Shown: positions 1 to 64,000 of the stretch, in pieces
How positions within the stretch are numbered: the stretch's first letter is position 1
How the letters are laid out: the number at the start of each line of letters is the position of its first letter
NCBI RefSeq assembly: GCF_000708755.2
Contig: NZ_JGVU02000006.1
Span: 62,001 to 126,000, forward strand
DNA: 64,000 bases
Reading direction: 5' to 3'
Source: Metabacillus indicus LMG 22858
GTDB lineage: Bacteria; Bacillota; Bacilli; Bacillales; Bacillaceae
Notes under the pieces: model-generated
What the model saw: only the letters and a program-made list of their open reading frames with translations
Told to the model about the DNA's origin: nothing
Database searches by the model: none
Position numbers and translations under genes: made by a program

Positions 1-91
1 AAAACACAGCTTTTTCGCCAAACATCAGTCCGATAATACCGCCAATCACGACTGATGAAAGCAGAATAAGCGGAAAACGGTATGCTTTCAT
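1..91 (-). CDS. Dicarboxylate/amino acid:cation symporter, N-terminus only (partial)
   Basis: Only the first 30 codons are inside the window; the gene runs off the left edge on the minus strand. The ATG is preceded by GAGGG at 8-9 bases. The visible peptide starts MKAYRFPLILLSS and continues as a hydrophobic helix with the pattern IGGIIGLMFGEKAVF, which resembles the first membrane segment of DAACS-family (GltP/DctA-like) Na+ or H+ symporters. Family assignment rests on this short stretch, so it is an inference. Confidence 0.6.
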   Translation of the reverse strand, partial: MKAYRFPLILLSSVVIGGIIGLMFGEKAVF

Positions 92-186
92 GTTAAAATC
101 CCTCTTTCATATCAATAAGAACCAACTAATGCTATCAGAGGAATGGACTTTTTTCAAGAATGGTTTACTGGAATTTTCAGCGGCAC

Positions 187-216
187 AAAAAAACAGGCAA
201 TCACTCAGGATCGCCT
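187..216 (-). terminator. Probable terminator of the CNNM gene
   Basis: On the minus strand an AGGC/GCCT hairpin with an ATC/GAT inner pair is followed by a run of seven T. It overlaps the 3' end of the CNNM/HlyC gene that stops at 201. Confidence 0.5.
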
Positions 217-1514
217 GCGGCTGTTTCAATTTTCTTTTTGGCTTCAAGTGTTATGATGTGATGGCCTTCCATATCCGTTACAGTAAATTCATAGCCGTCT
301 GCGGTGATTTTATCTCCTTTTTGAACGTCAATCATTTCGGTGAGGATCCATCCGCCGATTGTATCCACATCTTCGGAATCAATGTTTGTCTGAAGAAGAT
401 CATTTACTTCCTCAATAAGCGCTTTTCCGTCAAAAATGTAGTGGGTATCGCTTTTCTTCTGCACATTCGGGAGTTCATCGATGTCAAATTCATCGCGGAT
501 CTCACCGACAATTTCTTCAAGAATATCCTCAACTGTCACAAGTCCGGCTGTTCCGCCGTATTCATCGACAAGAATGGCCATATGAATCCGGTCCTTTTGC
601 ATTCTTAGGAGCAGATCCTGAATCGGGATTGTCTCAATTACTTTTATGACCGGCCGGATGTAATTTTTAAGGAGCACGCCGTCTTTTGACATATACAGCG
701 CATCAAGCACTTCCTTAATGTTCACAAGACCGATGATGTTGTCTTTGTCTTCGTGTTCAAGCGGATACCTGGTGTATCTTTCGCTTCTCATGATTTCAAG
801 GTTTTCTTCGAATGAATCTTCCAGTGCAACAGTAACCATTTCTGTTCTTGGGACCATGATTTCTTTTGCAATCCGGTTATCAAATTCAAATATTTTGTTC
901 ACATACTTATACTCGGACTGATTGATTTCCCCGCTTTTCAAGCTTTCTGACAAGATGATGCGGAGCTCCTCTTCCGTATGGGCCATCTCGTGTTCAGATG
1001 CCGGATGCAGGCCAAACATTTTGACAATCATCTGGGCAGACCCATTCAGTGTTTTAATAAAGGGAAACATGATTTTATAAAAAAGAATAAGCGGCCTCGA
1101 AAGATTCATCGTGACCCATTCCGCCTTCTGAATGGCAAGGGTCTTTGGGGCAAGCTCCCCAATGACCACATGCAGATACGTGATCGCCACAAAAGCAAGG
1201 ACGAACGATAAAATTCCTGACAGCGACGGATTGACTCCCCATGAATCAAACAGTGGATGAAGAAGCCGTTCGATGGTCGGCTCCCCAAGCCATCCCAGAC
1301 CGAGAGCTGTAATTGTAATCCCAAGCTGGCAGGCTGAAAGATATTCATCAAGACTTCCCGTTACTTTTTTGGCAGCAATCGCTTTTTTATTTCCTTCTCC
1401 TACGAGCTGATCAATTCTTGAGCTTCTTACCTTTACAATGGCAAACTCTGCAGCGACAAAAAAGCCTGTAGCTGCAATTAAAAGGGCGACTAGAAGTAGA
1501 TTTGTGGCAATCAA
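201..1514 (-). CDS. yugS: CNNM/HlyC family membrane protein (DUF21-CBS-CorC domains)
   Basis: A 437-residue polytopic protein of the HlyC/CorC (CNNM) family, implicated in divalent cation (Mg2+) transport or resistance rather than true haemolysis. The first ~200 residues form a DUF21 membrane domain with three to four helices ([26 protein letters not shown]). Two CBS motifs follow ([10 protein letters not shown], then [24 protein letters not shown]), and the last ~80 residues match a CorC_HlyC domain. The start is TTG at 1514 with a weak GAGGG ribosome site. A much stronger AAGGAGGTGA lies about 35 bases upstream, in front of short leader frames. A paralogue with the same architecture is at 53949-55286. 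The symbol is by similarity and synteny with B. subtilis yugS. Confidence 0.85.
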
Positions 1515-1626
1515 AGAGTTCCCTCATTCTTCATGGACAAGGGTCACCTCCTTTCATAAGGTGAAACCCGGATTCCTTTTTATTTGCTTTTATTCTTTGC
1601 TTTTTCGCGTTACTTTAGCATTTTAT

Positions 1627-2934
1627 TTATTTCCAGGTTCTTTTCAGCCTGAAAACCTCCTGAAAGTATCCCCAGACGGAAACAGGAGCCATGATCAGCT
1701 GGTAGCTTAAAACGAAGAAAAAGAAGCCTGTAATATTTTTTCTTACTTTTAAATCAAGTTCTCTGAACACTTTTTTCTGATAGGTATAGATGCTCAAATA
1801 GCTGATCAGGGTAAGAGGCAGAACAAAAAGGGTCATCGGCCCGACAATCCAGTAATGACCGAAAAAAGCGAGAATCAGGCCGGGAATCCAGAAAACGGTA
1901 TACGTAAAATCCAGATACGGCATGATGAAATTAATGCCCGTCAGGAATTTCGCGAAAATGGCCGGCTGATGCCAAGGCTTCATTTCCTTCAGTGCTTCAA
2001 TCATCCCCCGCGCCCACCTCGACCGCTGCCTGGCAAAGTGACGGAAGGAAGCCGGTACTTCTGTAAACGCAACTGACAAAGGCTCAAAGTACACTCTGTA
2101 CCCGTGATGCAGAAATCGCCAGGTCAGAACAATATCTTCCCCGATTGCTTCCGGCCATCCTCCGGTTTCCCTTACAGCAGACGTTTTGTACAAACTGAAT
2201 GCCCCCTGTGCTACGAGCGTCCCCTGATATAAACCTTGAAGCCTTTTGATTGCTGCAATGCCGAGGAAGTAGTCCCACTCCTGCATTTTTGTCAGGAGAT
2301 TTTCCCTGCTGTTTCTGACGAGAATGGTTCCTGCAACAGCACAGACATCCTCAGGGGAACTGATCATCCTTGAAACAATGCGCCTGACAGCACTTTTGTG
2401 CAGAAGCGTATCTGCATCAAGAGTAAGGACGAATTCTGTCATTGTTTCATGAATGCCTTTGTTCAGCGCATGATATTTCCCCGGATTTTCTTCATGGAGG
2501 AGACGCACAGGAATGCCATAGGCAGTCCCGGCTTCAAGGGCAACTGACGGAGTTGAATCATCGGATCCGTTATCCACTACAATCACTTCAAGACTGCCCT
2601 TGTAATCCTGATCGGCCAAATACCTGATTGTCGTCCCGATATTCTTTTGTTCATTCTTTGCTGCAATCAAAATAGTGACCGGAACTTCAGGACTGCTGAT
2701 TTTATACGGTGGCTGCCTGTCAATCAGCAGGCTGGTGATCAAAAAGGCATTCAAAAATCCCGGTATGTAGGCAATGCCTCCAATAATGAAAATGGCAAGC
2801 GGCAGCGAGGTCAGCTCAGCAAGCTCCCTTAACCAAGGAAGAGAAAGGAAGACAGAGAAGAGCATCCACAACAAAGCCGCGGTCTGGCTGATCCAAAATT
2901 TCTTTTTCACGCTCACGTATCGCTTTAGCACCAT
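1627..2934 (-). CDS. Membrane GT2 glycosyltransferase (poly-GlcNAc/hyaluronan-synthase-like)
   Basis: A 435-residue processive family-2 glycosyltransferase. Two N-terminal membrane helices come before the cytosolic GT-A domain. Motifs in order are VVDNGSDDS (nucleotide binding), LDADT (DxD metal site), GED (catalytic-base region) and RQRSRWARG (the QxxRW motif of processive synthases). Several C-terminal helices follow. Proteins with this layout polymerise UDP-sugars and extrude polymers such as poly-beta-1,6-GlcNAc or cellulose; the actual polymer cannot be read from sequence. It stands alone, with no ica-type partner genes beside it. AAAGG lies just upstream of the ATG. Confidence 0.8.
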   Translation of the reverse strand: MVLKRYVSVKKKFWISQTAALLWMLFSVFLSLPWLRELAELTSLPLAIFIIGGIAYIPGFLNAFLITSLLIDRQPPYKISSPEVPVTILIAAKNEQKNIGTTIRYLADQDYKGSLEVIVVDNGSDDSTPSVALEAGTAYGIPVRLLHEENPGKYHALNKGIHETMTEFVLTLDADTLLHKSAVRRIVSRMISSPEDVCAVAGTILVRNSRENLLTKMQEWDYFLGIAAIKRLQGLYQGTLVAQGAFSLYKTSAVRETGGWPEAIGEDIVLTWRFLHHGYRVYFEPLSVAFTEVPASFRHFARQRSRWARGMIEALKEMKPWHQPAIFAKFLTGINFIMPYLDFTYTVFWIPGLILAFFGHYWIVGPMTLFVLPLTLISYLSIYTYQKKVFRELDLKVRKNITGFFFFVLSYQLIMAPVSVWGYFQEVFRLKRTWK

Positions 2935-3072
2935 GTCTCAACCTTTTCACTCAAGTTTTCTTTTATCTTCCGCAATCCCTGACTATGCATACATAAACGA
3001 AACAAGTAGAAAAAATGGGAGAAACTTGCACATACTACATAAAAGCATGTTTGAAATCAAGGAAGTGATGAG

Positions 3073-3315
3073 ATGAAACTGTCTGATGAGGAAAAGACCG
3101 CGCTTAGCGAAGCCATCGACAAAATGAATGAGGGGCTTGATGTATTCATTCAATTCTACAATGATGCTGAAGAAGAAAAGCCGGTGATCGAATTCAGAGA
3201 AGATACGATTGCTGCTATTGAAAAAGCAATCGAAGCCTATGGAACAGAAGCGGTTTCGGAGAAAATAAATGCCATTATCCGTGAGGTTCTATCGTTTTTA
3301 CCAAACAAAATATAA
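3073..3315 (+). CDS. mstX: Mistic-like membrane-associating protein, short form
   Basis: An 80-residue acidic helical protein. The pattern KLSDEEKTALSEAIDKMNEG, then LDVFIQFYN and a C-terminal EKINAIIREVLSF, matches the body of B. subtilis Mistic (MstX). The ~30-residue N-terminal extension of the B. subtilis protein is absent. It lies 14 bases before the yugO-type K+ channel gene, reproducing the mstX-yugO operon. In B. subtilis Mistic associates autonomously with the membrane and aids YugO, and the pair supports biofilm formation and electrical signalling. The start is ATG at 3073 with AAGGAAGTGATGAG upstream. There is no signal peptide or long hydrophobic helix, as expected for Mistic. Confidence 0.85.
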   Translation: MKLSDEEKTALSEAIDKMNEGLDVFIQFYNDAEEEKPVIEFREDTIAAIEKAIEAYGTEAVSEKINAIIREVLSFLPNKI

Positions 3316-3329
3316 GGCGGGTGTGAACG

Positions 3330-4322
3330 TTGAGATCAAATAAACTGCTTGTAGACTGGCTGAGATGGCCCCTCTATGTCCGCATTATTTTAATCGTGAT
3401 GCTGATTGTCCTGCTCTTTGGACAAGTGATATCGCTAATAGAACCAGACGTCTTTCCGACTGTTTTTGACGGAATCTGGTGGGCGCTTGTTACCGTATCC
3501 ACCGTCGGATTCGGTGATTATGTTCCTGAAACGGTTGCCGGAAGATCAGTAGGCATCGTGCTCATCCTTATTGGTGCCGGATTTGTCACGACCTACTTTG
3601 CCACATTGTCGGCAGCAGCTTTTCAAAAGCAGCATTCTTACCTAAAAGGAGAAACGGCCTACAAATATGGAAATCATGTCGTGATTGTCGGGTGGAATGA
3701 AAAATCAAACGAGCTGATCGAAACCTTCCAAAAGGTCAAGCCCTATAAAAACATCGTTCTCATTGATGACACTCTCGAAGAGTCACCTTTAATTGAAAAT
3801 CTGCATTTTATCAAAGGCAATCCAACGATTGACCGGACACTGATCAAAGCAAACATCGAAAAAGCAGATGCTGCCATCATCACGGCCGATCAGTATAAAA
3901 GCGAAACAGATGCTGACATGCAGTCGATCTTAATCCTGCTTGCACTAAAAGGCATGAACCCTGATCTTTACACGGTTGTCGAGCTTGTTACCGGGATGCA
4001 TGTGAATAACGCCAAAAGAGCAGGTGCAGATGAAATTATCAAGTCCTATCAGCTTTCAAGCCACTTGATGATGAACAGCTACCTGGCGAAATACGGGCTG
4101 TCGAGCGTATATTCAGAACTCAATCCCGCAAACGGAAACTACTTTAAAATCATTCCGATACCTCCTGAACTAGTCGGAAAAACCTTTCACGATGCCAGCC
4201 ACAGTCTGCTTGAAAAAGAAAACTTGCTTATTGGCATCAAAAAAGGAGATCAGACGAAACTGAATCCGCCAATCTCCCAAATTCTTAATGAAGAGGATCT
4301 TCTGATTATGATTACTCATTAA
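3330..4322 (+). CDS. yugO: Potassium channel with RCK (TrkA-N) domain
   Basis: A 330-residue two-helix potassium channel. A first membrane helix (residues ~15-35), a pore loop with the selectivity filter STVGFGDY (~55-62) and a second helix are followed by a cytosolic RCK domain. The RCK domain begins at about residue 110 with the dinucleotide-fold pattern HVVIVGWNEKSNELIE and ends with a small TrkA-C part. The start is TTG at 3330, with AAGGCGGGTG about 8 bases upstream. It is the second gene of the mstX-yugO operon. In B. subtilis YugO releases K+ and propagates electrical signals in biofilms. The stop codon overlaps that of the convergent yugN gene by three bases. Confidence 0.92.
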   Translation: MRSNKLLVDWLRWPLYVRIILIVMLIVLLFGQVISLIEPDVFPTVFDGIWWALVTVSTVGFGDYVPETVAGRSVGIVLILIGAGFVTTYFATLSAAAFQKQHSYLKGETAYKYGNHVVIVGWNEKSNELIETFQKVKPYKNIVLIDDTLEESPLIENLHFIKGNPTIDRTLIKANIEKADAAIITADQYKSETDADMQSILILLALKGMNPDLYTVVELVTGMHVNNAKRAGADEIIKSYQLSSHLMMNSYLAKYGLSSVYSELNPANGNYFKIIPIPPELVGKTFHDASHSLLEKENLLIGIKKGDQTKLNPPISQILNEEDLLIMITH

Positions 4323-4723
4323 TCAAGCAGCAGATCCTCAAGTTCTTTTACCAAATCCCTGCCTGTATCAATGTATTTCTCCGGAAAATCGGCGTCTTTG
4401 TCCTGCGGCTCCTGAAACTGGTCAAAAGATGCCTTTACATTTCCAATATGAACATTGTCATCAAGACCTATCTGATATTTGTGCGAAAGCAAGTAAGGGT
4501 TTGAGAGCGTGACAGTCGTATTCTGCGAATCCAGCTGGCCGTCAGCTGCCGTAAACGGAACACGCAAAAACTGATAGCCCACCTCATCATCAATCTTATA
4601 ATCAAACGAACCGTGATCATAGTCCCAGCCCCCGCCGATAGCATACCCAAGCGGCTTTAATTGTGTTTCAAGATGATACAGCTTGAACGATTTCCCTTCC
4701 AGTTTCGATGGAATTTCAATCAT
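4319..4723 (-). CDS. yugN: YugN-like family protein
   Basis: A 134-residue soluble protein matching the YugN-like family, which has no established biochemical function. The sequence is acidic and mixed alpha/beta, with no membrane segment or recognisable catalytic motif. It is convergent with yugO and overlaps its stop codon. AAGGAGGTCGAATCTC lies upstream of the ATG. The symbol follows family resemblance and position between yugO and pgi, as in B. subtilis. Confidence 0.8.
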   Translation of the reverse strand: MIEIPSKLEGKSFKLYHLETQLKPLGYAIGGGWDYDHGSFDYKIDDEVGYQFLRVPFTAADGQLDSQNTTVTLSNPYLLSHKYQIGLDDNVHIGNVKASFDQFQEPQDKDADFPEKYIDTGRDLVKELEDLLLD

Positions 4724-4774
4724 GAGATTCGACCTCCTTTTTAAGGTAGGTTCTCCTGATAACTGTTTTTTATG

Positions 4775-4800
4775 AGGAAGGGAAGGGAAGGGAAGGGAAG
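4775..4800. repeat. GGGAA pentanucleotide microsatellite
   Basis: About five copies of the 5-bp unit GGGAA lie between yugN and the 53-bp array. A strand-slippage-prone purine tract of this kind upstream of yugN could vary between isolates. Confidence 0.8.
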
Positions 4801-4814
4801 CGGAGGGAATGACA

Positions 4815-5215
4815 TATTTCGGATGGTTTGCTTACCCTCCCATGCCGTTATTCGCTTTTAGCAGGGTATGATTCCACGCTTTGCTTACCCTGCCCATGCC
4901 ATTTATCGCTCTTGCTGGGTACGATTTATCGCTTTCCTTACCCTGCCCATGCCGTTTTTCACTCTTGCTGGGTACGATTCATCCCTTTGTTTACCCTGCC
5001 CATGCCGTTTATCACTCTTGCTGGGTACGATTCATCCCTTTGCTTACCCTGCCCATGCCATTTTTCGCTCTTGCTGGGTACGATTCTTCGCTTTGCTTAC
5101 CCTGCCCATGTCGTTTTTCGCTCTTGCTGGGTACGATTCACCACTTTGCTTACCCTCCCCGATCGTTTCTTGGTTTGCGAGGGTACGATTCATCGTTTTG
5201 CTTATCCTCTCAAAT
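4815..5215. repeat. Intergenic tandem array, 53-bp unit (array C), about 7.5 copies
   Basis: The word TTACCCTGCC or a close variant recurs at 4832, 4885, 4938, 4991, 5044, 5097 and 5150 with an exact 53-base step; a degenerate last copy starts at 5202. Each unit also contains CTTGCTGGGTACGATTC, so a TACCC word and its complement GGGTA alternate. This allows a 5-bp hairpin inside or between units. All three plus frames are nearly open here only because 53 is not a multiple of three. The array fills the 590-base gap between yugN and pgi, and no gene is supported in it. Confidence 0.95.
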
Positions 5216-5268
5216 CATATTTCGTTTTCAAAGAATACAATTCGCTTATGCCCCAGCTTTTTTCCCAC

Positions 5269-5303
5269 AAAAAAAGCAGTCCGGTTCAACTGTACCGGAC
5301 TGC
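5269..5303 (-). terminator. pgi terminator
   Basis: GCAGTCCGGT pairs with ACCGGACTGC around an 8-base loop; on the minus strand it is followed by seven T. Confidence 0.9.
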
Positions 5304-5313
5304 CATTTCCTAC

Positions 5314-6663
5314 TTATTTCAAACGCTTTTCAAGCTCAGCTTTAACCTCTTCAAATCCTGGTTTGCCAAGCAGAGCAAACATGTTTACTTTGTAAGCTTC
5401 AACACCCGGCTGATCAAATGGATTCACGCCAAGCAGGTATCCGCTCATCGCACAGGCTTTTTCGAAGAAGTAGACAAGATAGCCGAATGTATACTCGTTC
5501 ATTTCCGGAAGGTTCACAATCAGGTTTGGAACGCCTCCGTCCGTGTGAGCAAGCATCGTACCCTGGAATGCTTTTTTGTTGACGAAGTCAACTGTTTCGC
5601 CTTCAAGGTAGTTCAGGCCGTCAAGGTCGTTTTCTTCTGATTCAATGGTAATCTCGTGACGCGGTTTTTCAACGTTAAGGACGGTTTCAAACAGATCACG
5701 GCGTCCTTCCTGCACGTATTGGCCCATTGAATGCAAGTCAGTTGAGAAGTTTGCTGAAGCAGGGAAAATGCCTTTTTGGTCTTTTCCTTCACTTTCGCCA
5801 AACAGCTGTTTCCACCACTCTGAGAAATATTGAAGGCCTGGCTCATAGTTAATGAGCATTTCAATCGTTTTTCCTCGGTTATACAGCGCGTTGCGGACGG
5901 CTGCATATTGGTAAGCGGCATTTTCTTCAAGCTCAGATGTTGAGAAATCGTTCATGGCAGCGGCTGCGCCTTTCATCATTTCTTCAATATCCGCTCCTGC
6001 AGCAGCAATTGGAAGCAAGCCGACAGCAGTAAGAACAGAGTAGCGGCCGCCAACATCATCAGGGATGATGAAGGACTCGTACCCTTCTTCTGAAGCAAGT
6101 GTTTTTAAAGCACCGCGGGCTTTGTCTGTTGTCGCGTAGATGCGGGTTTTTGCTTCTTCTTTTCCGTATTTTTCTTCAAGCAGTTTGCGGAAAATACGGA
6201 ATGCAAGAGCAGGCTCAGTTGTTGTGCCTGATTTTGAAATAACATTGATTGAGAAGTCGCGTCCTTCAATCAGATCCATCAAATCTTTCATGTAAGTAGA
6301 GCTGATGTTGTTGCCGACAAAGATGATTTGCGGCGTTTTGCGCTGTTCTTTAGACAAAGCATTGTAGAAAGAGTGGTTCAGCATTTCAAGGGCAGCGCGT
6401 GCGCCAAGATATGATCCGCCGATTCCAACGACTAAAAGAACATCCGAATCAGATTTAATTTTTTCTGCACTTTTTTGAATGCGTGCAAATTCTTCTTTAT
6501 CGTATGCCTCAGGGAGGTCAACCCAGCCTAGGAAGTCGCTTCCCGCTCCTGTTTTCTCATGAATTGAGTGATGCGCAACTTTAACGAAATCACGCAGGTA
6601 TGTAAGCTCATGCTCACCAAAAAATGACAGCGCTTTTGAGTAATCAAAACGAACATGTGTCAT
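5314..6663 (-). CDS. pgi: Glucose-6-phosphate isomerase
   Basis: A 449-residue cytosolic phosphoglucose isomerase interconverting glucose-6-phosphate and fructose-6-phosphate in glycolysis and gluconeogenesis. Length matches the short Gram-positive class (about 450 residues). Visible motifs include [16 protein letters not shown] near residue 80, [31 protein letters not shown] (the PGI signature), [14 protein letters not shown] and a C-terminal [19 protein letters not shown] with the active-site lysine. It has its own terminator, and the gene order yugN-pgi-yugJ is as in B. subtilis. AGGAACTGCAATG precedes the start. Confidence 0.97.
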
Positions 6664-6773
6664 TGCAGTTCCTCCATCGTTCCTAAAATTTTAATCCTCT
6701 TTCACTTTAACGAAACTGTGTTTGTAAATCAAGCGGACCAAAAAATGAAAACGCCATCATTTAAAAATAAATG

Positions 6774-6797
6774 AAAACACCCTGCAGATGCAGGGTG
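6774..6797 (-). terminator. yugJ terminator
   Basis: CACCCTGCA and TGCAGGGTG form a 9-bp stem with a 2-base loop (or a shorter stem with a 4-base loop), followed on the minus strand by TTTTCATTT. Confidence 0.8.
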
Positions 6798-6806
6798 CTG
6801 GTGCCA

Positions 6807-7970
6807 TTAAAGCGAAGCTCTCAAGATGGCAAGAACATCTTCTTTGTTCAGCTTTTTAAAGTTGCCGAACTCTCCGTTTGCCATTGCTTTATCTGCAATC
6901 AGATCAAGTTTCTCATCTGTAATGTCATAGTCAGCCAGGCGGCTTGGTGCACCAAGGCTGCTCCAGAACGCGCTGAGCTTGTCAATTCCCTCAAGCGCGA
7001 CATCACGGTCTGATTTGCCTTCTGTATCTACTTCAAATACGCGGACAGCAAGCTGTTTGAAACGGTCAAGGTTCTCATCAAGCGTATGTCTCATCCAGTT
7101 AGGGAACAGGATGGCCAGGCCGCCGGCATGAGGGATATCATATACAGCTGAGACAGCATGCTCGATATTGTGAGTCGCCCAGTCTCCGCGGTAGCCCATC
7201 TGAAGGGATCCGTTCAGAGCAATTGTTCCTGAATAAAGGATCGTTTCGCGAAGCTCATAATTTTCAAGGTCCTTCATCAGTTTTGGCGCTGTTTCCATAA
7301 CTGTTTTCAGAGTCGATTCACAGAACCGGTCCTGAAGCGGCGTGTTTTTTGTATGATGGAAATATTGCTCAAATACGTGAGACATCATGTCGACCATTCC
7401 GTACACGGTTTGATCCTGAGGAACTGTGTACGTGTTGACAGGATCAAGAATGGAGAATTTCGGGAATGTCAGCGGACTTCCCCAGCCGTATTTCTCCTGT
7501 GTTTCCCAGTTCGTAATAACCGAACCTGCGTTCATTTCTGAACCTGTCGCAGCAAGCGTCAGCACGGTTCCAAACGGGAGAGCTTCTGACGGAGTGTGCT
7601 TTTTGGTTACGATGTCCCATGCATCTCCGTCATATTTAGCTCCTGCAGCGACCGCTTTTGTGCAGTCAATGACACTTCCGCCGCCTACAGCAAGCAGGAA
7701 GTCAATATTTTCACTTTTACAGATATTCACACCGCGGTGAACGGTTGAAAGTCTTGGATTAGGTTCTACACCGGAAAGTTCAAAGACGTTTGATCCGGTT
7801 TTCTCAAGCTCAGCAAGTACTTTATCGTAGAGGCCGTTTCGTTTAATGCTGCCACCTCCGTAAACAAGGAGAACATTTTTGCCGTACTTAGGCACCTCTG
7901 TCTGAAGCTGCTGAAGCTGGTCTTTGCCAAAAATTAATTTCGTAGGATTATGGTATGTAAAGTTTTCCAC
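6807..7970 (-). CDS. yugJ: Iron-containing (butanol-type) alcohol dehydrogenase
   Basis: A 387-residue group III, iron-dependent alcohol dehydrogenase, probably NAD(P)H-linked and reducing aldehydes such as butanal. The N-terminal nucleotide-binding half carries [16 protein letters not shown] and [15 protein letters not shown]. The C-terminal helical half carries metal-binding histidines in [11 protein letters not shown] and [25 protein letters not shown]. The start is GTG at 7970 with a strong AAGGAGGCG ribosome site. B. subtilis carries yugJ and a paralogue yugK here; only one copy is present. Substrate is inferred from the family. Confidence 0.9.
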
Positions 7971-8129
7971 AATCGATCGCCTCCTTACGTTTTATAAAAT
8001 AAGTATGACCTGTTTGGAATGTTTTTTGCAAGAAATGCGCTTGTGGAACTCTTTTTTTCAGTCGTGAATAATTTTGATGACAATTCCGCATTCTATTAGT
8101 GAATTCTTACATCCAAGGAGGTTATCAGC

Positions 8130-8363
8130 ATGAGCGCATTACAGCGTATTGCACTTGTACTTACGATTATTGGAGCAATCAACTGGGGGCTAATCGGCTT
8201 CTTTCAATTTGATTTAGTGGCTGCTATTTTCGGCGGCCAGGGTGCTGCCCTTTCAAGAATTATTTATGGACTTGTCGGAATCGCAGGTTTAATCAACCTT
8301 GCCATCCTCTTCAAGCCGGCAGCTGAGCTCGGCCGTACGGAACCAAAACCTGAAGCACGTTAA
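8130..8363 (+). CDS. yuzA: DUF378 small membrane protein
   Basis: A 77-residue protein with two predicted membrane helices and the DUF378 signature (ALVLTIIGAINWGLIGFFQF, later IIYGLVGIAGLINLAILF). The function of DUF378 proteins is unknown. The start is ATG at 8130 with AAGGAGGTTATCAGC upstream, and a clear terminator follows. Position between yugJ and yugI matches B. subtilis yuzA. Confidence 0.9.
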   Translation: MSALQRIALVLTIIGAINWGLIGFFQFDLVAAIFGGQGAALSRIIYGLVGIAGLINLAILFKPAAELGRTEPKPEAR

Positions 8364-8367
8364 AGAA

Positions 8368-8398
8368 AAAGCACCGGATTCGCTCCGGTGCTTTTTTT
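8368..8398 (+). terminator. yuzA terminator
   Basis: AGCACCGGA pairs with TCCGGTGCT around a 3-base loop, followed by seven T. Confidence 0.92.
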
Positions 8399-8402
8399 AT
8401 GC

Positions 8403-8438
8403 AAAAAAAAGAATCCATCCATCCGGATGCATTCTTTT
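8403..8438 (-). terminator. yugI terminator
   Basis: On the minus strand an AAGAATGCATCC/GGATGGATTCTT-type stem is followed by eight T. Confidence 0.75.
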
Positions 8439-8445
8439 CACGAAC

Positions 8446-8844
8446 TTATTTGTTCGTTTGTTTTGATTGCTCGATCCACTCTTCAAGCTTCTCTTTAAGT
8501 GTGTTGAAACCTTGTGGAGTTTCGTTAGAGTAAGCTGGAGTAGCTTTCACTGTAGCCTGGCGCTTTTTAGGCTTCTTTGGAGCTTCTGTTTGTGCAGGAG
8601 CTTCTTGAGTTGCACGGATAGAAAGGCTGATTTTGCCTGCTGCTTCGTCAACAGAAAGTACTTTTACTTGTACTTCGTCTCCTACTTTCAGCTGTTCGTT
8701 AATGTCTTTAACGAAACCGTGTGCGATCTCAGAAATGTGGACTAGTCCTTGTGTAGACTCATCTAATGCAACAAACGCACCGTAGCGCTGGATTCCTGTT
8801 ACTTTGCCTGTGTAAACAGAACCTGTTTCGAATTTTGTACTCAT
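8446..8844 (-). CDS. yugI: S1 RNA-binding domain protein (general stress protein 13 family)
   Basis: A 132-residue protein. Residues ~5-80 form an S1/OB RNA-binding domain (GSVYTGKVTGIQRYGAFVAL, GLVHISEIAHGFVKDI, VGDEVQVKVLSVD, GKISLSIRAT). The tail is lysine-, proline- and alanine-rich, followed by a short helix. It is homologous to B. subtilis YugI (GSP13), a ribosome-associated stress protein. It is monocistronic with its own terminator. Confidence 0.92.
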   Translation of the reverse strand: MSTKFETGSVYTGKVTGIQRYGAFVALDESTQGLVHISEIAHGFVKDINEQLKVGDEVQVKVLSVDEAAGKISLSIRATQEAPAQTEAPKKPKKRQATVKATPAYSNETPQGFNTLKEKLEEWIEQSKQTNK

Positions 8845-9012
8845 GGTAACACTCCTATATAAGTTGATTTTTCTCGTTTAATATACGCAATTTAAAACTA
8901 TATCATATCCCGCCTGTTTTTACAATAACAATTTAGTTACTGTCAAGTAATAAGCTGTTGGCTTTTATGATCTTAACAACATCGTCGTTTACTTAAGAAC
9001 GCCAAAAAACCA

Positions 9013-9046
9013 TAAAAAACCGGGCAGAACCCCGCCCGGTTTTTCC
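9013..9046 (-). terminator. Terminator of the sigma/anti-sigma operon
   Basis: AAAAACCGGGCGGGG and CCCGGTTTTT form a GC-rich hairpin with A/T flanks on both sides, just beyond the anti-sigma stop. Confidence 0.9.
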
Positions 9047-9047
9047 A

Positions 9048-10685
9048 TCAGTTATAAACAACTTTAGATGTGTAGTCACTAGCATTAACCTTTACCGTCA
9101 TCTCCCTGGATGAACCATCCTTGAGCATCAGTTCAAAAATTGTGCTTCCATCATCGCTGTAGGTTTCATTCAATTTAACCGTATTTGCAGAAAGAACGCT
9201 GTACTGCTTGGCTTTCTCTTCTAAATCTGCTTTAAATTCTTCTTCTGAAGGAGCTGATTCGTCTTTTGCAATAAGGTCATAAGCCGTATCTGCATCTCCG
9301 GTAACAGCTGTGTACAGATAGAGGCGGAGCACATCAGCCGGCTGCAGCTCGTTCAATGCCGCGCTGTCCCCGCCAGTATATGCCTGATAGGCAGTTAGGA
9401 TGCTGCTTGATACAGGCAATAGCTGAATCTCTCTTCCCCTGAAGAAAGATACGTCAGGCTTCAGGCTTTGGGGCACGTTCACCTTATACTGCCAGTATTC
9501 CTCCTGTGATTTAAAGGTGAAATTCTTTGCTTTCAAAAACTCATAGTATGCCGATACAGCTGATGTCGTCTCGCGATTCGGATAGTCTTTCATGAGCTGC
9601 TCGAAGGCGGATTTCCATTCCTCTTTCAGTCTGAGCTGCTCATCAACAGCCATAGTATTATTGAGGCCTTTAAGCAAAACGGTGAGCCAGAACTCATAGC
9701 GCTCTTTTAATTTTTCCCGGTATTTAAAGTTTGGGTTCTGCAGAATGAAATCTTCAAGAGCAACAGTCCGCTCTGCCAGTTCATTGATTGGGACAGCGAG
9801 AGCTGCATCCATGGCAACCTGTGCCTGGTTTTCCGTTTCAAAATATTTCTTCATTTGCGGGCTTGGGTCAAGCTCGTTTTCAAGAAGTTCTAAATCCGGC
9901 TGGAAATTGATCATGCCTTCCCCTTCGTGATAAAAACGATAGCCGCTGTTTCTGATCTCTTCAATAACCGGCCCTGCTTCAGGATGATCAGAACCTTCCT
10001 GGTTCAATTGTTCAGCGTATGCAACGACATCCGTATATGGAAGATGTATTGAAACAGTCACCCACTTTTCAAAGAAATACTCCTCCATCATCCTCTGTTT
10101 TTCAAGAAGGCTGATGATTTCTGCATCCCTTACCTCTTCTCCTTCTTCTGCCTTTGCTCTTAAGGCAGCGAGCTGGGCCGCTGGAGAGGAGACGTTTTGT
10201 TCAACTGTCAGCTTGACTGTCTTAAAATAGTTGTCTAGTTCCTGTATGGACTGAAAGGAATTTCTGCTCTTAAATTCCCGGACTGCATCTTCTGCTTCCT
10301 GGATAAAAGGATAAAGTTCCGCGTCAGGCATCTGAATCTCTTCCTTGAAAGCAGCAAGTCTTTCCTTAAACAGGAGGTCCAGTTCACTTCGTTTAGCTTC
10401 AATCTCTTCAGCAGAAGGCGGCACCTGCACAGCAGGAGGCTGTTCACCTGTTCCGCCATTTCCCTCATTATTCTGCTGGAGCAGCTGTGCACCAAGCAGC
10501 CCCGCAATCAGCACGACACCCGCAAAGCTTGCCGCATATAGCGTTTTTGCTTTGAAGAAAGGATTATTCTTCTGTTTTTCAAGCTTGATGCGGTCCATTA
10601 TATGATCAGCCGATGTTTGCACTGGAAGCTTTTCATAGGATTGCTTTAAATTCGATAGACGTTTCTCAAAAAGCTGATCATCCAT
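9048..10685 (-). CDS. Membrane-anchored anti-sigma factor, cognate to the adjacent ECF sigma factor
   Basis: About 545 residues from the ATG at 10685 (MDDQLFEKRL). This start has AAGAAGGTG 7 bases upstream and overlaps the sigma gene by 8 bases, typical of translational coupling; an upstream frame beginning 36 bases earlier has no support. A cytoplasmic segment of ~50 residues (sigma-binding) leads into one membrane helix (LYAASFAGVVLIAGLLGAQL). A large, acidic, helix-rich extracytoplasmic region of ~480 residues follows, which is unusually large for this class. No zinc-finger HHCC motif is visible, so it is RsiX/RsiV-like in layout rather than ZAS type. The role is inferred from context and topology. 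Confidence 0.75.
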   Translation of the reverse strand: MDDQLFEKRLSNLKQSYEKLPVQTSADHIMDRIKLEKQKNNPFFKAKTLYAASFAGVVLIAGLLGAQLLQQNNEGNGGTGEQPPAVQVPPSAEEIEAKRSELDLLFKERLAAFKEEIQMPDAELYPFIQEAEDAVREFKSRNSFQSIQELDNYFKTVKLTVEQNVSSPAAQLAALRAKAEEGEEVRDAEIISLLEKQRMMEEYFFEKWVTVSIHLPYTDVVAYAEQLNQEGSDHPEAGPVIEEIRNSGYRFYHEGEGMINFQPDLELLENELDPSPQMKKYFETENQAQVAMDAALAVPINELAERTVALEDFILQNPNFKYREKLKERYEFWLTVLLKGLNNTMAVDEQLRLKEEWKSAFEQLMKDYPNRETTSAVSAYYEFLKAKNFTFKSQEEYWQYKVNVPQSLKPDVSFFRGREIQLLPVSSSILTAYQAYTGGDSAALNELQPADVLRLYLYTAVTGDADTAYDLIAKDESAPSEEEFKADLEEKAKQYSVLSANTVKLNETYSDDGSTIFELMLKDGSSREMTVKVNASDYTSKVVYN

Positions 10686-11235
10686 GTGTTTCACCTTCTT
10701 TCTTTTCGTGCTCCTCCACAAGTTTTTTCAGCATCGTTTTCCCCCTGAGGATGCGTGTTTTAACAGTAGAAAGCGTTATTGACATAATTTCAGCAATTTC
10801 TTCATATTTCATTTCGTGGAAAAAATACAGGACAATCGGGATCCGGTATTTTTCATCCAGTTTTTGAAGGCACATGTGAAGCGCCCGGTCTTCTTCATTT
10901 TGAATCACACTTGATTCCACCTCAGGATAATCCACCTGAGGTTCATTTTGAATTTTGAACACTTTCTGCATGTTTGACATGCGTTTTCTGGCTGCATCTC
11001 TTGTCACATTGAGAGTAATTTTATAAAGCCATGTAGAAAATTTTGCCTTTGAAAATTGGTCCAAAAACCGGTATACCCGGATAAATACTTCCTGGGTAAT
11101 GTCATCTATATCATCACGCCGGTTTCCAAGCTGATACGCAAACCGCTCGACTGTAGGCGTATATTTTTCAACCAGTTCCCGGAATGCACTCATATTTCCC
11201 TTCTTTGCCCGCCGCACTAATTCATCATCGTTCAT
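10678..11235 (-). CDS. ECF RNA polymerase sigma factor
   Basis: A 185-residue extracytoplasmic-function sigma factor. Region 2 is at residues ~10-85 (DDIDDITQEVFIRVYRFLDQF for -10 recognition, and a KFSTWLYKITLNVTRDAARK stretch). Region 4 is at ~120-175 with the helix-turn-helix MKYEEIAEIMSITLSTVKTRI. The start is ATG at 11235 with AAAGGAGGGCAGATT upstream. A TGAAAC-N17-CGT element 26-54 bases upstream suggests autoregulation. I cannot assign it to SigX, SigW, SigV or YlaC. Confidence 0.9.
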   Translation of the reverse strand: MNDDELVRRAKKGNMSAFRELVEKYTPTVERFAYQLGNRRDDIDDITQEVFIRVYRFLDQFSKAKFSTWLYKITLNVTRDAARKRMSNMQKVFKIQNEPQVDYPEVESSVIQNEEDRALHMCLQKLDEKYRIPIVLYFFHEMKYEEIAEIMSITLSTVKTRILRGKTMLKKLVEEHEKKEGETHG

Positions 11236-11260
11236 AATCTGCCCTCCTTTTTACACCTGT

Positions 11261-11289
11261 GAAACGGGAGATGCATGCAGTTTGTTTCA
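11261..11289 (-). promoter_or_regulatory. Candidate ECF autoregulatory promoter
   Basis: On the minus strand TGAAAC (11284-11289) is followed by a 17-base spacer and CGTTTC (11261-11266). This fits the TGAAAC-N16/17-CGT consensus of Bacillus ECF promoters, with a start site expected about 20 bases before the sigma ATG. GTGAAAC also occurs on the plus strand at 11259-11265, making an inverted repeat with an 18-base centre. Confidence 0.55.
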
Positions 11290-11346
11290 CGCTGATGGAC
11301 GCAAGATGCAAATTTTTTCAAAAAAACAGGTTTAACTCAAATTTAA

Positions 11347-11389
11347 GGGGGGAATACTATCAGCGTATAAGCTTTCTAGTATTCCCCCC
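11347..11389. terminator. Strong 13-bp hairpin between alaT and the sigma gene
   Basis: GGGGGGAATACTA (11347-11359) is the perfect complement of TAGTATTCCCCCC (11377-11389), with a 17-base loop. The T-rich tail (TTTTGTTTTT) is on the plus strand; the minus-strand tail is TTAAATTT. It can serve as the alaT terminator, but the better tail points the other way. A second hairpin, GGACAA/TTGTCC with ATTTTTTATTTT after it on the plus strand, follows at about 11401-11425. Confidence 0.6.
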
Positions 11390-11430
11390 TTTTGTTTTTA
11401 GGACAAGGCCTTTAAGGTTTTGTCCATTTT

Positions 11431-12600
11431 TTATTTTCTGCCCTTCTCCATAAATAAAGCCATTCTTCTAAGCGCTTCCTGAAGCTGCTCAAGGGATGAG
11501 GCATACGAACAGCGTACAAATCCTTCACCGCTTTCACCGAATACGTTCCCCGGAACAACAGCTACTTTTTGCTCAATCAGCAGCTTTTCAGCAAACTCTT
11601 CTGAACTGAGTCCTGTTTCTTTTATTGAAGGGAAGGCGTAAAATGCGCCTCCAGGCAGATGGCAGGGCAAACCGATTTCATTCAGCGTCTCTACAAAAAA
11701 GTTTCGCCTGCGGCGATAGCTTTTTTTCATTTGCTCAACATCCTGCATGCCGTTTTTCAAGGCTTCAATGGCCCCGTACTGAGCCATCGTCGGTGCACAC
11801 ATCATGGCGTACTGGTGAATTTTCAGCATGGCTCCTGAAAGCTCAGCCGGTGCAGCGATAAAGCCGAGCCTCCATCCTGTCATGGCAAATCCTTTTGAAA
11901 AGCCGGAAATCAATATGGTGCGTTCGCGCATTCCGCTCAAGCTCGGAAAGCTCGTATAAGCTTCATCATATGTAAGTTCTGCATAAATCTCATCAGCCAG
12001 CACCACCAGGTCGTGCAATTCAGCCTGCTCTGCGATCAACTGGAGTTCATGCTTTGATAAGACAGCGCCTGTCGGATTGCTTGGCGAGCATAACAGCAGT
12101 GCTTTTGTCCGCTCCGTCAATGCTTCTTCCATTAACTCAGGCCGAAGTTTGAACTGATCATCTGCCCGCGTATGCAAAGGCACCGGCACTCCCCCCGCTA
12201 GCGATACAAGCGGCGCATAGGAAACAAAGCAAGGCTCAGGAATGAGCACCTCATCAAGCGGGTTCACAATGGCTCTTAATGCGATATCCAGCGCTTGGCT
12301 TGCCCCCACCGTCACAATGATTTCATCTTCATGCCGGTAAGACACATCAAATTTCTCGTGAAGATACCGGGAAATTTCCTGGCGCAATTCCAAAAGACCG
12401 GCATTGGCGGTGTATGATGTAAACCCCTGTTCCAGCGACAGGATGCATGCTTCTCTTACATTCCAGGATGTAACAAAATCCGGTTCCCCGACTCCAAGCG
12501 AAATAACACCTTCCATGCTTGCCGCAAGATCAAAGAACTTGCGGATGCCGGAAGGCTTCAGGGCTGAAACCGTATGTGATAAATACTTCGATTGCGTCAT
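11431..12600 (-). CDS. alaT: PLP-dependent alanine aminotransferase
   Basis: A 389-residue fold-type I aminotransferase. Visible features are an N-terminal VISLGVGEPDF, the cofactor region VTVGASQALDIALRA, LCSPSNPTGAVLS, DEIYAELTYD and the PLP lysine in ISGFSKGFAMTGWRLG, ending with an arginine-containing GFVRCSYASS. B. subtilis AlaT converts pyruvate and an amino donor to alanine. The start at 12600 overlaps the stop of alaR by four bases, so the two form one operon with alaR first. Confidence 0.88.
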   Translation of the reverse strand: MTQSKYLSHTVSALKPSGIRKFFDLAASMEGVISLGVGEPDFVTSWNVREACILSLEQGFTSYTANAGLLELRQEISRYLHEKFDVSYRHEDEIIVTVGASQALDIALRAIVNPLDEVLIPEPCFVSYAPLVSLAGGVPVPLHTRADDQFKLRPELMEEALTERTKALLLCSPSNPTGAVLSKHELQLIAEQAELHDLVVLADEIYAELTYDEAYTSFPSLSGMRERTILISGFSKGFAMTGWRLGFIAAPAELSGAMLKIHQYAMMCAPTMAQYGAIEALKNGMQDVEQMKKSYRRRRNFFVETLNEIGLPCHLPGGAFYAFPSIKETGLSSEEFAEKLLIEQKVAVVPGNVFGESGEGFVRCSYASSLEQLQEALRRMALFMEKGRK

Positions 12601-13097
12601 GGAGACACCACAATCCGTTTGTCTTCATCATCCTGTTCGTAAATCTTCCCGTCATGTTTATATTTTTTTAAGATGAAGTGCGTCGTTGTTGAAAGGACAG
12701 AGTCAAGAGTTGACAGCTTGTCCGAAACAAAATGTGCAACCTCTGACATTGATCGTCCTTCTATTACGACGGACAGATCGTATGCCCCTGACATGAGATA
12801 AACCGATTTCACCTCATTGAATCTGTAGATTCTTTCTGCAATCGCATCAAATCCTGTCCCTCTTTTTGGCGCGACCTTTACGTCAATCATCGCCGTGACT
12901 CCCTCATGCCCATCCACTTTCCGCCAGTTGACAGTCGTCGAGTAGTCGATAATGACCTTCTGCTCTTCCAGGCGTTTAATTGTTTGGAGTGTTTCTTCTT
13001 CGCTCAGCTGAACCATTTTTGAGATGTCCTGCGGCGTTAGTCTGCTGTTTTCTTCAAGGAGCTCAAGAATTTCTGTTTCTTTTTGAGTAAGCTTCAT
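12597..13097 (-). CDS. alaR: Lrp/AsnC-family regulator of alaT
   Basis: About 166 residues from the ATG at 13097 (MKLTQKETEILELLEE), chosen because GGGAGGAAAAGAAA lies directly upstream; the longer frame to 13160 lacks support. The N-terminal winged helix-turn-helix (LTPQDISKMVQLSEEETLQTIKRLEE) is followed by an AsnC ligand/oligomerisation domain (VYLMSGAYDLSVVIEG). In B. subtilis AlaR is a positive regulator of its own alaRT operon. The 4-base overlap with alaT supports co-translation. Confidence 0.88.
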   Translation of the reverse strand: MKLTQKETEILELLEENSRLTPQDISKMVQLSEEETLQTIKRLEEQKVIIDYSTTVNWRKVDGHEGVTAMIDVKVAPKRGTGFDAIAERIYRFNEVKSVYLMSGAYDLSVVIEGRSMSEVAHFVSDKLSTLDSVLSTTTHFILKKYKHDGKIYEQDDEDKRIVVSP

Positions 13098-13221
13098 TTT
13101 CTTTTCCTCCCTTTCCGTTAAGAATGTTCTGATAATTATAGCATGAACATCTGAAAACAAACACGCATTCTTCCGTTTTTTTTCGGGAAAAACCGGGTAG
13201 ATTTTACAAGAGTTATTTTCG

Positions 13222-13259
13222 GCCGGCAGGTTAAAATAGTAAAAACTTTCGCTGCCGGC
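13222..13259. repeat. 8-bp perfect inverted repeat between alaR and yugF
   Basis: GCCGGCAG (13222-13229) and CTGCCGGC (13252-13259) flank 22 AT-rich bases in the divergent alaR/yugF intergenic region. It could be an operator or a transcript hairpin. No T-tract follows, so it does not look like a terminator. Confidence 0.6.
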
Positions 13260-13332
13260 ACTTCATTGCCGCCAGCTTTTGAAAATCATGTCTTTTTCAA
13301 GGATTTAAGAATAAATGCTGGAGTGAATGATT

Positions 13333-14160
13333 ATGGTGATATTGGATAACAAGCAGGAGTTTAAGATGCATATTCAGGGGATAGGGGTTCACTATGAGGT
13401 ATATGAAAATCCCGGCAAACCTGTGATGGTTTTAATACACGGCTTTCTTTCTTCCACATTCAGCTACCGCCGGCTGATTCCATTTCTCAGGCATGAGTAT
13501 CATCTCATTGCTGTTGATCTTCCGCCGTTTGGCCAGTCGGAAAAATCAATCGCTTTCGTTTACTCGTACCGGAACATGGCTAAAGTTGTGATTGAGCTTT
13601 TGAAAAACCTGCAAGTGGAACAAGCTATCCTGGTTGGACATTCAATGGGAGGGCAAATTTCCCTGTACGCATCGAAAGAAATGCCTGAGATGATTAAAAA
13701 AGTCGTGCTTCTATGCAGCTCAGGCTATATGAAAAGGTCCCATCCTTCGCTTATATTCGGCTCTTATTTTCCTTACTTTTACCTCTGCATCAAGCACATC
13801 ATGAGCAGACAGGGAGTCTGGAAAAACTTATGCAACGTCGTACATGACCGCTCGATGATTGATCAGGAAATGATGGATGGCTATATTCAGCCATTTTACG
13901 ACGACCGCATCTTCATGGCGCTCTCACGGATGATCAGGGACAGAGAAGGTGATCTGCCTGCAGAAGATCTGCGGAAAATCGAAACACCAAGCCTTCTTAT
14001 TTGGGGACAGGAAGACCGCGTTGTACCGGTTCATATCGGAGAGAGAATGAACAGGGATCTTCCAAATTCTCATTTCTTCTCATTAAAAAACACGGGTCAT
14101 TTAGTTCCGGAAGAACGCCCTGATTTTGTATCAGAACGCATTTTTGAATTTTGCGTGTAA
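13333..14160 (+). CDS. yugF: Alpha/beta hydrolase
   Basis: About 275 residues. Three starts are close together; ATG at 13333 sits 9 bases after GGAG, whereas the ATG at 13327 is only 3 bases away. Alpha/beta-hydrolase motifs in order: oxyanion HG in VLIHGFLSSTFSYRR, nucleophile elbow VGHSMGGQISL, the acid in LLIWGQEDRVVP, and the histidine in NTGHLVPEERP. The fold is shared with C-C hydrolases, esterases and dehalogenases; the substrate of YugF-type proteins is not established. Divergent from alaR. Confidence 0.85.
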   Translation: MVILDNKQEFKMHIQGIGVHYEVYENPGKPVMVLIHGFLSSTFSYRRLIPFLRHEYHLIAVDLPPFGQSEKSIAFVYSYRNMAKVVIELLKNLQVEQAILVGHSMGGQISLYASKEMPEMIKKVVLLCSSGYMKRSHPSLIFGSYFPYFYLCIKHIMSRQGVWKNLCNVVHDRSMIDQEMMDGYIQPFYDDRIFMALSRMIRDREGDLPAEDLRKIETPSLLIWGQEDRVVPVHIGERMNRDLPNSHFFSLKNTGHLVPEERPDFVSERIFEFCV

Positions 14161-14172
14161 GTGAAGAAACAT

Positions 14173-14226
14173 AAAAAAATGCAGCTTAGAACGGCAAATC
14201 ATCGTTCACAAGCTGCATTGTTTTTG
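14173..14226. terminator. Bidirectional terminator of yugF and yugE
   Basis: ATGCAGCTT and AAGCTGCAT, with inner AACG/CGTT pairs, lie between convergent genes with A-runs and T-runs on the two flanks. The yugE stop lies inside the hairpin. Confidence 0.8.
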
Positions 14227-14459
14227 ATCAGCAGAAGCTGTACAGCCATTTTTTCACACTCTATTAAAGGAATAATCTCTTCAAAAGAGAACTCATAAAC
14301 AGCCTGTATTTTTCGGGAAAGCTGTGCAGGTGTTTCTGAGACGTGCACCGCCTGAAGGACATCAAATACTTCCGTTTCATATGCTTCCGCGCCGTACTTC
14401 AGCGGGTCCCATTTAGATAACAGCGCGAGCATCTGCTCGTTCGCTTCTCTCATTTCCAC
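14199..14459 (-). CDS. yugE: DUF1871 family small protein
   Basis: An 86-residue soluble helical protein resembling B. subtilis YugE (DUF1871, helical bundle of unknown function). It contains no catalytic motif or membrane helix. The stop codon lies inside the bidirectional hairpin shared with yugF. Placement between yugF and patB matches B. subtilis. Confidence 0.8.
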   Translation of the reverse strand: MEMREANEQMLALLSKWDPLKYGAEAYETEVFDVLQAVHVSETPAQLSRKIQAVYEFSFEEIIPLIECEKMAVQLLLIKNNAACER

Positions 14460-14562
14460 TGCGCATCACCCAAACCTTTTTCTTTTGCATAACGTTCCAT
14501 ACATATTTTATCATAAGGTTTTAAAGGAGCAACATCCGGAGAAATCAAACTGGAGAGTGATA

Positions 14563-15732
14563 ATGATGAGCATGTTTGACCAAAAAATCGACAGATACAT
14601 GACGCACTCAGTGAAGTGGGATTATTCCGAGGAGATTTTCGGTGTAAAAGATGTCCTCCCCATGTGGGTGGCAGATATGGATTTCCGTGCACCTGATGAA
14701 GTGATTTCCGCCCTGCAGGAAAGAGCATCGCACGGTATTTTCGGCTATACTTCAGCAGGTCCAGAAGCGAAAAAAGCCGTGCAGTCATGGATGAAAGCGC
14801 GGCACGGCTGGGATGTAACCCAGGAATCCATCGTATTCAGCTCAGGAGTGGTTACTGCCCTTAGTATGGCCATTCAGTCCCTCACAGACCCTGGAGACGC
14901 AGTGCTGATTCAGTCTCCTGTTTACCACCCTTTTTTTGACATGGCAGAAAAAAACGGCCGCACACTTGTAAACAATCAATTGAAACTTGAAAATGGCGCC
15001 TATCAAATTGATTTTGAAGATCTTGAAGAGAAAGCTGCACACCAAAAAGTGAAGCTCATGCTGCTTTGCAACCCGCAGAACCCGGGAGGCAGAGTGTGGA
15101 CAAAGGAAGAACTCGAGAGGATCGGAGAAATATGCGCAAAGCATCATGTCATTGTTGTTTCGGACGAAATCCATTCAGACTTGATGCTGTTCGGCCATAA
15201 GCATGTCCCTTTTGCTTCCCTTTCCAAAGAGCATGCCCGGAACTCTGTTACATGCATGGCACCGAGCAAGACATTTAATCTTGCAGGGCTCCAGTCTTCA
15301 GCCATTATCATTCCGAATAAAGAAATCCGGACAAAATACGAGGAATTTCAAAAGCGCCAGGGGTCCTTTACACTTAATACCTTTGGCATAGCCGGCTTAA
15401 CTGCAGCCTATACACATGGTGAGAAATGGCTGGATGAGTTAAACAGCTACCTTGAAGAGAACGTGAACACAGTGATTTCATATATTGAAGAGCATTTGCC
15501 CAAGCTTAATGTAATTCGGCCTGACTCGACATACTTAATCTGGATTGACTGCACGCAACTGCAGAAAACAGATGCTGAACTAAAGGAATTGCTGCTTCAA
15601 AAAGGAAAGCTTGCGCTTGAGGATGGGACCAAATACGGCCCCGGCGGAGAGGGCTTTGTCCGCATGAATATCGGATGCCCCCGCTCTCTTGTCCATGAAG
15701 GACTGGAACGTTTGAGAAAGGCGTTTTCATAA
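14563..15732 (+). CDS. patB: Cystathionine beta-lyase / PLP aminotransferase (MalY/PatB type)
   Basis: About 389 residues from the ATG at 14563, with GGAG 7 bases upstream; 26 additional upstream codons have no ribosome site. MalY/PatB features: an N-terminal DVLPMWVADMDF, LLCNPQNPGGRVW, SDEIHSDLMLFG and the PLP lysine in MAPSKTFNLAGLQSS. PatB is a C-S lyase acting on cystathionine and related thioethers, linking methionine/cysteine metabolism to volatile thiols. It lies upstream of kinB as in B. subtilis and ends in a terminator. Confidence 0.9.
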   Translation: MMSMFDQKIDRYMTHSVKWDYSEEIFGVKDVLPMWVADMDFRAPDEVISALQERASHGIFGYTSAGPEAKKAVQSWMKARHGWDVTQESIVFSSGVVTALSMAIQSLTDPGDAVLIQSPVYHPFFDMAEKNGRTLVNNQLKLENGAYQIDFEDLEEKAAHQKVKLMLLCNPQNPGGRVWTKEELERIGEICAKHHVIVVSDEIHSDLMLFGHKHVPFASLSKEHARNSVTCMAPSKTFNLAGLQSSAIIIPNKEIRTKYEEFQKRQGSFTLNTFGIAGLTAAYTHGEKWLDELNSYLEENVNTVISYIEEHLPKLNVIRPDSTYLIWIDCTQLQKTDAELKELLLQKGKLALEDGTKYGPGGEGFVRMNIGCPRSLVHEGLERLRKAFS

Positions 15733-15740
15733 TCCTGAAA

Positions 15741-15769
15741 ATCCGCGGTTCACAGCTGCGGTTTTTTAT
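15741..15769 (+). terminator. patB terminator
   Basis: A CCGCGGT/GCTGCGG stem with G-T pairs is followed by GGTTTTTTATT. Confidence 0.65.
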
Positions 15770-15814
15770 TGTTTAGAAAATTATAAAAGTAAAAACATAA
15801 CAAAGTTATCCTCG

Positions 15815-15932
15815 GCAAGCGGAAGCGCCTAAATCCTCTGTCAGAACAAATCCGTCAAAAAAGTCGGGACCCGGACTTTTCCGCCGGATTCTTATCTGCC
15901 TATCGGAGCGGGCCTTGGCGCTTGCGCTTTTG
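15815..15932 (-). repeat. Dispersed structured element, copy R1
   Basis: One copy of a ~120-bp imperfect palindrome also found at 21116-21402, 34821-34936 and 55869-56038; this copy is in minus orientation. Read on the minus strand: arm AAGCGCC, then GATAGGCAGATAAGAATCCG, a central AAAAGTC/GACTTTT hairpin, then CGGATTTGTTCTGACAGAGG and the closing arm GGCGCTT. No coding frame is supported. Confidence 0.85.
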
Positions 15933-15984
15933 TTCTTGCCCACAAACAAAAATTGTCATTTTAGGAGTTTTTTGAATGTTCAGA

Positions 15985-15993
15985 TGGTATAAT
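15985..15993 (+). promoter_or_regulatory. Extended -10 promoter of kinB
   Basis: TGGTATAAT matches the TGnTATAAT extended -10 consensus for SigA, with no good -35. It places the start site near 16000, so the ATG at 15992 that overlaps this box cannot be the kinB start. Confidence 0.6.
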
Positions 15994-16024
15994 GGACTCA
16001 GAATATAGCAAAGGTGAGAATCCG

Positions 16025-17323
16025 TTGATCATTCCTATAGAGTCTGTAAAAGAACTGATACTTCATATAACCTTTCTTTTGTTTCCTGTTTTTCTCTATC
16101 AGACCGTTTGGCTCAGCAGGCCGTTCAAGTCCCCTCCAAGCAGGAACAAATTTCTTATTTCCCTTCTATGCATCCCTTCAGCCCTGCTCTGCCTGACTTA
16201 TCCGCTTCACACAATTGAAAGTGTAAGCTTTGACCTGCATGCGATACCTGTTATTGTCAGCATCCTTTATGGCGGACCCTTCTCAGGTGCTGCGGTCATT
16301 GCCTCCGTTCTCGCCTACCGGTTTTATGCCGGAGGACACTGGCTTCTTCTCAGTCTCGTGACAATTCCTTTTTATACCCTTTTATCCTTCTACTTTCAGC
16401 GTTCCTGGTTTTCCTTTAATAAACAGCGAAAAATGTTGGTTATTCTTTTAATCGGCAATGCCAAAACAGCTATCACCTACTCTTCCCTGTATCTTTTTCA
16501 TTCCTTTGGATGGGTGCCGGATGTTTTCTCGGGGGAAGGCCGGAAGTATTTAATTATCGGCTGGATCTTTTTTAACTTCGCTTTGTTTCTGACCCACTAT
16601 GCCATTGAATACATTCGTGAAAATGCCATCATGAGATATCAGATTATCAGAAATGAAAAGCTGTCCATACTGAGCGAGCTTGCTGCGAGTGTTGCCCACG
16701 AAGTCAGAAATCCGCTGACTGTTGTAAGGGGATTCATCCAGCTGATGGGGCAGGAAATACGCGACAATGAACAAAAAAACAAGGATTATCACGAATTAGT
16801 ATTATCAGAGCTTGACCGGGCTCAGGATATTATTACCGATTATTTAAGTCTTGCAAAACAGCATTATATCGAAAAAGAGAATGTGTCCCTGACTTCACTG
16901 CTTTATGAAGTGGATCAGCTGATGCGCTCCTATGCCAATTATAAAACAGTTGCGATTGAAACCAGCATTGAGGACGGGCTGATGATTGTTGGAGACCGCT
17001 CAAGACTGAAACAGGTGTTTATTAATCTGCTTAAAAATGCAATTGAAGCCGTTCCTGATTTAGAGGGACAAGTGGAAATCAGAGCTTATTCATCCCATGA
17101 ATTTGTGAGAATCAAACTGACGGATAATGGCTGCGGAATGAGTGCGGATCAGCTTCAGAGACTTGGTGAACCCTATTTCACTTTAAAAGAGAAAGGAACA
17201 GGTCTCGGACTTACGGTGACGTTTTCGATCATTCAGCATCATGGCGGGACGATCCGCTATCAGAGTACATTAGGCGGAGGAACATCTGTGACCGTCTCTC
17301 TCCCTATCGGAGCTCTCAAATGA
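16025..17323 (+). CDS. kinB: Sporulation sensor histidine kinase KinB
   Basis: About 432 residues from TTG at 16025, with AGGTGA 7 bases upstream. The in-frame ATG at 15992 overlaps the -10 box and is rejected. Six hydrophobic segments in the first ~190 residues form the 5TMR-LYT-type sensor (ISLLCIPSALLCLTYPLHTI, YGGPFSGAAVIASVLAYRFY). The dimerisation/phosphoacceptor box ASVAHEVRNPLTVVRGF places His near residue 225. The ATPase domain has N-box NLLKNAIEAV, G1 TDNGCGMS and G2 GTGLGLTVTFSIIQHHGG. KinB phosphorylates Spo0F to start sporulation and in B. subtilis works with KapB and is opposed by KapD, both nearby. Confidence 0.93.
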   Translation: MIIPIESVKELILHITFLLFPVFLYQTVWLSRPFKSPPSRNKFLISLLCIPSALLCLTYPLHTIESVSFDLHAIPVIVSILYGGPFSGAAVIASVLAYRFYAGGHWLLLSLVTIPFYTLLSFYFQRSWFSFNKQRKMLVILLIGNAKTAITYSSLYLFHSFGWVPDVFSGEGRKYLIIGWIFFNFALFLTHYAIEYIRENAIMRYQIIRNEKLSILSELAASVAHEVRNPLTVVRGFIQLMGQEIRDNEQKNKDYHELVLSELDRAQDIITDYLSLAKQHYIEKENVSLTSLLYEVDQLMRSYANYKTVAIETSIEDGLMIVGDRSRLKQVFINLLKNAIEAVPDLEGQVEIRAYSSHEFVRIKLTDNGCGMSADQLQRLGEPYFTLKEKGTGLGLTVTFSIIQHHGGTIRYQSTLGGGTSVTVSLPIGALK

Positions 17324-17402
17324 ATAAAATCGAATGTTTCTCTTATTTGTTAATAAACTGTTTATAGGACATGGACGAAATGAACGTAAGGAGGGGGTAC
17401 TC

Positions 17403-17732
17403 CTGAAAAACCGATTTATGCTGATTTTTCTGCTGACCCTGTGCCTGTTGACTGCAGCTTTTTCCATCCCAAAACAAATGGGCAATGGCGCAAGCGCCAT
17501 TCCAAACGAAACCATGCAGCAGGAAGCTTCCCTTGCAATTGATACGGTTTTGACCATTCATTTCAACTCTTTTCAGAGGGCGCTTACGCTGAATGAGGAA
17601 GTCCTGAGCATTAAGCCTGTTAAAGACAGCGGGCAAAAATGCTATGAAACGACCATTCAGTTCTACACTTTTTTTGGACTGCCCCTGTCAAAAGTGAAGG
17701 CGGACTGCAATGAAATTGAGGAAGTAAATTAG
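17403..17732 (+). CDS. Small secreted or anchored protein, unrecognised
   Basis: About 109 residues with an N-terminal signal-like helix (RFMLIFLLTLCLLTAAFS) and a hydrophilic domain containing two cysteines (SGQKCYETTI and KADCNEI) that could form a disulfide. I do not recognise the family. No ATG, GTG or TTG sits at the proper distance. An excellent AAGGAGG (17388-17394) is 8 bases before an in-frame CTG at 17403, while the next ATG (17418) is 23 bases away. It lies between kinB and kapB, in a position not occupied in B. subtilis, and a terminator follows. Confidence 0.6.
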   Translation: MKNRFMLIFLLTLCLLTAAFSIPKQMGNGASAIPNETMQQEASLAIDTVLTIHFNSFQRALTLNEEVLSIKPVKDSGQKCYETTIQFYTFFGLPLSKVKADCNEIEEVN

Positions 17733-17743
17733 CACGCACGACC

Positions 17744-17770
17744 AAAAACGGCCAGCTCGGCCGTTTTTTT
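17744..17770 (+). terminator. Terminator of the small secreted protein gene
   Basis: AAACGGCC and GGCCGTTT flank a 5-base loop, followed by seven T. Confidence 0.9.
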
Positions 17771-17841
17771 ATTTTCAGGTAATGTGCCGCATCCTGTTAA
17801 TAAAAAATCCAATCCCGAAGCAGCGGAATTGGATTCTGACA

Positions 17842-18051
17842 TTATTTGTTCTTATCAGATAGTTTTAGGCTTCTTTCAAACTCCTCTGCTTTCAGTTCCT
17901 CTTTTCTGGATACCTTTTTAATCAGCATAAAGGCTGCAATGGCCAGAAGTAAAAAGATAAACATTGTGATGCCGGCGGGAAGGTACTCAGACTTGTCTTC
18001 CGGAAAATATAAAAACAGCCCCATAATGAAAGCGTTTAACAATTTAATCAC
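17842..18051 (-). CDS. Small single-helix membrane protein, unrecognised
   Basis: A 69-residue protein with two hydrophobic stretches (an N-terminal MIKLLNAFIMGLFLYF, then ITMFIFLLLAIAAFMLI) and a charged C-terminal tail rich in K, E and R. The ATG has AAGGAGTGA upstream. It is divergent from kapB with about 145 bases between them. There is no family assignment; the composition and ribosome site support a real gene. Confidence 0.6.
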   Translation of the reverse strand: MIKLLNAFIMGLFLYFPEDKSEYLPAGITMFIFLLLAIAAFMLIKKVSRKEELKAEEFERSLKLSDKNK

Positions 18052-18197
18052 TCCTTGTCCCTTTTACTATAGCAAGAATTCATTGCTTCCTCTACTTTAG
18101 ATAAAAATTTTTCTCCCGGACTTTGCTATAATGGACGTAAGAACGTTAAAAATGAAAAAAATGGGGATTTGCACCATTTTGTATGGGAGGCATAAAC

Positions 18198-18587
18198 TTG
18201 AAAGAAGAACTGAGTACCGGAGAAATCGTGACAGGCATCTATAAAACAGGCAAATATATCGGCGTCATTACAAACGTGCGCCCTGAGCATTACTTAGTGA
18301 AAGTAAAAGCCGTTCTGCGTCACCCCGCTCAAGGCGATCTGCATATGCCTAAAGAAGCGGACGTTCCTCTTTTTCATGAACGCAGAGCTCTTGCAGAAAA
18401 CGAACAAACGAATATCCCGAAAAATATGGTGCGCAAATATGAAGAACCCCAGCCTGCATACAAGGATTCCCTTGTTGCCGCAGTAGCAGCAATAGAAAAC
18501 GAACTAAAAGAAGATGCTCGTCCTTGGGCAGTCAAATCTCTTGAGAAAATACAGCTTCTTAAAGCGGATTATTTTAAAATCGAATGA
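18198..18587 (+). CDS. kapB: KinB-pathway activation protein KapB
   Basis: About 129 residues. The start is TTG at 18198 because GGGAGG lies 6-7 bases upstream; the ATG at 18183 overlaps that ribosome site. The pattern ELSTGEIVTGIYKTGKYIG, then RPEHYLVKVKAVLRHPAQGD and EADVPLFHERRALAENEQTN, matches B. subtilis KapB. KapB is required for KinB-dependent activation of the Spo0F-Spo0A phosphorelay; its mechanism is unresolved. Convergent with kapD, sharing one terminator. Confidence 0.92.
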   Translation: MKEELSTGEIVTGIYKTGKYIGVITNVRPEHYLVKVKAVLRHPAQGDLHMPKEADVPLFHERRALAENEQTNIPKNMVRKYEEPQPAYKDSLVAAVAAIENELKEDARPWAVKSLEKIQLLKADYFKIE

Positions 18588-18615
18588 GCCAAATCACTTG
18601 CTAGTGATTTGGCTC
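18586..18615. terminator. Shared kapB/kapD bidirectional terminator
   Basis: GAGCCAAATCACT and AGTGATTTGGCTC form a perfect 13-bp stem with a 4-base loop that reaches both stop codons. The tails are not strongly T-rich, so termination efficiency is uncertain. Confidence 0.75.
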
Positions 18616-19238
18616 TAAGTTGCAAACTTGTTCATAACTTTTGAAAAATCGATCCTGTCTCCAATGGTTGGCGGAGCAGGTTTCTGCAAATAACGTTTGT
18701 CGTTTTCTACCAGGTTGTAAATGTTATAGGTCGTAAGAGCATCATCCAGTGCGCAATGATGTCTTCCTGTTCCCTTCTTGCCGTATTCTTCAACAGCCTT
18801 CCAAAGTCCTGTCTGGTTTCTGTCACCAAAAAACTTTTTGTATTCCATGGATAAATCTCTGAACTTCGCATGAAACGGGAATTCAACATTGTTCTTAAGG
18901 CAGTTTTGGCGCAGTACCTTCATGTCCATATTTCCCCATGTAATGACTGTGGTGTTGGGATAATTTCCAAAATCTTTTAAAATGGCGATCAGGTCCAGAA
19001 ACGAAATGCCTGAGTTGACTTGAGACTGGGATATGTTTAAAAAGGATTTGCAGCGGTTTGTTAAAAAGGGAAACTGTACGGGTCTTACATAAGAGGAAAA
19101 TTGTCTGTGAGCAGTTTGATTGATGACGGAAACGATTCCTACTTCGATAATTTCAGGATAAAATCCGCGTGGGTTGGCTTTTCCTTCAGGCATAGTAAAC
19201 TCAAAATCAACGAAAATTAATTGCTGAGGAGCTTCCAT
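18615..19238 (-). CDS. kapD: DEDDh 3'-5' exonuclease, KinA-pathway inhibitor KapD
   Basis: About 207 residues from the ATG at 19238 with GGAGGGGGGAG upstream; the 11 extra codons to 19271 run through the ribosome site. The exonuclease motifs are ExoI LIFVDFEFTMPEG, ExoII TTVITWGNMDMKVLRQN and ExoIII HHCALDDALTTYNIYNL with the catalytic histidine. In B. subtilis KapD inhibits the KinA pathway to sporulation. A nucleic-acid substrate is expected from the fold but is not demonstrated here. Confidence 0.9.
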   Translation of the reverse strand: MEAPQQLIFVDFEFTMPEGKANPRGFYPEIIEVGIVSVINQTAHRQFSSYVRPVQFPFLTNRCKSFLNISQSQVNSGISFLDLIAILKDFGNYPNTTVITWGNMDMKVLRQNCLKNNVEFPFHAKFRDLSMEYKKFFGDRNQTGLWKAVEEYGKKGTGRHHCALDDALTTYNIYNLVENDKRYLQKPAPPTIGDRIDFSKVMNKFAT

Positions 19239-19353
19239 TTCTCCCCCCTCCTTTCTCCAAAAATTCATCATTTCCTTTTTATTACTATTATATCACCTTA
19301 CTCGAAAATATAGCTTCATTTTTCGAAAAATAATGAATATGCCCCCATAATAT

Positions 19354-19382
19354 TTCAAAAAACGAAAGGATTGATTTATAAT
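19354..19382 (+). promoter_or_regulatory. Candidate SigA promoter of yuxJ
   Basis: TTCAAA (19354-19359), a 17-base spacer and TATAAT (19377-19382). A start site near 19389 excludes the TTG at 19371 as the translation start. Confidence 0.5.
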
Positions 19383-19433
19383 ATTAAGGGACACGAAATA
19401 AATAGTGGGTATTCTACCAGAGAAGGTGTTTTT

Positions 19434-20642
19434 ATTTCTATTCAGAAACGCAATTTTCTCATCATGTGGACGGCTAATTTCTTTGTTGCAGCAAGCGCGA
19501 CAATGATTATGCCATTTTTGTCTTTGTATTTGAGTACATTCGGTGATTTTTCAGATGACTATGTTCGCAGATGGTCAGGATATGTGTTTGGTATTTCCTT
19601 TTTAATGGCCTTCCTTGTTTCTCCGCTGTGGGGAAGATTCGGCGATAAATACGGCTATAAAAAAATCCTGATCATGACCGGAGCAGGAATTGCAACAAGC
19701 ATTTTTCTGATGGGCTTTGTTCAATCCGTGCATCAGCTGTTTGTTCTCCGCCTGCTGATGGGGGCAGTGACCGGATTTATTCCTACATCTCTTGCACTCA
19801 TCTCCGCTCAAACCAAAAAGGAAGAAGCCGGCCGCACCCTAGGCACTCTGCAGATGGGAACCGTGTCAGGCGGACTGTTCGGACCGCTGATCGGAGGCCT
19901 TCTTGCTGATCAATTTGGCTTCACCTATACATTCTTCATTACATCCGCCGTCATTTACATATCTGTTTTGCTTGTAGCCTTCGGCATCAAAGAAAAACCG
20001 CTCAGAACAAAAGAAGAAGGAAAGAAATCCTACTCGCGCAAACAGGTTCTGCAGCATATCTTCAAATCTCCGCTGCTTTTGACCATTATGTTTCTGACGC
20101 TGCTGATCCAAATTGGAAACTTCAGCATTCAGCCCCTTCTTGCTCTTTATGTAAGCGAGCTTCACGGCCCTGTCAATCTTGCGTTTTTCTCAGGCCTTGC
20201 TTTCTCCGCAACAGGAGCAGGCAATTTGCTGGCTTCCCGAAAATGGGGCGCTCTCGGTGACCGCATCGGCCATGAAAAAGTATTGATCGGCCTGCTGATC
20301 GCATCTGTTTTTTGCTTTATTCCCCAGGCCCTTGTATCCACACTATGGCAGCTGATGATTTTCCGCTTCCTTTTCGGCCTGGTGATGGGCGGCATCATCC
20401 CCTGCATCACAGCCTTTATCAGGCAGACCGCGCCCGTTTCAATGCAGGGAGAAGTGCTCGGCTACAACACAAGCTTCAAATTCCTCGGGAATGTCGCCGG
20501 TCCTGTATTAGGAGGAACCATTGCAGGCGGATTCGGCATTTCAGCCGTTTTTTACGTAACAGCAGGACTGTTTTTATCCGGAGCGATCCTTTTATGGAAA
20601 AGTGTCCGCACAGAGCAAAAGCAGCTGGCAGAAGCTAGCTGA
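19434..20642 (+). CDS. yuxJ: MFS multidrug-efflux-type transporter
   Basis: About 402 residues and 12 predicted helices, with MFS family motifs (WGRFGDKYGYKKIL between helices 2 and 3, and the mirror motif WGALGDRIGHEKVLIG). Drug:H+ antiporter-1 type, similar to B. subtilis YuxJ; the substrate is unknown. The start is unresolved. The open frame begins at TTG 19371, which lies inside the promoter, and no ATG, GTG or TTG follows AGAAGGTG (19422-19428) in frame. ATT at 19434 or 19440 fits both the spacing and the expected N-terminus (QKRNFLIMWTANFF). The first ATG inside the conserved part is further on (MWTANFF). Confidence 0.85.
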   Translation: MSIQKRNFLIMWTANFFVAASATMIMPFLSLYLSTFGDFSDDYVRRWSGYVFGISFLMAFLVSPLWGRFGDKYGYKKILIMTGAGIATSIFLMGFVQSVHQLFVLRLLMGAVTGFIPTSLALISAQTKKEEAGRTLGTLQMGTVSGGLFGPLIGGLLADQFGFTYTFFITSAVIYISVLLVAFGIKEKPLRTKEEGKKSYSRKQVLQHIFKSPLLLTIMFLTLLIQIGNFSIQPLLALYVSELHGPVNLAFFSGLAFSATGAGNLLASRKWGALGDRIGHEKVLIGLLIASVFCFIPQALVSTLWQLMIFRFLFGLVMGGIIPCITAFIRQTAPVSMQGEVLGYNTSFKFLGNVAGPVLGGTIAGGFGISAVFYVTAGLFLSGAILLWKSVRTEQKQLAEAS

Positions 20643-20676
20643 ATGAGGCTGGGACATAATTATATACAGCACTTTG

Positions 20677-20708
20677 ATCCGAACTGGGAGATAACTAGTT
20701 CGGATTTT
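20677..20708 (+). terminator. yuxJ terminator
   Basis: ATCCGAACT (20677-20685) pairs with AGTTCGGAT (20697-20705), followed by TTTTC. The same stem occurs at 53903-53937, also beside a 53-bp array. Confidence 0.75.
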
Positions 20709-20734
20709 CTATGCTTAGAATATTTCTCCCGTAG

Positions 20735-21004
20735 TGCTGCCACTTTTCAAAGGGATGAAGCTGTATTTGTGGCGCCACTCCACGTGGTGCTCCCACTTTT
20801 AACAGAGATGCAGATGCATTTGTGGCACCACTCCACTTAGTGCTGCCACTTTTCACAGAGATGGAGATGCATTTGTGGCACCACTCCCCTTAGTGCTGCC
20901 ACTTTAAACAGAGATGGAGATGCATTTGTGGCGCCACTCCACTTAGTGCTGCCACTTTAAACAGAGATGCAGATGCATTTGTGGCGCCATTCCAGGGAGT
21001 GGCA
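20735..21004. repeat. Intergenic tandem array, 53-bp unit (array A), about 5 copies
   Basis: TTTGTGGC recurs at 20766, 20819, 20872, 20925 and 20978, an exact 53-base step. The unit has GTGGCGCCACT (variant GTGGCACCACT), 12 bases, then a second GCCAC, then an A/T- and purine-rich half with GAGATGCAGATGCA. GTGGC/GCCAC half-sites allow hairpins. No gene is supported between yuxJ and pbpD (20643-21437); array A and element R2 fill it. Confidence 0.95.
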
Positions 21005-21115
21005 TGATTTTTAAATTTTCATTTAAATTTCTTGTACTGTTAAAAACATTTTTCATCCTCTTTTACTCGGAGGAAATATATTCTAAAAAACAGTAGGAAA
21101 TGGTAGTATGAATAG

Positions 21116-21402
21116 AAAAGCGGAGCCGACCGTTTAGCCCTGACAGGCAGAAAAGAAATCACCCGAAAAGTCCGGTTTTGACTTTTTGGGGGATTTTGTT
21201 CTGACGGAAGGGCTGGGAGGCGGAGCTGGACAACACGAAAAGTGGAATCAGCCGTTTAGCTCCGATAGGCAGATAAGAAATCACCGATAAAGTCCGGGTT
21301 TGACTTTTTAGGGGATTTTGTTCTGACAGAGGAGTTGGCTGATGGAGCTGGACAACGCGAAAAGCGGAGCCGACCGTTTAGCCCTGACAGGCAGAAAGAG
21401 CC
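21116..21402 (+). repeat. Dispersed structured element, tandem copies R2a-R2b plus partial R2c
   Basis: Two full 122-bp units start at 21116 and 21238, and a third truncated unit starts at 21360 and stops after GGCAGAAA. Unit order: CGAAAAGCGGA, arm (AATCAGCC in R2b), CGTTTAGC, GATAGGCAGATAAGAAATC, hairpin around AAAGTC/GACTTT, GGGGATTTTGTTCTGACAG, arm GGCTGAT, GGAGCTGGACAAC. Related to R1, R3 and R4. Confidence 0.9.
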
Positions 21403-21437
21403 GTACTATTCATCATTCCAATAAACTTTAAAGGCGT

Positions 21438-23309
21438 GTGACATCATTGCGTTCAATTACAGGCTGGATTTGCCTTCTGGCAATGTCCCCTCTCCTCATT
21501 TTCTTATTTATGCTATCGGGGGAAGAAGTAAAACAAGTAAAAGCCGTTTCGACTGTTTTGGAAGAACGGATTCCTTTAACAGACATTCCCATGATTCAAA
21601 ACAGCTACATTCTAGACCAAAATGGAAGCATCGCTTCAGAAATTGTCAACTCAAGGGAAAACAGAAGATTTGTTCCTTTGGAAGAGATGCCGGAAGCAGT
21701 AAAAACGATTTTCATTGTTTCAGAGGATCAGCGTTTTTATGACCATATCGGATTTGATCCGGCCGGCATGACCAGGGCAGTCCTTGTGAATGCTAAAAAC
21801 CAGTCGACCGACCAGGGCGGAAGCACCATTACACAGCAGCTTGCCAGGAATGTCTTTTTGACTCATGAAAAATCATATAACCGTAAACTGAGTGAACTCT
21901 TATACTCGTACCACCTTGAGCGGACCTTTTCAAAAGAAGATATCCTTGAAGGGTATTTGAATGCTGTTTATTTTCACAACGGGGTTTACGGCGTAGAGAT
22001 GGCAAGTCAGTACTATTTCAGCAAGCCGATAGGAAAACTCACTCTTGCCCAGACAGCCTTTATCAGCGCGATCCCGAACAATCCTGCCCTGTATGACCCT
22101 ATTACCCGTTTTGAGAATACGAAAAAGCGGCAGGAACGGCTCCTTAACGAGCTTCTTGAAGGAAAGTACATAACCGGGGAACAATACCGCGCTGCTGCTG
22201 CTGAAAAAATCCGGATAAACACCCAGACGAGAACAGACCGCTATCCGGATTACATCACGTACGTTCATGATGAATTGAAGCAGCTGATTGCTGAAGAAGA
22301 AGGGTACACCATCAAGCTTTCAAAAGCGGACAGTGCAGAAAAAGAGCGTTTGAACGAGCAGCTTAAAAACCGCGTGCAGGATGTGCTGAAGAGTGGAGTG
22401 CGCATCCATACTGCTCTCGATCCAACCCTTCAGACACGTGTTTCGGATGCTTTTAAAAACCATCTGACAGATCCCTCTGTACAGGGTGCAAGTGTTGTCA
22501 TTGACCATAGGTCTCATGAAATTAAAGCGATGTACGGAGGAAAGGACTATAAAAAGTTCGACTTCAACCGCGCATATCAAGCATACCGCCAGCCCGGCTC
22601 GGCAATAAAGCCTCTGCTTGACTATGTGCCGTATCTCGAAACCACGGGGGCGGGACCGAATTCCATGATCAGCGCAGAACCATTTTGCGATAAAGAGTAT
22701 TGTCCAAAGAATTACGATGAAAAAACGTACGGGAGGGTAACGCTGGAAACAGCCTTTAAGCGTTCCTATAATACACCGGCCGTAAGAATGATGAATGAAG
22801 TCGGGGTTGAAAAGGCCTTTTCATACTTAGAGCCTTTCAAATTCAGCCGGATTGTCAAAGAGGATTACAGACTTCCTGTATCAATCGGGGGTTTCACATA
22901 CGGCTTCTCCCCACTCGAACTCACACAGGCCTATTCTGCTTTTGGAAATGACGGCGTTTTTTCTAAAAGCCGTGCTATTAAAAGTGTGACGGACCTTGAA
23001 GGGAACCCCTTATATAAGTGGAAGGACGAGCCGGTGCGAGTATGGCAAAGCGCAACAAATACGAAAATGCGAGCGCTTTTGACTTCAGTGACTGAAAGCG
23101 GTACTGGAACGAAGGCAAATCATCCCGCTGCCTATACTGGAGGCAAAACCGGCACAACAAATGATTACAATGATTTATGGTTTGCCGGATTAACAGACGC
23201 CTATACAGCCGCTGTCTGGATTGGAAAAGATAAAGCAGAAAGCATTGAGAGCCTTTCAGCAGCAGCACCGCATCAGCTGATTTGGAGAGATATCACTAAG
23301 AACCGCTAG
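21438..23309 (+). CDS. pbpD: Class A penicillin-binding protein 4
   Basis: A 623-residue bifunctional glycosyltransferase/transpeptidase, the length of B. subtilis PBP4 (PbpD). An N-terminal membrane anchor is followed by GT51 motifs (VSEDQRFYDHIGFDPAGMTR with the catalytic Glu, QGGSTITQQLARN, then LEGYLNAVYF). The transpeptidase domain has SxxK in RQPGSAIKPLLDY, SYNTPAVRMM as the SxN region and KTGTTNDYND. It polymerises and crosslinks peptidoglycan. The annotated start is GTG 21438, only 3 bases after AAAGG; TTG at 21447 is an alternative. yuxK follows 58 bases later on the same strand. Confidence 0.93.
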   Translation: MTSLRSITGWICLLAMSPLLIFLFMLSGEEVKQVKAVSTVLEERIPLTDIPMIQNSYILDQNGSIASEIVNSRENRRFVPLEEMPEAVKTIFIVSEDQRFYDHIGFDPAGMTRAVLVNAKNQSTDQGGSTITQQLARNVFLTHEKSYNRKLSELLYSYHLERTFSKEDILEGYLNAVYFHNGVYGVEMASQYYFSKPIGKLTLAQTAFISAIPNNPALYDPITRFENTKKRQERLLNELLEGKYITGEQYRAAAAEKIRINTQTRTDRYPDYITYVHDELKQLIAEEEGYTIKLSKADSAEKERLNEQLKNRVQDVLKSGVRIHTALDPTLQTRVSDAFKNHLTDPSVQGASVVIDHRSHEIKAMYGGKDYKKFDFNRAYQAYRQPGSAIKPLLDYVPYLETTGAGPNSMISAEPFCDKEYCPKNYDEKTYGRVTLETAFKRSYNTPAVRMMNEVGVEKAFSYLEPFKFSRIVKEDYRLPVSIGGFTYGFSPLELTQAYSAFGNDGVFSKSRAIKSVTDLEGNPLYKWKDEPVRVWQSATNTKMRALLTSVTESGTGTKANHPAAYTGGKTGTTNDYNDLWFAGLTDAYTAAVWIGKDKAESIESLSAAAPHQLIWRDITKNR

Positions 23310-23367
23310 TTTTTTCGTTTTAAGATTGGGGAACAGAAAAAGAAACAGCCAAAAGCAGGTGAGTGAC

Positions 23368-23766
23368 ATGACACACAGCAAAATCCTATTATTTGACGGT
23401 GTCTGCAATTTCTGTGACGGAACCGTTCAATTCGTTTTAAAACACGACAAGAAAGAAGTCTTCTCTTTTGCCTCCCTTCAATCGGAAGCCGGCCAGAGCC
23501 TGCTCAGGAAACACGGACTTCCCCTTGAAGATTACGACAGCTTTGTCTATCTCGATGAAGGGAAGGTTCATACAAAATCCACTGCCGCTCTGCGCGTTCT
23601 CAAAGAGCTCGGCGGAATATACAGAGCGCTTTATCTTTTGATTGCCGTTCCAAAACCGATAAGAGATGCCGTCTACATGATGATCGCAAAAAACAGATAC
23701 AAATGGTTCGGAAAAAAAGACGCCTGCACATTGCCGTCTAAAGATGTCAGAAAAAGATTTCTGTGA
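23368..23766 (+). CDS. yuxK: DCC-family thiol-disulfide oxidoreductase-like protein (DUF393)
   Basis: About 132 residues from the ATG at 23368, with CAGGTGAGTGAC upstream; the longer frame to 23326 lacks a site. The N-terminal ILLFDGVCNFCDGTVQFVL carries the DxxCxxC (DCC) signature with CNFC as the likely redox pair. Biological role unknown. It follows pbpD as in B. subtilis and ends in a bidirectional terminator. Confidence 0.9.
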   Translation: MTHSKILLFDGVCNFCDGTVQFVLKHDKKEVFSFASLQSEAGQSLLRKHGLPLEDYDSFVYLDEGKVHTKSTAALRVLKELGGIYRALYLLIAVPKPIRDAVYMMIAKNRYKWFGKKDACTLPSKDVRKRFL

Positions 23767-23785
23767 AAACGTGCCCGAAGTAAAC

Positions 23786-23815
23786 GAAAGCCCCTCAAAA
23801 CCTGAGGGGCTTTCG
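23786..23815. terminator. Shared yuxK/yufK bidirectional terminator
   Basis: GAAAGCCCCTCA and TGAGGGGCTTTC form a 12-bp stem with a 5-base loop between convergent genes. Confidence 0.85.
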
Positions 23816-23817
23816 CT

Positions 23818-24375
23818 TTAAATTGGCAGACTCGCCAAAAGGCTGTTATACAGCTTCATGCAAATATAAAGAATACCGAACAAAAAAACGGACCAGAACA
23901 GTACGTGAAACAGAACAAGGCCAATCAGCGAAAAGGATGTCAGGAAAAAACTGAACTGATACACGGCAAAAATGAAGTAGCAGACCGTTGCAAGCAGGAA
24001 AACCGCAATAATCGCTGCGCCAAATTGAACAAGCAGCAGAGATACTCCGCCTCCTGCCAGGTAAAAGGCAGAACCGAGCCTGATTTTTTTCAGGCTCTCC
24101 CCCTCAGCATCCTTTGAGAAAAACAGAAGGGACAGCTCTGTCACGGTATCAGAGATCAGCTTAAGGGCAGAAAAAACCATAAAATAGATAAGGGCAAAGA
24201 CCGTGAAAAGAGCAAGCTTAATGCCGCTCTCTGAAAAGAACTCCAGCATCCCGCCGTATACGCCAAGCCTCTTCAGCAGCCCTACAATTTCAGAAACAGT
24301 TGAAATGGAAAGCGATGTGCTGAAAAGAAGAATAGCGATTAGGGGGAAGTAGCTGGTGAAATACGTATTTTTCAT
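23818..24375 (-). CDS. yufK: Polytopic membrane protein YufK (DUF5366-like)
   Basis: About 185 residues from the ATG at 24375, with TTAGGAG 8 bases upstream; the frame to 24510 has no support. Five hydrophobic segments are visible (YFPLIAILLFSTSLSIS, LALFTVFALIYFMVFSALKL, AFYLAGGGVSLLLVQFGAAI and two more). Length and position next to yuxK match B. subtilis YufK, whose function is unknown. Confidence 0.78.
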   Translation of the reverse strand: MKNTYFTSYFPLIAILLFSTSLSISTVSEIVGLLKRLGVYGGMLEFFSESGIKLALFTVFALIYFMVFSALKLISDTVTELSLLFFSKDAEGESLKKIRLGSAFYLAGGGVSLLLVQFGAAIIAVFLLATVCYFIFAVYQFSFFLTSFSLIGLVLFHVLFWSVFLFGILYICMKLYNSLLASLPI

Positions 24376-24557
24376 TCCATAATCTCCTAATCCGTCAGAA
24401 TACTCATTTAGTATGAACGAATGAGGTCCGGGTGACAAGAAGGAAATGGAAAAATGACAGCTGACGGCGTTTGGCTGTCTGATTGATGCCCTTATCTTAG
24501 TCAGCAGCATAATACGGGGCTGACAGTTGAATTTCGGTTACTGACAGTAAAATTATG
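24376..24557. other. Intergenic stretch upstream of yufK, no gene
   Basis: This is the yufK upstream region. No open frame with a ribosome site was found; it runs into the 21-bp array. Confidence 0.5.
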
Positions 24558-24680
24558 AAGTTGGTTATAAAACCAGGATTGTTGGCTGTAATCTCAAAAT
24601 AGTTGGTAGTAATACTTCTATTGTTGGTTGTAATACCACAATTCTTGGTTGTAAAGCTTCAGTTTTTGCCGGCTGTCCAA
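24558..24680. repeat. Intergenic tandem array, 21-bp unit (array D), about 5 copies
   Basis: TTGG begins at 24561, 24582, 24603, 24624 and 24645, an exact 21-base step. The consensus is about TTGGTTGTAATACNNCAATT; a decayed sixth unit follows near 24666. It lies in the gap between yufK and the next minus-strand gene, with no supported gene. Confidence 0.9.
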
Positions 24681-24763
24681 TTATAGCTTGAAGTTAAACC
24701 GCAATTACTGATCCGAGCTAATGTATTGATTTATTTCAAACCAAATCAGAATAGAACACGCAA

Positions 24764-24793
24764 ACGAAACCGCCTGATCCAGACGGTTTCGTT
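24764..24793 (-). terminator. Terminator of the small secreted gene at 24793
   Basis: CGAAACCG and CGGTTTCG flank an 11-base loop; on the minus strand the tail is TTTGCGTG, so the T-tract is weak. Confidence 0.55.
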
Positions 24794-25020
24794 TACTTAT
24801 TGACGATTCTGATATATTCTCTTGGTTTGAATTTTTCAAGCATCCGTTTTTCTTCGTTGGATAAATAGAACGGCTCCTGTTTTTCAGACCATTCAGAATC
24901 GCTCTCGGATTGGTATACGGGATTGTAAAAAGGCTGTTCTGCTGATTCGTTTGCAGCCCATGCGGCGGCAAAAAGAACGGAAAACAATGCGGATGCCGTG
25001 ATGATCTTCTTTTTCAGCAT
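24793..25020 (-). CDS. Small secreted or membrane-anchored protein, unrecognised
   Basis: 75 residues from the ATG at 25020 (MLKKKIITASALFSVLFAAA), with GAGGTGATCC upstream; the GTG at 25029 is part of that ribosome site. A signal-peptide-like N-terminus is followed by an acidic, aromatic hydrophilic domain ending LEKFKPREYIRIVNK. There are no cysteines and no recognised family. Divergent from the mrp operon. Confidence 0.65.
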   Translation of the reverse strand: MLKKKIITASALFSVLFAAAWAANESAEQPFYNPVYQSESDSEWSEKQEPFYLSNEEKRMLEKFKPREYIRIVNK

Positions 25021-25236
25021 ATGGATCACCTCAGCAATAGGTTTCTCATTCTCTCCCTGTGCTATACAAAAAAATCCCGTTATTTTTTGCCTGATTTTAG
25101 CTTTCTCTTCTTATTTAATAGAACATGAAAAGCTGGTTAATACTAGATGTGTGAGAAATGCACGATCGAAATTTTTACGTTATAATTGCATTTAGGGTCT
25201 TATGACCGTGAAATTTTATTGTAAGGAGGTTCAAAA

Positions 25237-27627
25237 ATGACGTTATTGCATGCGGCTATCATCTCACCATTTCTTCTGGCCATTCTGATACCCTTCCTTT
25301 ATAAATATTTCAGAAACATACATACAGGCTGGTTCGTCCTTATTCTGCCTGTTGTTTTATTTGGCTATTTTCTGAGCTTTATCGGTGAGACCGTGACATC
25401 AACTGTGAAATGGATTCCGTCTCTTGGAATTAACTTCACGGCATATGTAGACGGACTTGGATTGCTTTTTGCTTTGCTGATTACAGGAATCGGAGCGCTC
25501 GTTGTCCTGTACTCCATTTATTATTTATCCAAAGAGAAAGAAAAATTAAATCATTTTTACGTATATTTGCTGATGTTTATGGGGGCCATGCTCGGTGTGG
25601 TTCTATCTGACAACGTCATCGTTCTTTATACGTTCTGGGAATTTACGAGCCTTTCTTCTTTCCTTTTGATCGGCTATTGGTACCACAGAGAAAAATCAAG
25701 GTATGGCGCGCTGAAGTCGATGCTGATTACTGTATTCGGCGGTCTTGCCATGCTCGGAGGCTTTGTGCTGCTTTATTTAATGTCCGGCACATTCAGTATT
25801 CGCGGAATGATTGATGCTGTTCCTCAAATGATGGCCAATCCGCTTTTCATTCTGGCACTTGTTCTTGTGCTTCTCGGGGCATTTACAAAATCGGCACAAT
25901 TTCCATTTTACATCTGGCTTCCTGATGCGATGGAAGCGCCGACTCCGGTCAGCGCTTACCTGCACTCAGCCACGATGGTAAAAGCAGGTATTTATCTTGT
26001 CGCAAGGTTCAGCCCTGTTTTTGCGCTTACTCCCGAATGGTTCTGGCTTGTTTCCCTGTTTGGAATCGTGACTCTTTTCTGGGGATCGCTGAACGCGGTC
26101 AAGCAGACTGATTTAAAGGCCATTCTTGCGTTTTCAACGGTCAGTCAGCTCGGATTAATTATGTCCCTGCTTGGAGTCGGTGCGGCAGCGCTGCATTATG
26201 ATTCGCTTGATGATAATTACTTTACCATTGCAACGGTTGCGGCCATTTTCCACTTAATCAACCATGCCACGTTTAAAGGCAGTTTGTTCATGGTCGCAGG
26301 TATTGTTGACCATGAAACAGGCACGCGTGACATCCGGAAACTTGGCGGCTTGATGAGCTTTATGCCGATTACATTTACCATTGCGGTTATTGGTGCCTTC
26401 TCGATGGCCGGCCTGCCGCCGTTTAATGGTTTCTTAAGTAAAGAGATGTTCTTTACAGGCATGATTCATGTCACGAAGATGGATATTTTCAACGCTGATA
26501 CGTGGGGTCTGCTTTTCCCTGTTCTTGCCTGGATTGCAAGCGTCTTTACATTCCTGTACAGCATGGTTCTTGTTTTCAAGACGTTTACCGGCCCTGCCCA
26601 GCTTGAAAAACTTGAGCGAAAGCCGCATGAAGCGCCGATCGGCATGCTGATCCCGCCGATTATTTTAGCTTCACTCGTTGTTATATTCGGTTTTTTCCCG
26701 AACCTGCTTTCCTACACGTTAATTGAGCCGGCAGTGGAATCTATTCTGCCTTCGCTTCTCCCTGAAGGAAAACAGTTTAAAGTGCATATTTACTTCTGGC
26801 ACGGTCCTACGCCCGAGCTGTTCATGACAATCGGCGTGATCTTGATTGGAACCCTTCTCTACTTAACTCTTGGAAAATGGAGAAAAGTGTATGATCTGTT
26901 CCCGAAGAAGCTCGCACTCAACAAATTGTATGACGCATCAATAAACGGCATGGAACGTTTTTCAAACAGTTTCACCCGCTTTTATATGACCGGATTTATC
27001 CGCGACTATCTTGCCTACATCTTTGTGTTCCTGATTGTGATTACGCTCGGAACGATGGCTGTTAAAGGCGGATTTGCGTTTACTCTTGACGGTACGGCTG
27101 AAATCGGGATCTATGAAGTTGTTCTGGCACTTGCCATGGTGCTCGGAACCGTGACCATCCTATTTTCCAAATCAAGACTTACAGCGATTATTGCACTCGG
27201 TTCTGTCGGATACAGTTTGGCGTTATTCTTTGTGCTGTTCCGCGCACCGGATCTCGCATTGACCCAACTTGTCATTGAAACAGTTTCTGTTGCACTCTTC
27301 CTGCTTTGTTTCTATTTCCTTCCGAAATTCAAAAAGCGGGAGAAAAAGCTCAGCTTCAGGCTGGTTAATTTCCTTATTTCACTGGGTGTGGGACTTACTG
27401 TCACACTGGTGGCTATCTCTGCAAACAGCAGCAGAGCAGGAGAAACGATTTCTTCCTACTTTATTGAAAACAGCTACAAGCTTGCCGGCGGAAAGAACAT
27501 GGTCAACGTAATTCTTGTAGATTTCCGCGGATTTGATACGCTGTTTGAAATAGCTGTTCTCTGCATTGCTGCACTTGGAATCTATGGAATGGTAAAACTT
27601 CGCATGGCAAAGGGGGAGGAAGGATGA
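25237..27627 (+). CDS. mrpA: Na+/H+ antiporter subunit MrpA
   Basis: A 796-residue polytopic subunit homologous to respiratory complex I NuoL, the largest subunit of the seven-part Mrp antiporter. Conserved features: YTFWEFTSLSSFLLIGYW, the lysine region GAFTKSAQFPFYIWLPDAME, and APTPVSAYLHSATMVKAGIY. The C-terminal ~200 residues carry the MrpA-specific extension (LALTQLVIETVSVALFLLCF) that resembles NuoJ. The complex exports Na+ in exchange for H+ for alkali and salt tolerance; in B. subtilis Mrp (Sha) also affects sporulation. ATG with AAGGAGGTTCAAAA. Its stop overlaps the mrpB start by ATGA. Confidence 0.97.
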   Translation: MTLLHAAIISPFLLAILIPFLYKYFRNIHTGWFVLILPVVLFGYFLSFIGETVTSTVKWIPSLGINFTAYVDGLGLLFALLITGIGALVVLYSIYYLSKEKEKLNHFYVYLLMFMGAMLGVVLSDNVIVLYTFWEFTSLSSFLLIGYWYHREKSRYGALKSMLITVFGGLAMLGGFVLLYLMSGTFSIRGMIDAVPQMMANPLFILALVLVLLGAFTKSAQFPFYIWLPDAMEAPTPVSAYLHSATMVKAGIYLVARFSPVFALTPEWFWLVSLFGIVTLFWGSLNAVKQTDLKAILAFSTVSQLGLIMSLLGVGAAALHYDSLDDNYFTIATVAAIFHLINHATFKGSLFMVAGIVDHETGTRDIRKLGGLMSFMPITFTIAVIGAFSMAGLPPFNGFLSKEMFFTGMIHVTKMDIFNADTWGLLFPVLAWIASVFTFLYSMVLVFKTFTGPAQLEKLERKPHEAPIGMLIPPIILASLVVIFGFFPNLLSYTLIEPAVESILPSLLPEGKQFKVHIYFWHGPTPELFMTIGVILIGTLLYLTLGKWRKVYDLFPKKLALNKLYDASINGMERFSNSFTRFYMTGFIRDYLAYIFVFLIVITLGTMAVKGGFAFTLDGTAEIGIYEVVLALAMVLGTVTILFSKSRLTAIIALGSVGYSLALFFVLFRAPDLALTQLVIETVSVALFLLCFYFLPKFKKREKKLSFRLVNFLISLGVGLTVTLVAISANSSRAGETISSYFIENSYKLAGGKNMVNVILVDFRGFDTLFEIAVLCIAALGIYGMVKLRMAKGEEG

Positions 27628-28058
27628 ATTCAAAAATAAAGACAAATGATGTGATCCTTCAGACCATAACGAAAGTCGTGTTTTTCATCATTGTCATCTT
27701 TTCGATTTACCTCTTTTTCGCAGGTCACTATACGCCCGGAGGAGGTTTCGTCGGAGGACTCATGACGTCCTCTGCAATTGTCCTTCTTCTGCTTGCGTAC
27801 GATGTAAAAACAGTAGTGGGCATACTCCCTGTAAACTATATTCACATGGCGGCGGCGGGACTTTTGATCGCTGTTCTCACAGGTGTCGGCTCTTTCTTTT
27901 TCGGCGTTCCGTTTTTGTCCCATACGTTCGGGCATGTTCACCTCCCGCTGCTCGGTGATACAGAGCTTGCCACTGCCGTTCTGTTTGACCTCGGGGTGTA
28001 CCTCGTCGTTATCGGGGTGACTCTGACCATTATTCAGACGATTGGAGAGACGGAATAA
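27624..28058 (+). CDS. mrpB: Na+/H+ antiporter subunit MrpB
   Basis: A 144-residue membrane subunit with four helices and the MnhB signature (YLFFAGHYTPGGGFVGGLMT). It corresponds to the separate B domain of the Mrp complex. The ATG overlaps the mrpA stop (ATGA), and the TAA overlaps the mrpC ATG by one base (TAATG), so translation is likely coupled throughout. Confidence 0.96.
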   Translation: MNSKIKTNDVILQTITKVVFFIIVIFSIYLFFAGHYTPGGGFVGGLMTSSAIVLLLLAYDVKTVVGILPVNYIHMAAAGLLIAVLTGVGSFFFGVPFLSHTFGHVHLPLLGDTELATAVLFDLGVYLVVIGVTLTIIQTIGETE

Positions 28059-28399
28059 TGGAAATTTTAATGTCGATCGTCGTTGGTATTTTGTTTATGG
28101 CTGCAACGTATTTAATGCTTTCAAAAAGTCTGCTGCGGATTATTATCGGCACAGGGCTGTTAAGCCACGGCGCCCACCTTCTGATCCTGACGATGGGCGG
28201 GCTGAAAAAAGGAGCAGCTCCTTTGCTTGGCGAAGAGGCGTCCTCCTATGTCGATCCGCTGCCGCAGGCATTGATTTTGACTGCAATTGTCATCAGTTTC
28301 GGTGTTACTTCCTTTTTCCTTGTTATGGCATACAGAGCCTATCAGGAGCTTGGAAGCGATAATATGGATCAGTTAAGGGGAAATGATCATAATGAATAA
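28058..28399 (+). CDS. mrpC: Na+/H+ antiporter subunit MrpC
   Basis: A 113-residue three-helix subunit homologous to NuoK (AATYLMLSKSLLRIIIGTGL, LLSHGAHLLILTMGG, and DPLPQALILTAIVISFGVTS, with the conserved DPLPQALVLTAIVI-type block). It overlaps mrpD by 8 bases. Confidence 0.96.
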   Translation: MEILMSIVVGILFMAATYLMLSKSLLRIIIGTGLLSHGAHLLILTMGGLKKGAAPLLGEEASSYVDPLPQALILTAIVISFGVTSFFLVMAYRAYQELGSDNMDQLRGNDHNE

Positions 28400-29873
28400 T
28401 ATCGTGATGCTGCCTCTTATTGTTCCTTTATTGGCAGGCATACTTTTAATTTTTTTCAACAAATATATCACTATACAAAAATGGCTGAGCGTGATTGCTT
28501 CCGTTTTGGCAGTAGTCATGTCTGCCATGCTTGTCCAGGAAGTCAGAACAAACGGTATCCTGACAGTTGAAATCGGCAGCTGGGCTCCGCCTTACGGAAT
28601 TGTTTTTGTTGCGGACATGTTCGCAAGCCTCCTCGTTCTTGCGACAAGCATTATTGGACTCACTTCCATTCTGTTCGCCTTCCGGACAATCGGACCTGAG
28701 AGAGAGCGCTTCTATTTTTATTCGGCCGTACAGTTTCTTTTAACCGGAGTTACAGGCGCCTTTTTGACTGGCGACATTTTCAATCTGTTCGTTTTCTTTG
28801 AAGTGATGCTTATGAGTTCTTATGTTCTTATTGTGCTCGGAGGAACAAAGCCGCAGCTTAGAGAATCCATTAAATATATTCTGGTTAACATTGTTTCATC
28901 TGCTTTGTTTGTCATTACGGTGGCTTACCTTTATGCGGTAACAGGAACGCTTAACATGGCGGACCTCGGGCAGAAAATTGCAGAGAACGGGCAGACAGGA
29001 CTGCTGACAGTCATTGCGATTCTGTTTTTAGTCGTTTTCGGAATGAAAGGCGCGATCTTCCCTCTCTACTTCTGGATGCCTGGTTCCTACAAGGCACCGC
29101 CAGCCGCCGTTACCGCGCTGTTTGGAGCGCTTTTGACGAAGGTCGGGGTTTATGCGATTACAAGAGTTTATACACTCATATTCATTCACGATACAGGCTA
29201 CACGCACCAAATCCTGGCCTGGCTTTCCGTCCTTACGATTCTGTTTGGGGTCATTGGAGCCATTGCCTATTGGGACGTAGATAAAATTGTCATTTACAAT
29301 ATTATCGTTGCCGTCGGCGTTATCTTGTTTGGTGTAGCCGTCTTCAATTCTCCTGGAATCGAAGGGGCCATCTATTATCTTATTCACGACATGATTATCA
29401 AAGGCGCACTCTTTATGCTTGCAGGTGTGATGATTGTCATTACCGGCACGAGCGATCTGAGGCAAATGGGCGGACTGCTGAAACATCACCCTCTCCTTGG
29501 ATGGCTGTTCTTCATCGGGGCTATTTCCCTGGCAGGCATTCCTCCGCTGAGCGGATTTATCGGAAAGCTGAAAATTGTCCAGGGCGGATTTGAGGCCGGA
29601 GAATATGTCTTCGCTTTATTTGTTCTTTTGTCCAGTCTGCTTGTTCTCTACTCCATCATGAAGATTTTTATTCATGGATTCTGGGGCGAAGTAAAGCTTT
29701 CCAAGGAAGAAGAGAAAGGGTCCACAAAAGGACTGCTCTATCCAATTGCCATCCTGATCGCTCTGTCCGCTGCATTCGGACTCGGTACAGAAGCTGCTGC
29801 ACCTTATATCACTCAAGCTGCAGAAACGCTGCTTGATCCGTCAATCTATATTCAAGCCGTGCTGAAGGAGTAG
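28392..29873 (+). CDS. mrpD: Na+/H+ antiporter subunit MrpD
   Basis: About 493 residues with 13-14 helices, homologous to NuoM/NuoN. ATG 28392 (MNNIVMLPLIVP) is chosen because AAGGGG lies about 10 bases upstream; ATG 28383 is only 2 bases from it. Key features: LFVFFEVMLMSSYVLIVLG (the glutamate of the channel), GMKGAIFPLYFWMPGSYKAP (conserved lysine) and PPAAVTALFGALLTKVGVYA. The subunit is proposed to form a proton path. Confidence 0.96.
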   Translation: MNNIVMLPLIVPLLAGILLIFFNKYITIQKWLSVIASVLAVVMSAMLVQEVRTNGILTVEIGSWAPPYGIVFVADMFASLLVLATSIIGLTSILFAFRTIGPERERFYFYSAVQFLLTGVTGAFLTGDIFNLFVFFEVMLMSSYVLIVLGGTKPQLRESIKYILVNIVSSALFVITVAYLYAVTGTLNMADLGQKIAENGQTGLLTVIAILFLVVFGMKGAIFPLYFWMPGSYKAPPAAVTALFGALLTKVGVYAITRVYTLIFIHDTGYTHQILAWLSVLTILFGVIGAIAYWDVDKIVIYNIIVAVGVILFGVAVFNSPGIEGAIYYLIHDMIIKGALFMLAGVMIVITGTSDLRQMGGLLKHHPLLGWLFFIGAISLAGIPPLSGFIGKLKIVQGGFEAGEYVFALFVLLSSLLVLYSIMKIFIHGFWGEVKLSKEEEKGSTKGLLYPIAILIALSAAFGLGTEAAAPYITQAAETLLDPSIYIQAVLKE

Positions 29874-29878
29874 ATGAT

Positions 29879-30355
29879 ATGGCCTTTCAAATTTTGCTGA
29901 ATTTTTTCGTTGCGTTTCTCTGGATGTTTTTAAAAGGGCAATATGCAGCACAGGACTTTTTCAACGGCTATTTCTTCGGTCTGCTTATGATTTTTGCGCT
30001 GCGGCGCTTTTTTGCCCGCCGTTTCTACTTATGGAACGTCGGTGCCGTTTTAAAGCTGATCTACATTTTCAACCGTGAACTGATTATGTCCAACCTTGCT
30101 GTTTTAAAAGTGGTGCTTGCACCGAAAATAAATGCCCGTCCCGGCATTTTTAAGCTTGAAACAGAGCTGAAAAAGGACTGGGAAATTACCATTCTGGCAA
30201 ATTTAATTACGCTGACTCCCGGAACACTCGTTGTAGAGATTTCAGAGGATAACCGCTTCCTTTATATCCATGCGATGGATCTTGGGGATGCGGAAGAAGC
30301 AAGAAACGATATTAAAAATACGTTTGAAAAAGCGATACAGGAGGTGAGCCGCTGA
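29879..30355 (+). CDS. mrpE: Na+/H+ antiporter subunit MrpE
   Basis: A 158-residue subunit with two N-terminal helices and a cytosolic domain. It contains the MnhE signature (NLITLTPGTLVVEISEDNRF). GGAG lies 9 bases upstream of the ATG, and the stop overlaps the mrpF ATG (TGATG). Confidence 0.95.
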   Translation: MAFQILLNFFVAFLWMFLKGQYAAQDFFNGYFFGLLMIFALRRFFARRFYLWNVGAVLKLIYIFNRELIMSNLAVLKVVLAPKINARPGIFKLETELKKDWEITILANLITLTPGTLVVEISEDNRFLYIHAMDLGDAEEARNDIKNTFEKAIQEVSR

Positions 30356-30645
30356 TGCTTGATTTGGTGCTCAGAATATCCCTGCTCATCATTGCCGTTT
30401 CAACCATCCTGTATTTGTACAGGCTGATTAAAGGGCCGTCTGTGCCTGACAGGGTCATTGCCCTTGATGCAATCGGCATCAACTTGATCGGCATTACGGC
30501 CATCATCTCTGTCATGCTGCGTACAAATGCCTTCCTGGAAGTCATTCTGCTGCTCGGCATTTTGACCTTCATAGGCACTGTGGCTTTTGCCAAGTTCCTT
30601 GAGAAGGGAGAGATCATCGAAAATGACCGCAATCGTCATCGCTAA
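30355..30645 (+). CDS. mrpF: Na+/H+ antiporter subunit MrpF
   Basis: A 96-residue three-helix subunit with the MnhF pattern YLYRLIKGPSVPDRVIALDA. In B. subtilis MrpF is also linked to Na+/cholate efflux. The start codon overlaps the mrpE stop, and the 3' end overlaps mrpG by 23 bases. Confidence 0.95.
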   Translation: MLDLVLRISLLIIAVSTILYLYRLIKGPSVPDRVIALDAIGINLIGITAIISVMLRTNAFLEVILLLGILTFIGTVAFAKFLEKGEIIENDRNRHR

Positions 30646-30988
30646 GTTCATTACAGGCTATTTTGTGCTTCAGGGTGCTCTTTTAAGCCTGGTAGCGGCA
30701 TACGGTGTTGTGCGCCTGCCTGATGCCTATACACGCAATCATGCCGCATCAAAAAGCGCCACACTTGGAGTAATCAGCATATTGCTCGGCGTGTTTTTCT
30801 ACTTCTGGCTGATTGAAGGCCATATGAATGCCCGGATCATTCTCGGGATTATCTTTGTCTTTATGACAGCTCCTGTTGCTGGCCACCTTATTATGCGGGC
30901 AGCCTACAATACGAAGGTGCCGCTTTGGGAAAAAAGCGTTCAGGATGATTTAGAAGCAGACAGAAAAAAAGAAGGGGTTAAAGGATGA
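30623..30988 (+). CDS. mrpG: Na+/H+ antiporter subunit MrpG
   Basis: About 121 residues from the ATG at 30623 (MTAIVIAKFITGYFVLQG); GGGAG lies 11-12 bases upstream and the frame extension to 30587 runs over mrpF. Three helices and the MnhG signature GVVRLPDAYTRNHAASKSAT are visible. This is the last gene of the operon; its stop lies within a terminator hairpin. Confidence 0.95.
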   Translation: MTAIVIAKFITGYFVLQGALLSLVAAYGVVRLPDAYTRNHAASKSATLGVISILLGVFFYFWLIEGHMNARIILGIIFVFMTAPVAGHLIMRAAYNTKVPLWEKSVQDDLEADRKKEGVKG

Positions 30989-31006
30989 GACGCTCTCATC
31001 CTTTTT
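30980..31006 (+). terminator. mrp operon terminator
   Basis: AAAGGATGAGA and TCTCATCCTTT form an 11-bp stem with a 3-base loop, followed by TTTC; the mrpG stop codon is inside. Confidence 0.85.
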
Positions 31007-31021
31007 CTATAGGACTGCACG

Positions 31022-31681
31022 ATGGATTATGCTGAAGACCTGCGAAAACTCTTTCGGGAGCATGCCGACGCGGAAAAGGCTCACCTAATGTCAGCTTATA
31101 TGCGCGGCCAGTTTCAATTCTTTGGAATCAGGTCTCCCGAGAGAAAAGAACTCACAAAACAATTTCTTAGAAAACACGGAAATCCAGCCTCTCTTGAAGA
31201 TGCCATTTTAAAGCTTTGGGCATTTGAAGAGAGAGAACTCCAGTATGCAGCCGTGGATATGCTGGAGCGCAATAAAAAGCAGCTCTGCGGAAAAGATATG
31301 GTGTGGCTTAAAACGGCAATCACGACTGAATCATGGTGGGATACTGTGGACCTGATTGCCTCAAACATCATTGGTCCACTTGTAAAGAAAGAGCCTTCCT
31401 TACGTGAAAGATACTTAGATGAATGGGCCGAATCGGAAAACATCTGGCTGGTCAGAACCGCAATTCTGCATCAGCTGAAATATAAAGCAAATACAGACGA
31501 AGCCTGGCTCTACCGTGTGATTTCACAAAACTCATCTTCGAAAGAATTTTTTATTCAAAAAGCAATCGGATGGGCGCTCAGAGAATATTCAAAAACAGCT
31601 CCCGCATCTGTCAAAGCGTTTGCGGAGAACCATCCTCTTGCCCCGCTAAGCAGGCGCGAAGGACTGAAATATGTTCAGTAA
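31022..31681 (+). CDS. DNA alkylation repair protein (AlkD-like HEAT-repeat glycosylase)
   Basis: A 219-residue all-helical protein of the AlkD/AlkC family, which excises N3- and N7-alkylated purines. The catalytic-site pattern seen in B. cereus AlkD is present: ESWWDTVDLIA (Trp and Asp) and ENIWLVRTAILHQL (Arg). HEAT-like helix pairs run through the protein. It starts 33 bases after mrpG, and the mrp terminator lies between them. Accessory relative to the B. subtilis gene order. Confidence 0.88.
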   Translation: MDYAEDLRKLFREHADAEKAHLMSAYMRGQFQFFGIRSPERKELTKQFLRKHGNPASLEDAILKLWAFEERELQYAAVDMLERNKKQLCGKDMVWLKTAITTESWWDTVDLIASNIIGPLVKKEPSLRERYLDEWAESENIWLVRTAILHQLKYKANTDEAWLYRVISQNSSSKEFFIQKAIGWALREYSKTAPASVKAFAENHPLAPLSRREGLKYVQ

Positions 31682-31711
31682 TATGATCATGATCCAGCAG
31701 CGTAGCACCAA

Positions 31712-31747
31712 AAAAAACAGAGCCCTTCTATAAAAGGCTCTGTTTTT
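31712..31747. terminator. Bidirectional terminator between alkD and the GNAT gene
   Basis: AACAGAGCC and GGCTCTGTT form a 9-bp stem, flanked by eight A on one side and six T on the other. Confidence 0.9.
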
Positions 31748-32297
31748 TCATATATTCATCCCGCAGCATGGAGCACACTGCTGCATCACAGAATACGCCT
31801 TTTTCATAGGCGGCCTGTCTCAAAACTCCTTCAAAAATGAAGCCGGCTTTTTCAAGGCAGGATTTGGATGCGAGATTGTCAGGATCATAAAATGCTTCAA
31901 TGCGGTTTACATTCATTTCGTTGTATCCAAAGGCAATGACAGGTTTAAGCACTTCACTCATCACGCCTTTTCTCCAGTAGTCCGGATGCAGCTCAAAACC
32001 GATTTCAGCTTTATAATGTTCTTTATCCCAATTGTGATAGCCGCAGCTTCCTATAATTTTATCGGTTGCTGTTTCTGCAATGCCCCATCTGTACCCCTCA
32101 TTTTTACCGAATCTTTCAGCCCAGCGGCTGATGATTTCCAGCGCCTGATCTAGGTCTGTAAAGCTTTCCAAATCATAATACCTTGTGACTTCGTCCTTTG
32201 AAAAATACGAAAATACAGCTTCTGCATCCCGTTCTTCAAGTTTTCTTAATGTAAAACGGTCCGTGAACAAAACCGGAAACTCTGCCGGTGTTTTCAT
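31728..32297 (-). CDS. GNAT acetyltransferase (RimJ/RimL-like)
   Basis: A 189-residue GNAT protein of the RimJ/RimL type: N-terminal LFTDRFTLRKLEERDAEAVF, central IIGSCGYHNWDKEHYKAEIG, HPDYWRKGVMSEVLKPVI for acetyl-CoA binding, and NLASKSCLEKAGFIFEGVLR. It probably N-acetylates a protein terminus or a small molecule; the acceptor is unknown. It lies downstream of menI on the same strand, and the start has AAGGGGAAGAAG upstream. Confidence 0.85.
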   Translation of the reverse strand: MKTPAEFPVLFTDRFTLRKLEERDAEAVFSYFSKDEVTRYYDLESFTDLDQALEIISRWAERFGKNEGYRWGIAETATDKIIGSCGYHNWDKEHYKAEIGFELHPDYWRKGVMSEVLKPVIAFGYNEMNVNRIEAFYDPDNLASKSCLEKAGFIFEGVLRQAAYEKGVFCDAAVCSMLRDEYMKKQSLL

Positions 32298-32321
32298 CTC
32301 TTCTTCCCCTTTGTCTGCCGC

Positions 32322-32714
32322 TTATGCTTTCTTTTTTAACACAGCCATCGTGCATCTTGAAATGCAGATCAGGCTTTCTCTTTCATCGACTATTTTGATT
32401 TCCCAGACCATCGTTGTTTTCCCTCTGTGAACAGGAACAGCGTGAGCAGTCACTGTGCCGTCCTGCTTGCCTCTGATGTGGTTTGCATTAATCTCAAGTC
32501 CCACACACATTTCCGTTTCCTGATCGATCAAGTGATATGCGCCAATGCTCGCAACGGTTTCTGCAAGCGCGACAGAAGCCCCGCCATGCAGGATGCCAAA
32601 TGGCTGTCTTGTCCGATCATCCACCGGCATTGTCGCCACAACTCCGTCATTTGTAATGCTTTTAATGTCGATTCCAAGCGAGTTAAGCAGTGTATTTTCA
32701 ACGTTGTATTCCAT
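32322..32714 (-). CDS. menI: 1,4-dihydroxy-2-naphthoyl-CoA hydrolase (hotdog thioesterase)
   Basis: A 130-residue hotdog-fold thioesterase with the signature GILHGGASVALAETVAS containing the catalytic Glu. It matches B. subtilis YuxO (ComA2, MenI), which hydrolyses DHNA-CoA in menaquinone synthesis. In B. subtilis it is cotranscribed after comA; here it is separated from comA by a sugar dehydrogenase and a SIMPL gene. GAGGAGGAATCAGG precedes the ATG, with only 13 bases from the upstream lipoprotein gene. Confidence 0.85.
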   Translation of the reverse strand: MEYNVENTLLNSLGIDIKSITNDGVVATMPVDDRTRQPFGILHGGASVALAETVASIGAYHLIDQETEMCVGLEINANHIRGKQDGTVTAHAVPVHRGKTTMVWEIKIVDERESLICISRCTMAVLKKKA

Positions 32715-32727
32715 CCTGATTCCTCCT

Positions 32728-33789
32728 CTATTTTTTCACCAGAAGCTGATCATCTCCAGGGCGCGGATTGCCTCTTCCATCGCGGTTGTTTGTTATAGCA
32801 TAGATCTCGCTGCCTGCTACCAGCACATCCCGCATCCTTCCGAAACCATCCATTTCATTTGCTGCTTTGCGGGAATTTATATTCACTCTTTTTACAGCAT
32901 TTCCGGACAATGCAGCAACGTACAGACGGTCATCCTTATAGGCGATGCCGGATGGTGCCCATGTCTCGCTGCCGGTATGGAAAAACGGTGTTTCCATCCC
33001 CTCCTGCTGCTCGTCCCCTTCAATCACAGGCCATCCATAATTCCTGCCTGGCATAATTCGGTTGATCTCATCGTGAGCAGACTGGCCGTGCTCCGTACTG
33101 TACATCTCCCCGTTATCGCTCCATGCGAGCCCCTGCGGATTTCTGTGTCCATATGAGTACACATATGATTCCGGGAACGGATTGTCATCAGGCAGTGCGC
33201 CGTCAAGTTCGAGTCTCAAAATCTTCCCTGCAAGTGATTCCCTGTCCTGTGCAAGCTCCGGGGTTAAAGCATCTCCAGCTGTCGCGTACAGCTTGTCGTC
33301 AGGGCCGATCTTCAGCCGGCCGCCATTGTGAAAACGGGCACCGGGAATATCTTCGAGCAGCACACGCACCTCTTTCCATCCACCGTTCCGCTCCTCAATG
33401 ACAACAATCCTGTTCTTAATGCTTCCGCCATCCTTATATGTATGGTAAGCATAGGCCTGTCTGCTTTTGTCAAAGTCCGGGGCAAGCTGCAGCCCGAGAA
33501 ATCCGCCTTCCCCTTCCAGGTGAACTTTTTTGTCAAAGGAAACATTCTGAACGTCTTTTTTGCCGGATGTGCTGTCCCACTTGACAATCTTTCCTTTTCG
33601 TTCGCTCAGATAAAAAGTTCCGCTGTGTTCATTAATTGACCATGGAACATCCATCTCTTTCAAGACACTTTCAGCCCCCTGACCCTCTTGCTGAACAACA
33701 GCTTCTGATTCTGGACTTTCCTGACCCGACTGACATCCGGCAAGAAAAATCAGTGCACCAACTGCAACCCATTTCCTCAGAACGATCAC
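32728..33789 (-). CDS. PQQ-dependent sugar dehydrogenase-like lipoprotein
   Basis: About 350 residues. A lipoprotein signal (VAVGALIFLAGCQSG, lipobox LAGC) is followed by a six-bladed beta-propeller of the glucose/sorbosone dehydrogenase family (GGFLGLQLAPDF, ARFHNGGRLKIGPDDKLY, YSYGHRNPQGLAWS, YGWPVIEGDEQ). It would oxidise a sugar or aldose outside the membrane with PQQ; cofactor use is inferred. The GTG at 33789 overlaps AGAGGTG, which would be the ribosome site for an in-frame CTG at 33780, so the start is uncertain. A 26-codon membrane peptide gene lies 64 bases upstream. Confidence 0.85.
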   Translation of the reverse strand: MIVLRKWVAVGALIFLAGCQSGQESPESEAVVQQEGQGAESVLKEMDVPWSINEHSGTFYLSERKGKIVKWDSTSGKKDVQNVSFDKKVHLEGEGGFLGLQLAPDFDKSRQAYAYHTYKDGGSIKNRIVVIEERNGGWKEVRVLLEDIPGARFHNGGRLKIGPDDKLYATAGDALTPELAQDRESLAGKILRLELDGALPDDNPFPESYVYSYGHRNPQGLAWSDNGEMYSTEHGQSAHDEINRIMPGRNYGWPVIEGDEQQEGMETPFFHTGSETWAPSGIAYKDDRLYVAALSGNAVKRVNINSRKAANEMDGFGRMRDVLVAGSEIYAITNNRDGRGNPRPGDDQLLVKK

Positions 33790-33853
33790 CTCTGATTTCC
33801 ATTTACCTCTAGTTTAACTGAAATGAAACAATCATTCACGCGTCACCCTTCTG

Positions 33854-33934
33854 CTATTTGCGAAGAGCTGCCAAAGCAAAGCAAAAATAAATCGCCATTA
33901 AACCAAGAATCGGTAAAACCGCCGTCACATCCAT
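33854..33934 (-). CDS. Putative 26-residue membrane peptide
   Basis: A short minus-strand frame from ATG 33934 to TAG 33854. A single hydrophobic helix (VLPILGLMAIYFCFALAAL) ends in RK, the topology of KdpF- or CydX-like micropeptides. AGGGGGATGGCAGC precedes the ATG at good spacing. A palindromic cre-like site lies 18 bases upstream. It may head the transcript of the sugar dehydrogenase gene. No family was recognised. Confidence 0.45.
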   Translation of the reverse strand: MDVTAVLPILGLMAIYFCFALAALRK

Positions 33935-33951
33935 GCTGCCATCCCCCTAAT

Positions 33952-33965
33952 AGAAAGCGCTTACT
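33952..33965. promoter_or_regulatory. cre-like CcpA site
   Basis: AGAAAGCGCTTACT matches the cre consensus TGWAANCGNTNWCA at 12 of 14 positions, with the palindromic core AAGCGCTT. It sits just upstream of the 26-codon peptide and sugar dehydrogenase genes, so carbon-catabolite control of that unit is plausible. Confidence 0.45.
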
Positions 33966-34049
33966 TACGCTCATAATCTTAATTAAGGTCAATCATAGCG
34001 GATGGATGTGATGGAAATATTGAGAAAAAGTATAAAGTTTGTAAACTTG

Positions 34050-34748
34050 CTAATGATAGGAGAAAACAACCTCGAGTTCAGCAGTTACCTCGATTTGTCT
34101 TGCAAAAATGGGTGTCTGCCCGGAAGATTGCGCTCCAAGACTTAATTCTTTGGAAAGAGGTGAAAACCCTCTTGATTCTTCTGTAATTTTTACCGGGGTG
34201 CGGTTTAAATTCAGCCGATACGACAGTGAAATGGCTTCTGCCTTTTCTAGTGCCTGCTTTGCCGCAAGATCAAGAGCCTGATTGATCCATTTCTGCTGAT
34301 CAGAAAGAAAAAACTGCAGCGAGTCAGACCGGTTGGCTCCGTTTGCGAAGGCCGCATCATAAATGCTGCCGATTGTGTCTAAGTTCCGTGTTCTGACAGA
34401 GAGTGTGTTAACCGCTTCATAGCCCTTCAGGACCGGCTCAGAGCCTCCAGTGTAGTCGTATTGCGGGAACACGGTATAGGAAATCGTTTCAATTTGTTTT
34501 TCATCAATTCCCTCGGCCTGAAGTGTCCTGATAAGCTGATTGACCCGCCGCTTGTTTTCTTCTTGTGCGGCCGTTACATCCTTATCCATTGTGACAACGG
34601 CAAGCTGCAGCACGGCTGTATCAGGCGCAGCCTCCACCTTCCCCATCCCTCTTACAGACAGGGTGCTTCCGCCTTTTGCTTTTCGTTCATCCGCCTTTAA
34701 GGCATGACGGTATGCAGGATTGTAAGGCTGTCCGTACATTGGATACAT
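34050..34748 (-). CDS. SIMPL-domain (DUF541) protein
   Basis: A 232-residue protein with the SIMPL/DUF541 pattern: LSVRGMGKVEAAPDTAVLQL near residue 30, then VNQLIRTLQAEGIDEKQIET, VFPQYDYTGG and ALEKAEAISLSYRLNLNRTP. Bacterial members (YggE, BP26) are periplasmic or secreted with roles in oxidative stress; function in Bacillus is unclear. No signal peptide is visible, as the N-terminus (MYPMYGQPYNPAYRHA) is tyrosine/proline-rich. Confidence 0.82.
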   Translation of the reverse strand: MYPMYGQPYNPAYRHALKADERKAKGGSTLSVRGMGKVEAAPDTAVLQLAVVTMDKDVTAAQEENKRRVNQLIRTLQAEGIDEKQIETISYTVFPQYDYTGGSEPVLKGYEAVNTLSVRTRNLDTIGSIYDAAFANGANRSDSLQFFLSDQQKWINQALDLAAKQALEKAEAISLSYRLNLNRTPVKITEESRGFSPLSKELSLGAQSSGQTPIFARQIEVTAELEVVFSYH

Positions 34749-34820
34749 ACATTCATTCTCCCCTCAGCATGCTAGCGTTCTATTTAACTGTATGCAGAGA
34801 AAAAAACGTATAATCACAAA

Positions 34821-34936
34821 AGCGCAAGCGCCTTGAACAGATCCGATAGGCAGATAAGAATCCGACAAAAAAGTCCGGTTTTGACTTTTATGTCGGATTT
34901 GTTCTGACAGAGGATTTAGGCGCTGGAGCTGGACGA
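34821..34936 (+). repeat. Dispersed structured element, copy R3
   Basis: AGCGCAAGCGCC, then GATAGGCAGATAAGAATCCG, a near-perfect stem AATCCGAC...AAAAGTC / GACTTTT...GTCGGATT, TTGTTCTGACAGAGG, and GGCGCTGGAGCTGGAC. A single copy between the SIMPL gene and comA; a member of the R1-R4 family. Confidence 0.88.
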
Positions 34937-34990
34937 TGATAACTCACTACTAATTTCACACTTTAAGCATTTAAATATCTATAAACCTGC

Positions 34991-35021
34991 AAAAAAGTGT
35001 GCAGATCTGCTCTGCACACTA
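34991..35021 (-). terminator. comA terminator
   Basis: AGTGTGCAGA and TCTGCACACT form a 10-bp stem with a 5-base loop; on the minus strand six T follow. Confidence 0.9.
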
Positions 35022-35660
35022 ATCAATAATGCCTTCGGATTTGGAAATCAGAACGGCTTCTGTTCTTGACCCGACATTTAATTTATTAAAGATGGAAGTA
35101 AGGCTATATTCGATCGAGCGCTTGCTCAAGTGCAGCTTATCGGCAATTTCCTGGTTGGTTAAACCGCGTTCAACCTCCTGGAGAATGGCTTTTTCTCTTT
35201 CATTCAGCGTCTCAGTCTCTGAATGAGCAGAACTGCTTTTATTTTTTTGCTGAAGAATGAGGGATTTCAAATAGGAATAAGGAACAACAATATCCCCTGA
35301 AAGAGCATGCCGGATGGAAGAAAGAATTTTTTCTTTCGTTTCTGTTTTGCTTATTGCTCCATGAATGCCAAGCCTGATGGCTTCTTCAAAATAATCCTCT
35401 ACATCATAGCCTGTATATAAAATAATTTTGCAATCCTCTGAGTGCTTAATAATCTCAGTGGAAAGCTCCATGCCGTTTATGTCTCCCAGGTTCATATCCA
35501 TAAGAATCACATCATACTCCTGAAAATTCAGGTGCTGAATCACATCTTTGGAGTAAGGGGGATTCAGGTACGAAACCTTCACTTGTGAATCGGTTTCAAG
35601 AATGGCCTTTGTTCCTTCACGCACTGCCGGATGATCGTCCACAACTAAAATATGCAACAT
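35019..35660 (-). CDS. comA: Competence/quorum response regulator ComA
   Basis: 213 residues from the ATG at 35660 (MLHILVVDDHPAVREGT), with GAGGTTGATACA upstream. The receiver domain carries phosphoacceptor Asp55 in ILMDMNLGD and the YTGYDVEDYFEEAIRLGIHG block almost identical to B. subtilis ComA. The C-terminal NarL/LuxR helix-turn-helix is LTNQEIADKLHLSKRSIEYS. ComP-phosphorylated ComA activates srfA/comS, degQ and rap-phr genes in B. subtilis. It is separated from comP by 80 bases containing a terminator-like hairpin. Confidence 0.96.
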   Translation of the reverse strand: MLHILVVDDHPAVREGTKAILETDSQVKVSYLNPPYSKDVIQHLNFQEYDVILMDMNLGDINGMELSTEIIKHSEDCKIILYTGYDVEDYFEEAIRLGIHGAISKTETKEKILSSIRHALSGDIVVPYSYLKSLILQQKNKSSSAHSETETLNEREKAILQEVERGLTNQEIADKLHLSKRSIEYSLTSIFNKLNVGSRTEAVLISKSEGIID

Positions 35661-35701
35661 TGTATCAACCTCTCTGTCCACTGCCTCTGCTTACTATTCT
35701 A

Positions 35702-35729
35702 TAAAAAAGACCTGGCCTGTGCCAAGTCT
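35702..35729 (-). terminator. Hairpin with T-tract between comP and comA
   Basis: On the minus strand AGACTTGGC and GCCAGGTCT (one G-U pair) flank the loop ACAG, followed by TTTTTTAT. It looks like an intrinsic terminator inside the comQXPA unit. Confidence 0.75.
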
Positions 35730-35740
35730 GAAGATGCAAC

Positions 35741-38053
35741 TTAAATCTCTACGACGAATTTGAACCCATTACCCTTCGACGTCTCAATAGAGTGAGTGCC
35801 ATTCAGCGCTTTAACCCGTTCAGCAATTCCAGAGAGCCCCATACTCTGATGATTGGAGTACAGCTCGTTCTGGTCAAAGCCAATTCCATCATCCTCATAA
35901 TGCAGAACGATTTTATCCTTGATGCAGACAAGCATAATCAGCACATGCATGGCATTCGAATGCTTGCCTGCATTGGTAAGAAGCTCCTGGACAATTCGGT
36001 ACAAGTTCAGCTGGGTGTCAATATCAATCGATTTTGTGAAATTGCCAGCATTAAGCCTGACATCAAACGGTGCCGTTTCATTGTACTGGGCAGCAAGCTT
36101 CTGAAGCGCCTTAACGAGGCCCAAATCATAGAGCAGCTGCGGACGGAGCTCCTGGCAGGTTTCACGGGTCGTTTTAATAATATTCGTCATTGAACTGTTC
36201 ATATCCTGAAGCTGGTCCGTAAAAACAGCCGGGGCAGCCTGGAGCTCAGCCAGAGCCAGCTCACACTGGCGCTTCAGTGAAATCAAATCCTGAAGAACAG
36301 AATCATGCAGATCCTTAGCGAGATTAGAGCGCTGTTTTTCCTCGATGGAAAAGAGCACCTTAGTCAGCCAGGCCGGATTGCTGCCTTCGCTTTTAATCTT
36401 CTGGAGATGGCTCATCAGTTCTTCAATCTTAAGGAAGTTTTCAAGGGAGATATTCGTATAGAAAGAAAGGGTCTTCAGCCATGAAATCTCATCCCTGTTG
36501 AGCTTTGGCGTATTGAGCATGGACAGGCAGACCATCACAAAACTGCGCTCGTCTGTCTCCCCCACATTAATCACAAAACCCCTGTCCACTTCAACAATCT
36601 TCCCGATCTCATGAGATGCTTTCCTTATTTCCTTTTCATACAGGAGATAATCAGACCCTTTCATCTGAATATCAACCGAAACAATAGCCCCATCTTTATT
36701 TACTTCCACATAGCTTGCCCTGCTGACAAGCAGGACATCTGTAATAACCTCTTTCAGCTCGCTGATGACCTGATCCAGCTTGCTCGCTTTACGGATGCTC
36801 TGCGTATATTTAAAGATACTGTCCTGATAGTTGTACTTCTCCGAAAAACGCTTAAACCGGAAGCGGAAATCGAGAATTTCTTTGATGTAGAAGACAACCA
36901 GCATTGTTATATATATGAAGATTGAAAGTTTGACGGGGTAGAAGGTAGGGCTATTTTCTTTAATAATCAACATAATGCCTACACATACTATTGTTGGCAA
37001 TACGGCTAACAAAGCATAATACCTTACTCTTCCTAGTATGAATTCTATATCATATATCTTTGTAGCTAAAAATTGGTAGACTAGCGAAAACGGTATTAGC
37101 AAAAGAAACGCAGCTAATATGTTAGGCGGGAAAATGTGTTTGTTTAGAAAAATATAAGGAAGTATATACAATAATACGAATGGTGAGAAAGCTATAATAT
37201 TAGTGATGATTAGAACTTTAACAATATACCCTTGTGCGGAATATTTTACTTTTTTTAAGCCAACAAACTTAACAACAAAGGTTAAAATAAATAGAATAGC
37301 AAAAGAAGCTAAATTGAGATTCTTAACAAATATATAGAAAAAAGCATATGAAAAATCAACAGTTTCTGTGCTTAATTCAGCAATAATATTGAGGGCCACA
37401 ATAACGAATGATGCATACAAAAACTTTTCTGAGAATAGTTTTTGGCCAAGTTCTTTGAAGTAATAATATAAAAATAAGATATAACTAACTGGTACTAGCA
37501 AGAAACAGCTTAAATTTAGATATCTACTGACCACATCTCCTCTTGATGAACCAGTACCACTGAAGTAAGCAAGCGCAATCATTAAAAGAAAGAAGTTTAG
37601 AAGAAGAGCAGATTGAAGATTGAGTTTTTTATTGCTTTTGTATATATAATAGCTGCAGAATAAGCAAAGGATGTAAGTAATCGTGGGTATTACAACTAGA
37701 AAAAGACTCTGATGACTAATAATTGAATCCTTTACTTTGTAACTCATCTGATTACCGTTTCTTATAATCGAGAGCTCCTCTACCTGTTCAAGCATGCCAT
37801 ATCTGACTGCAGGATAATGTTCATTTGCAGGCAATTTATTTATACCAGTAACGACATCTCCAATTTCAAGACCCACTTTTGAGGCCCAAGTATTAGGCTC
37901 AATAACAGTTATTTCCAGTTTATCTGTGTCATTGAATCTAACACTTGCACCCACATATGGATATTTAATGCTGATTGTTAAGAAATAAGTTACTAAAACA
38001 AAACTGAAAATGATTGAAACTATATACAACTTGTTAAAATTAATAGAATGCAT
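35741..38053 (-). CDS. comP: Membrane sensor histidine kinase ComP
   Basis: A 770-residue quorum-sensing kinase, the length of B. subtilis ComP (~769). The first helix is followed by an extracytoplasmic PDZ-like loop (ITVIEPNTWASKVGLEIGDVV), then seven to nine more helices to about residue 390. The cytosolic HisKA_3 phosphoacceptor box is LAKDLHDSVLQDLISLK with His near residue 583. The HATPase_c domain follows (LLTNAGKHSNA, YEDDGIGFD, MGLSGIAERVKAL). It senses isoprenylated ComX and phosphorylates ComA. The 5' half (about 36930-38050) is far more AT-rich than the kinase half, as expected for the variable pherotype-specific sensor. Confidence 0.95.
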   Translation of the reverse strand: MHSINFNKLYIVSIIFSFVLVTYFLTISIKYPYVGASVRFNDTDKLEITVIEPNTWASKVGLEIGDVVTGINKLPANEHYPAVRYGMLEQVEELSIIRNGNQMSYKVKDSIISHQSLFLVVIPTITYILCLFCSYYIYKSNKKLNLQSALLLNFFLLMIALAYFSGTGSSRGDVVSRYLNLSCFLLVPVSYILFLYYYFKELGQKLFSEKFLYASFVIVALNIIAELSTETVDFSYAFFYIFVKNLNLASFAILFILTFVVKFVGLKKVKYSAQGYIVKVLIITNIIAFSPFVLLYILPYIFLNKHIFPPNILAAFLLLIPFSLVYQFLATKIYDIEFILGRVRYYALLAVLPTIVCVGIMLIIKENSPTFYPVKLSIFIYITMLVVFYIKEILDFRFRFKRFSEKYNYQDSIFKYTQSIRKASKLDQVISELKEVITDVLLVSRASYVEVNKDGAIVSVDIQMKGSDYLLYEKEIRKASHEIGKIVEVDRGFVINVGETDERSFVMVCLSMLNTPKLNRDEISWLKTLSFYTNISLENFLKIEELMSHLQKIKSEGSNPAWLTKVLFSIEEKQRSNLAKDLHDSVLQDLISLKRQCELALAELQAAPAVFTDQLQDMNSSMTNIIKTTRETCQELRPQLLYDLGLVKALQKLAAQYNETAPFDVRLNAGNFTKSIDIDTQLNLYRIVQELLTNAGKHSNAMHVLIMLVCIKDKIVLHYEDDGIGFDQNELYSNHQSMGLSGIAERVKALNGTHSIETSKGNGFKFVVEI

Positions 38054-38085
38054 TTTAATAAACCCTACTTAAAATTTTGTAGAGA

Positions 38086-38247
38086 CTAGTACCAGAATAA
38101 GTTAGTCGTTCTAGTTGTATTTAAAAGCCCCTCAACTAATCCTAACACTTCATCTACATTTTTCACACCCAGTAAGCTTGCTTCTCCGTTTACTACTTTT
38201 TCAACGATTTCAGGGTTTTCTACTAAAAAATTGACGATTTCCTGCAT
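38086..38247 (-). CDS. comX: ComX pre-pheromone
   Basis: A 53-residue precursor read on the minus strand (ATG 38247, TAG 38086), starting MQEIVNFLVENPEIVEKVV and ending RTTNLFWY. The N-terminus matches the MQ-[DE]-[IL]-[IV]-N-[YF] pattern of ComX leaders. The only tryptophan is at position 52, one residue before the C-terminus, so it is the expected site of ComQ-dependent isoprenylation. The ribosome site AAAGGAGAG overlaps the comQ 3' end, with 3 bases between the genes, so translation is probably coupled. The mature signal is likely the C-terminal 5-10 residues; its exact length cannot be read. Confidence 0.93.
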   Translation of the reverse strand: MQEIVNFLVENPEIVEKVVNGEASLLGVKNVDEVLGLVEGLLNTTRTTNLFWY

Positions 38248-38250
38248 GAA

Positions 38251-39177
38251 TTAATCTCTCCTTTTATTTTCTGATTGATTTATGATCAAATGAGACTTAA
38301 GAAGCTCAATTTGATGCTGCGGCAAGGGCAGTTCGGCAAGTAAAGTTGAAGCTTTTTGAAGAGCAATTTGTTTGATGACATTGAGGTAGTGGACGACGCC
38401 AGATTGAAACAATTTCGATTTGAATGCTGCTGCATCCCCGTATTGCTCCTCATATGACTTGCCTTCTGCGATAAAACGGCTCAGTTCTTTTGAATGTTCA
38501 TTAAACTCCCTGTTTATGTAGAGGAGAGCCAAAGATTTTTTCTGTGATGACAAATCATTTTTATGCAGATGAAATAAGTCACGGTAATCGTTCTCAATTT
38601 GGGCAGCCAGTCCTATTTGATAGGAATATTTTTCGACAATTGCCTGCTCTTCTCCAGTTGCGAGCATAGCTCCGCTTACAGATGCGAGAGCTACGAGGGA
38701 ACCTGACTTTTTTTCGATCATGGAGGTGCATTCTTCTTCGGTTTCAATCCTATTCTCCAAATCGGCGTGCTGTCCTTCCATTGCCTGAAGGGCTAAACGG
38801 TGAAATACGCTGATGATCATTCCTTTATAAGGGCTGTGAAGTTCATCAGCCATTTTCAGACTGACCGTATAGAGGGCTGTAGCAGCGTTAAGGGCGACCG
38901 AAGAATCAATCTTCATCCATGGTTCTTCAAAATTGTCTAGGTCTTCGAGATCATCCAGAATGTCGAATGAAAGAGCTAAAAGCTCAACTGCACCCGACAG
39001 GTGAACAACTTCGTCCTCTTTCCCTCCAAAAGCTGTATAGTGCAGGTTTGTCAATTGGGCAAAAGGGAAGGTCTTTTTCGCTTCTATGAACGAAAGGAGA
39101 AGGTGCAGCAATTTTTTGTTCTCAATATGAGATGTTACTGCAGTGTTTAAACGGTGAATCAGAGATTTATAGTCCAA
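38251..39177 (-). CDS. comQ: ComX isoprenyltransferase ComQ
   Basis: A 308-residue polyprenyl-synthase-like enzyme that geranylates or farnesylates the ComX tryptophan. The first Asp-rich motif is ILDDLEDLDN (Asp75, Asp76, Asp79), and the second region is AAQIENDYRDLFHL. This reduced second motif is usual for ComQ. The start at 39177 has AAGGGGTGATTACATT upstream. It is the first gene of the comQXP unit. Confidence 0.93.
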   Translation of the reverse strand: MDYKSLIHRLNTAVTSHIENKKLLHLLLSFIEAKKTFPFAQLTNLHYTAFGGKEDEVVHLSGAVELLALSFDILDDLEDLDNFEEPWMKIDSSVALNAATALYTVSLKMADELHSPYKGMIISVFHRLALQAMEGQHADLENRIETEEECTSMIEKKSGSLVALASVSGAMLATGEEQAIVEKYSYQIGLAAQIENDYRDLFHLHKNDLSSQKKSLALLYINREFNEHSKELSRFIAEGKSYEEQYGDAAAFKSKLFQSGVVHYLNVIKQIALQKASTLLAELPLPQHQIELLKSHLIINQSENKRRD

Positions 39178-39290
39178 ATGTAATCACCCCTTCGAAATTA
39201 TATTACAATATTCGCGACAAATTGAGTAGCTTAAAAACAATCTTTTTACATAAATATAAAACATTTAACAGTTAATCCCATTAAATGGGT

Positions 39291-39324
39291 AAAAAAAAAG
39301 ACCCGGCTGCATTCAGCCAAGTCT
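39291..39324 (-). terminator. degQ terminator
   Basis: AGACTTGGCTG and CAGCCGGGTCT flank a 4-base loop, followed on the minus strand by nine T. Confidence 0.9.
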
Positions 39325-39464
39325 TATGACACGTTTATAAAGGAGTATTTATCATACTTATCAATGCTTTTATTGATCATTCTCAGCGACTGCTTCGTTT
39401 CTTGAATTTCTTTTTCAAGACGTTTCAATAATTGAGTTATCTCTTCAATGTTGTGCTTTTTCAT
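39324..39464 (-). CDS. degQ: Degradation-enzyme regulation protein DegQ
   Basis: A 46-residue peptide on the minus strand (ATG 39464, TAA 39324), the exact length of B. subtilis DegQ. The pattern EEITQLLKRLEKEIQETKQS, then LRMINKSIDKYDKY, matches DegQ closely. DegQ stimulates phosphotransfer from DegS to DegU, raising exoprotease and antibiotic production. GAGGAG lies about 10 bases upstream. A ComA-box-like sequence at 39593-39608 and a 10-bp leader inverted repeat (39485-39530) lie upstream. Confidence 0.94.
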   Translation of the reverse strand: MKKHNIEEITQLLKRLEKEIQETKQSLRMINKSIDKYDKYSFINVS

Positions 39465-39484
39465 CGTTTCCACACTCCTCTGTA

Positions 39485-39530
39485 AAAGATCAAATTCTGC
39501 ATGGTGAACGAAACACGTGTTTTGATCTTT
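39485..39530 (-). repeat. 10-bp inverted repeat in the degQ leader
   Basis: AAAGATCAAA (39485-39494 on the plus strand) and TTTGATCTTT (39521-39530) are perfect complements around 26 bases containing ACACGTGT. They lie between the predicted degQ promoter and its ribosome site, so a leader-RNA hairpin or a DNA operator is possible. Confidence 0.6.
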
Positions 39531-39592
39531 CCTTACTTTAAATTTTAAAGGATATGAAAAGGATTTTCACCGAAAATAATGCGAAAGAATCA

Positions 39593-39608
39593 GTGCGTGA
39601 TACCGCAA
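39593..39608 (-). promoter_or_regulatory. Candidate ComA box of degQ
   Basis: On the minus strand TTGCGGTATCACGCAC matches the ComA consensus TTGCGGnnnnCCGCAA with a perfect first half and 4 of 6 in the second. It lies about 130 bases before the degQ ATG, above a weak GTGAAA-N17-TAAAAT promoter that fits activator dependence. Confidence 0.55.
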
Positions 39609-39664
39609 CTTGCGCTGGTAGTCTTTTTTGTTCACTGTCCAATCTCATTTATAAAAAAAAGGCA

Positions 39665-39689
39665 GAAAAAAGCCCCATGTGAATGGGGT
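39665..39689 (-). terminator. Terminator of the 75-residue protein gene
   Basis: CCCCAT and ATGGGG flank a 4-base loop, followed on the minus strand by CTTTTTTC. Confidence 0.75.
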
Positions 39690-39692
39690 GAT

Positions 39693-39920
39693 TTATTTTA
39701 CAGTATTAATTGACTGCAGATAATAGGACTCTGCTTCCTGAAGGGCCATTTTTGTCAGTTCTTCTCTCTTTTCGATCGGTCCGCTAAATTCCAAGGTGTA
39801 ATCAAGAATTCCCTGTTCTGAGAGCAAACACTCCATTTTAACCTTACTGTCACCGATAACCACCGAAAACACCGCAACCGTTTTATCATCCAGCACATAT
39901 ACGGATGGCTGCACACGCAT
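39693..39920 (-). CDS. Conserved-looking small protein, unrecognised
   Basis: A 75-residue soluble protein predicted as alternating beta strands followed by a C-terminal helix (MRVQPSVYVLDDKTVAVFSV, then MALQEAESYYLQSI). The ATG has AAGGAGGTTCAACTCTC upstream. It lies upstream of degQ on the same strand with its own terminator. I do not recognise the family and propose no function. Confidence 0.65.
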   Translation of the reverse strand: MRVQPSVYVLDDKTVAVFSVVIGDSKVKMECLLSEQGILDYTLEFSGPIEKREELTKMALQEAESYYLQSINTVK

Positions 39921-40033
39921 GAGAGAGTTGAACCTCCTTTAAAAATAGAATGAACATTACCTTATTTCGACATCAAATTGGTCATTCCTTTATTTTCCTG
40001 GAAGCAGCTCTTATTTTTCTGCAAAAAAGTCGC

Positions 40034-40645
40034 TCAGTCCAAACAGCCAATCATTTTTCTGACTGCATCTGCTAATTTCTCCTGAGGCATCCCCGGTACA
40101 TGACCAAGTTCCAGGGCAAGCTCTTCTGATGCAGGAATATGGATAAATCCTGCCGGAACCTTTTGATCAGCCGATTCAAAGTGATGGCACACGCGGTACA
40201 TAAGGTAGTTGCATAGATATGTTCCTGCTGTATTGGAGATTCCTGCAGGTATGCCGTCTTTTTCAAGTGCATTCACAAATTTTCTGATTGGGAGTGTGCT
40301 GAAGAACGCAGCAGGGCCCTCATTCTCTATCAATTCGTCCTGCTTTACAATTCCGTCGTTGTCTTTATCTCCATCCGCACAGTTGATGGCCACTCTTTCA
40401 GGCGTAATTTTATCTCTTTCGGCAGCAAAACCGAGCAGCATGACGGCATCCGGCTTTTCCTTTTCAATCTGCAGGAGGCATTGTTCCCACGTGTTTGAAA
40501 ATGCTACAGGCAATACAGCACCTGCAACTTTCCAGCTGCCTATGATCTCGCCGTCAAGCCGCTTTGCAATTTCGGCTGTCGGATTAAGCGAGTAATCCAA
40601 GAATGGTTCAAATCCTGTCAGCAATAGTTTTTTCAACTGGATCAT
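40034..40645 (-). CDS. pcp: Pyroglutamyl-peptidase I
   Basis: A 203-residue cysteine peptidase (family C15) removing N-terminal pyroglutamate. Motifs: LLLTGFEPFLDYSLNPT, the Glu region ITPERVAINCA (Glu83), the nucleophile in GISNTAGTYLCNYLMY (Cys145) and His169 in GFIHIPAS. It is a little shorter than B. subtilis Pcp (215). Residues 93-104 (DKDNDGIVKQDE) match the EF-hand calcium-loop pattern, which is odd for this family. Confidence 0.9.
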   Translation of the reverse strand: MIQLKKLLLTGFEPFLDYSLNPTAEIAKRLDGEIIGSWKVAGAVLPVAFSNTWEQCLLQIEKEKPDAVMLLGFAAERDKITPERVAINCADGDKDNDGIVKQDELIENEGPAAFFSTLPIRKFVNALEKDGIPAGISNTAGTYLCNYLMYRVCHHFESADQKVPAGFIHIPASEELALELGHVPGMPQEKLADAVRKMIGCLD

Positions 40646-40696
40646 CTCCTCACGGGCTTATTATATCAGAAGATTCTGTCACATTATTCGTTCATA

Positions 40697-40729
40697 GAAA
40701 ACCCCCCGCCTGTCAGGCAGAGGGTTTCG
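40697..40729 (-). terminator. Terminator of the aldo/keto reductase gene
   Basis: An AAACCCTCTGCCTG / CAGGCGGGGGGTTT type stem is followed on the minus strand by TTTTC. Confidence 0.75.
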
Positions 40730-40736
40730 GGTTAGG

Positions 40737-41645
40737 TCACGCTACTTCATGTCCCATTGACACCTGAAGAATGTCAAACCATTGCTCGCGCGTCAATTTG
40801 AGATCAAGAGCGCGGATCGCGGATTGAATTCTGTTCATTTTACCTGAGCCTACAATCGGCATAATCCCTGCAGGATGGCTGATCAGCCACGCATAAAGGA
40901 CTTCATCGATTCCGTCTGCGCCAATTTCTCCGGCAATTCGTTCAAGGGTGCTGCGGAGGTTTTCAGCTCTTTCATTTTCTGCAGAAAAAATGCTGCCGCC
41001 TGCAAGAGGCGACCACGCCATTGGCGCCATTCTCTCTTCCTGGCAAAGATCGAGAGTGCCGTCTTCGAAGTTCTCAAGCTGATAAGCAGAAAGCTCGATT
41101 TGATTTGTCACAAGCGGAAAATCGAGATGGGACTGAAGCATTTTAAGCTGAGAGCGCTTAAAATTAGACACGCCAAAATGACGGACTTTGCCTTCTTCTT
41201 TCAATTGTTTAAACGCTTCTGCCACTTCAGCAGGGTTCATATATGGATCAGGGCGGTGGATCAGAAGAACATCTATGTAGTCTGTCCGGAAGTTTTCCAG
41301 GGATTTATCCACTGATGCCAGGATATGGTCTTTACTTGTGTCGTATGATTTAATCCCATGATCCGGGCGGTTGTCAGAGACAAGTTTAATTCCGCACTTC
41401 GTGACAATCTCCATTTTTTCCCGCAGCTCCGGTTTAAGAGCAAGCGCGTCGCCAAAGAGTTTTTCACATGTGTAGTTTCCGTAAATATCAGCATGGTCGA
41501 ATGTTGTAATTCCCGCTTCAAGGCAATCTTCGATCAGCTGAAGCACTTCCTCATTTGACATGTTCCAGTCAGAGAGTCTCCAAAGTCCATGAACAATTCT
41601 TGAAAATGATAAGTTTTCTGTCAGTTGTATACGCTGCATCATCAT
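40737..41645 (-). CDS. Aldo/keto reductase (YdhF-like)
   Basis: About 300 residues, a (beta/alpha)8 NADPH-dependent reductase. Catalytic tetrad region: TTFDHADIYGNYTCEKLFG (Asp and Tyr), IVTKCGIK (Lys), and DVLLIHRPDP (His). FGVSNFKRSQL and a C-terminal IVGSGKMNRI for NADPH follow. Three ATGs occur in a row; the third (41639) has better spacing from AAAGGAG. It is closest to the E. coli YdhF type; the substrate is unknown. Confidence 0.88.
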   Translation of the reverse strand: MMMQRIQLTENLSFSRIVHGLWRLSDWNMSNEEVLQLIEDCLEAGITTFDHADIYGNYTCEKLFGDALALKPELREKMEIVTKCGIKLVSDNRPDHGIKSYDTSKDHILASVDKSLENFRTDYIDVLLIHRPDPYMNPAEVAEAFKQLKEEGKVRHFGVSNFKRSQLKMLQSHLDFPLVTNQIELSAYQLENFEDGTLDLCQEERMAPMAWSPLAGGSIFSAENERAENLRSTLERIAGEIGADGIDEVLYAWLISHPAGIMPIVGSGKMNRIQSAIRALDLKLTREQWFDILQVSMGHEVA

Positions 41646-41700
41646 TCTCCTTTCTATCGTATTGTATCTCTCATTTACATAAATTCAAAGCGATTGGCTT

Positions 41701-42933
41701 TCAGCCGCTTTTCGCCGTTTCTTTGTCTGCATCAAGCAGATGGGCTGACCAGGCAATTGCCTCTCTGTAGCATTCATCAATTTCATCAAGGGACAGCGGC
41801 AAATCCTCCCATTTAAATGTTTCAATTTTAACAGCCGCGTCCAAAACAATCCGGATTTCATTCTGTTTTCCCCGAATGGCATCCCGTATGTCGTCTGATA
41901 AAGGAAGTTCATCAAGCACTTTATCAAGACTGCGGTGCAAGAGCGCGTCTACAAGTGAAAACATGCCCGTGAGCATATAAAGAGATGGTTCTGTTTTGCC
42001 CATTTTAACAGAAAGCTTTTCGCATAATTTTGCTCTCTGCAGAGAAAGACGGATCACTTCTTCCTGAATGGGATCTTGATTTCCTTTCAGGTTTTTGATG
42101 GATAAAATGTAAATCCATTTCTTTATTTCATTTAATCCGAGAAGAACGATCGCCTGCTTTATGGACTTTATTTTATTTCTTGGCCTGAATGCAGGAGAGT
42201 TAATGAGTTTGAGCAGCTTGTATGACAAAGACAGATCCTGCTCAATTTGTTCAGTGATGGTGTCGATGTCAGGCTCTGTTTTTGACAGCTCATGAAGAAT
42301 CTGCAAATAGGCCTGTATATAAATCGGAATATCATAGCTTGACAAAACAACAGGCTTGCTGAAGAAGTACCCTTGAAAATAGTCATATCCGTCGCGTACG
42401 GCCTGCTCATATTCATCATGTGTTTCCACTTTTTCAGCCAGAAAGGAAACGCCGAATGGCTTGTATCTCTCTATAATTTCTTTCCTGGCTGCAGGACTTG
42501 TCTGCAGCAGGTCAACTTTAATGATGTCGATATACGCAAGCAGCCTGTTCAGCAGAAGGTTATTCTGCACAACATTAAAATCATCCAGGGCAATTGTATA
42601 CCCCTGCTTTTTCAAGTCTCTGCAGATGCTGACAAGTTCTTCTGTCACAGGAACATCTTCCAGGATCTCCACTACAATCGAACTAGGATTGAAGTAGCTT
42701 GGGAGCTTCATTTTTAGCAGGCTCTCTGTAAAGTTAATAAAACATTTTTTCCCCTGTGACAGTTCTTCAAGACCGATATTTATAAAGCTGTTTACAATCA
42801 CATCTGTTGTTGCCTCGTCCCCGTCTATATTAGGGAATGTGTTACTTTTATCTCCATTGCGGTAAAGTAATTCGTAGGCAACATTTTGACCCTTTTTGTC
42901 AAAAATCGGCTGCCTGGCTACGAATACCTTCAT
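41701..42933 (-). CDS. yuxH: EAL-HDOD domain protein YuxH
   Basis: A 410-residue protein. The N-terminal EAL-like domain (residues ~1-200: VFVARQPIFDKKGQNVAYEL, IVVEILEDVPVTEELV, YTIALDDF, IIKVDLLQ) has ELLY in place of the catalytic EAL and is probably catalytically degenerate. A C-terminal HDOD domain follows (~200-390: LLKLINSPAFRPRNKIKSIK, AIVLLGLNEIKKWIYILS). This matches B. subtilis YuxH (409 residues), a class without measurable c-di-GMP hydrolysis and linked to signalling. It is monocistronic, with AAAGGGGTTGAAC upstream. Confidence 0.9.
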   Translation of the reverse strand: MKVFVARQPIFDKKGQNVAYELLYRNGDKSNTFPNIDGDEATTDVIVNSFINIGLEELSQGKKCFINFTESLLKMKLPSYFNPSSIVVEILEDVPVTEELVSICRDLKKQGYTIALDDFNVVQNNLLLNRLLAYIDIIKVDLLQTSPAARKEIIERYKPFGVSFLAEKVETHDEYEQAVRDGYDYFQGYFFSKPVVLSSYDIPIYIQAYLQILHELSKTEPDIDTITEQIEQDLSLSYKLLKLINSPAFRPRNKIKSIKQAIVLLGLNEIKKWIYILSIKNLKGNQDPIQEEVIRLSLQRAKLCEKLSVKMGKTEPSLYMLTGMFSLVDALLHRSLDKVLDELPLSDDIRDAIRGKQNEIRIVLDAAVKIETFKWEDLPLSLDEIDECYREAIAWSAHLLDADKETAKSG

Positions 42934-43033
42934 ATGTTCAACCCCTTTGCCCTTTTACCAATCAGTACAATTGACCTATATCGATTGTACACAAAAGCTG
43001 CAGTCAGGGCTGTCGAATTATGTAGATAGTTTT

Positions 43034-44305
43034 TTAAAGTGCCAAGTATTTTTCTGTGACGTAAAACAGCGTTTTCTCATCGCGCCTGCCGCATGCAATC
43101 GCAGCCACTTTTTTCAGTGCATCCTTAATGACTGAGCGGTCGTTAACAGCTTCCGATTCATCAAGGATTTCATGATAACATCTTAAAGCATCCGTCAGTT
43201 CCCCGCGTGATTGATGCATATCGCCAAGCAGATGAAGAAATTTAAATTTATAATCGGTAAAAGGCTCTGAATACGCTTCGTTGAATGATTTGTACAGGCT
43301 GAGAACGTGCTCCTCTTTTCCGGACTCCTGATAAGTAACAGCAAGTTCAAATAAGGTATTTAGGATCCCTTTGCTGTCTTCCAGCTGATTGTACAGGTCA
43401 TGAGCTGATTTTAGATACGAGACAGCACTTTCTGCATCTGATGTATATCTGCTTAAAATACCCAGGTTTGTATATGTTCCTGCCAGGTTCAGCTGATCGT
43501 CTGTTCCCTCAAAAAACAGAAGTGCCTTTGAATAGGCGCCTTTTGCATCTTCATACTGGCTCATCCTTCTGTAGCATAAGCCAAGAACCATGTAGACGAT
43601 GCCTGTCTGAAAATAGATGGCTGTTTTGCTGCTGACTGAAAGAGCCTGCTTAATAAAACGGATGGCGGAGTAGTACTCCCCCTTTTTAGCATGGGCAAGG
43701 CCAAGGTTGTTCAGCAGGGATATTTTTTCTACTCCCGATGCCTTGAAGGCAATGGAATCATCATACGCTTCATTTAAATATGTAAATGCTTTGGAAAAGC
43801 GGTCTTCATTAATCAGCAGAGAGGAGAGTTCATTGCTCGTTCTCAGCCGTTCTTCGCAATATGGCAGATTACAATACAGTTCATAGCTTTTTTCAAAAGC
43901 CGTGACTGCTCCATCCGTGTCCTGTCTGACACTTTGCAGGATACGCCCCTGACAAAAATAATAAAGAGCAAGATCCCGCTGATTAAGAGCGGACAGATTC
44001 TTTTCGATATCATTCAGATGCTCCTCAGCATCCGCAAAATCATCGTTTATAACAGCAAACTCCAAATTTGACAGCGCTTTTTTAATATCAAATGAAAGAA
44101 GTGCTTTATTTTCCTCTTCAAAGAAATCATGAATATCACACTGAAGCCGTTCACTGAACTTTAACAGCAGTTTATACGATGGCTGCACCATGCCTTTTTC
44201 AAGCTGGCTGATATAGCTTCTGTTCACAATGCCTGCTGCAAGCTCACTTTGGGTCAGTTTTTGTTTCTTTCTCAAATGCCTGAGTTTTAAGCCAACGGTA
44301 TTCAT
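43034..44305 (-). CDS. HTH-TPR regulator of the RNPP (NprR/PlcR/Rgg-like) type
   Basis: A 423-residue protein. Residues ~5-60 form an XRE helix-turn-helix (LRHLRKKQKLTQSELAAGIV, NRSYISQLEKGMVQPSYKLL). The rest is a tetratricopeptide array of about eight or nine repeats (SLLNNLGLAHAKKGEYYSAI, GIVYMVLGLCYRRMSQYEDA, AGTYTNLGILSRYTSDAESA). Size and layout match RNPP peptide receptors such as B. cereus NprR (~424). GGAGGGTAAGA precedes the ATG. A secreted pro-peptide gene is divergently placed 136 bases away, and a subtilisin gene follows it. The receptor role is inferred from family and context. Confidence 0.82.
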   Translation of the reverse strand: MNTVGLKLRHLRKKQKLTQSELAAGIVNRSYISQLEKGMVQPSYKLLLKFSERLQCDIHDFFEEENKALLSFDIKKALSNLEFAVINDDFADAEEHLNDIEKNLSALNQRDLALYYFCQGRILQSVRQDTDGAVTAFEKSYELYCNLPYCEERLRTSNELSSLLINEDRFSKAFTYLNEAYDDSIAFKASGVEKISLLNNLGLAHAKKGEYYSAIRFIKQALSVSSKTAIYFQTGIVYMVLGLCYRRMSQYEDAKGAYSKALLFFEGTDDQLNLAGTYTNLGILSRYTSDAESAVSYLKSAHDLYNQLEDSKGILNTLFELAVTYQESGKEEHVLSLYKSFNEAYSEPFTDYKFKFLHLLGDMHQSRGELTDALRCYHEILDESEAVNDRSVIKDALKKVAAIACGRRDEKTLFYVTEKYLAL

Positions 44306-44336
44306 TCTTACCCTCCTGAAAAAAGTCGATTATGTC

Positions 44337-44366
44337 TTGACAAGAAATTGAATAGTTGTATATATT
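44337..44366 (+). promoter_or_regulatory. SigA-type promoter of the peptide gene
   Basis: A perfect TTGACA (44337-44342) with TATATA at a 16-base spacer, or TATATT at 18. TGACAA (44338-44343) and TTGTCA (44371-44376) form an inverted repeat around the -10, a possible regulator site. Confidence 0.65.
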
Positions 44367-44387
44367 TGAATTGTCAGTTAATTATAA

Positions 44388-44402
44388 CAAAATGTTAGTT
44401 TT
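44388..44402. promoter_or_regulatory. 15-bp word shared with the subtilisin leader
   Basis: CAAAATGTTAGTTTT at 44388-44402, about 16-30 bases after the predicted start site of the peptide gene, is identical to 46042-46056. There it lies in the subtilisin leader in the opposite sense relative to transcription. It could be a common operator or an RNA-RNA pairing site. Confidence 0.5.
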
Positions 44403-44441
44403 ATTAAAATGTTTAATAAATAAATCATTGGAGGTCATAAC

Positions 44442-44582
44442 ATGAAAAAAGGGAACAAATATTTATTGTATCTTGCACTTGGTGCAGCCATCCTTACAGC
44501 AGGCTTTTCTGCATTAGATGATAAAGTCCATACGGCTGACGAAGAATGGCCGAGAATCATCAAGTCTGAAAAATACAGCTGA
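44442..44582 (+). CDS. Candidate secreted signalling pro-peptide (PapR/NprX/Phr-like)
   Basis: A 46-residue frame, ATG 44442 to TGA 44582, with TTGGAGGTCATAAC as ribosome site. A basic N-terminus and hydrophobic helix (KKGNKYLLYLALGAAILTAG) form a signal peptide. A short acidic linker follows, and the C-terminus is WPRIIKSEKYS. Length and layout match RNPP pro-peptides such as PapR (48 residues), whose last 5-7 residues are the signal. It is divergent from the HTH-TPR regulator and convergent with subtilisin. An alternative is that a frameshift separates it from an overlapping frame extending to 44718. Confidence 0.6.
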   Translation: MKKGNKYLLYLALGAAILTAGFSALDDKVHTADEEWPRIIKSEKYS

Positions 44583-44681
44583 GCTGATTGTTTTATATTC
44601 ATCTATTAAACCATATTTTTCAGAACGTGAACCAATCAATTTTGGAAAATCCTTTAAAAAAGAAAGCTTTACAGTAACTGC

Positions 44682-44728
44682 AAAACCGCTTAAACAGGCC
44701 TTCAAGCTACCTGTTTAAGCGGTTTTTC
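44682..44728 (+). terminator. Terminator of the peptide gene
   Basis: AAAACCGCTTAAACAGG and CCTGTTTAAGCGGTTTT form a perfect 17-bp stem with an 11-base loop and a T tail. Confidence 0.93.
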
Positions 44729-44735
44729 CTGTATA

Positions 44736-44771
44736 AAAAGAGCTTCCGGATCTAAAATCCGGAAGCTCTTA
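44736..44771 (-). terminator. Subtilisin gene terminator
   Basis: AAGAGCTTCCGGAT and ATCCGGAAGCTCTT form a 14-bp stem with a 5-base loop, followed on the minus strand by TTTTTATAC. Confidence 0.93.
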
Positions 44772-44779
44772 TCATCATA

Positions 44780-46030
44780 TTATTGAACTCTTGCAAATCC
44801 GAAGCCTGATGCATGGTCGTCACCAGTTGCCGCTCCGTATCCGCCTTTGATGTCATACAGTTTTGCACGTCGCTGAAGTTCCGCACGGACTTGTGCATTG
44901 CTTTGGCCTTTATTTGAAGACCAGATTTTCGCAGCAAGACCTGAAACGTGAGGAGTAGCCATAGAAGTTCCGCTGATTGTGTTGTAGCCGCTGTTAATCC
45001 AAGTAGATTCGATAGCAGCACCAGGAGCAGAGATCTCAACATCTCTTTCCTGAATCACAAAGTCTCCGTCAGTCGCTGAATTTCCACGGGATGAGAAGTT
45101 TGCAACACGGTATGTCCCGTTTTGCTGTACATTTTCAAGAGCTGCGACCGCCACTGCGTTTGTCAAAGCACCCGGGTAGCCGATTGTGTTATTTGCATAA
45201 CCTGAGTTTCCTGCAGCAGCAATCACTAAAGCGCCTTTGCTGTATGCGTAATCAACTGCACTTGTGATAAGGCTGTCTTTTCCGCTTGAACCAAGTGACA
45301 TTGAAATAACAACTTTTGATCCAGTTCTTGTTCCTTCATCAGCAGCATGTCTGATCGCCGCTGCAATATCATCAGAGTAGCCTGATCCGCTGTCAGTCAG
45401 CACTTTGTATGCCCAAAGCTCAGCCTGAGGTGCTACACCGTAAATGCCTTGTCCGTCTGAACCGCCGTTAGCAAGAGCTGAACCTGCCACGTGAGTTCCA
45501 TGTCCATTGCGGTCTGTACAAGAGTTGTTCGTATACGTTGTGCCTACAGTGAAATCTTTGCACTGCTCGGCGTTTTGAGACAGGTCAATATGGCTTGTCT
45601 GTACTCCAGTGTCCAAAACAGCAATTTTAATGCCGTCACCGCCTGAAGTCTGAGTCAGCGAGCTGTTGTTGTAAATGGCCTTAATTCCCCACGGAGTCCG
45701 TGTGCTTGGCACTGCCATCGTTTTAATTGGCTTGCCTGCAGCCACTTTAAATGTTGCCACCTTTTCAACCTTCAGCCTGCTGTTTTTCTGAAGTTTCTCA
45801 AGCTGCTCCTGAGTCACCGTCGCAGTATAGCCGGCAGCACCGAAATCTCTGCGGACTTTATGATTCTTCTTTACCTTTTGTGCATCGGTTCCCTTAATGA
45901 CAACACGGAATTGCTCCTGCTGCGCCTCCTGCTTAACTGGAGCCTCGGCAAAAGCGGCAGCTCCAAAAGATGAAAGACTTAAAGACAGACTAAGTGCAGC
46001 GGCTCCAAGCGTTTTTGAAAACTTCATCAT
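44780..46030 (-). CDS. Secreted subtilisin-like serine protease (S8; S41/sphericase-like)
   Basis: A 416-residue prepro-enzyme. A signal peptide (to about AAAFAEA) is followed by an I9-type propeptide (~residues 30-105) and the catalytic domain. Triad: Asp140 in IAVLDTGVQ, His177 in DRNGHGTHVAGSALANGG and Ser356 in TISGTSMATPHVSGLAA; the oxyanion Asn275 is in AAAGNSG. Cys157 and Cys171 (EQCKDF and NNSCTDRNG) could form the disulfide seen in this subgroup. The closest match I recall is the S41/sphericase subtilisin group. GAGGGGAAAT precedes two ATGs. It should be exported and self-processed. Confidence 0.93.
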   Translation of the reverse strand: MMKFSKTLGAAALSLSLSLSSFGAAAFAEAPVKQEAQQEQFRVVIKGTDAQKVKKNHKVRRDFGAAGYTATVTQEQLEKLQKNSRLKVEKVATFKVAAGKPIKTMAVPSTRTPWGIKAIYNNSSLTQTSGGDGIKIAVLDTGVQTSHIDLSQNAEQCKDFTVGTTYTNNSCTDRNGHGTHVAGSALANGGSDGQGIYGVAPQAELWAYKVLTDSGSGYSDDIAAAIRHAADEGTRTGSKVVISMSLGSSGKDSLITSAVDYAYSKGALVIAAAGNSGYANNTIGYPGALTNAVAVAALENVQQNGTYRVANFSSRGNSATDGDFVIQERDVEISAPGAAIESTWINSGYNTISGTSMATPHVSGLAAKIWSSNKGQSNAQVRAELQRRAKLYDIKGGYGAATGDDHASGFGFARVQ

Positions 46031-46041
46031 ATTTCCCCTCT

Positions 46042-46056
46042 CAAAATGTTAGTTTT
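46042..46056. promoter_or_regulatory. 15-bp word in the subtilisin leader, next to its ribosome site
   Basis: On the coding (minus) strand this reads AAAACTAACATTTTG and is followed directly by AGAGGGGAAAT and the ATG. It is the exact complement of the peptide-gene leader word at 44388-44402. Confidence 0.5.
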
Positions 46057-46084
46057 TTATAACTTTGTACTTCGAAGTAAATTA

Positions 46085-46113
46085 AATATATAATACGTTA
46101 ACAATTTTCACAA
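46085..46113 (-). promoter_or_regulatory. SigA-type promoter of the subtilisin gene
   Basis: On the minus strand TTGTGA (46108-46113), a 17-base spacer and TATATT (46085-46090). The predicted leader is about 48 bases. Confidence 0.55.
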
Positions 46114-46354
46114 TAATCTTAATTTACTAATAAGTACAAGTTTTAATATGTGAGAATAGTCTGTCTTTTGTGTTGGAAGGAGTATTCTTTTCCTGATTTT
46201 CATAATACTGGAATTTTTTATCTGGAGGTTTAACTAATCTTTAGTTGTAAAAGGAGATTAAAGAGTTTAATCGACAAAATAAGACATTTTTTGTTGAATT
46301 TTTTTCTGTTCCAAAGATATAGTAGGGGTATGACGTATCATCAAGGAGTAATTT

Positions 46355-46456
46355 ATGAGGAATGATCAATCTTTTGCAAAAGGATGTTTTTACGGGATTA
46401 TTCTTTCCATTCCTATATGGCTGTTTGTTTTTTATGTTTTTTATAAAGTATTTTAA
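46355..46456 (+). CDS. 33-residue membrane peptide
   Basis: ATG 46355 to TAA 46456, with AAGGAGTAATTT as an ideal ribosome site and a terminator directly after the stop. The peptide begins MRNDQSFAKGCFYG and has one helix with the core ILSIPIWLFVF. It shares the pattern F-x-K-G-x(5-6)-[IV]-L-S-[IV]-P-[IL]-W-L with the 36-residue peptide at 46958-47068. Function unknown. Confidence 0.7.
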   Translation: MRNDQSFAKGCFYGIILSIPIWLFVFYVFYKVF

Positions 46457-46483
46457 AAACCACTGGGGATCCCAGTGGTTTTC
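46457..46483. terminator. Bidirectional terminator between the 33-residue peptide gene and yueI
   Basis: AAACCACTGGG and CCCAGTGGTTT form an 11-bp stem with a 3-4 base loop and T/A flanks. Confidence 0.88.
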
Positions 46484-46488
46484 ATTCT

Positions 46489-46878
46489 TTATGACAAAGA
46501 TTTCTTATAAATAGAGTCTTCAACAAAAATGGATTCTTTGTCGATGGCATGTTCTGCAGCGACAATCAGGCCTATTTTTGTATCCTTCTGATCACTTACA
46601 ATGGTAAATGGCTGTTCTGCTTCATTTGCAAGCTTAATATATTTTGATAGGTCTGAATAGGCAATGGTTCCGTTTAAAAGCAGCTGATATCCTTTTCCGA
46701 GCCTGATGGCGGCTGCGGCTTCGCTGTATACTTTTTTCTGTCTAACCTGCCCATTTGTAAGAGCTATTTCAATTCTTTCTCTCAAAGTGCCTAGAAATTT
46801 GTTTCTTTCTTCCGGTTTCGTCTCAGGGGCACCGTAGATCCCCTGCTGTAAGTAAAGGTCAATCTGCTCGTCTGACAT
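46489..46878 (-). CDS. yueI: YueI family protein (DUF1694)
   Basis: A 129-residue soluble protein with the YueI/DUF1694 pattern (YLQQGIYGAPETKPEERNKF, LGTLRERIEIALTNGQV, KGYQLLLNGTIAYSDLSKYI). Function unknown; the fold is related to ribosomal L7Ae-like proteins by family description. AAAGGAGTCGTTCATC lies upstream of the ATG. It sits between two related membrane micropeptides. Confidence 0.88.
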   Translation of the reverse strand: MSDEQIDLYLQQGIYGAPETKPEERNKFLGTLRERIEIALTNGQVRQKKVYSEAAAAIRLGKGYQLLLNGTIAYSDLSKYIKLANEAEQPFTIVSDQKDTKIGLIVAAEHAIDKESIFVEDSIYKKSLS

Positions 46879-46957
46879 GATGAACGACTCCTTTTATGCT
46901 GGGTTATACATTTTACTTTAGCAGAGATGCGTGTAAACGTGAAATGATGCGATCCGC

Positions 46958-47068
46958 TTACAATGAATAGGCCAGAAGAATTTTCATCCATCCGAAGAAA
47001 GACAGCCACAGCGGTACACTCAAAACGCCAGCCCAGATCATCCCTTTAAAAAAATCTGCTTCTTGCAT
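46958..47068 (-). CDS. 36-residue membrane peptide
   Basis: Minus-strand frame, ATG 47068 to TAA 46958, with AAAGGGGGAACTACTC as ribosome site. It begins MQEADFFKGMIWAG and contains VLSVPLWLSFFGWMKILL. It is paralogous in pattern to the 33-residue peptide at 46355-46456 across yueI. A cre-like site lies 75 bases upstream. Function unknown. Confidence 0.65.
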   Translation of the reverse strand: MQEADFFKGMIWAGVLSVPLWLSFFGWMKILLAYSL

Positions 47069-47142
47069 GAGTAGTTCCCCCTTTAATTCAATCTGGTATT
47101 CATCTTTTCCTTACTCTTGCCTTTTTAAAACGCCCGCATAAA

Positions 47143-47156
47143 AGTAAACGCTTTCA
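47143..47156. promoter_or_regulatory. cre-like CcpA site
   Basis: AGTAAACGCTTTCA matches the cre form TGTAAACGCTTTCA at 13 of 14 positions. It lies between the divergent 36-residue peptide gene and the hpaB-like gene, 75 and 200 bases away respectively. Confidence 0.5.
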
Positions 47157-47355
47157 TAATTAATATTCTTCTTTTTTTCTTCGTTTCCTCTGGGTCAAAT
47201 TCTTCATTTCATCACACACCCTGCCTGCAGCCTCTTTCCATTTTTCCAAAACACCCGCAGCATGAGGCCGGCATATAGTATCTGTATCAGTGATTCATTT
47301 ATTTGGGTATATTTTACAATCACACACGCTACTTCAAACCGCTGGGAGGAATAGG

Positions 47356-48816
47356 ATGTCTGCGATATCAGGGAAAGATTATTTGCAGCGTATGGCGGCA
47401 TTAAAACCAAATGTATGGCTAAAAGGACAGCCGATTGAGAAGCCTCTATTTATGCACCCTGTATATAAAGGTGCCATGCAGACAAAGGCTTCTCTATATG
47501 ATTTGCAGGTGCAGAAGGAAAACCTCGGCTTTATGACATTTCCTTCTCCATTTACTGGGGAGCCGGCAGGGATGTCCTACCTGGAGCCGAAAACCGCTGA
47601 AGACTTAAAAAGAAGACGGCGGATGATTGAGACTTGGGCAAAAGCTACATGCGGCATGATGGGAAGAAGTCCCGACTATATGAATACCGCCTTAATGTCG
47701 CTTTCCGCTGCTGCTTCCATTGCCGGGTCCCAGGATGAGGAGTTTGCCAAGAATTTAAGGAACATGTACCGCATGGCGCTTGAACAGGACTTATCTTTTA
47801 CCCACAGCTTTATCAATCCGCAAGTAAACCGCTCTTTGTATTATACAGAAGAAACACGACAGCCGATTGCAGCTAAAATCGTCAAAAAAACGGCTGACGG
47901 CCTTGTTATAAAAGGGGCAAGACTGCTTGCAACTGAAGGCGGAATGACAGATGAAGTGCTGATATTCCCTTCAGGCGGAAACAATTTAAGCGATGATTAT
48001 GCGTTTGCTTTCAGTATTCCTGCCAATACACCCGGACTGAAGTTTATTTGCCGAGAGCCATTTCACTCAGGAGAATCCGCCTTTAATTACCCTCTTTCAT
48101 CCCGGTTTGATGAAATGGATACCCTGCTTGTGTTTGAGGACGTTCTAGTACCGTGGGAACGGGTCTTTTTCTATCATAGACAGGACATTGCTTTTAAACT
48201 TTTCACTCAGAGCGGTTTTGCACCGCACGCTCTTCATCAAGTCGTCACAAGACAGATCGTCAAGCTGCAGTTTCTTATTGGTCTTGCCCAGGTGATGATC
48301 AATTCTCTTGAAGTAACTGCCTATGAACATATTCAGCTGAAAATGTCTGAAATGATTCTTGGGCTTGAAAGCATGGAAGCACTCCTTCTCCGTTCTGAAT
48401 CTGAAGCAAAAGTGGATGCTTTCGGAACGATGACGCCAAGTTCGCATGCACTCTACGCTGCCGTTACTCTTTTCTCAAAGCTCTATCCGCACTATATCAG
48501 CCTTCTTCAGCAGATTGGCGCCGGCGGACTGATGGTGCTGCCTTCAGAAGAAGATTTTGCATCTCCTATCGGAAAGGATATTGAGCAGTACCTTCAAGGG
48601 GCAGCAGTTGATGCAAAAACGAAAACAAAGCTGTTCCGCCTCGCATGGGAGCTGACGATGAGTTCATTCGGAACGAGGCAAACCCATTATGAACGGTATT
48701 TCTTCGGAGATCCTATAAGGCTTGCTAAAAATATCTACAGCAGCTATTCGAGAGAACAGTATATGGACAGAGTAAAAGACTTTTTGGAAAAAGCGGAAGA
48801 ACGCCCTCAGGACTAA
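47356..48816 (+). CDS. 4-hydroxyphenylacetate 3-monooxygenase-like flavoprotein (HpaB family)
   Basis: About 486 residues from the ATG at 47356, with CTGGGAGGAATAGG upstream; 22 extra upstream codons lack a site. HpaB family features: SGKDYLQRMAALKPNVWLKG at the N-terminus, RSPDYMNTALMSLSAAASIA, FTHSFINPQVNRSLYY, and GKDIEQYLQGAAVDAKTKTK near the C-terminus. It uses FADH2 from a separate reductase to hydroxylate a phenol. Homologous to B. subtilis YoaI, which, like the next gene, has a counterpart in the yoa cluster. No HpaC-type flavin reductase is adjacent. Its stop overlaps that of the next gene by four bases. Confidence 0.88.
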   Translation: MSAISGKDYLQRMAALKPNVWLKGQPIEKPLFMHPVYKGAMQTKASLYDLQVQKENLGFMTFPSPFTGEPAGMSYLEPKTAEDLKRRRRMIETWAKATCGMMGRSPDYMNTALMSLSAAASIAGSQDEEFAKNLRNMYRMALEQDLSFTHSFINPQVNRSLYYTEETRQPIAAKIVKKTADGLVIKGARLLATEGGMTDEVLIFPSGGNNLSDDYAFAFSIPANTPGLKFICREPFHSGESAFNYPLSSRFDEMDTLLVFEDVLVPWERVFFYHRQDIAFKLFTQSGFAPHALHQVVTRQIVKLQFLIGLAQVMINSLEVTAYEHIQLKMSEMILGLESMEALLLRSESEAKVDAFGTMTPSSHALYAAVTLFSKLYPHYISLLQQIGAGGLMVLPSEEDFASPIGKDIEQYLQGAAVDAKTKTKLFRLAWELTMSSFGTRQTHYERYFFGDPIRLAKNIYSSYSREQYMDRVKDFLEKAEERPQD

Positions 48817-50861
48817 GGACGTTCTTTCTTTTTTATGCCGACTCTTCCCGAGAAGAAGACAGCTCCTTTTCCCATATCGGACAGCCTGTCTGGCGTCAGT
48901 ACATTCACAAGCTGTTTTTTTGCCGGGTCCTCTGCCCACAGCCCTTGTGTGACTAAAACGCCCGGCAGGACATTCTCTCCGGCAGCAACCGTCAGCTCGC
49001 ACTCTCCCCTCCCGTTCCAGATAATGGCCGTATCTCCATCAGAAAGCCCCGCCTCTTCTGCATCCTTTTTATTTATATGGACAAGTGGCGTTTTCTCAAG
49101 CGAAACGTGTTTTTGATTATTGGAGAATGTGGAATTCAGAAAGTTATGATTGGGTCCCGGCACAAAAAGAAAGGGAAGCTCACTCTCTTTTACAAGCGGA
49201 GTATACACAGGAAGCGGCTGGTAGCCGGCTTTTTCCATTGCGCCTGAATAGAGCTCGATTTTCCCGCTTGGCGTATTCAGCTTCCCTGGAAATAAAGGTT
49301 TTACGCTGGCCTTTATCCATTTCTTCTCAGCCAGTTCATCAAATGTCACGTTGTCCAAATAGGGATTATGAGTATTATTCAGCGCCTGATTGATCATCTC
49401 TGCATCTGTATCTTTAAACGCCTGTTCAGTGAATCCCATCTTTTCAGCCAGAAGACGGAACACTTCGGCATTTGACTTTGACTCTCCGAATTTCTCAATA
49501 ACCGGTTCCTGCAAATGAATATAGTGATGCCAGTAGGAGGTATAGAAATCCGTATTTTCAAAAGCGGATGAAGCCGGCAGCACAATGTCTGCATAAGCAG
49601 CGGTCTCTGTGAGAAAAAGATCGTGGACGACAAGAAACAAGTCTTCCCGCATCAGTCCTTTTTTTACTTTTCCCGATTCCGGCGCCACAACGGCAGGATT
49701 GCTTCCGTAGACAAACATCGATTGGATGGGCGGGTCTGCGCTGAGAAGCTCTTCGCCTATAAGGTTCATATTAATGGTTCTTGTCTGTTTTTTTCTAAGA
49801 AGATCCGGTCTTTGCAGGGCATTTGTGTTAAATGCCAGAAAGCCGGAATTGCCCTTAATGGCGCCCCCGCCCTTATGCATCCACTGGCCGGTCAGCGCCG
49901 GCAGACAGGCGATGGTCCGAATACACATCCCTCCATTATCGTGATGCTGGAGGCCGTTTCCGATGCGGATACAGGACGGGGAGGTTTCCCCGTACATTTT
50001 TGCAAGCTTAACGATATCCTCGGCAGGAACGCCTGTCAGTTCAGATACCGTGTGCGGATCGTATTGCTTCACATGCTCCCGAAGCTCCTTGAAGCCCGAA
50101 GTATACTCTTTCAAAAAGCCTTCATCTGTCAGTTCCTCTTTAAAGAGAATATGCATTATCCCCAGTGCCAGCGCGCTGTCTGTTCCCGGCAAAATGGGAA
50201 TAAACCAGTCTGCCATTCTTCCTGTCTGGTTTTTATGCACATCGATGACAACGATTTTTGCGCCCTGTTTCCTTGCTTTCTGAGCAATAGTCATCTGGTG
50301 CATGTTCGTACTCACCGCATTGATACCCCAGAAAATAAACAGCTTCGTATGAATCGTGTCTTCCGGGTCAATGCCGAAGCTTCCTCCCATGGTGTATTTA
50401 TACCCTTCAGAACCCGCCGCCTGGCAGATCGTGCGGTCAAGCCTGCTCGCCCCCAGCAGGTTAAAAAAGCGCCGGTCCATCCCCTCAGCGCTTAAATTCC
50501 CCATATTGCCGTAGAAGCTGTATGGGAGGATGCTCTCAGGACCATCCTTTTCGATCAGACTTTTCCATTTAGATGAAATGGTGTTCAATGCTTCTTCCCA
50601 TGAAATGCGCTCAAATTGGTTTTCGCCTTTTTTTCCTGTTCGTTTAAGGGGATACTCCAGACGTTTCACATCATAAATTCGTTCAGCCATGTGCCGTACT
50701 TTATTGCAGATGCTGCCCTTGGTGACAGGGTGATTTGGATCACCGTCTATTTTCGTAATTTTACCGTTCTTTTTGTGCACCAGGAGACCGCACTGATCAG
50801 GGCAGTCAAGGGAACACACACTTGGAAAAACGCCATCCTTTTTTTCGACATAGGGATGCAT
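48813..50861 (-). CDS. Molybdopterin oxidoreductase (YoaE-like)
   Basis: A 682-residue member of the DMSO reductase/formate dehydrogenase superfamily. A 4Fe-4S binding segment at the N-terminus has Cys16, Cys20, Cys24 and Cys52 (SVCSLDCPDQCGLLVHKK, GSICNKVRHMA). The Mo-bis-MGD domains follow (RTICQAAGSEGYKYTMGGS, HDNGGMCIRTIACLPALTG, FAFNTNAL-type FLAFNTNALQRPDLL). The C-terminal dinucleotide-binding domain is NHNFLNSTFSNNQKHVSLE, then VHINKKDAEEAGLSDGD. No Tat signal is visible, so it is likely cytoplasmic. Similar to B. subtilis YoaE; electron donor and substrate unknown. Convergent with the hpaB-like gene. Confidence 0.87.
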   Translation of the reverse strand: MHPYVEKKDGVFPSVCSLDCPDQCGLLVHKKNGKITKIDGDPNHPVTKGSICNKVRHMAERIYDVKRLEYPLKRTGKKGENQFERISWEEALNTISSKWKSLIEKDGPESILPYSFYGNMGNLSAEGMDRRFFNLLGASRLDRTICQAAGSEGYKYTMGGSFGIDPEDTIHTKLFIFWGINAVSTNMHQMTIAQKARKQGAKIVVIDVHKNQTGRMADWFIPILPGTDSALALGIMHILFKEELTDEGFLKEYTSGFKELREHVKQYDPHTVSELTGVPAEDIVKLAKMYGETSPSCIRIGNGLQHHDNGGMCIRTIACLPALTGQWMHKGGGAIKGNSGFLAFNTNALQRPDLLRKKQTRTINMNLIGEELLSADPPIQSMFVYGSNPAVVAPESGKVKKGLMREDLFLVVHDLFLTETAAYADIVLPASSAFENTDFYTSYWHHYIHLQEPVIEKFGESKSNAEVFRLLAEKMGFTEQAFKDTDAEMINQALNNTHNPYLDNVTFDELAEKKWIKASVKPLFPGKLNTPSGKIELYSGAMEKAGYQPLPVYTPLVKESELPFLFVPGPNHNFLNSTFSNNQKHVSLEKTPLVHINKKDAEEAGLSDGDTAIIWNGRGECELTVAAGENVLPGVLVTQGLWAEDPAKKQLVNVLTPDRLSDMGKGAVFFSGRVGIKKKERP

Positions 50862-50925
50862 GCGTACACCTCTTTTTGGAAAATGATTGCATTAAGAATA
50901 AAATAGATTTGGATATACATCAAGA

Positions 50926-50960
50926 AAAAAGAAGGCCGGGATTTTCCTCCGCGGCCTTCC
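50926..50960 (-). terminator. lacI-family gene terminator
   Basis: GAAGGCCG and CGGCCTTC form an 8-bp stem; on the minus strand the tail is TTTTTTC. Confidence 0.8.
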
Positions 50961-50966
50961 TGATGT

Positions 50967-51935
50967 TTATTTTGAAGCAGTAGATTCTCTCATTTTCATC
51001 GTTGCCGGTACAAGCATTTTTAAAGGGGTATCCCTGTGATTTGTCATCTTATCCGTGAGAAGTGACAAGGCAGCTTTCGCCATTTCCTCAGCAGAAACAT
51101 GAAGCGTTGTCAGGGACGGGGCAAAATAATGGGCTTCCGGCACATCATAAAAGCTGACAATCGACACCTCATCCGGTATCCTTTTTCCCTCTTCTCTCAG
51201 AGCCGTGATGGCGGCAAGCGACATGACGCTGCTCTGAACAATATACGCATCTGCCAGACTGCCGCTCTGAGATGCCTCTTTCATTATCCGGTAACCTTCT
51301 GTTCCGTGCGGATCTGTCAAATACAAATGCTCCTCAGAGAGCAGGCCTGCTTTCATAAGCTCATCCTTTAAGGTCTCTCCCCAGTTCGGCGCACCGATGT
51401 AGCCGATTTTTTCATGCCCCATCTCCCTCAGATGAGAAATAACCAGTTCAGTCATTTGATGCAGGTCAATGCTGACAACATCACCTTCAGCCCCTCCGTC
51501 CCAGTCAGTTAAAACAACTGACTGGCGGGACACTTTCTCAATAGCCTCACTGTAGCCATCTTGTACCCTGCCAATCACAAGAACTCCGTCTACATCTGCC
51601 ATTCTCTTACTGTCAGATATATTTTCTCTGCGGATTATCTCACGAATATGTATGCCCTGCTTTAGACAATAAACTTCCGCATACTTTCGCAGCGCTGCAA
51701 AGAAAGGATTTTCAAGTTCATCAGATGAATCATCTAAAACAGCCAGGGCAATGGAGTACTCTTTTTCAGCAGGTTTTGAGGAAAGCTTGGGAACTCTATA
51801 CTGAAGAGATTCAGCAGCCTGCATGATTCTCGTTCTGCTGATCTCAGATACGTTTGATTCATACTCATGCAGCACGTCTTCTGCTTCCTGCCGGGAAACG
51901 CCGGCAAGCTTTGCAATTTCATTTAACCGATTCAT
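50967..51935 (-). CDS. LacI/GalR-family transcription regulator
   Basis: About 322 residues from the ATG at 51935, with AAGAGGTGCTTAC upstream; the frame to 52007 has no site. The N-terminal helix-turn-helix is NRLNEIAKLAGVSRQEAEDV followed by SRTRIMQAAESLQYRVP. The periplasmic-binding-like effector domain follows (ADVDGVLVIGRVQDGYSEAI, MGHEKIGYIGAPNWGETLKD, VSIVSFYDVPEAHYFAPSLT). The recognition helix departs from the usual VSxxTVSRxLN form. Effector and targets are unknown. No sugar operon is adjacent. Confidence 0.87.
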   Translation of the reverse strand: MNRLNEIAKLAGVSRQEAEDVLHEYESNVSEISRTRIMQAAESLQYRVPKLSSKPAEKEYSIALAVLDDSSDELENPFFAALRKYAEVYCLKQGIHIREIIRRENISDSKRMADVDGVLVIGRVQDGYSEAIEKVSRQSVVLTDWDGGAEGDVVSIDLHQMTELVISHLREMGHEKIGYIGAPNWGETLKDELMKAGLLSEEHLYLTDPHGTEGYRIMKEASQSGSLADAYIVQSSVMSLAAITALREEGKRIPDEVSIVSFYDVPEAHYFAPSLTTLHVSAEEMAKAALSLLTDKMTNHRDTPLKMLVPATMKMRESTASK

Positions 51936-51988
51936 GTAAGCACCTCTTCCACTGTTCATACGGATTAATACCCAATTCCACCAAATAT

Positions 51989-52018
51989 GAAAACCCTCTT
52001 TCTGCATGAAAGAGGGTG
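51989..52018 (-). terminator. yueG terminator
   Basis: ACCCTCTTTC and GAAAGAGGGT form a 10-bp stem with a 4-5 base loop, with TTTTCATA after it on the minus strand. Confidence 0.85.
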
Positions 52019-52023
52019 CTTAC

Positions 52024-52245
52024 TTATCCGTTAAATGCTTTTGTCTGATCGATTAAATCAAAATCAAAAAGATTTGTTGCATTTTTATCACTCGTAATCA
52101 CATTGAAGTCTCCTGTATTCAAACCGCCCGCTCCGAAAAAGACTTTGTCCGTGTGCTTTGGCGATAAAGCAAAAACATCTCCCACGCTGACAGCCCCGCT
52201 GCTTCTTACCCCGTGAATTAAAATCGGCCCCACAAATGCCGGCAT
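52024..52245 (-). CDS. yueG: GerPA/GerPF-family spore germination protein
   Basis: A 73-residue protein with the GerPF pattern MPAFVGPILIHGVRSSGAVS, VGDVFALSPKHTDKVFFGAG, then GDFNVITSDKNATNLFDFDL. The GerP proteins are spore-coat components that affect coat permeability to germinants. Length and neighbourhood (next to yueF) match B. subtilis YueG. AAAGGTGGAGATGTC is the ribosome site. Probably sporulation-expressed; I did not find a certain SigK or SigE promoter. Confidence 0.85.
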   Translation of the reverse strand: MPAFVGPILIHGVRSSGAVSVGDVFALSPKHTDKVFFGAGGLNTGDFNVITSDKNATNLFDFDLIDQTKAFNG

Positions 52246-52351
52246 GACATCTCCACCTTTACTGTATATAACTCTTATCTGCCTATGCCAATGTATGCAG
52301 GGATAATTTGTATTGACACCCGGGGGCTAAATTGAGCGATTCCGCTTTTCG

Positions 52352-53500
52352 TTATTCAGGAGGTCTCGTTTCATCCTCTTTAGGCACGGTGCTCGCCGTC
52401 TCCCGTTTGTACCGGTTTCTAAGCTTGATCAGCCTGATGACATTTAAGAGAACGGCTTTCAAAACAGCATAGGTCGGAACCGCAAGAATCATTCCCAGTA
52501 TGCCGCCAAAGCTTCCTGCGCCAATCAGCAGAAGAATGATCGTAAGCGGATGTGTATTCAGTCTCTTTCCAATGATCAGCGGAGAAAGAACGTTGCCGTC
52601 GATTTGCTGAACCACTGTCACAACGACAGCAGCAAGCAGCGCTTTTGTCGAAGAATCAAGCAGCGCAATGATCACTGCAGGGGCAGCGCCAATAAACGGC
52701 CCGAGATATGGAATAATGTTGGCAATCGCTACAACGATTCCAAGAATGAGCGCATAGTCAAGTCCAATCAGCGTATAGCCGATAAAACATCCCGTTCCGA
52801 CAAACAGAGAAACAAGCACCTGTCCTTGTATGTATGCAGCAAGCGTGTCATAGAGATCTTCAAAAATCTTCATTCCTTCGCGTCTGTATGCAGCCGGAAG
52901 GACTTTAACAGCAGTCACCGGAAACTTATGTCCGTCCTTCAGCATATAAAACAAAATAAACGGGACGGTAATCACAGTAAGTGTGATATTTGTGACAACC
53001 CCAAGCACCTTCGAAACGGATGAAGTAATACTCTCAGGGAGCGATGTTGTTAAATTGCCGAGCGATTTCTCTACTTTAGAAATGGTCTCTTCAATAGAGA
53101 CATACTCCTGAGTCATGATCCACGTGAACCACCTGGATTCAGAAAGATTCATGATAAACTGCCGGAATTCAATCATATACCGGGGGAAATTTTTAAATAA
53201 ATCCGTGATCTGCTGAGAGACAACCGGTCCTGCAGTCGACATGACCAGCATGATGAGCCCGATAAACATGAGGTACAGGATCAGAATCGCAAGGCCCCGG
53301 GGCACTTTGTTTTTCTCAAGCAGCCTGACAACCGGACTGAAAATAAAAAAGAGAAAGCCCGCAATCAAAATGGGGAAAAACAGCGTAGATGCAAAAATAA
53401 TCAGCGGCTGAAACAAAAAGGAAACCTTTGTACTTACATAAATGATCAGCAGCAGCAATAATATTTCGATGGTCCAGAAATGAACCTTTGACCTGTTCAG
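52352..53500 (-). CDS. yueF: AI-2E family transporter YueF
   Basis: About 382 residues with seven to eight helices of the AI-2E (PerM) family (GFLFFIFSPVVRLLEKNKVP, RGLAILILYLMFIGL, GNVLSPLIIGKRLNTHPLTI). The start is extended to CTG at 53500: AAAGGAGGATGCAAA lies directly before it and the residues that follow (NRSKVHFWTIEIL) restore the usual family N-terminus. The TTG at 53458 has no ribosome site. Substrate unknown; some homologues act as Na+/H+ or peptide exporters. Confidence 0.88.
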   Translation of the reverse strand: MNRSKVHFWTIEILLLLLIIYVSTKVSFLFQPLIIFASTLFFPILIAGFLFFIFSPVVRLLEKNKVPRGLAILILYLMFIGLIMLVMSTAGPVVSQQITDLFKNFPRYMIEFRQFIMNLSESRWFTWIMTQEYVSIEETISKVEKSLGNLTTSLPESITSSVSKVLGVVTNITLTVITVPFILFYMLKDGHKFPVTAVKVLPAAYRREGMKIFEDLYDTLAAYIQGQVLVSLFVGTGCFIGYTLIGLDYALILGIVVAIANIIPYLGPFIGAAPAVIIALLDSSTKALLAAVVVTVVQQIDGNVLSPLIIGKRLNTHPLTIILLLIGAGSFGGILGMILAVPTYAVLKAVLLNVIRLIKLRNRYKRETASTVPKEDETRPPE

Positions 53501-53654
53501 TTTGCATCCTCCTTTTACTCATAAAAAGACCCTATTTGATTCAAACGTACTACGTGATGTACTGGGTGTCAAATTAAGATTTATGAAGATTATGCGTCAG
53601 AATTAGTTTAATTAAATAGGCTGTGTTTGTTTAGGAGCTGGAAGATTGGAAAGA

Positions 53655-53880
53655 TTGACAGCAGCTGGGGAATGACGCCATAAATGAGCGTTCATCACAG
53701 TCAAAAATGTCGCCACTACCGCGAATGACGCCACAAATGAGCGTTCATCACAGGTAAAAGTGGCGCCACTACCATGAATGACGCCACAAATGAGGATTCA
53801 TCAATGGCAAAAGTGGCGGCACTCTCACGAATGTCGCCACTTTTGAGTGTTCATCACATCCAAAAGGTATAACAATGCCA
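53655..53880. repeat. Intergenic tandem array, 53-bp unit (array B), about 4 copies
   Basis: GAATGACGCC or GAATGTCGCC begins at 53670, 53723, 53776 and 53829, an exact 53-base step. The unit contains GTGGCGCCACT, 12 bases, then GCCACAAATGAG, then TTCATCAC. It shares the GTGGCGCCACT-N12-GCCAC skeleton with array A at 20735-21004. It fills most of the 450-base gap between yueF and the second CNNM gene. Confidence 0.93.
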
Positions 53881-53902
53881 CCCAAAAGCCCTTTAAACAG
53901 GA

Positions 53903-53937
53903 AAAATCCGAACTAATTGAATCTTAGTTCGGATTTT
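53903..53937 (-). terminator. Terminator of the second CNNM gene
   Basis: AAAATCCGAACTAA (53903-53916) and TTAGTTCGGATTTT (53924-53937) form a perfect 14-bp stem with a 7-base loop. Its core equals the yuxJ terminator at 20677-20705. Confidence 0.88.
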
Positions 53938-53948
53938 CAATGGCTGTA

Positions 53949-55286
53949 TTAGCTCTCTTTTGCGATTAGTTCTTCTTCTTCTGCTTCTTCAAGCTTAAAA
54001 ATTTCAATAACACGGATCAAGTGGCCATCCATTTCTTTTGTGAAGAATTCATAGCCATCAAGGATGATGCTTTCACCCTGTTTAATATCGATATTCTCAG
54101 TGAGCATCCACCCGCCGATTGTATCAACATCTGCATCATCAATTTCAAGGCCTAGAAGATTATTAACTTCATAAATGAGAACTTTGCCGTCAAGAAGGTA
54201 ATGTCCCTCGCCTTTTTTCTGCACTTCAGGCACTTCATCCTGGTCAAATTCATCACGAATTTCACCAACGATTTCTTCAATGATGTCCTCAACTGTTACA
54301 AGGCCTGCCGTTCCGCCGTATTCATCGACAAGGATTGCCATATGAACACGTTCTTTCTGCATCTTTATAAGCAAATCATGAATCGGAATCGACTCAATGA
54401 CCTGAATGACAGGACGGATATATTTCTCAATTGTGCTTTTCTTCCGTTCCTCTTCAGAAAGTGAAAAAATATCGGTAAAGATCTCCTTAAGGTTAATCAT
54501 GCCAAGGACGTGATCTTTGTCTCCGTTAACGACCGGATAACGAGTGTACTTTTCCATACTCATCGTCTCCAGGTTTTCTTGGAACGATTTTTCTACTGAA
54601 GCAGCTACAATTTCTGTACGTGGCACCATAATTTCTTTTGCGACACGATCGTCAAATTCGAAAATTTTATTCATATACTTCAGTTCAGATTGATTAATTT
54701 CCCCGCTCTCATAACTTTCGGAAAGAATAATGCGCAGTTCTTCCTCAGTATGGGCAAGCTCATGCTCAGAAGCAGGCTTTAATCCAAAGAGTCCCGTAAT
54801 GACACGCGCTGATCCGTTCAATACCCAGATAAACGGGAACATAATACGGTAAAACCAGATTAAAGGAGTTGCAAACAGCAATGTAACAGCTTCAGCTTTC
54901 TGAATAGCTACTGTTTTAGGAGCAAGTTCTCCGATTACAACGTGAAGAAACGTAACAGAAGCAAAAGCAATACCAAATGTCAGAACGTGCGAGAGTGACT
55001 CGTTAATGCTGAAATTATCAAAAACAGGTCTCAAAAGACGTTCTACCGTAGGTTCACCAAGCCACCCAAGTCCTAAAGCAGTAACCGTAATACCAAGCTG
55101 ACAGGCTGAAAGGTACTCATCGAGATGTGTCGTTACCTTTTTGGCAGCAACTGCCCCTTTTTTGCCTTCTGCAATCAATTGATCCAATCGTGAACTGCGA
55201 ATTTTAACAATCGCAAATTCTGATGCAACGAAAAAAGCTGTTAAAGCAATTAAAATCGCCACGAATATCAAGTTAACTATGTCCAA
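53949..55286 (-). CDS. CNNM/HlyC family membrane protein, second copy
   Basis: A 445-residue paralogue of the protein at 201-1514 with the same order: DUF21 membrane domain ([36 protein letters not shown]), CBS pair ([31 protein letters not shown]) and CorC_HlyC domain. The start is TTG at 55286 with AAGGGTGTT; a stronger TAGGAGGTGACTCC lies about 45 bases upstream before a short leader frame ending in TAA. The MerR gene lies upstream on the same strand. Likely involved in divalent-cation homeostasis. Confidence 0.87.
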
Positions 55287-55370
55287 AACACCCTTATCCC
55301 CCCGGTGGAGAATAAGGAGTCACCTCCTAAAATAGTAAGTTCATGCATGTTCAGCCGAATTCTATAAATG

Positions 55371-55784
55371 TTAATGAAGCAAAACCATTAAAGACTGTAT
55401 GAGTGCCATTCTCTGCGGAGATATACGGCTCGCGATCATCTCCTGGTTTTCACCGTTTAATTTATCAAATATCGGCTTTAATTCTTTTATTTCATGGTCC
55501 AGCTGCTTCATGTGAGAAGCAAGAATTTCAGCTTGTTTCAAAAGCTTATCTTCTTCATTTGTCTGGCTTCGTTTCAGCTCCAGTCTATCTTTAATATCCT
55601 GAAGGCACATATTGAAGAGCTTGCATTCTTCAATGAAGTGAATATCATCCAGCGCCTGTTCCGAATAGAGGCGATAATTAGACCCAGACGTACGGTCCGC
55701 ATGGAGCAGTCCAATTTGAGTGTAGTAATCTATCGTTCTCTTAGAAACATTTGCAAGCTTTGCTACCTCGCCTATTCGATACAA
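55371..55784 (-). CDS. MerR-family transcription regulator
   Basis: A 137-residue regulator. The winged helix-turn-helix YRIGEVAKLANVSKRTIDYY, with TSGSNYRLYSEQALDDIHFI, is followed by a dimerisation coiled coil (~85-115). There is no C-terminal cysteine metal site and no large effector domain. It lies directly upstream of the second CNNM gene on the same strand (85 bases), so it may regulate that gene. Target and effector unknown. Confidence 0.87.
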   Translation of the reverse strand: MYRIGEVAKLANVSKRTIDYYTQIGLLHADRTSGSNYRLYSEQALDDIHFIEECKLFNMCLQDIKDRLELKRSQTNEEDKLLKQAEILASHMKQLDHEIKELKPIFDKLNGENQEMIASRISPQRMALIQSLMVLLH

Positions 55785-55868
55785 TGCCCCATCTTATCAC
55801 CCCAATCTAAATAGTTACATCTATTATACTTTTAATCTAAGTGTACAGTCAAACGTTCTGGTTTACCC

Positions 55869-56038
55869 GAAAAGCGGAATCGCCCGTTTAGCTCCGGGAG
55901 TCAGATAAGGAAACGCCGGTAAAGGCGCTTTTTGCCTTTGCCGGCGGTTCCGTTCTGACAGAGGAGTTGGGCGATGGAGCTGGACACCGCGAAAAGCGGA
56001 ATCACCCGTTTAGCCCTGACAGGCAGAAAAGAAATCAC
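55869..56038 (+). repeat. Dispersed structured element, copy R4 plus partial second unit
   Basis: One full 122-bp unit (CGAAAAGCGGA, arm AATCGCCC, CGTTTAGCTCC, GTCAGATAAGG, stem AACGCCGG..AAAGGC / GCCTTT..CCGGCGGTT, GTTCTGACAGAGG, arm GGGCGAT, GGAGCTGGAC). A second unit starting at 55992 stops after GGCAGAAAAGAAATC. The stems differ from R2 and R3 but remain complementary. It occupies the gap between the MerR gene and the DedA-like gene; no gene is supported there. Confidence 0.9.
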
Positions 56039-56136
56039 AAAATCCAGATAAATCCGAATCACCCGCAATCCCTTTAAAAATTCACTCATTTCCATTACAC
56101 TTATTCTTTATAAACTCAAAAGACAGCGGTGAACTC

Positions 56137-56691
56137 ATGAAAGATACTTTACTCGCATGGCTTGAGGAAAGCGGTCCTTTCGCTTTTCTTATCAGCCTTC
56201 TTGCCAATACAGCAATCAGCCTCCTGGCATTTGTTCCAAGTGTATTTGTTACGGCGGCAAACCTTTCTTTCTTCGGGCTGATCAATGGACTGATGCTTTC
56301 CTTCTCGGGTGAGGTCATTGGTGTCATGGTAAGCTTTTATGTCTACAGGAAAGGTTTCCGCTTCTTAAGTAAGAAAACGTCTGTTCACAGCAGCTCTGTA
56401 TTAAAAAAGCTATCCGGCATAACAGAGAAAGACGCTTTTTTTGTCATTCTTTCCCTGCGGATTTTTCCTTTTGTTCCTTCAGGGGCAATCACACTCGCAG
56501 CTGCCTGCAGCAGCGTCAGCGCAGGAACGTTTCTGGCAGCAAGTTTTCTCGGAAAAATACCGGCAATCCTGATAGAGGGCTTTGCTGTGCATCAGGTTTT
56601 GAATGCAGGATGGCGCGTTCAGCTCTTTCTTGTAACTTGCTCTCTGCTGATCCTCGCCGGAATATGGATGAAGAAAAGAATAAACGACTAG
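56137..56691 (+). CDS. TVP38/TMEM64 (DedA-like, VTT) membrane protein
   Basis: A 184-residue protein with five hydrophobic segments of the SNARE-associated/VTT family (FVPSVFVTAANLSFFGLING, LMLSFSGEVIGVMVSFYVYR, FFVILSLRIFPFVPSGAITL with the RxxPxxPxxxxxxxAG-type motif, and TFLAASFLGKIPAILIEGFA). Members of this superfamily act in lipid or undecaprenyl phosphate translocation; the role here is unproven. A terminator follows. Confidence 0.83.
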   Translation: MKDTLLAWLEESGPFAFLISLLANTAISLLAFVPSVFVTAANLSFFGLINGLMLSFSGEVIGVMVSFYVYRKGFRFLSKKTSVHSSSVLKKLSGITEKDAFFVILSLRIFPFVPSGAITLAAACSSVSAGTFLAASFLGKIPAILIEGFAVHQVLNAGWRVQLFLVTCSLLILAGIWMKKRIND

Positions 56692-56693
56692 AG

Positions 56694-56725
56694 AAAAGCT
56701 GCGGATGACCCCTGCAGCTTTTGTT
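56694..56725 (+). terminator. Terminator of the VTT-family gene
   Basis: AAAAGCTGC and GCAGCTTTT form a 9-bp stem with an 11-base loop, followed by GTTATTT. Confidence 0.75.
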
Positions 56726-56740
56726 ATTTATGGAAAATAA

Positions 56741-56761
56741 AAAAGGCCCTAGAAGGACCAA
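56741..56761 (-). terminator. yuzF terminator
   Basis: On the minus strand GGTCC and GGGCC (one G-U pair) flank TTCTA, followed by six T. Confidence 0.65.
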
Positions 56762-56764
56762 ATC

Positions 56765-56986
56765 TTAATCAGGCATAATCGTAACGATTTGCTGGATGCG
56801 GATAAAGAACGTCGAATCTCCCGCCTGAAGCACGATATGATCAGGCTTTACATCTTTCAGCACGCCGCGGGTGCTGTCTCTGACCGTTTGGATGACAAGG
56901 GTTTTTCCGATCACGCTTTGAAGGGTCTGGAAAACATAAGGATCCACTATTGTAATCATTTGCGGTACTTGTGATTGGTTTTGCAT
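56765..56986 (-). CDS. yuzF: DUF2642 family protein
   Basis: 73 residues from the ATG at 56986, with AGAGGATGTGACACG upstream; the frame to 57019 lacks a site. The beta-rich pattern LQSVIGKTLVIQTVRDSTRG, VLKDVKPDHIVLQAGDSTFF, IRIQQIVTIMPD is typical of DUF2642/YuzF and spore-coat-like proteins. Function unknown. Position near yueG/yueF/yueE agrees with B. subtilis yuzF. Confidence 0.82.
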   Translation of the reverse strand: MQNQSQVPQMITIVDPYVFQTLQSVIGKTLVIQTVRDSTRGVLKDVKPDHIVLQAGDSTFFIRIQQIVTIMPD

Positions 56987-57169
56987 CGTGTCACATCCTC
57001 TTCTGAAGTTCACTGACACTATATGAAGGCATTTACCTATTTAATACAAAAAGCTGCCTGCGAGTAAAAATCCGGACTAGCATGAAAATAGGCTGAATGG
57101 CCTTCTTCTTTTTTGAAAACAGCATCCATATATTTGTAAAGGTTTTCATAAAGAAGGAGGAGATGGAAC

Positions 57170-58675
57170 TTGAAAAAGTGGATTTTGCTGTTTGCTGTTT
57201 TTCTGCTCATCTTGCCGGGAAGTACATATGCGGGCTCTTTTGGCGGCGATTATACAGGCACGCCTGGCCAATGGTATGTTGGCGATGCACCGTCATCACA
57301 AAACACTTCTAAATCACCGGTCGTTTTTGTGCACGGACTAAACAGCTCGTCAAACACGTGGTGGAACGGAAATGATATGTACAGCACTGCGCTCGCAAAT
57401 GGCTATCAGACAGCCTTTGTTGATTTATATCCCACTAAGAACATGTGGGACAACGGCGCACTTCTTTCACAGAAGCTGAGCGAAATCTACCAGTATTTCG
57501 GGGGTAAAAAGCTCGTCCTTGTCACACACAGCAAAGGCGGAATTGATGCGCAATCAGCTCTGGTTCATCACGGCGCCCATCAATATGTGAGCAATTTAAT
57601 CACTTTGTCCACCCCACACTGGGGTTCACAGCTCGCAGATCTTGCCTACAGCAGCTGGGCGGGATGGCTCTCAGGCATACTCGGCAGCAAAAACGATGCT
57701 GTCTATTCGCTTCAGACAGGATATATGAGTCAGTTCAGAACACAGACAGATGTACATGCGAACTCAAGGAAAAATCCGATCTACACATTCGGAGGAACGA
57801 AATGGGGAAGCTTCGGATCTTCGCTTTACTGGGGAGGACTGTATTTAAGTACCTATGGAAGCAATGATGGAGCTGTGACGGTACAGTCTTCACGCCTCGG
57901 ATACGGCAGGGAGATTAAAACCGGCAGCTGGGACCACTATTCTGTAAATAAAGGAAGCTCCACGTTTCTTCTCTTTGAACCTTATTTAAGAACGGCAGGA
58001 ACAGCTTCCTTCACAGCAAGCAACAGCGCAGATGTATCTGTTTCAAATGCCTCTTCTGCCTTCTACATTAGAGGCGGCGAGTTCTCCGGAGTCAAGCAGG
58101 AGTCATTCTATGCAGAAGACGGTGTAAGGAAAGTAACCGTTGACTGGCTGAGCAGCTCAAAACAAACAAAGCTCTCTCTTCTCTCACCTGACGGAAAGAA
58201 GGTCATCACATCATTTAAAACAGCGTCAGCTGATGGAATTTTCAGTGGAGCGTATCATCATCAGGCTGTCCTGACGCTGCCTGAAAGCGGGAAATGGCAG
58301 CTCACTGCACAGAATCAAGATAAAGAAGCCTATTTATTGCACGTCTCTTACAGCTCAGATAATCATGACGCCATTTCCATGCAGCCGCTCTCAAGACAAA
58401 ACCAGAAAATTTCTTTTAAAATAAATTCGGCAAAGGCTCTAAAAGAAACGGAAGCAACTATTACCATTGATCAATATAAAAACAAAACGAAAATCCGTTC
58501 ACAGAAACTAACGAAAACAAAACAGCAAACTTCAGCAGGAATTCATTTAGCGCAGGAAGGTCTCTATAACATTACAGTAGAAGCTCGAGGGAAAACACAA
58601 AAAGGAGAAATCATTGAACGGACGTTTATTAAATCGGTGTATGTTGACGCTGACGGCAAATGGTTTGTTCAGTAA
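57170..58675 (+). CDS. Secreted alpha/beta-hydrolase lipase/esterase
   Basis: A 501-residue exoenzyme. Signal peptide MKKWILLFAVFLLILPGSTYA with cleavage near residue 21. The alpha/beta-hydrolase domain spans ~48-275: oxyanion HG in PVVFVHGLNSSSNTWW, nucleophile Ser121 in LVLVTHSKGGIDAQSA (THSKGG instead of GHSxGG), then LSTPHWGSQLADLAY. A C-terminal beta-rich region of ~220 residues probably binds substrate or the cell wall. The start is TTG at 57170 with AAGGAGGAGATGGAAC. It probably hydrolyses lipids or esters outside the cell. A terminator follows. Confidence 0.87.
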   Translation: MKKWILLFAVFLLILPGSTYAGSFGGDYTGTPGQWYVGDAPSSQNTSKSPVVFVHGLNSSSNTWWNGNDMYSTALANGYQTAFVDLYPTKNMWDNGALLSQKLSEIYQYFGGKKLVLVTHSKGGIDAQSALVHHGAHQYVSNLITLSTPHWGSQLADLAYSSWAGWLSGILGSKNDAVYSLQTGYMSQFRTQTDVHANSRKNPIYTFGGTKWGSFGSSLYWGGLYLSTYGSNDGAVTVQSSRLGYGREIKTGSWDHYSVNKGSSTFLLFEPYLRTAGTASFTASNSADVSVSNASSAFYIRGGEFSGVKQESFYAEDGVRKVTVDWLSSSKQTKLSLLSPDGKKVITSFKTASADGIFSGAYHHQAVLTLPESGKWQLTAQNQDKEAYLLHVSYSSDNHDAISMQPLSRQNQKISFKINSAKALKETEATITIDQYKNKTKIRSQKLTKTKQQTSAGIHLAQEGLYNITVEARGKTQKGEIIERTFIKSVYVDADGKWFVQ

Positions 58676-58682
58676 CCAGCTG

Positions 58683-58713
58683 AAATCCACCAGTTTCATT
58701 GGTGGATTTTTTT
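58683..58713 (+). terminator. Lipase gene terminator
   Basis: AAATCCACCA and TGGTGGATTT form a 10-bp stem, followed by seven T. Confidence 0.92.
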
Positions 58714-58744
58714 CTGCTGCAGAAGACAGCAGGATCAATACACA

Positions 58745-59278
58745 TTAAACGGATTCTTTTAATGAAGAATTCGGCAGCCGGTCTATTTTTTCATCCAGCT
58801 TTTGAATGGTCTTCAAAGCTGTCACTTCATTTATTTTACGGTAGTGATGCCCTCCGCCGGGCTCTTCATCCATTTCATCCGCTAATCTGACAACTTTCTG
58901 AAGGGTGCTTTGGTTCAATGAACCTTCAGGAAGATACGAGTCTGTATGCAGCAGGATCGCAAGGGCAATCTCTTTTGCCGACTGGGGATTTTCTCCCAGG
59001 CGAATCAACAATTTATGGGCGCGCTCTGCCCCTTTAATGGCATGAATATCGTTTTCTTTATACTTTTCATAATCCCATTCTCCGTCGGTATACCATTCAT
59101 AGTGTCCAATATCATGGAGAAGGGCTGCTTTCGTCGCTAAATCAGGATTCACCCCGTATTTCACCGCTAATTTATATGCATGACAGGTTACTGCAATTGC
59201 ATGCGCTAAGCCTGAACGCTGCAGATATTTTTGAGCAATCGGATGGGAATAAACCTCTGTCAATGTGACATTTCGCAT
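58745..59278 (-). CDS. yueE: HD-domain phosphohydrolase YueE
   Basis: A 177-residue HD-superfamily protein. The metal-binding HD pair is in TKAALLHDIGHYEWYTDGEW, with upstream histidine CHAYKLAVKYG and downstream LAILLHTDSYLPEG. Likely a nucleotide or other phosphohydrolase; substrate unknown. GGGAGGAGATTAC is the ribosome site. Length and surroundings match B. subtilis YueE. Confidence 0.88.
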   Translation of the reverse strand: MRNVTLTEVYSHPIAQKYLQRSGLAHAIAVTCHAYKLAVKYGVNPDLATKAALLHDIGHYEWYTDGEWDYEKYKENDIHAIKGAERAHKLLIRLGENPQSAKEIALAILLHTDSYLPEGSLNQSTLQKVVRLADEMDEEPGGGHHYRKINEVTALKTIQKLDEKIDRLPNSSLKESV

Positions 59279-59464
59279 GTAATCTCCTCCCTGAAAAATA
59301 ATGAAAATAACGGAACCGTTGAAAATATTTCTATATACATTATCATATTACTCATGCAGCCGCAACAATCCTGTTACATTGCATAACATAATCTTCCTGT
59401 TCCTGATAGATTTAGGCAAACTCTTCGTGTAGAATTACACTAAAAGATGAGCTGAGGAGGATCT

Positions 59465-59938
59465 ATGAAAAAACATGAACTGATTTCCGCACTATCAGGC
59501 AAAATTCTTTCCATCCGAACAGAAAGCGGCTATACACAAGAAGAAATGGCTGAAGTGCTCGGCCTATCTAAAAAAACACTTGTGCAAATTGAAAAAGGAC
59601 GGCAGGAGGCATCCTGGGCGACAATCGTCGTTCTCTGCACCCTTTTCAGAGACAATGCCGCACTTCATTCCGCAATTGGCGGGGATCCTCTCGATGTTGT
59701 TCAGTTGGTTGCCCACCAGAAAATTCATTCCCGTAAAGAAAAGACGATGGGAGGAAAAGTATGGTGGAGAGATATTGCAAGCAGCAGCAAGTATAAACTG
59801 CAGCAAAATATCATCAGTTTTCACTATAGAATCATCGACCATGATGATTACCGCTGGTTTTCTTCTTTTGATAAAGACGAATTGGACCGAAAATGGACCG
59901 AATTGACGGATGAATCTCCTGGAAAAGCGCGCCAATAA
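59465..59938 (+). CDS. XRE-family transcription regulator
   Basis: A 157-residue protein with an N-terminal helix-turn-helix (LSIRTESGYTQEEMAEVLGL, SKKTLVQIEKGRQEASWATI). The C-terminal ~80 residues contain GGKVWWRDIASSSKYKLQQN and several aromatic residues, with no recognised ligand domain. GAGGAGGATCT precedes the ATG. It stands alone between yueE and a secreted protein gene. Targets unknown. Confidence 0.82.
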   Translation: MKKHELISALSGKILSIRTESGYTQEEMAEVLGLSKKTLVQIEKGRQEASWATIVVLCTLFRDNAALHSAIGGDPLDVVQLVAHQKIHSRKEKTMGGKVWWRDIASSSKYKLQQNIISFHYRIIDHDDYRWFSSFDKDELDRKWTELTDESPGKARQ

Positions 59939-60012
59939 GTACAAGGCCGGCGTTTTATAAAGTATATGCGGCTGAAAACATTTTGGCATAGAAATAATCA
60001 CTATTTTTCAAG

Positions 60013-60045
60013 AAAAAAGAGGGTTGCCAAAAAGCAGCCCTCTTT
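60013..60045 (-). terminator. Terminator of the secreted helical protein gene
   Basis: AAAGAGGG and CCCTCTTT pair around a 14-base loop with an inner GCTG/TTGC region, with TTTTC beyond on the minus strand. Confidence 0.7.
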
Positions 60046-60049
60046 CCAT

Positions 60050-60592
60050 TTAACGGGCAGGCCCTCTGTCCAGCACCTGCTTCATTTCTTCATTATGCTT
60101 TTTCATGTACTGAAGTCTGGCATCGAGCAGCTCTTTTATTTTTGCCGCATCATTGCTTCTGACGGCAGACTCCCATTGTTTTCGTGATTGAGCTCTTTTC
60201 AGCCGGAATTGTTCTCTTTTCGCTTTGAACGAATTTATTTTTTCCTTCATTTGCGCTTCTGTCATTTCACCGTTCTTTACTTTCTCTTTCATCTCAGCAA
60301 TTTCTTTTTGCCTTTGAGCTTTGAAGTGATGATGTCTTTTGTGTAATCCCTGCTTCCTCATCCTATCAATTAATTGCTTTCTTTCGCTGAGCACAGCCTC
60401 CCACTCTTTCTTTGTTTCGGGTGAGTATTTATCCGCAAGCTCCAGCAGCTGCTGATCCCATTTTTCTCTTTCCGCAATCCAATCTCCCTTTTCGTGATGA
60501 CGGCTCTCTGCTTTCTCTGCCTGAACATTTGGCGCTGCTGACAAGAGCAGTCCGGCGGCCGAAAGGATGAACAGCCACTTTCTTTTTCCCAT
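60050..60592 (-). CDS. Secreted charged helical protein (Spy/CpxP-like layout), unrecognised
   Basis: A 180-residue protein. A signal peptide (KWLFILSAAGLLLSAAPNVQA) is followed by a highly charged, almost entirely helical region rich in K, E, R, Q and H (EAVLSERKQLIDRMRKQGLH, KEIAEMKEKVKNGEMTEAQM). This resembles coiled-coil periplasmic chaperones of the Spy type in layout only; homology is not claimed. A cluster of histidines (KRHHHF) could bind metal. AAAAAGGAGTGATAAACC precedes the ATG. Confidence 0.72.
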   Translation of the reverse strand: MGKRKWLFILSAAGLLLSAAPNVQAEKAESRHHEKGDWIAEREKWDQQLLELADKYSPETKKEWEAVLSERKQLIDRMRKQGLHKRHHHFKAQRQKEIAEMKEKVKNGEMTEAQMKEKINSFKAKREQFRLKRAQSRKQWESAVRSNDAAKIKELLDARLQYMKKHNEEMKQVLDRGPAR

Positions 60593-60705
60593 GGTTTATC
60601 ACTCCTTTTTGCTGATTAGTCTTATCTTGTCCGGCAGAAGGAAAACCATTAGAAATAAATTGTGTGAAATCATGTGAAAATATGATGGCCTGCAAGAAGA
60701 CGATA

Positions 60706-60734
60706 TAAAAAAAGCACTCAATGAATGAGTGCTG
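60706..60734 (-). terminator. yueD terminator
   Basis: AGCACTCA and TGAGTGCT form an 8-bp stem with a 5-base loop; the minus strand continues with seven T. Confidence 0.9.
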
Positions 60735-60741
60735 AAGCTTC

Positions 60742-61494
60742 TTATAGAAATTCTTTTATATCATAAATCCTGCCGTTTTCAGGCTCTTCTAAAAGAAGAT
60801 TCAGGAGGACGCCTGCAACAAAATCCGCTGACCTGAGCTTTCCTGTTTCGTGATACTCCTGAAACCTTGCCACATCCGCAAAATCCTCAGGCTTTGTGCT
60901 TCGAATATTCCCCTGCATCTCTGTATCCATGATGCCCGGCGAGAAAGAAAGAACGGTAATAGGATGCTTCTCCTGCTTCTGTTCAAGACCGAATGATTTT
61001 GTAAACATGTCAAGGCCCGCTTTTGAGCTGGAATAGGCATTCCATCCGAACAATGAATAATTTGCTGCACCGGAAGATATGTTTACAACTGTTTTTTTCA
61101 CGGGAAGATCTTTTGTTTTCGCTGCGAAAGCATGGCTTAGAACCATCGGAGCTGTTAAATTAAGCTGAATGTGTGCTTCAATTTCAGATGCTTCCGCTTT
61201 ACCTACCGGCTTCATTGGATGAACCGTTCCCGCATTGTTGATAAGCGTCAGCTGTTCGGCATCATTCCAATTGATTTTTTCAAATACTTCCGTGATCGCC
61301 GCTTCGGTTTGATGAGCATTTGACAGATCGCATGGAACGAATTGAAGAACAGCGTCTTTTTCAAATGCAAGCTGTCTCAGGGAATGGTTCTCTGAACGCG
61401 AAAGGTAAATAATATGATGGCCCGGTGCAAGAAGCTGTTTGGCAATTGCTTCCCCGAGTCCTCTTGAAGCTCCTGTAATAATCGTAGTGTTCAT
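60742..61494 (-). CDS. yueD: Short-chain dehydrogenase (benzil/sepiapterin reductase type)
   Basis: 250 residues from the ATG at 61494, with AAAGGAGCGGTAAA upstream; 22 extra codons to 61560 lack support. Classical SDR: NADP motif TIITGASRGLGEAIAKQL, LINNAGTVHP, catalytic Ser in VVNISSGAANYS and YxxxK in WNAYSSSKAGLDMFTK. Matches B. subtilis YueD, an NADPH-dependent benzil reductase; the natural substrate is unknown. Confidence 0.92.
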   Translation of the reverse strand: MNTTIITGASRGLGEAIAKQLLAPGHHIIYLSRSENHSLRQLAFEKDAVLQFVPCDLSNAHQTEAAITEVFEKINWNDAEQLTLINNAGTVHPMKPVGKAEASEIEAHIQLNLTAPMVLSHAFAAKTKDLPVKKTVVNISSGAANYSLFGWNAYSSSKAGLDMFTKSFGLEQKQEKHPITVLSFSPGIMDTEMQGNIRSTKPEDFADVARFQEYHETGKLRSADFVAGVLLNLLLEEPENGRIYDIKEFL

Positions 61495-61528
61495 TTTACC
61501 GCTCCTTTCTTTCTCCTTACATTCTATC

Positions 61529-61557
61529 AAAAAACTGCCGGGAACACCTCCCGGCAG
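61529..61557 (-). terminator. Terminator of the nucleotidase gene
   Basis: CTGCCGGGA and TCCCGGCAG form a 9-bp stem; on the minus strand six T follow. Confidence 0.92.
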
Positions 61558-61565
61558 CATGGGTT

Positions 61566-64000
61566 TTATTTCTTCAGTTCGTTTACAACTTCTTCTCCTA
61601 CAGCTTCTTTTCCGCCAAGGATCGTGAAGTCATTTGCTTTCAATGCTTCAATTGCATTTTTGGTTGCAGATGGAACAGCTGTTTTCTTCACTAACAGCAT
61701 AGAAGCTTCATGTTTTGAAGCAAGTACAGAGCCTGTAAGAGCATCTGCAAAAGTTGTGCCGGTTGCAATGAACACTTTGTTTGAAGGGTTCAGTTTCTTG
61801 GCAATTTCAGCTGCTGTCGCGTAGCGGTCTTTCCCTGCAACACGCTCAGCATTTTTCAGCTTCTTGAATACTTTTTCAGAAACTGCATTCTCTCCGCCGG
61901 CAACAATGACACTGTCGATTCCTTTTAATGCTTTAGTAGATGCTGCTGGAAGATTCTCAGCATCTGTCAAAAGAATTGGATACTTCATTTTCGCTGCGTA
62001 AGACGAAACAGCCAGTGCATCTGGGAAGTTTCTTCCGTTAACAACTACCGCTTTTTCTGGGTCTCCGCCAAGATTCGCTGCAATGTTGGCTGCTGTGTCA
62101 AAGCGGTTTTTCCCGCCAATGCGCTGTACTTTTTCAACGTTTTCAATACCTTGCAGCTGGTTTTTAACGTAATTGCTGATTGCTTCTTTACCGCCGAGAA
62201 TGATGACTTTTTCAGCTCCTAGACGCTTAATCTCAGCTTTTGCTGCAGCATTCAGTCCATCTTTTTGCGTTAATAGAATTGGTGCATCAAACTTTTTGGC
62301 AAGCGGTGCTCCAGCTAGTGCATCAGGGAAAGAATCTCCGCGTGCAATTACAACTGTTTTCGCTGTTTCCCAGCCCTTTTTCGAGATTTCAACAGCCGTT
62401 TTGTAACGGTCTTTGCCTTCAATGCGCGTTACCGGAGTTTCTTTTACTTCTTCTGCCTGAACAATTCTTCCTTCTACTTTAGGAGATACAGGATTGTTCT
62501 TAGCAAGGTAAGAAGTGAATACTTCATAATCCACTACAAACAGCTCAGTCATACGGCCGTCATCTTTTGCTTTTTTGAACATTGTGTAGCCGTCTCCGCC
62601 GTCAGCTGTAAATGCATTTGTAGCCACGCGGTAGGTCTTGGCCGGATCAATTGCTTCAAAACCATTATCTGTTTTTGCTTCTGCAAACCAGACTCTGTCT
62701 CCAACCGGCTTGTTGATATCGTATTTGAAGTTCAGGCCTGAAACTTGAAGGAATCGTCCTTCTCCTGTTTCTACTCCGCTGACGCTGTGCTCAAGTGCAT
62801 CAAGCAGTTCCTGTCCTGTCAAATCAAGTGTTACAAGATTATTTCCAAAAGGAAGAACGGTAAGAACTTCACCGAGGGTAATTTCACCTTCGTTGATTGA
62901 ATCACGGACACCGCCGCCGTTTTGAAGGGCGATATGAGTCTTAATAGATTCATTTGCTTTAGCAGCCATGCCGTCAGCAATCAGGTTTCCAAGGTTTGTT
63001 TCTTTCGTGCGGACATCAGCGCGAAGTCCGTTAAGGGCAACTGATGTATTTCCAACCACTTCATTCTTAATTTCTTCAAGAGGTGCTTTGTATTCCTGCA
63101 CTTTTGCCTCAGCTTGTGCATCTTTTTCATAGTTTGCAAGTGTTTCTAAATATCCGTTATGACCTGTCACTACACCTTCATTGTTGAAGGTTACATCAAG
63201 CATTCCAAGGAAGTTCAGGTATTCACCAGCCTGTACGATAACTGTCGGCTCTTCTTTTTCGATTAAAACAGGAGCTTCAAGCTTCGTGTGGGAGTGACCG
63301 CCGACAATTACGTCAATTCCGTCCACTTCCTCAGCAAGTTTAAGGTCTGGTGCATATCCCAAGTGAGAAAGAACAACAATTTTATTTACGCCTTTTTCTT
63401 TCAGTCTGCTGATTGTTTCATTGGATTTTTGAACAACGTCTTCAAATACAACATTTTCTCCAGGACTTGCAAGGAAAGCTGTATCCGGAGTTGTTAATCC
63501 GTAAATCCCTACTTTTTCTCCGCCGATTTCTTTGATGATGGCAGGATAGATGTTTCCGCCTTCACCAGGTGACGCCACTTCATCTTTGAAAAGAGGTCCA
63601 AGATCTGCATCATCTTTAACGTTGACGTTAGATGAAACCATTGGGAATTCCATTTCTTTAATAAAGTTTGCGAGCGTTTTTGAGTCTTTGTCAAATTCAT
63701 GGTTTCCAAGTGTCATCGCATCAAAGTTCAGCTGATTCATAAAGTGAAGATCCGCTAAACCAAGGTATTGACGGAAATACAATGTACCTGAGAAAACATC
63801 TCCCGCATCAACAAGAAGGCTGTTGTCCTTTTCTCCGCGGAACTTGTTCACAGCTGTGAACAGCTGAGGATATTTCTCTACATGAGCATGTGTATCGTTC
63901 GTGTGCATGATGGAAAGATTGTATTCATCTTTCGTTTCTGCTTTTAAATCAAATTGTCCTACATATGCATCATGGTCGCTTGCACGGCCGTGCTCTTCCA
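61566..64000 (-). CDS. Cell-wall 5'-nucleotidase/2',3'-cyclic phosphodiesterase with CWB2 repeats (5'-partial)
   Basis: The frame is open to the right edge. In-frame codons upstream of the ATG at 63908 (EEHGRASDHDAYVGQFDLKA) join LSIMHTNDTHAHVEKYPQLF, so that ATG is internal and the signal peptide lies outside. Visible part is ~810 residues. Metallophosphoesterase motifs: HTNDTHAH, VDAGDVFSGT, LGNHEFD, VVLSHLGY and GGHSHT. The nucleotidase C-domain follows (LQNGGGVRDSINEGEI, GDGYTMF). Three CWB2 cell-wall-binding repeats end the protein (RIEGKDRYKTAVEISKKGWE, RIGGKNRFDTAANIAANLGG, RVAGKDRYATAAEIAKKLNP). It probably recovers phosphate and nucleosides outside the cell; a YfkN-like function is inferred. 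Confidence 0.92.
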   Translation of the reverse strand, partial: EEHGRASDHDAYVGQFDLKAETKDEYNLSIMHTNDTHAHVEKYPQLFTAVNKFRGEKDNSLLVDAGDVFSGTLYFRQYLGLADLHFMNQLNFDAMTLGNHEFDKDSKTLANFIKEMEFPMVSSNVNVKDDADLGPLFKDEVASPGEGGNIYPAIIKEIGGEKVGIYGLTTPDTAFLASPGENVVFEDVVQKSNETISRLKEKGVNKIVVLSHLGYAPDLKLAEEVDGIDVIVGGHSHTKLEAPVLIEKEEPTVIVQAGEYLNFLGMLDVTFNNEGVVTGHNGYLETLANYEKDAQAEAKVQEYKAPLEEIKNEVVGNTSVALNGLRADVRTKETNLGNLIADGMAAKANESIKTHIALQNGGGVRDSINEGEITLGEVLTVLPFGNNLVTLDLTGQELLDALEHSVSGVETGEGRFLQVSGLNFKYDINKPVGDRVWFAEAKTDNGFEAIDPAKTYRVATNAFTADGGDGYTMFKKAKDDGRMTELFVVDYEVFTSYLAKNNPVSPKVEGRIVQAEEVKETPVTRIEGKDRYKTAVEISKKGWETAKTVVIARGDSFPDALAGAPLAKKFDAPILLTQKDGLNAAAKAEIKRLGAEKVIILGGKEAISNYVKNQLQGIENVEKVQRIGGKNRFDTAANIAANLGGDPEKAVVVNGRNFPDALAVSSYAAKMKYPILLTDAENLPAASTKALKGIDSVIVAGGENAVSEKVFKKLKNAERVAGKDRYATAAEIAKKLNPSNKVFIATGTTFADALTGSVLASKHEASMLLVKKTAVPSATKNAIEALKANDFTILGGKEAVGEEVVNELKK

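Follow-up and report, generated by a model that had tools for sequence, protein, structure and literature searches.

Does a short secreted-type peptide gene, lying between an HTH-TPR regulator and a subtilisin gene in Metabacillus indicus, form part of a quorum-sensing module, and if so, which part of the peptide is the signal? Judged from its sequence, the locus is probably an RNPP/RRNPPA-type peptide quorum-sensing module, and most likely a known kind of system whose lineage we could match to no named one. It comprises the following features within the window, by which we mean the whole 64-kb stretch of DNA analyzed:

43034..44305, minus strand: receptor gene (423 aa; HTH plus nine-TPR), a putative cytoplasmic receptor/transcription factor
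44337..44366, plus strand: propeptide promoter, TTGACA-N18-TATATT, from a promoter scan; kept in 7/7 genus members
44381..44418, no strand assigned: candidate operator, ATTATAACA-N20-TGTTTAATA, the best weight-matrix match in the 64-kb window
44442..44582, plus strand: propeptide gene (46 codons), with a signal-like N terminus followed by the internal core TADEEWPRII
44532..44561, plus strand: conserved core (codons 31-40, TADEEWPRII), proposed to hold the mature pheromone
44680..44730, plus strand: terminator-like hairpin 3' of the propeptide (-24.4 kcal/mol, z -7.1)
44735..44780, minus strand: terminator-like hairpin 3' of the subtilisin (-24.2 kcal/mol, z -7.0)
44780..46030, minus strand: subtilase gene of the sphericase/SubTY kind by phmmer, secreted-type (416 aa)
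46043..46113, minus strand: subtilisin promoter block, with TTGTGA-N17-TATATT at 46113-46085 and ACTAACATTTTG before the RBS

A divergent receptor and propeptide

Rechecking the sequence and its ORFs found the originally predicted coordinates and frames of receptor, peptide, and subtilisin to be exact, and the peptide's TTGACA promoter and ribosome site (GGAGG, with the ATG 7 nt further on) to be present. The receptor and propeptide genes diverge from a 136-bp gap (44306-44441), while the strong hairpin after each of the propeptide and subtilisin genes makes these two look like separate transcription units.

A domain search of the receptor returned HTH_3 (5e-12) and TPR_12 (8e-25), and its structural model contains nine TPR-like helix pairs, amounting to 18 helices after the HTH. 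Bacterial fold matches of the model are led by NprR and Rap, with NprR the best, and an NprR/Rap-like fold is predicted; profile E-values are 3e-17 to NprR and 5e-17 to PlcR, with general TPR proteins scoring equally well or better. The propeptide, for which no Pfam or NCBIfam family was matched, starts with MKK and continues into a hydrophobic run. Both partners fall within the published RRNPP signature (receptor of 250-500 aa, propeptide of 10-100 aa, gap of -60 to 400 bp; PMC10075063), including the C-terminal TPR superhelix, the optional HTH, and the basic N terminus and hydrophobic stretch of the propeptide.

Receptor, divergent propeptide, and subtilisin occur together in 7/7 Metabacillus genomes, and the predicted pairing of an RNPP-type receptor with a divergent exported-type propeptide has relatives in other genera. 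Conservation of the peptide frame in close relatives had been named beforehand as the test on which the original prediction could fail; the frame is kept in all seven. Comparison of the window with five non-sister genus genomes gives a propeptide dN of 0.30-0.37 versus a dS of 1.3-2.1, suggestive of purifying selection within the genus. Because it is kept in 7/7 genomes with dN well under dS, the propeptide is more than a chance frame.

The conserved core lies inside the propeptide

Columns 31-39 of the propeptide, TADEEWPRI, are invariant across the seven genus genomes, and the ten core columns TADEEWPRII hold one residue change versus six extra codon types. The last five residues, by contrast, read SEKYS, SEKYS, ASQSS, ANQYS, AHEYS, AHEYS, and PAQFA. 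This pattern speaks against the earlier choice of the C-terminal segment IIKSEKYS as signal, although the first three residues of that segment (I-I/V-K) are kept in all seven genomes. At the DNA level, the ADEEWP(R/S) pattern was found in 4/397 genomes of the order, all in the genus and at this locus, compared with 0 for the reversed control. The core itself varies with distance: ADEEWPR in the genus and its nearest relatives, GDDTWPR or SDEVWPR nearby, DPVWP(RV) on Priestia plasmids, and ADLVWP in Tumebacillus. Outside the genus it is mainly this D..WP(R) core that recurs, with little else of the peptide conserved.

Recurrence in other genera

A divergent short peptide was recognized by eye at 14/27 receptor loci from other collections (L028-L054) and at 4/4 Priestia plasmid loci, these being four of seven plasmid matches. 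At 13/27 loci no peptide was recognized by eye and motif searches (L032, L035, L036, L041, L043, L044, L046-L050, L052, and L054; L043 and part of L044 by motif searches alone). All counts exclude L055-L092 (38 of 65 loci), which matched through the HTH or short stretches only. Some entries overlap: L034 and L053 lie at separate positions of a single contig and carry an identical peptide, L047, L049, and L050 belong to one genome, and the same organisms entered via two collections as L026/L051, L023/L035, L024/L036, L019/L021/L041, L016/L028, L017/L029, and L018/L030.

A criterion combining hydrophobicity with the core, set after the peptides had been seen, was positive at 15/31 loci (the 27 plus the four plasmids) and at 2/7 further loci. 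In the 64-kb window it picked out the propeptide alone, and it gave 0 in 80.5 kb of control loci, all from the window's own genome. It missed the L028 peptide because its ORF had been called from a GTG further upstream, and also the variant cores (D-4-WP, LPW) of L042, L026/L051, and L027.

The receptor tree, built without G004 (98% identical) and rooted at its midpoint, contains a 14-row clade (100/99) of 11 WPR rows and three rows without a recognized peptide, together with a six-row clade (96/95) in which every row has DPVWP; a long-branch warning applies, chiefly to L051 with L027.

A candidate operator in the shared intergenic region

An inverted repeat, AACA-N19-21-TGTT, occurs in 8/8 WPR-clade regions tested, about 50 bp 3' of the peptide -35 (48-52 bp 3' of TTGAC in the seven regions having TTGAC), and in 5/6 DPVWP regions, 44-52 bp 3' of TTGAC. 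Of the seven genus leaders, three entered this test and four the weight-matrix scan, in which the window site scores 24.9 versus 16.2 for the next separate site, with the site itself included in building the matrix. Shuffling gave per-region rates of 0.3-10%. A word-blind test was moderate, the best word and spacing being found in 5/14 leaders and reached by 11/300 shuffle sets. We regard the repeat, on this comparative evidence, as an operator candidate. It overlaps a minus-strand TATAAT (44381-44386), possibly the -10 box of the receptor gene, which the promoter scan did not list. Across the window's own genome the pattern is not enriched (49 matches with <=1 mismatch, the reversed control giving 53) and therefore does not reveal a regulon.

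Known systems compared

Rgg-SHP systems, which are used beside natural-product clusters, have a divergent small peptide gene, as does the Metabacillus pair. SHPs are nevertheless shorter than the Metabacillus propeptide and are exported by PptAB (PMC9765709), and Rgg belongs to a five-TPR clan with degenerate repeats (PMC12700828; PMC9765709). According to PMC3519770, PapR7 is ADLPFEF, and PapRa7 is CSIPYEY, internal in its propeptide, with papRa upstream of plcRa. PapR7 resembles the Metabacillus core in its A-D and proline-aromatic pair, a likeness drawn by eye only, whereas PlcR-PapR and PlcRa-PapRa differ in having five TPRs (vs nine here, with 18 helices after the HTH in 423 aa) and P-F or P-Y rather than a W-P core. 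The 21 novel candidate RRNPP clusters of Bernard et al. 2023 share the signature of the Metabacillus module (PMC10075063), and the Metabacillus lineage may be among them or inside their NprR cluster. The main text of that paper contains no mention of Metabacillus, megaterium, Jeotgalibacillus, Tumebacillus, Fictibacillus, or Rossellomorea; Priestia appears once, for P. koreensis plasmids called NprR-NprX.

Alternative readings

The original prediction also made the subtilisin a regulated exoprotease or processing enzyme, with IIKSEKYS as the signal. RRNPP peptides do usually mature from the C terminus (PMC10075063, section 8), and the protease (Peptidase_S8, 1e-52; phmmer 4e-155 to SubTY 5ffn and 4e-150 to sphericase 1ea7) adjoins the module in 7/7 genus genomes. 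Its promoter block is largely conserved in the seven-genome alignment (TTGTGA and ACTAACA in 7/7, ACTAACATTTT in 6/7, with a different -10 box in G003), and an operator-like half-site, ninth among the window's half-site positions, precedes its RBS. Nevertheless, the propeptide's last residues vary, the subtilisin had no match in 35 non-genus loci (flanks 0.8-4 kb), and no convincing full operator was found upstream of it, the best site scoring 10.9, sixth among those listed for the window, vs 24.9; we judge the combined reading very unlikely. The subtilisin's link to the module is weak: the gene was found beside it only in the genus, looks to be transcribed separately, and has a single operator-like half-site. 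At most, the enzyme serves the module in this lineage, either as its target or in processing the peptide.

It is also conceivable, if unlikely, that the peptide gene encodes a small secreted effector (a lipopeptide, bacteriocin, or RiPP precursor) regulated by an HTH-TPR protein that senses something else. A lipobox was seen by eye in 5/7 genus propeptides, although the window's propeptide has lost the cysteine, and on Priestia plasmids DPVWP(RV) frames arranged in tandem have radical-SAM and ATP-grasp genes as neighbors. Yet no modification enzyme was seen next to the peptide, either in the window or in the genus stretches, conservation outside the genus extends little beyond the core, and the TPR receptor is the constant partner across genera while other neighbors change (aminotransferase, lasso-cyclase-like, ArsL, histidine kinase, dehydrogenase-like). 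A plain NprR-NprX system of the Bacillus cereus group kind, whose receptor in its apo form would inhibit Spo0F as Rap does, would suit the HTH, the nine TPRs, and the place of NprR as the closest bacterial fold. It is, however, the least credible of these alternatives: NprX is encoded downstream of its receptor (PMC9765709) and its minimal form is SKPDIVG (PMC4970707), whereas here the peptide is divergent and its ADEEWPR core does not resemble SKPDIVG, the receptors share 17% identity over the structural alignment, and the profile scores differ little between NprR and PlcR.

Proposed mechanism and implications

The RNPP/RRNPPA-type module that we favor builds on features visible in the sequence itself: two genes that stay paired across genomes, the conserved core of the peptide, and the recurring inverted repeat. 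The propeptide would be exported by Sec, with a lipoprotein route in most genus members, and extracellular proteases would cut a short peptide out of its interior, around ADEEWPR. This peptide, which an oligopeptide permease presumably carries back into the cell, would bind in the groove formed by the nine TPRs of the divergently encoded receptor and change the receptor's hold on AACA-N20-TGTT. As the repeat lies in the shared intergenic region, the cassette would be autoregulatory.

More tentatively, and at somewhat less than even odds, these modules may constitute an RRNPP lineage that has so far gone unnamed, marked by a peptide dialect of its own (a D-x-x-W-P core, which may be internal or terminal), by divergent genes with a shared inverted-repeat operator, and by recruitment beside different targets: the subtilisin in Metabacillus, an arsinothricin-type cluster on Priestia plasmids, and lasso-like and other biosynthetic genes elsewhere. 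PMC searches found no report of such a system in Metabacillus, the one paper that combines the genus with quorum sensing and pheromone being about subtilosin, judging by its listing, and DEEWPR, DPVWP, ADEEWP, and EEWPRI were absent from the PMC literature searched.

An arsinothricin-type ArsL gene adjoins the module on Priestia plasmids, in Chengkuizengella, and on one contig.

For Metabacillus, the analysis supplies a concrete candidate receptor and operator, along with a testable candidate signal among the peptides that surround ADEEWPR. It also shows that conservation in a propeptide can fall elsewhere than at the C terminus, so that a pheromone prediction based on the C-terminal end would pick the wrong peptide here. 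With a module of this kind beside ArsL on Priestia plasmids, the idea that quorum sensing controls an arsenical antibiotic can be tested directly, and if the unnamed lineage is real, an arsenic-containing antibiotic would be under quorum control on Priestia plasmids.

Conservation of the module and position of its proposed signal

All three genes lie where the original prediction had placed them:
43034-44305, minus strand: 423-residue receptor with, by domain search, an HTH at its N terminus plus TPRs
44442-44582, plus strand: 46-codon propeptide gene, with a near-consensus promoter and the ribosome site GGAGG
44780-46030, minus strand: subtilisin, which groups with the sphericase and SubTY subtilases

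Separate hairpins (z about -7 each) follow the peptide and subtilisin genes in this 4.13-Mb genome. Such divergent order is unusual, because in Bacillales systems the pheromone gene follows directly downstream, according to PMC9765709; its oddity is tempered by PlcRa-PapRa, where papRa lies upstream of plcRa (PMC3519770). This receptor-peptide lineage may be one of the 21 candidate clusters presented in PMC10075063.

Six more genomes found among 60 relatives complete a Metabacillus set of seven, within which receptor identity is 68-98%. The expected small frame beside the regulator is kept: in all seven, the receptor is adjoined by the divergent peptide, the subtilisin and a gene judged by eye to be aldo/keto-reductase-like. 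Downstream of the receptor, the EAL/HDOD gene has full-length matches in four of the six other genomes, a partial one in genome G005 and none within the G002 stretch (loci L014 and L015). One genus record bears the name Bacillus sp. PAMC26568; another, receptor locus L029 (NZ_SMZY01000003.1), groups with the genus under the name Peribacillus frigoritolerans F-D2, which is likely wrong.

Peptide columns 31-39, TADEEWPRI, are invariant across the seven genomes. Columns 31-40 show one residue change versus six extra codon types, while the other 35 columns (start codon excluded) hold 38 further residue types. The C-terminal segment near IIKSEKYS, previously proposed as the signal, fared poorly, its final five residues being variable. 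An invariant core followed by a variable end argues for a likely internal signal and makes a C-terminal one unlikely; since the preceding I-I/V-K is kept, the signal could extend that far. PapRa7 provides a published precedent for an internal pheromone (PMC3519770). By eye, a lipobox (LTGC or LSGC) ends the signal sequence in five of seven peptides, its Cys being replaced by Phe in the window peptide and sister genome G004. Judged from these sequences, members of the genus seem to have diverged in the route by which one and the same signal is exported.

Related modules in other genera

At E 1e-50, a profile search had hits in 10 of the 299 genomes examined from the order. Scanning named genomes yielded 65 loci; 27 of them (L028-L054) are receptors, with a recognised divergent peptide at 14 and none recognised at 13.

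Divergent peptides outside the genus (C-terminal parts, from divergent frames adjoining receptors)
Bacillus sp. RO3 and CH30_1T: SFADEEWPRSSVKIDSKL and NLADEEWPRTSSNIDLNL, lipobox-like end in both
AFS015802: TKADEEWPRTSPPIGQES
Jeotgalibacillus proteolyticus: EVGDDTWPRTKSVIVES
Genome G065: NYSDEVWPRQTEII
Tumebacillus: NADLVWPENSPVFAR, KADLVWPENIAVLR, SDSAVIWPIGNSPVNG
Chengkuizengella: LDPVWPTFNG
Contig titled Sphingomonas PsM26: TDPVWP and SDPVWPRV
Genome G293: RMDPIWP
Priestia plasmids, four loci: 1-3 frames each, ending DPVWPRV, DPVWP or DPAWP
Fictibacillus, more distant: SDDDILPWIIKS
Genome G289, more distant: LSDALPW

The peptide criterion, set only after peptides had been seen, picked out 15 of 31 loci and, in a further set of 7, another 2; as controls, it matched once in the window (the peptide itself) and nowhere in 80.5 kb of own-genome loci. 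The ADEEWP(R/S) DNA pattern is present in four of the 397 genomes from the order; all four belong to the genus and carry it at the receptor-peptide locus. In the receptor tree, a 14-row clade (100/99) comprises 11 WPR rows and three without a peptide (L032, L035, L036); a six-row clade (96/95) is entirely DPVWP, with L025 (DPIWP) adjacent (98/95).

A candidate operator

The receptor-peptide intergenic region is strongly conserved within the genus. We sought the inverted repeat AACA-N19-21-TGTT in 20 regions (8 WPR-clade, 6 DPVWP, 6 other). It occurs in all eight WPR-clade regions, 48-52 bp 3' of the peptide -35 box TTGAC in seven; the eighth, L022, lacks TTGAC. Five of six DPVWP regions carry it 44-52 bp 3' of TTGAC, plus a second copy 38 bp 5', and it was not found in L038. 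Among the others it appears in L040 (38 bp 5' of a TTGAC) and L042 (45 bp 3'), two versus about 0.3 expected in six from shuffles, and not in L025, L027, L039 or L051. A word-blind test recovered 5 of 14 leaders, a number equalled or exceeded in 11 of 300 shuffle sets. Given these per-region and word-blind results, the case for an operator rests on recurrence and fixed position, and on no single site. A minus-strand TATAAT overlapped by the repeat may serve the receptor.

Possible outputs

The subtilisin had been cast as target or processing enzyme. Its promoter block, largely conserved across the genus, contains ACTAACATTTTG, the ninth-best operator half-site of the window, and no convincing full operator; no homologue of the subtilisin was found at 35 non-genus loci with flanks of 0.8-4 kb (some organisms counted twice). 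The protease is possibly a genus-specific target of the module.

Elsewhere the neighbours differ. At L033, a lasso-cyclase-like gene (225 bits, under the cut-off of 525) and a small PqqD-like gene (by eye) lie upstream of the peptide of an ADEEWPR module, whose receptor may control a RiPP cluster.

An ArsL gene is the module's neighbour on four Priestia plasmids, in Chengkuizengella and on the PsM26 contig. At these loci (L121-L124, L037, L038), a related receptor and 1-3 DPVWP-type frames sit beside the arsinothricin-type, radical-SAM gene; the plasmid frames are missing from the PLSDB gene table, itself incomplete. ArsL family NF040542 scores are 696 (L121), 698 (L037) and 704 bits (L038) against a cut-off of 450, the ArsL gene of the remaining three Priestia plasmids being identified from its annotated name. 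In the tree, the module of L037 (JARUXA010000051.1, titled Sphingomonas sp. PsM26) nests among the receptors of the Priestia plasmids, and the contig is probably contamination or a misnamed record. Six other Bacilli genomes (five informative) showed no such receptor at their ArsL loci, so the link is a local recruitment. PMC8552651 describes the published arsQML cluster as occurring mainly in Proteobacteria. One plasmid region also lists ArsN1 arsinothricin N-acetyltransferase and arsenic-resistance genes. Gene neighbourhood thus marks an arsenical antibiotic as a candidate for quorum control by the DPVWP-type module.
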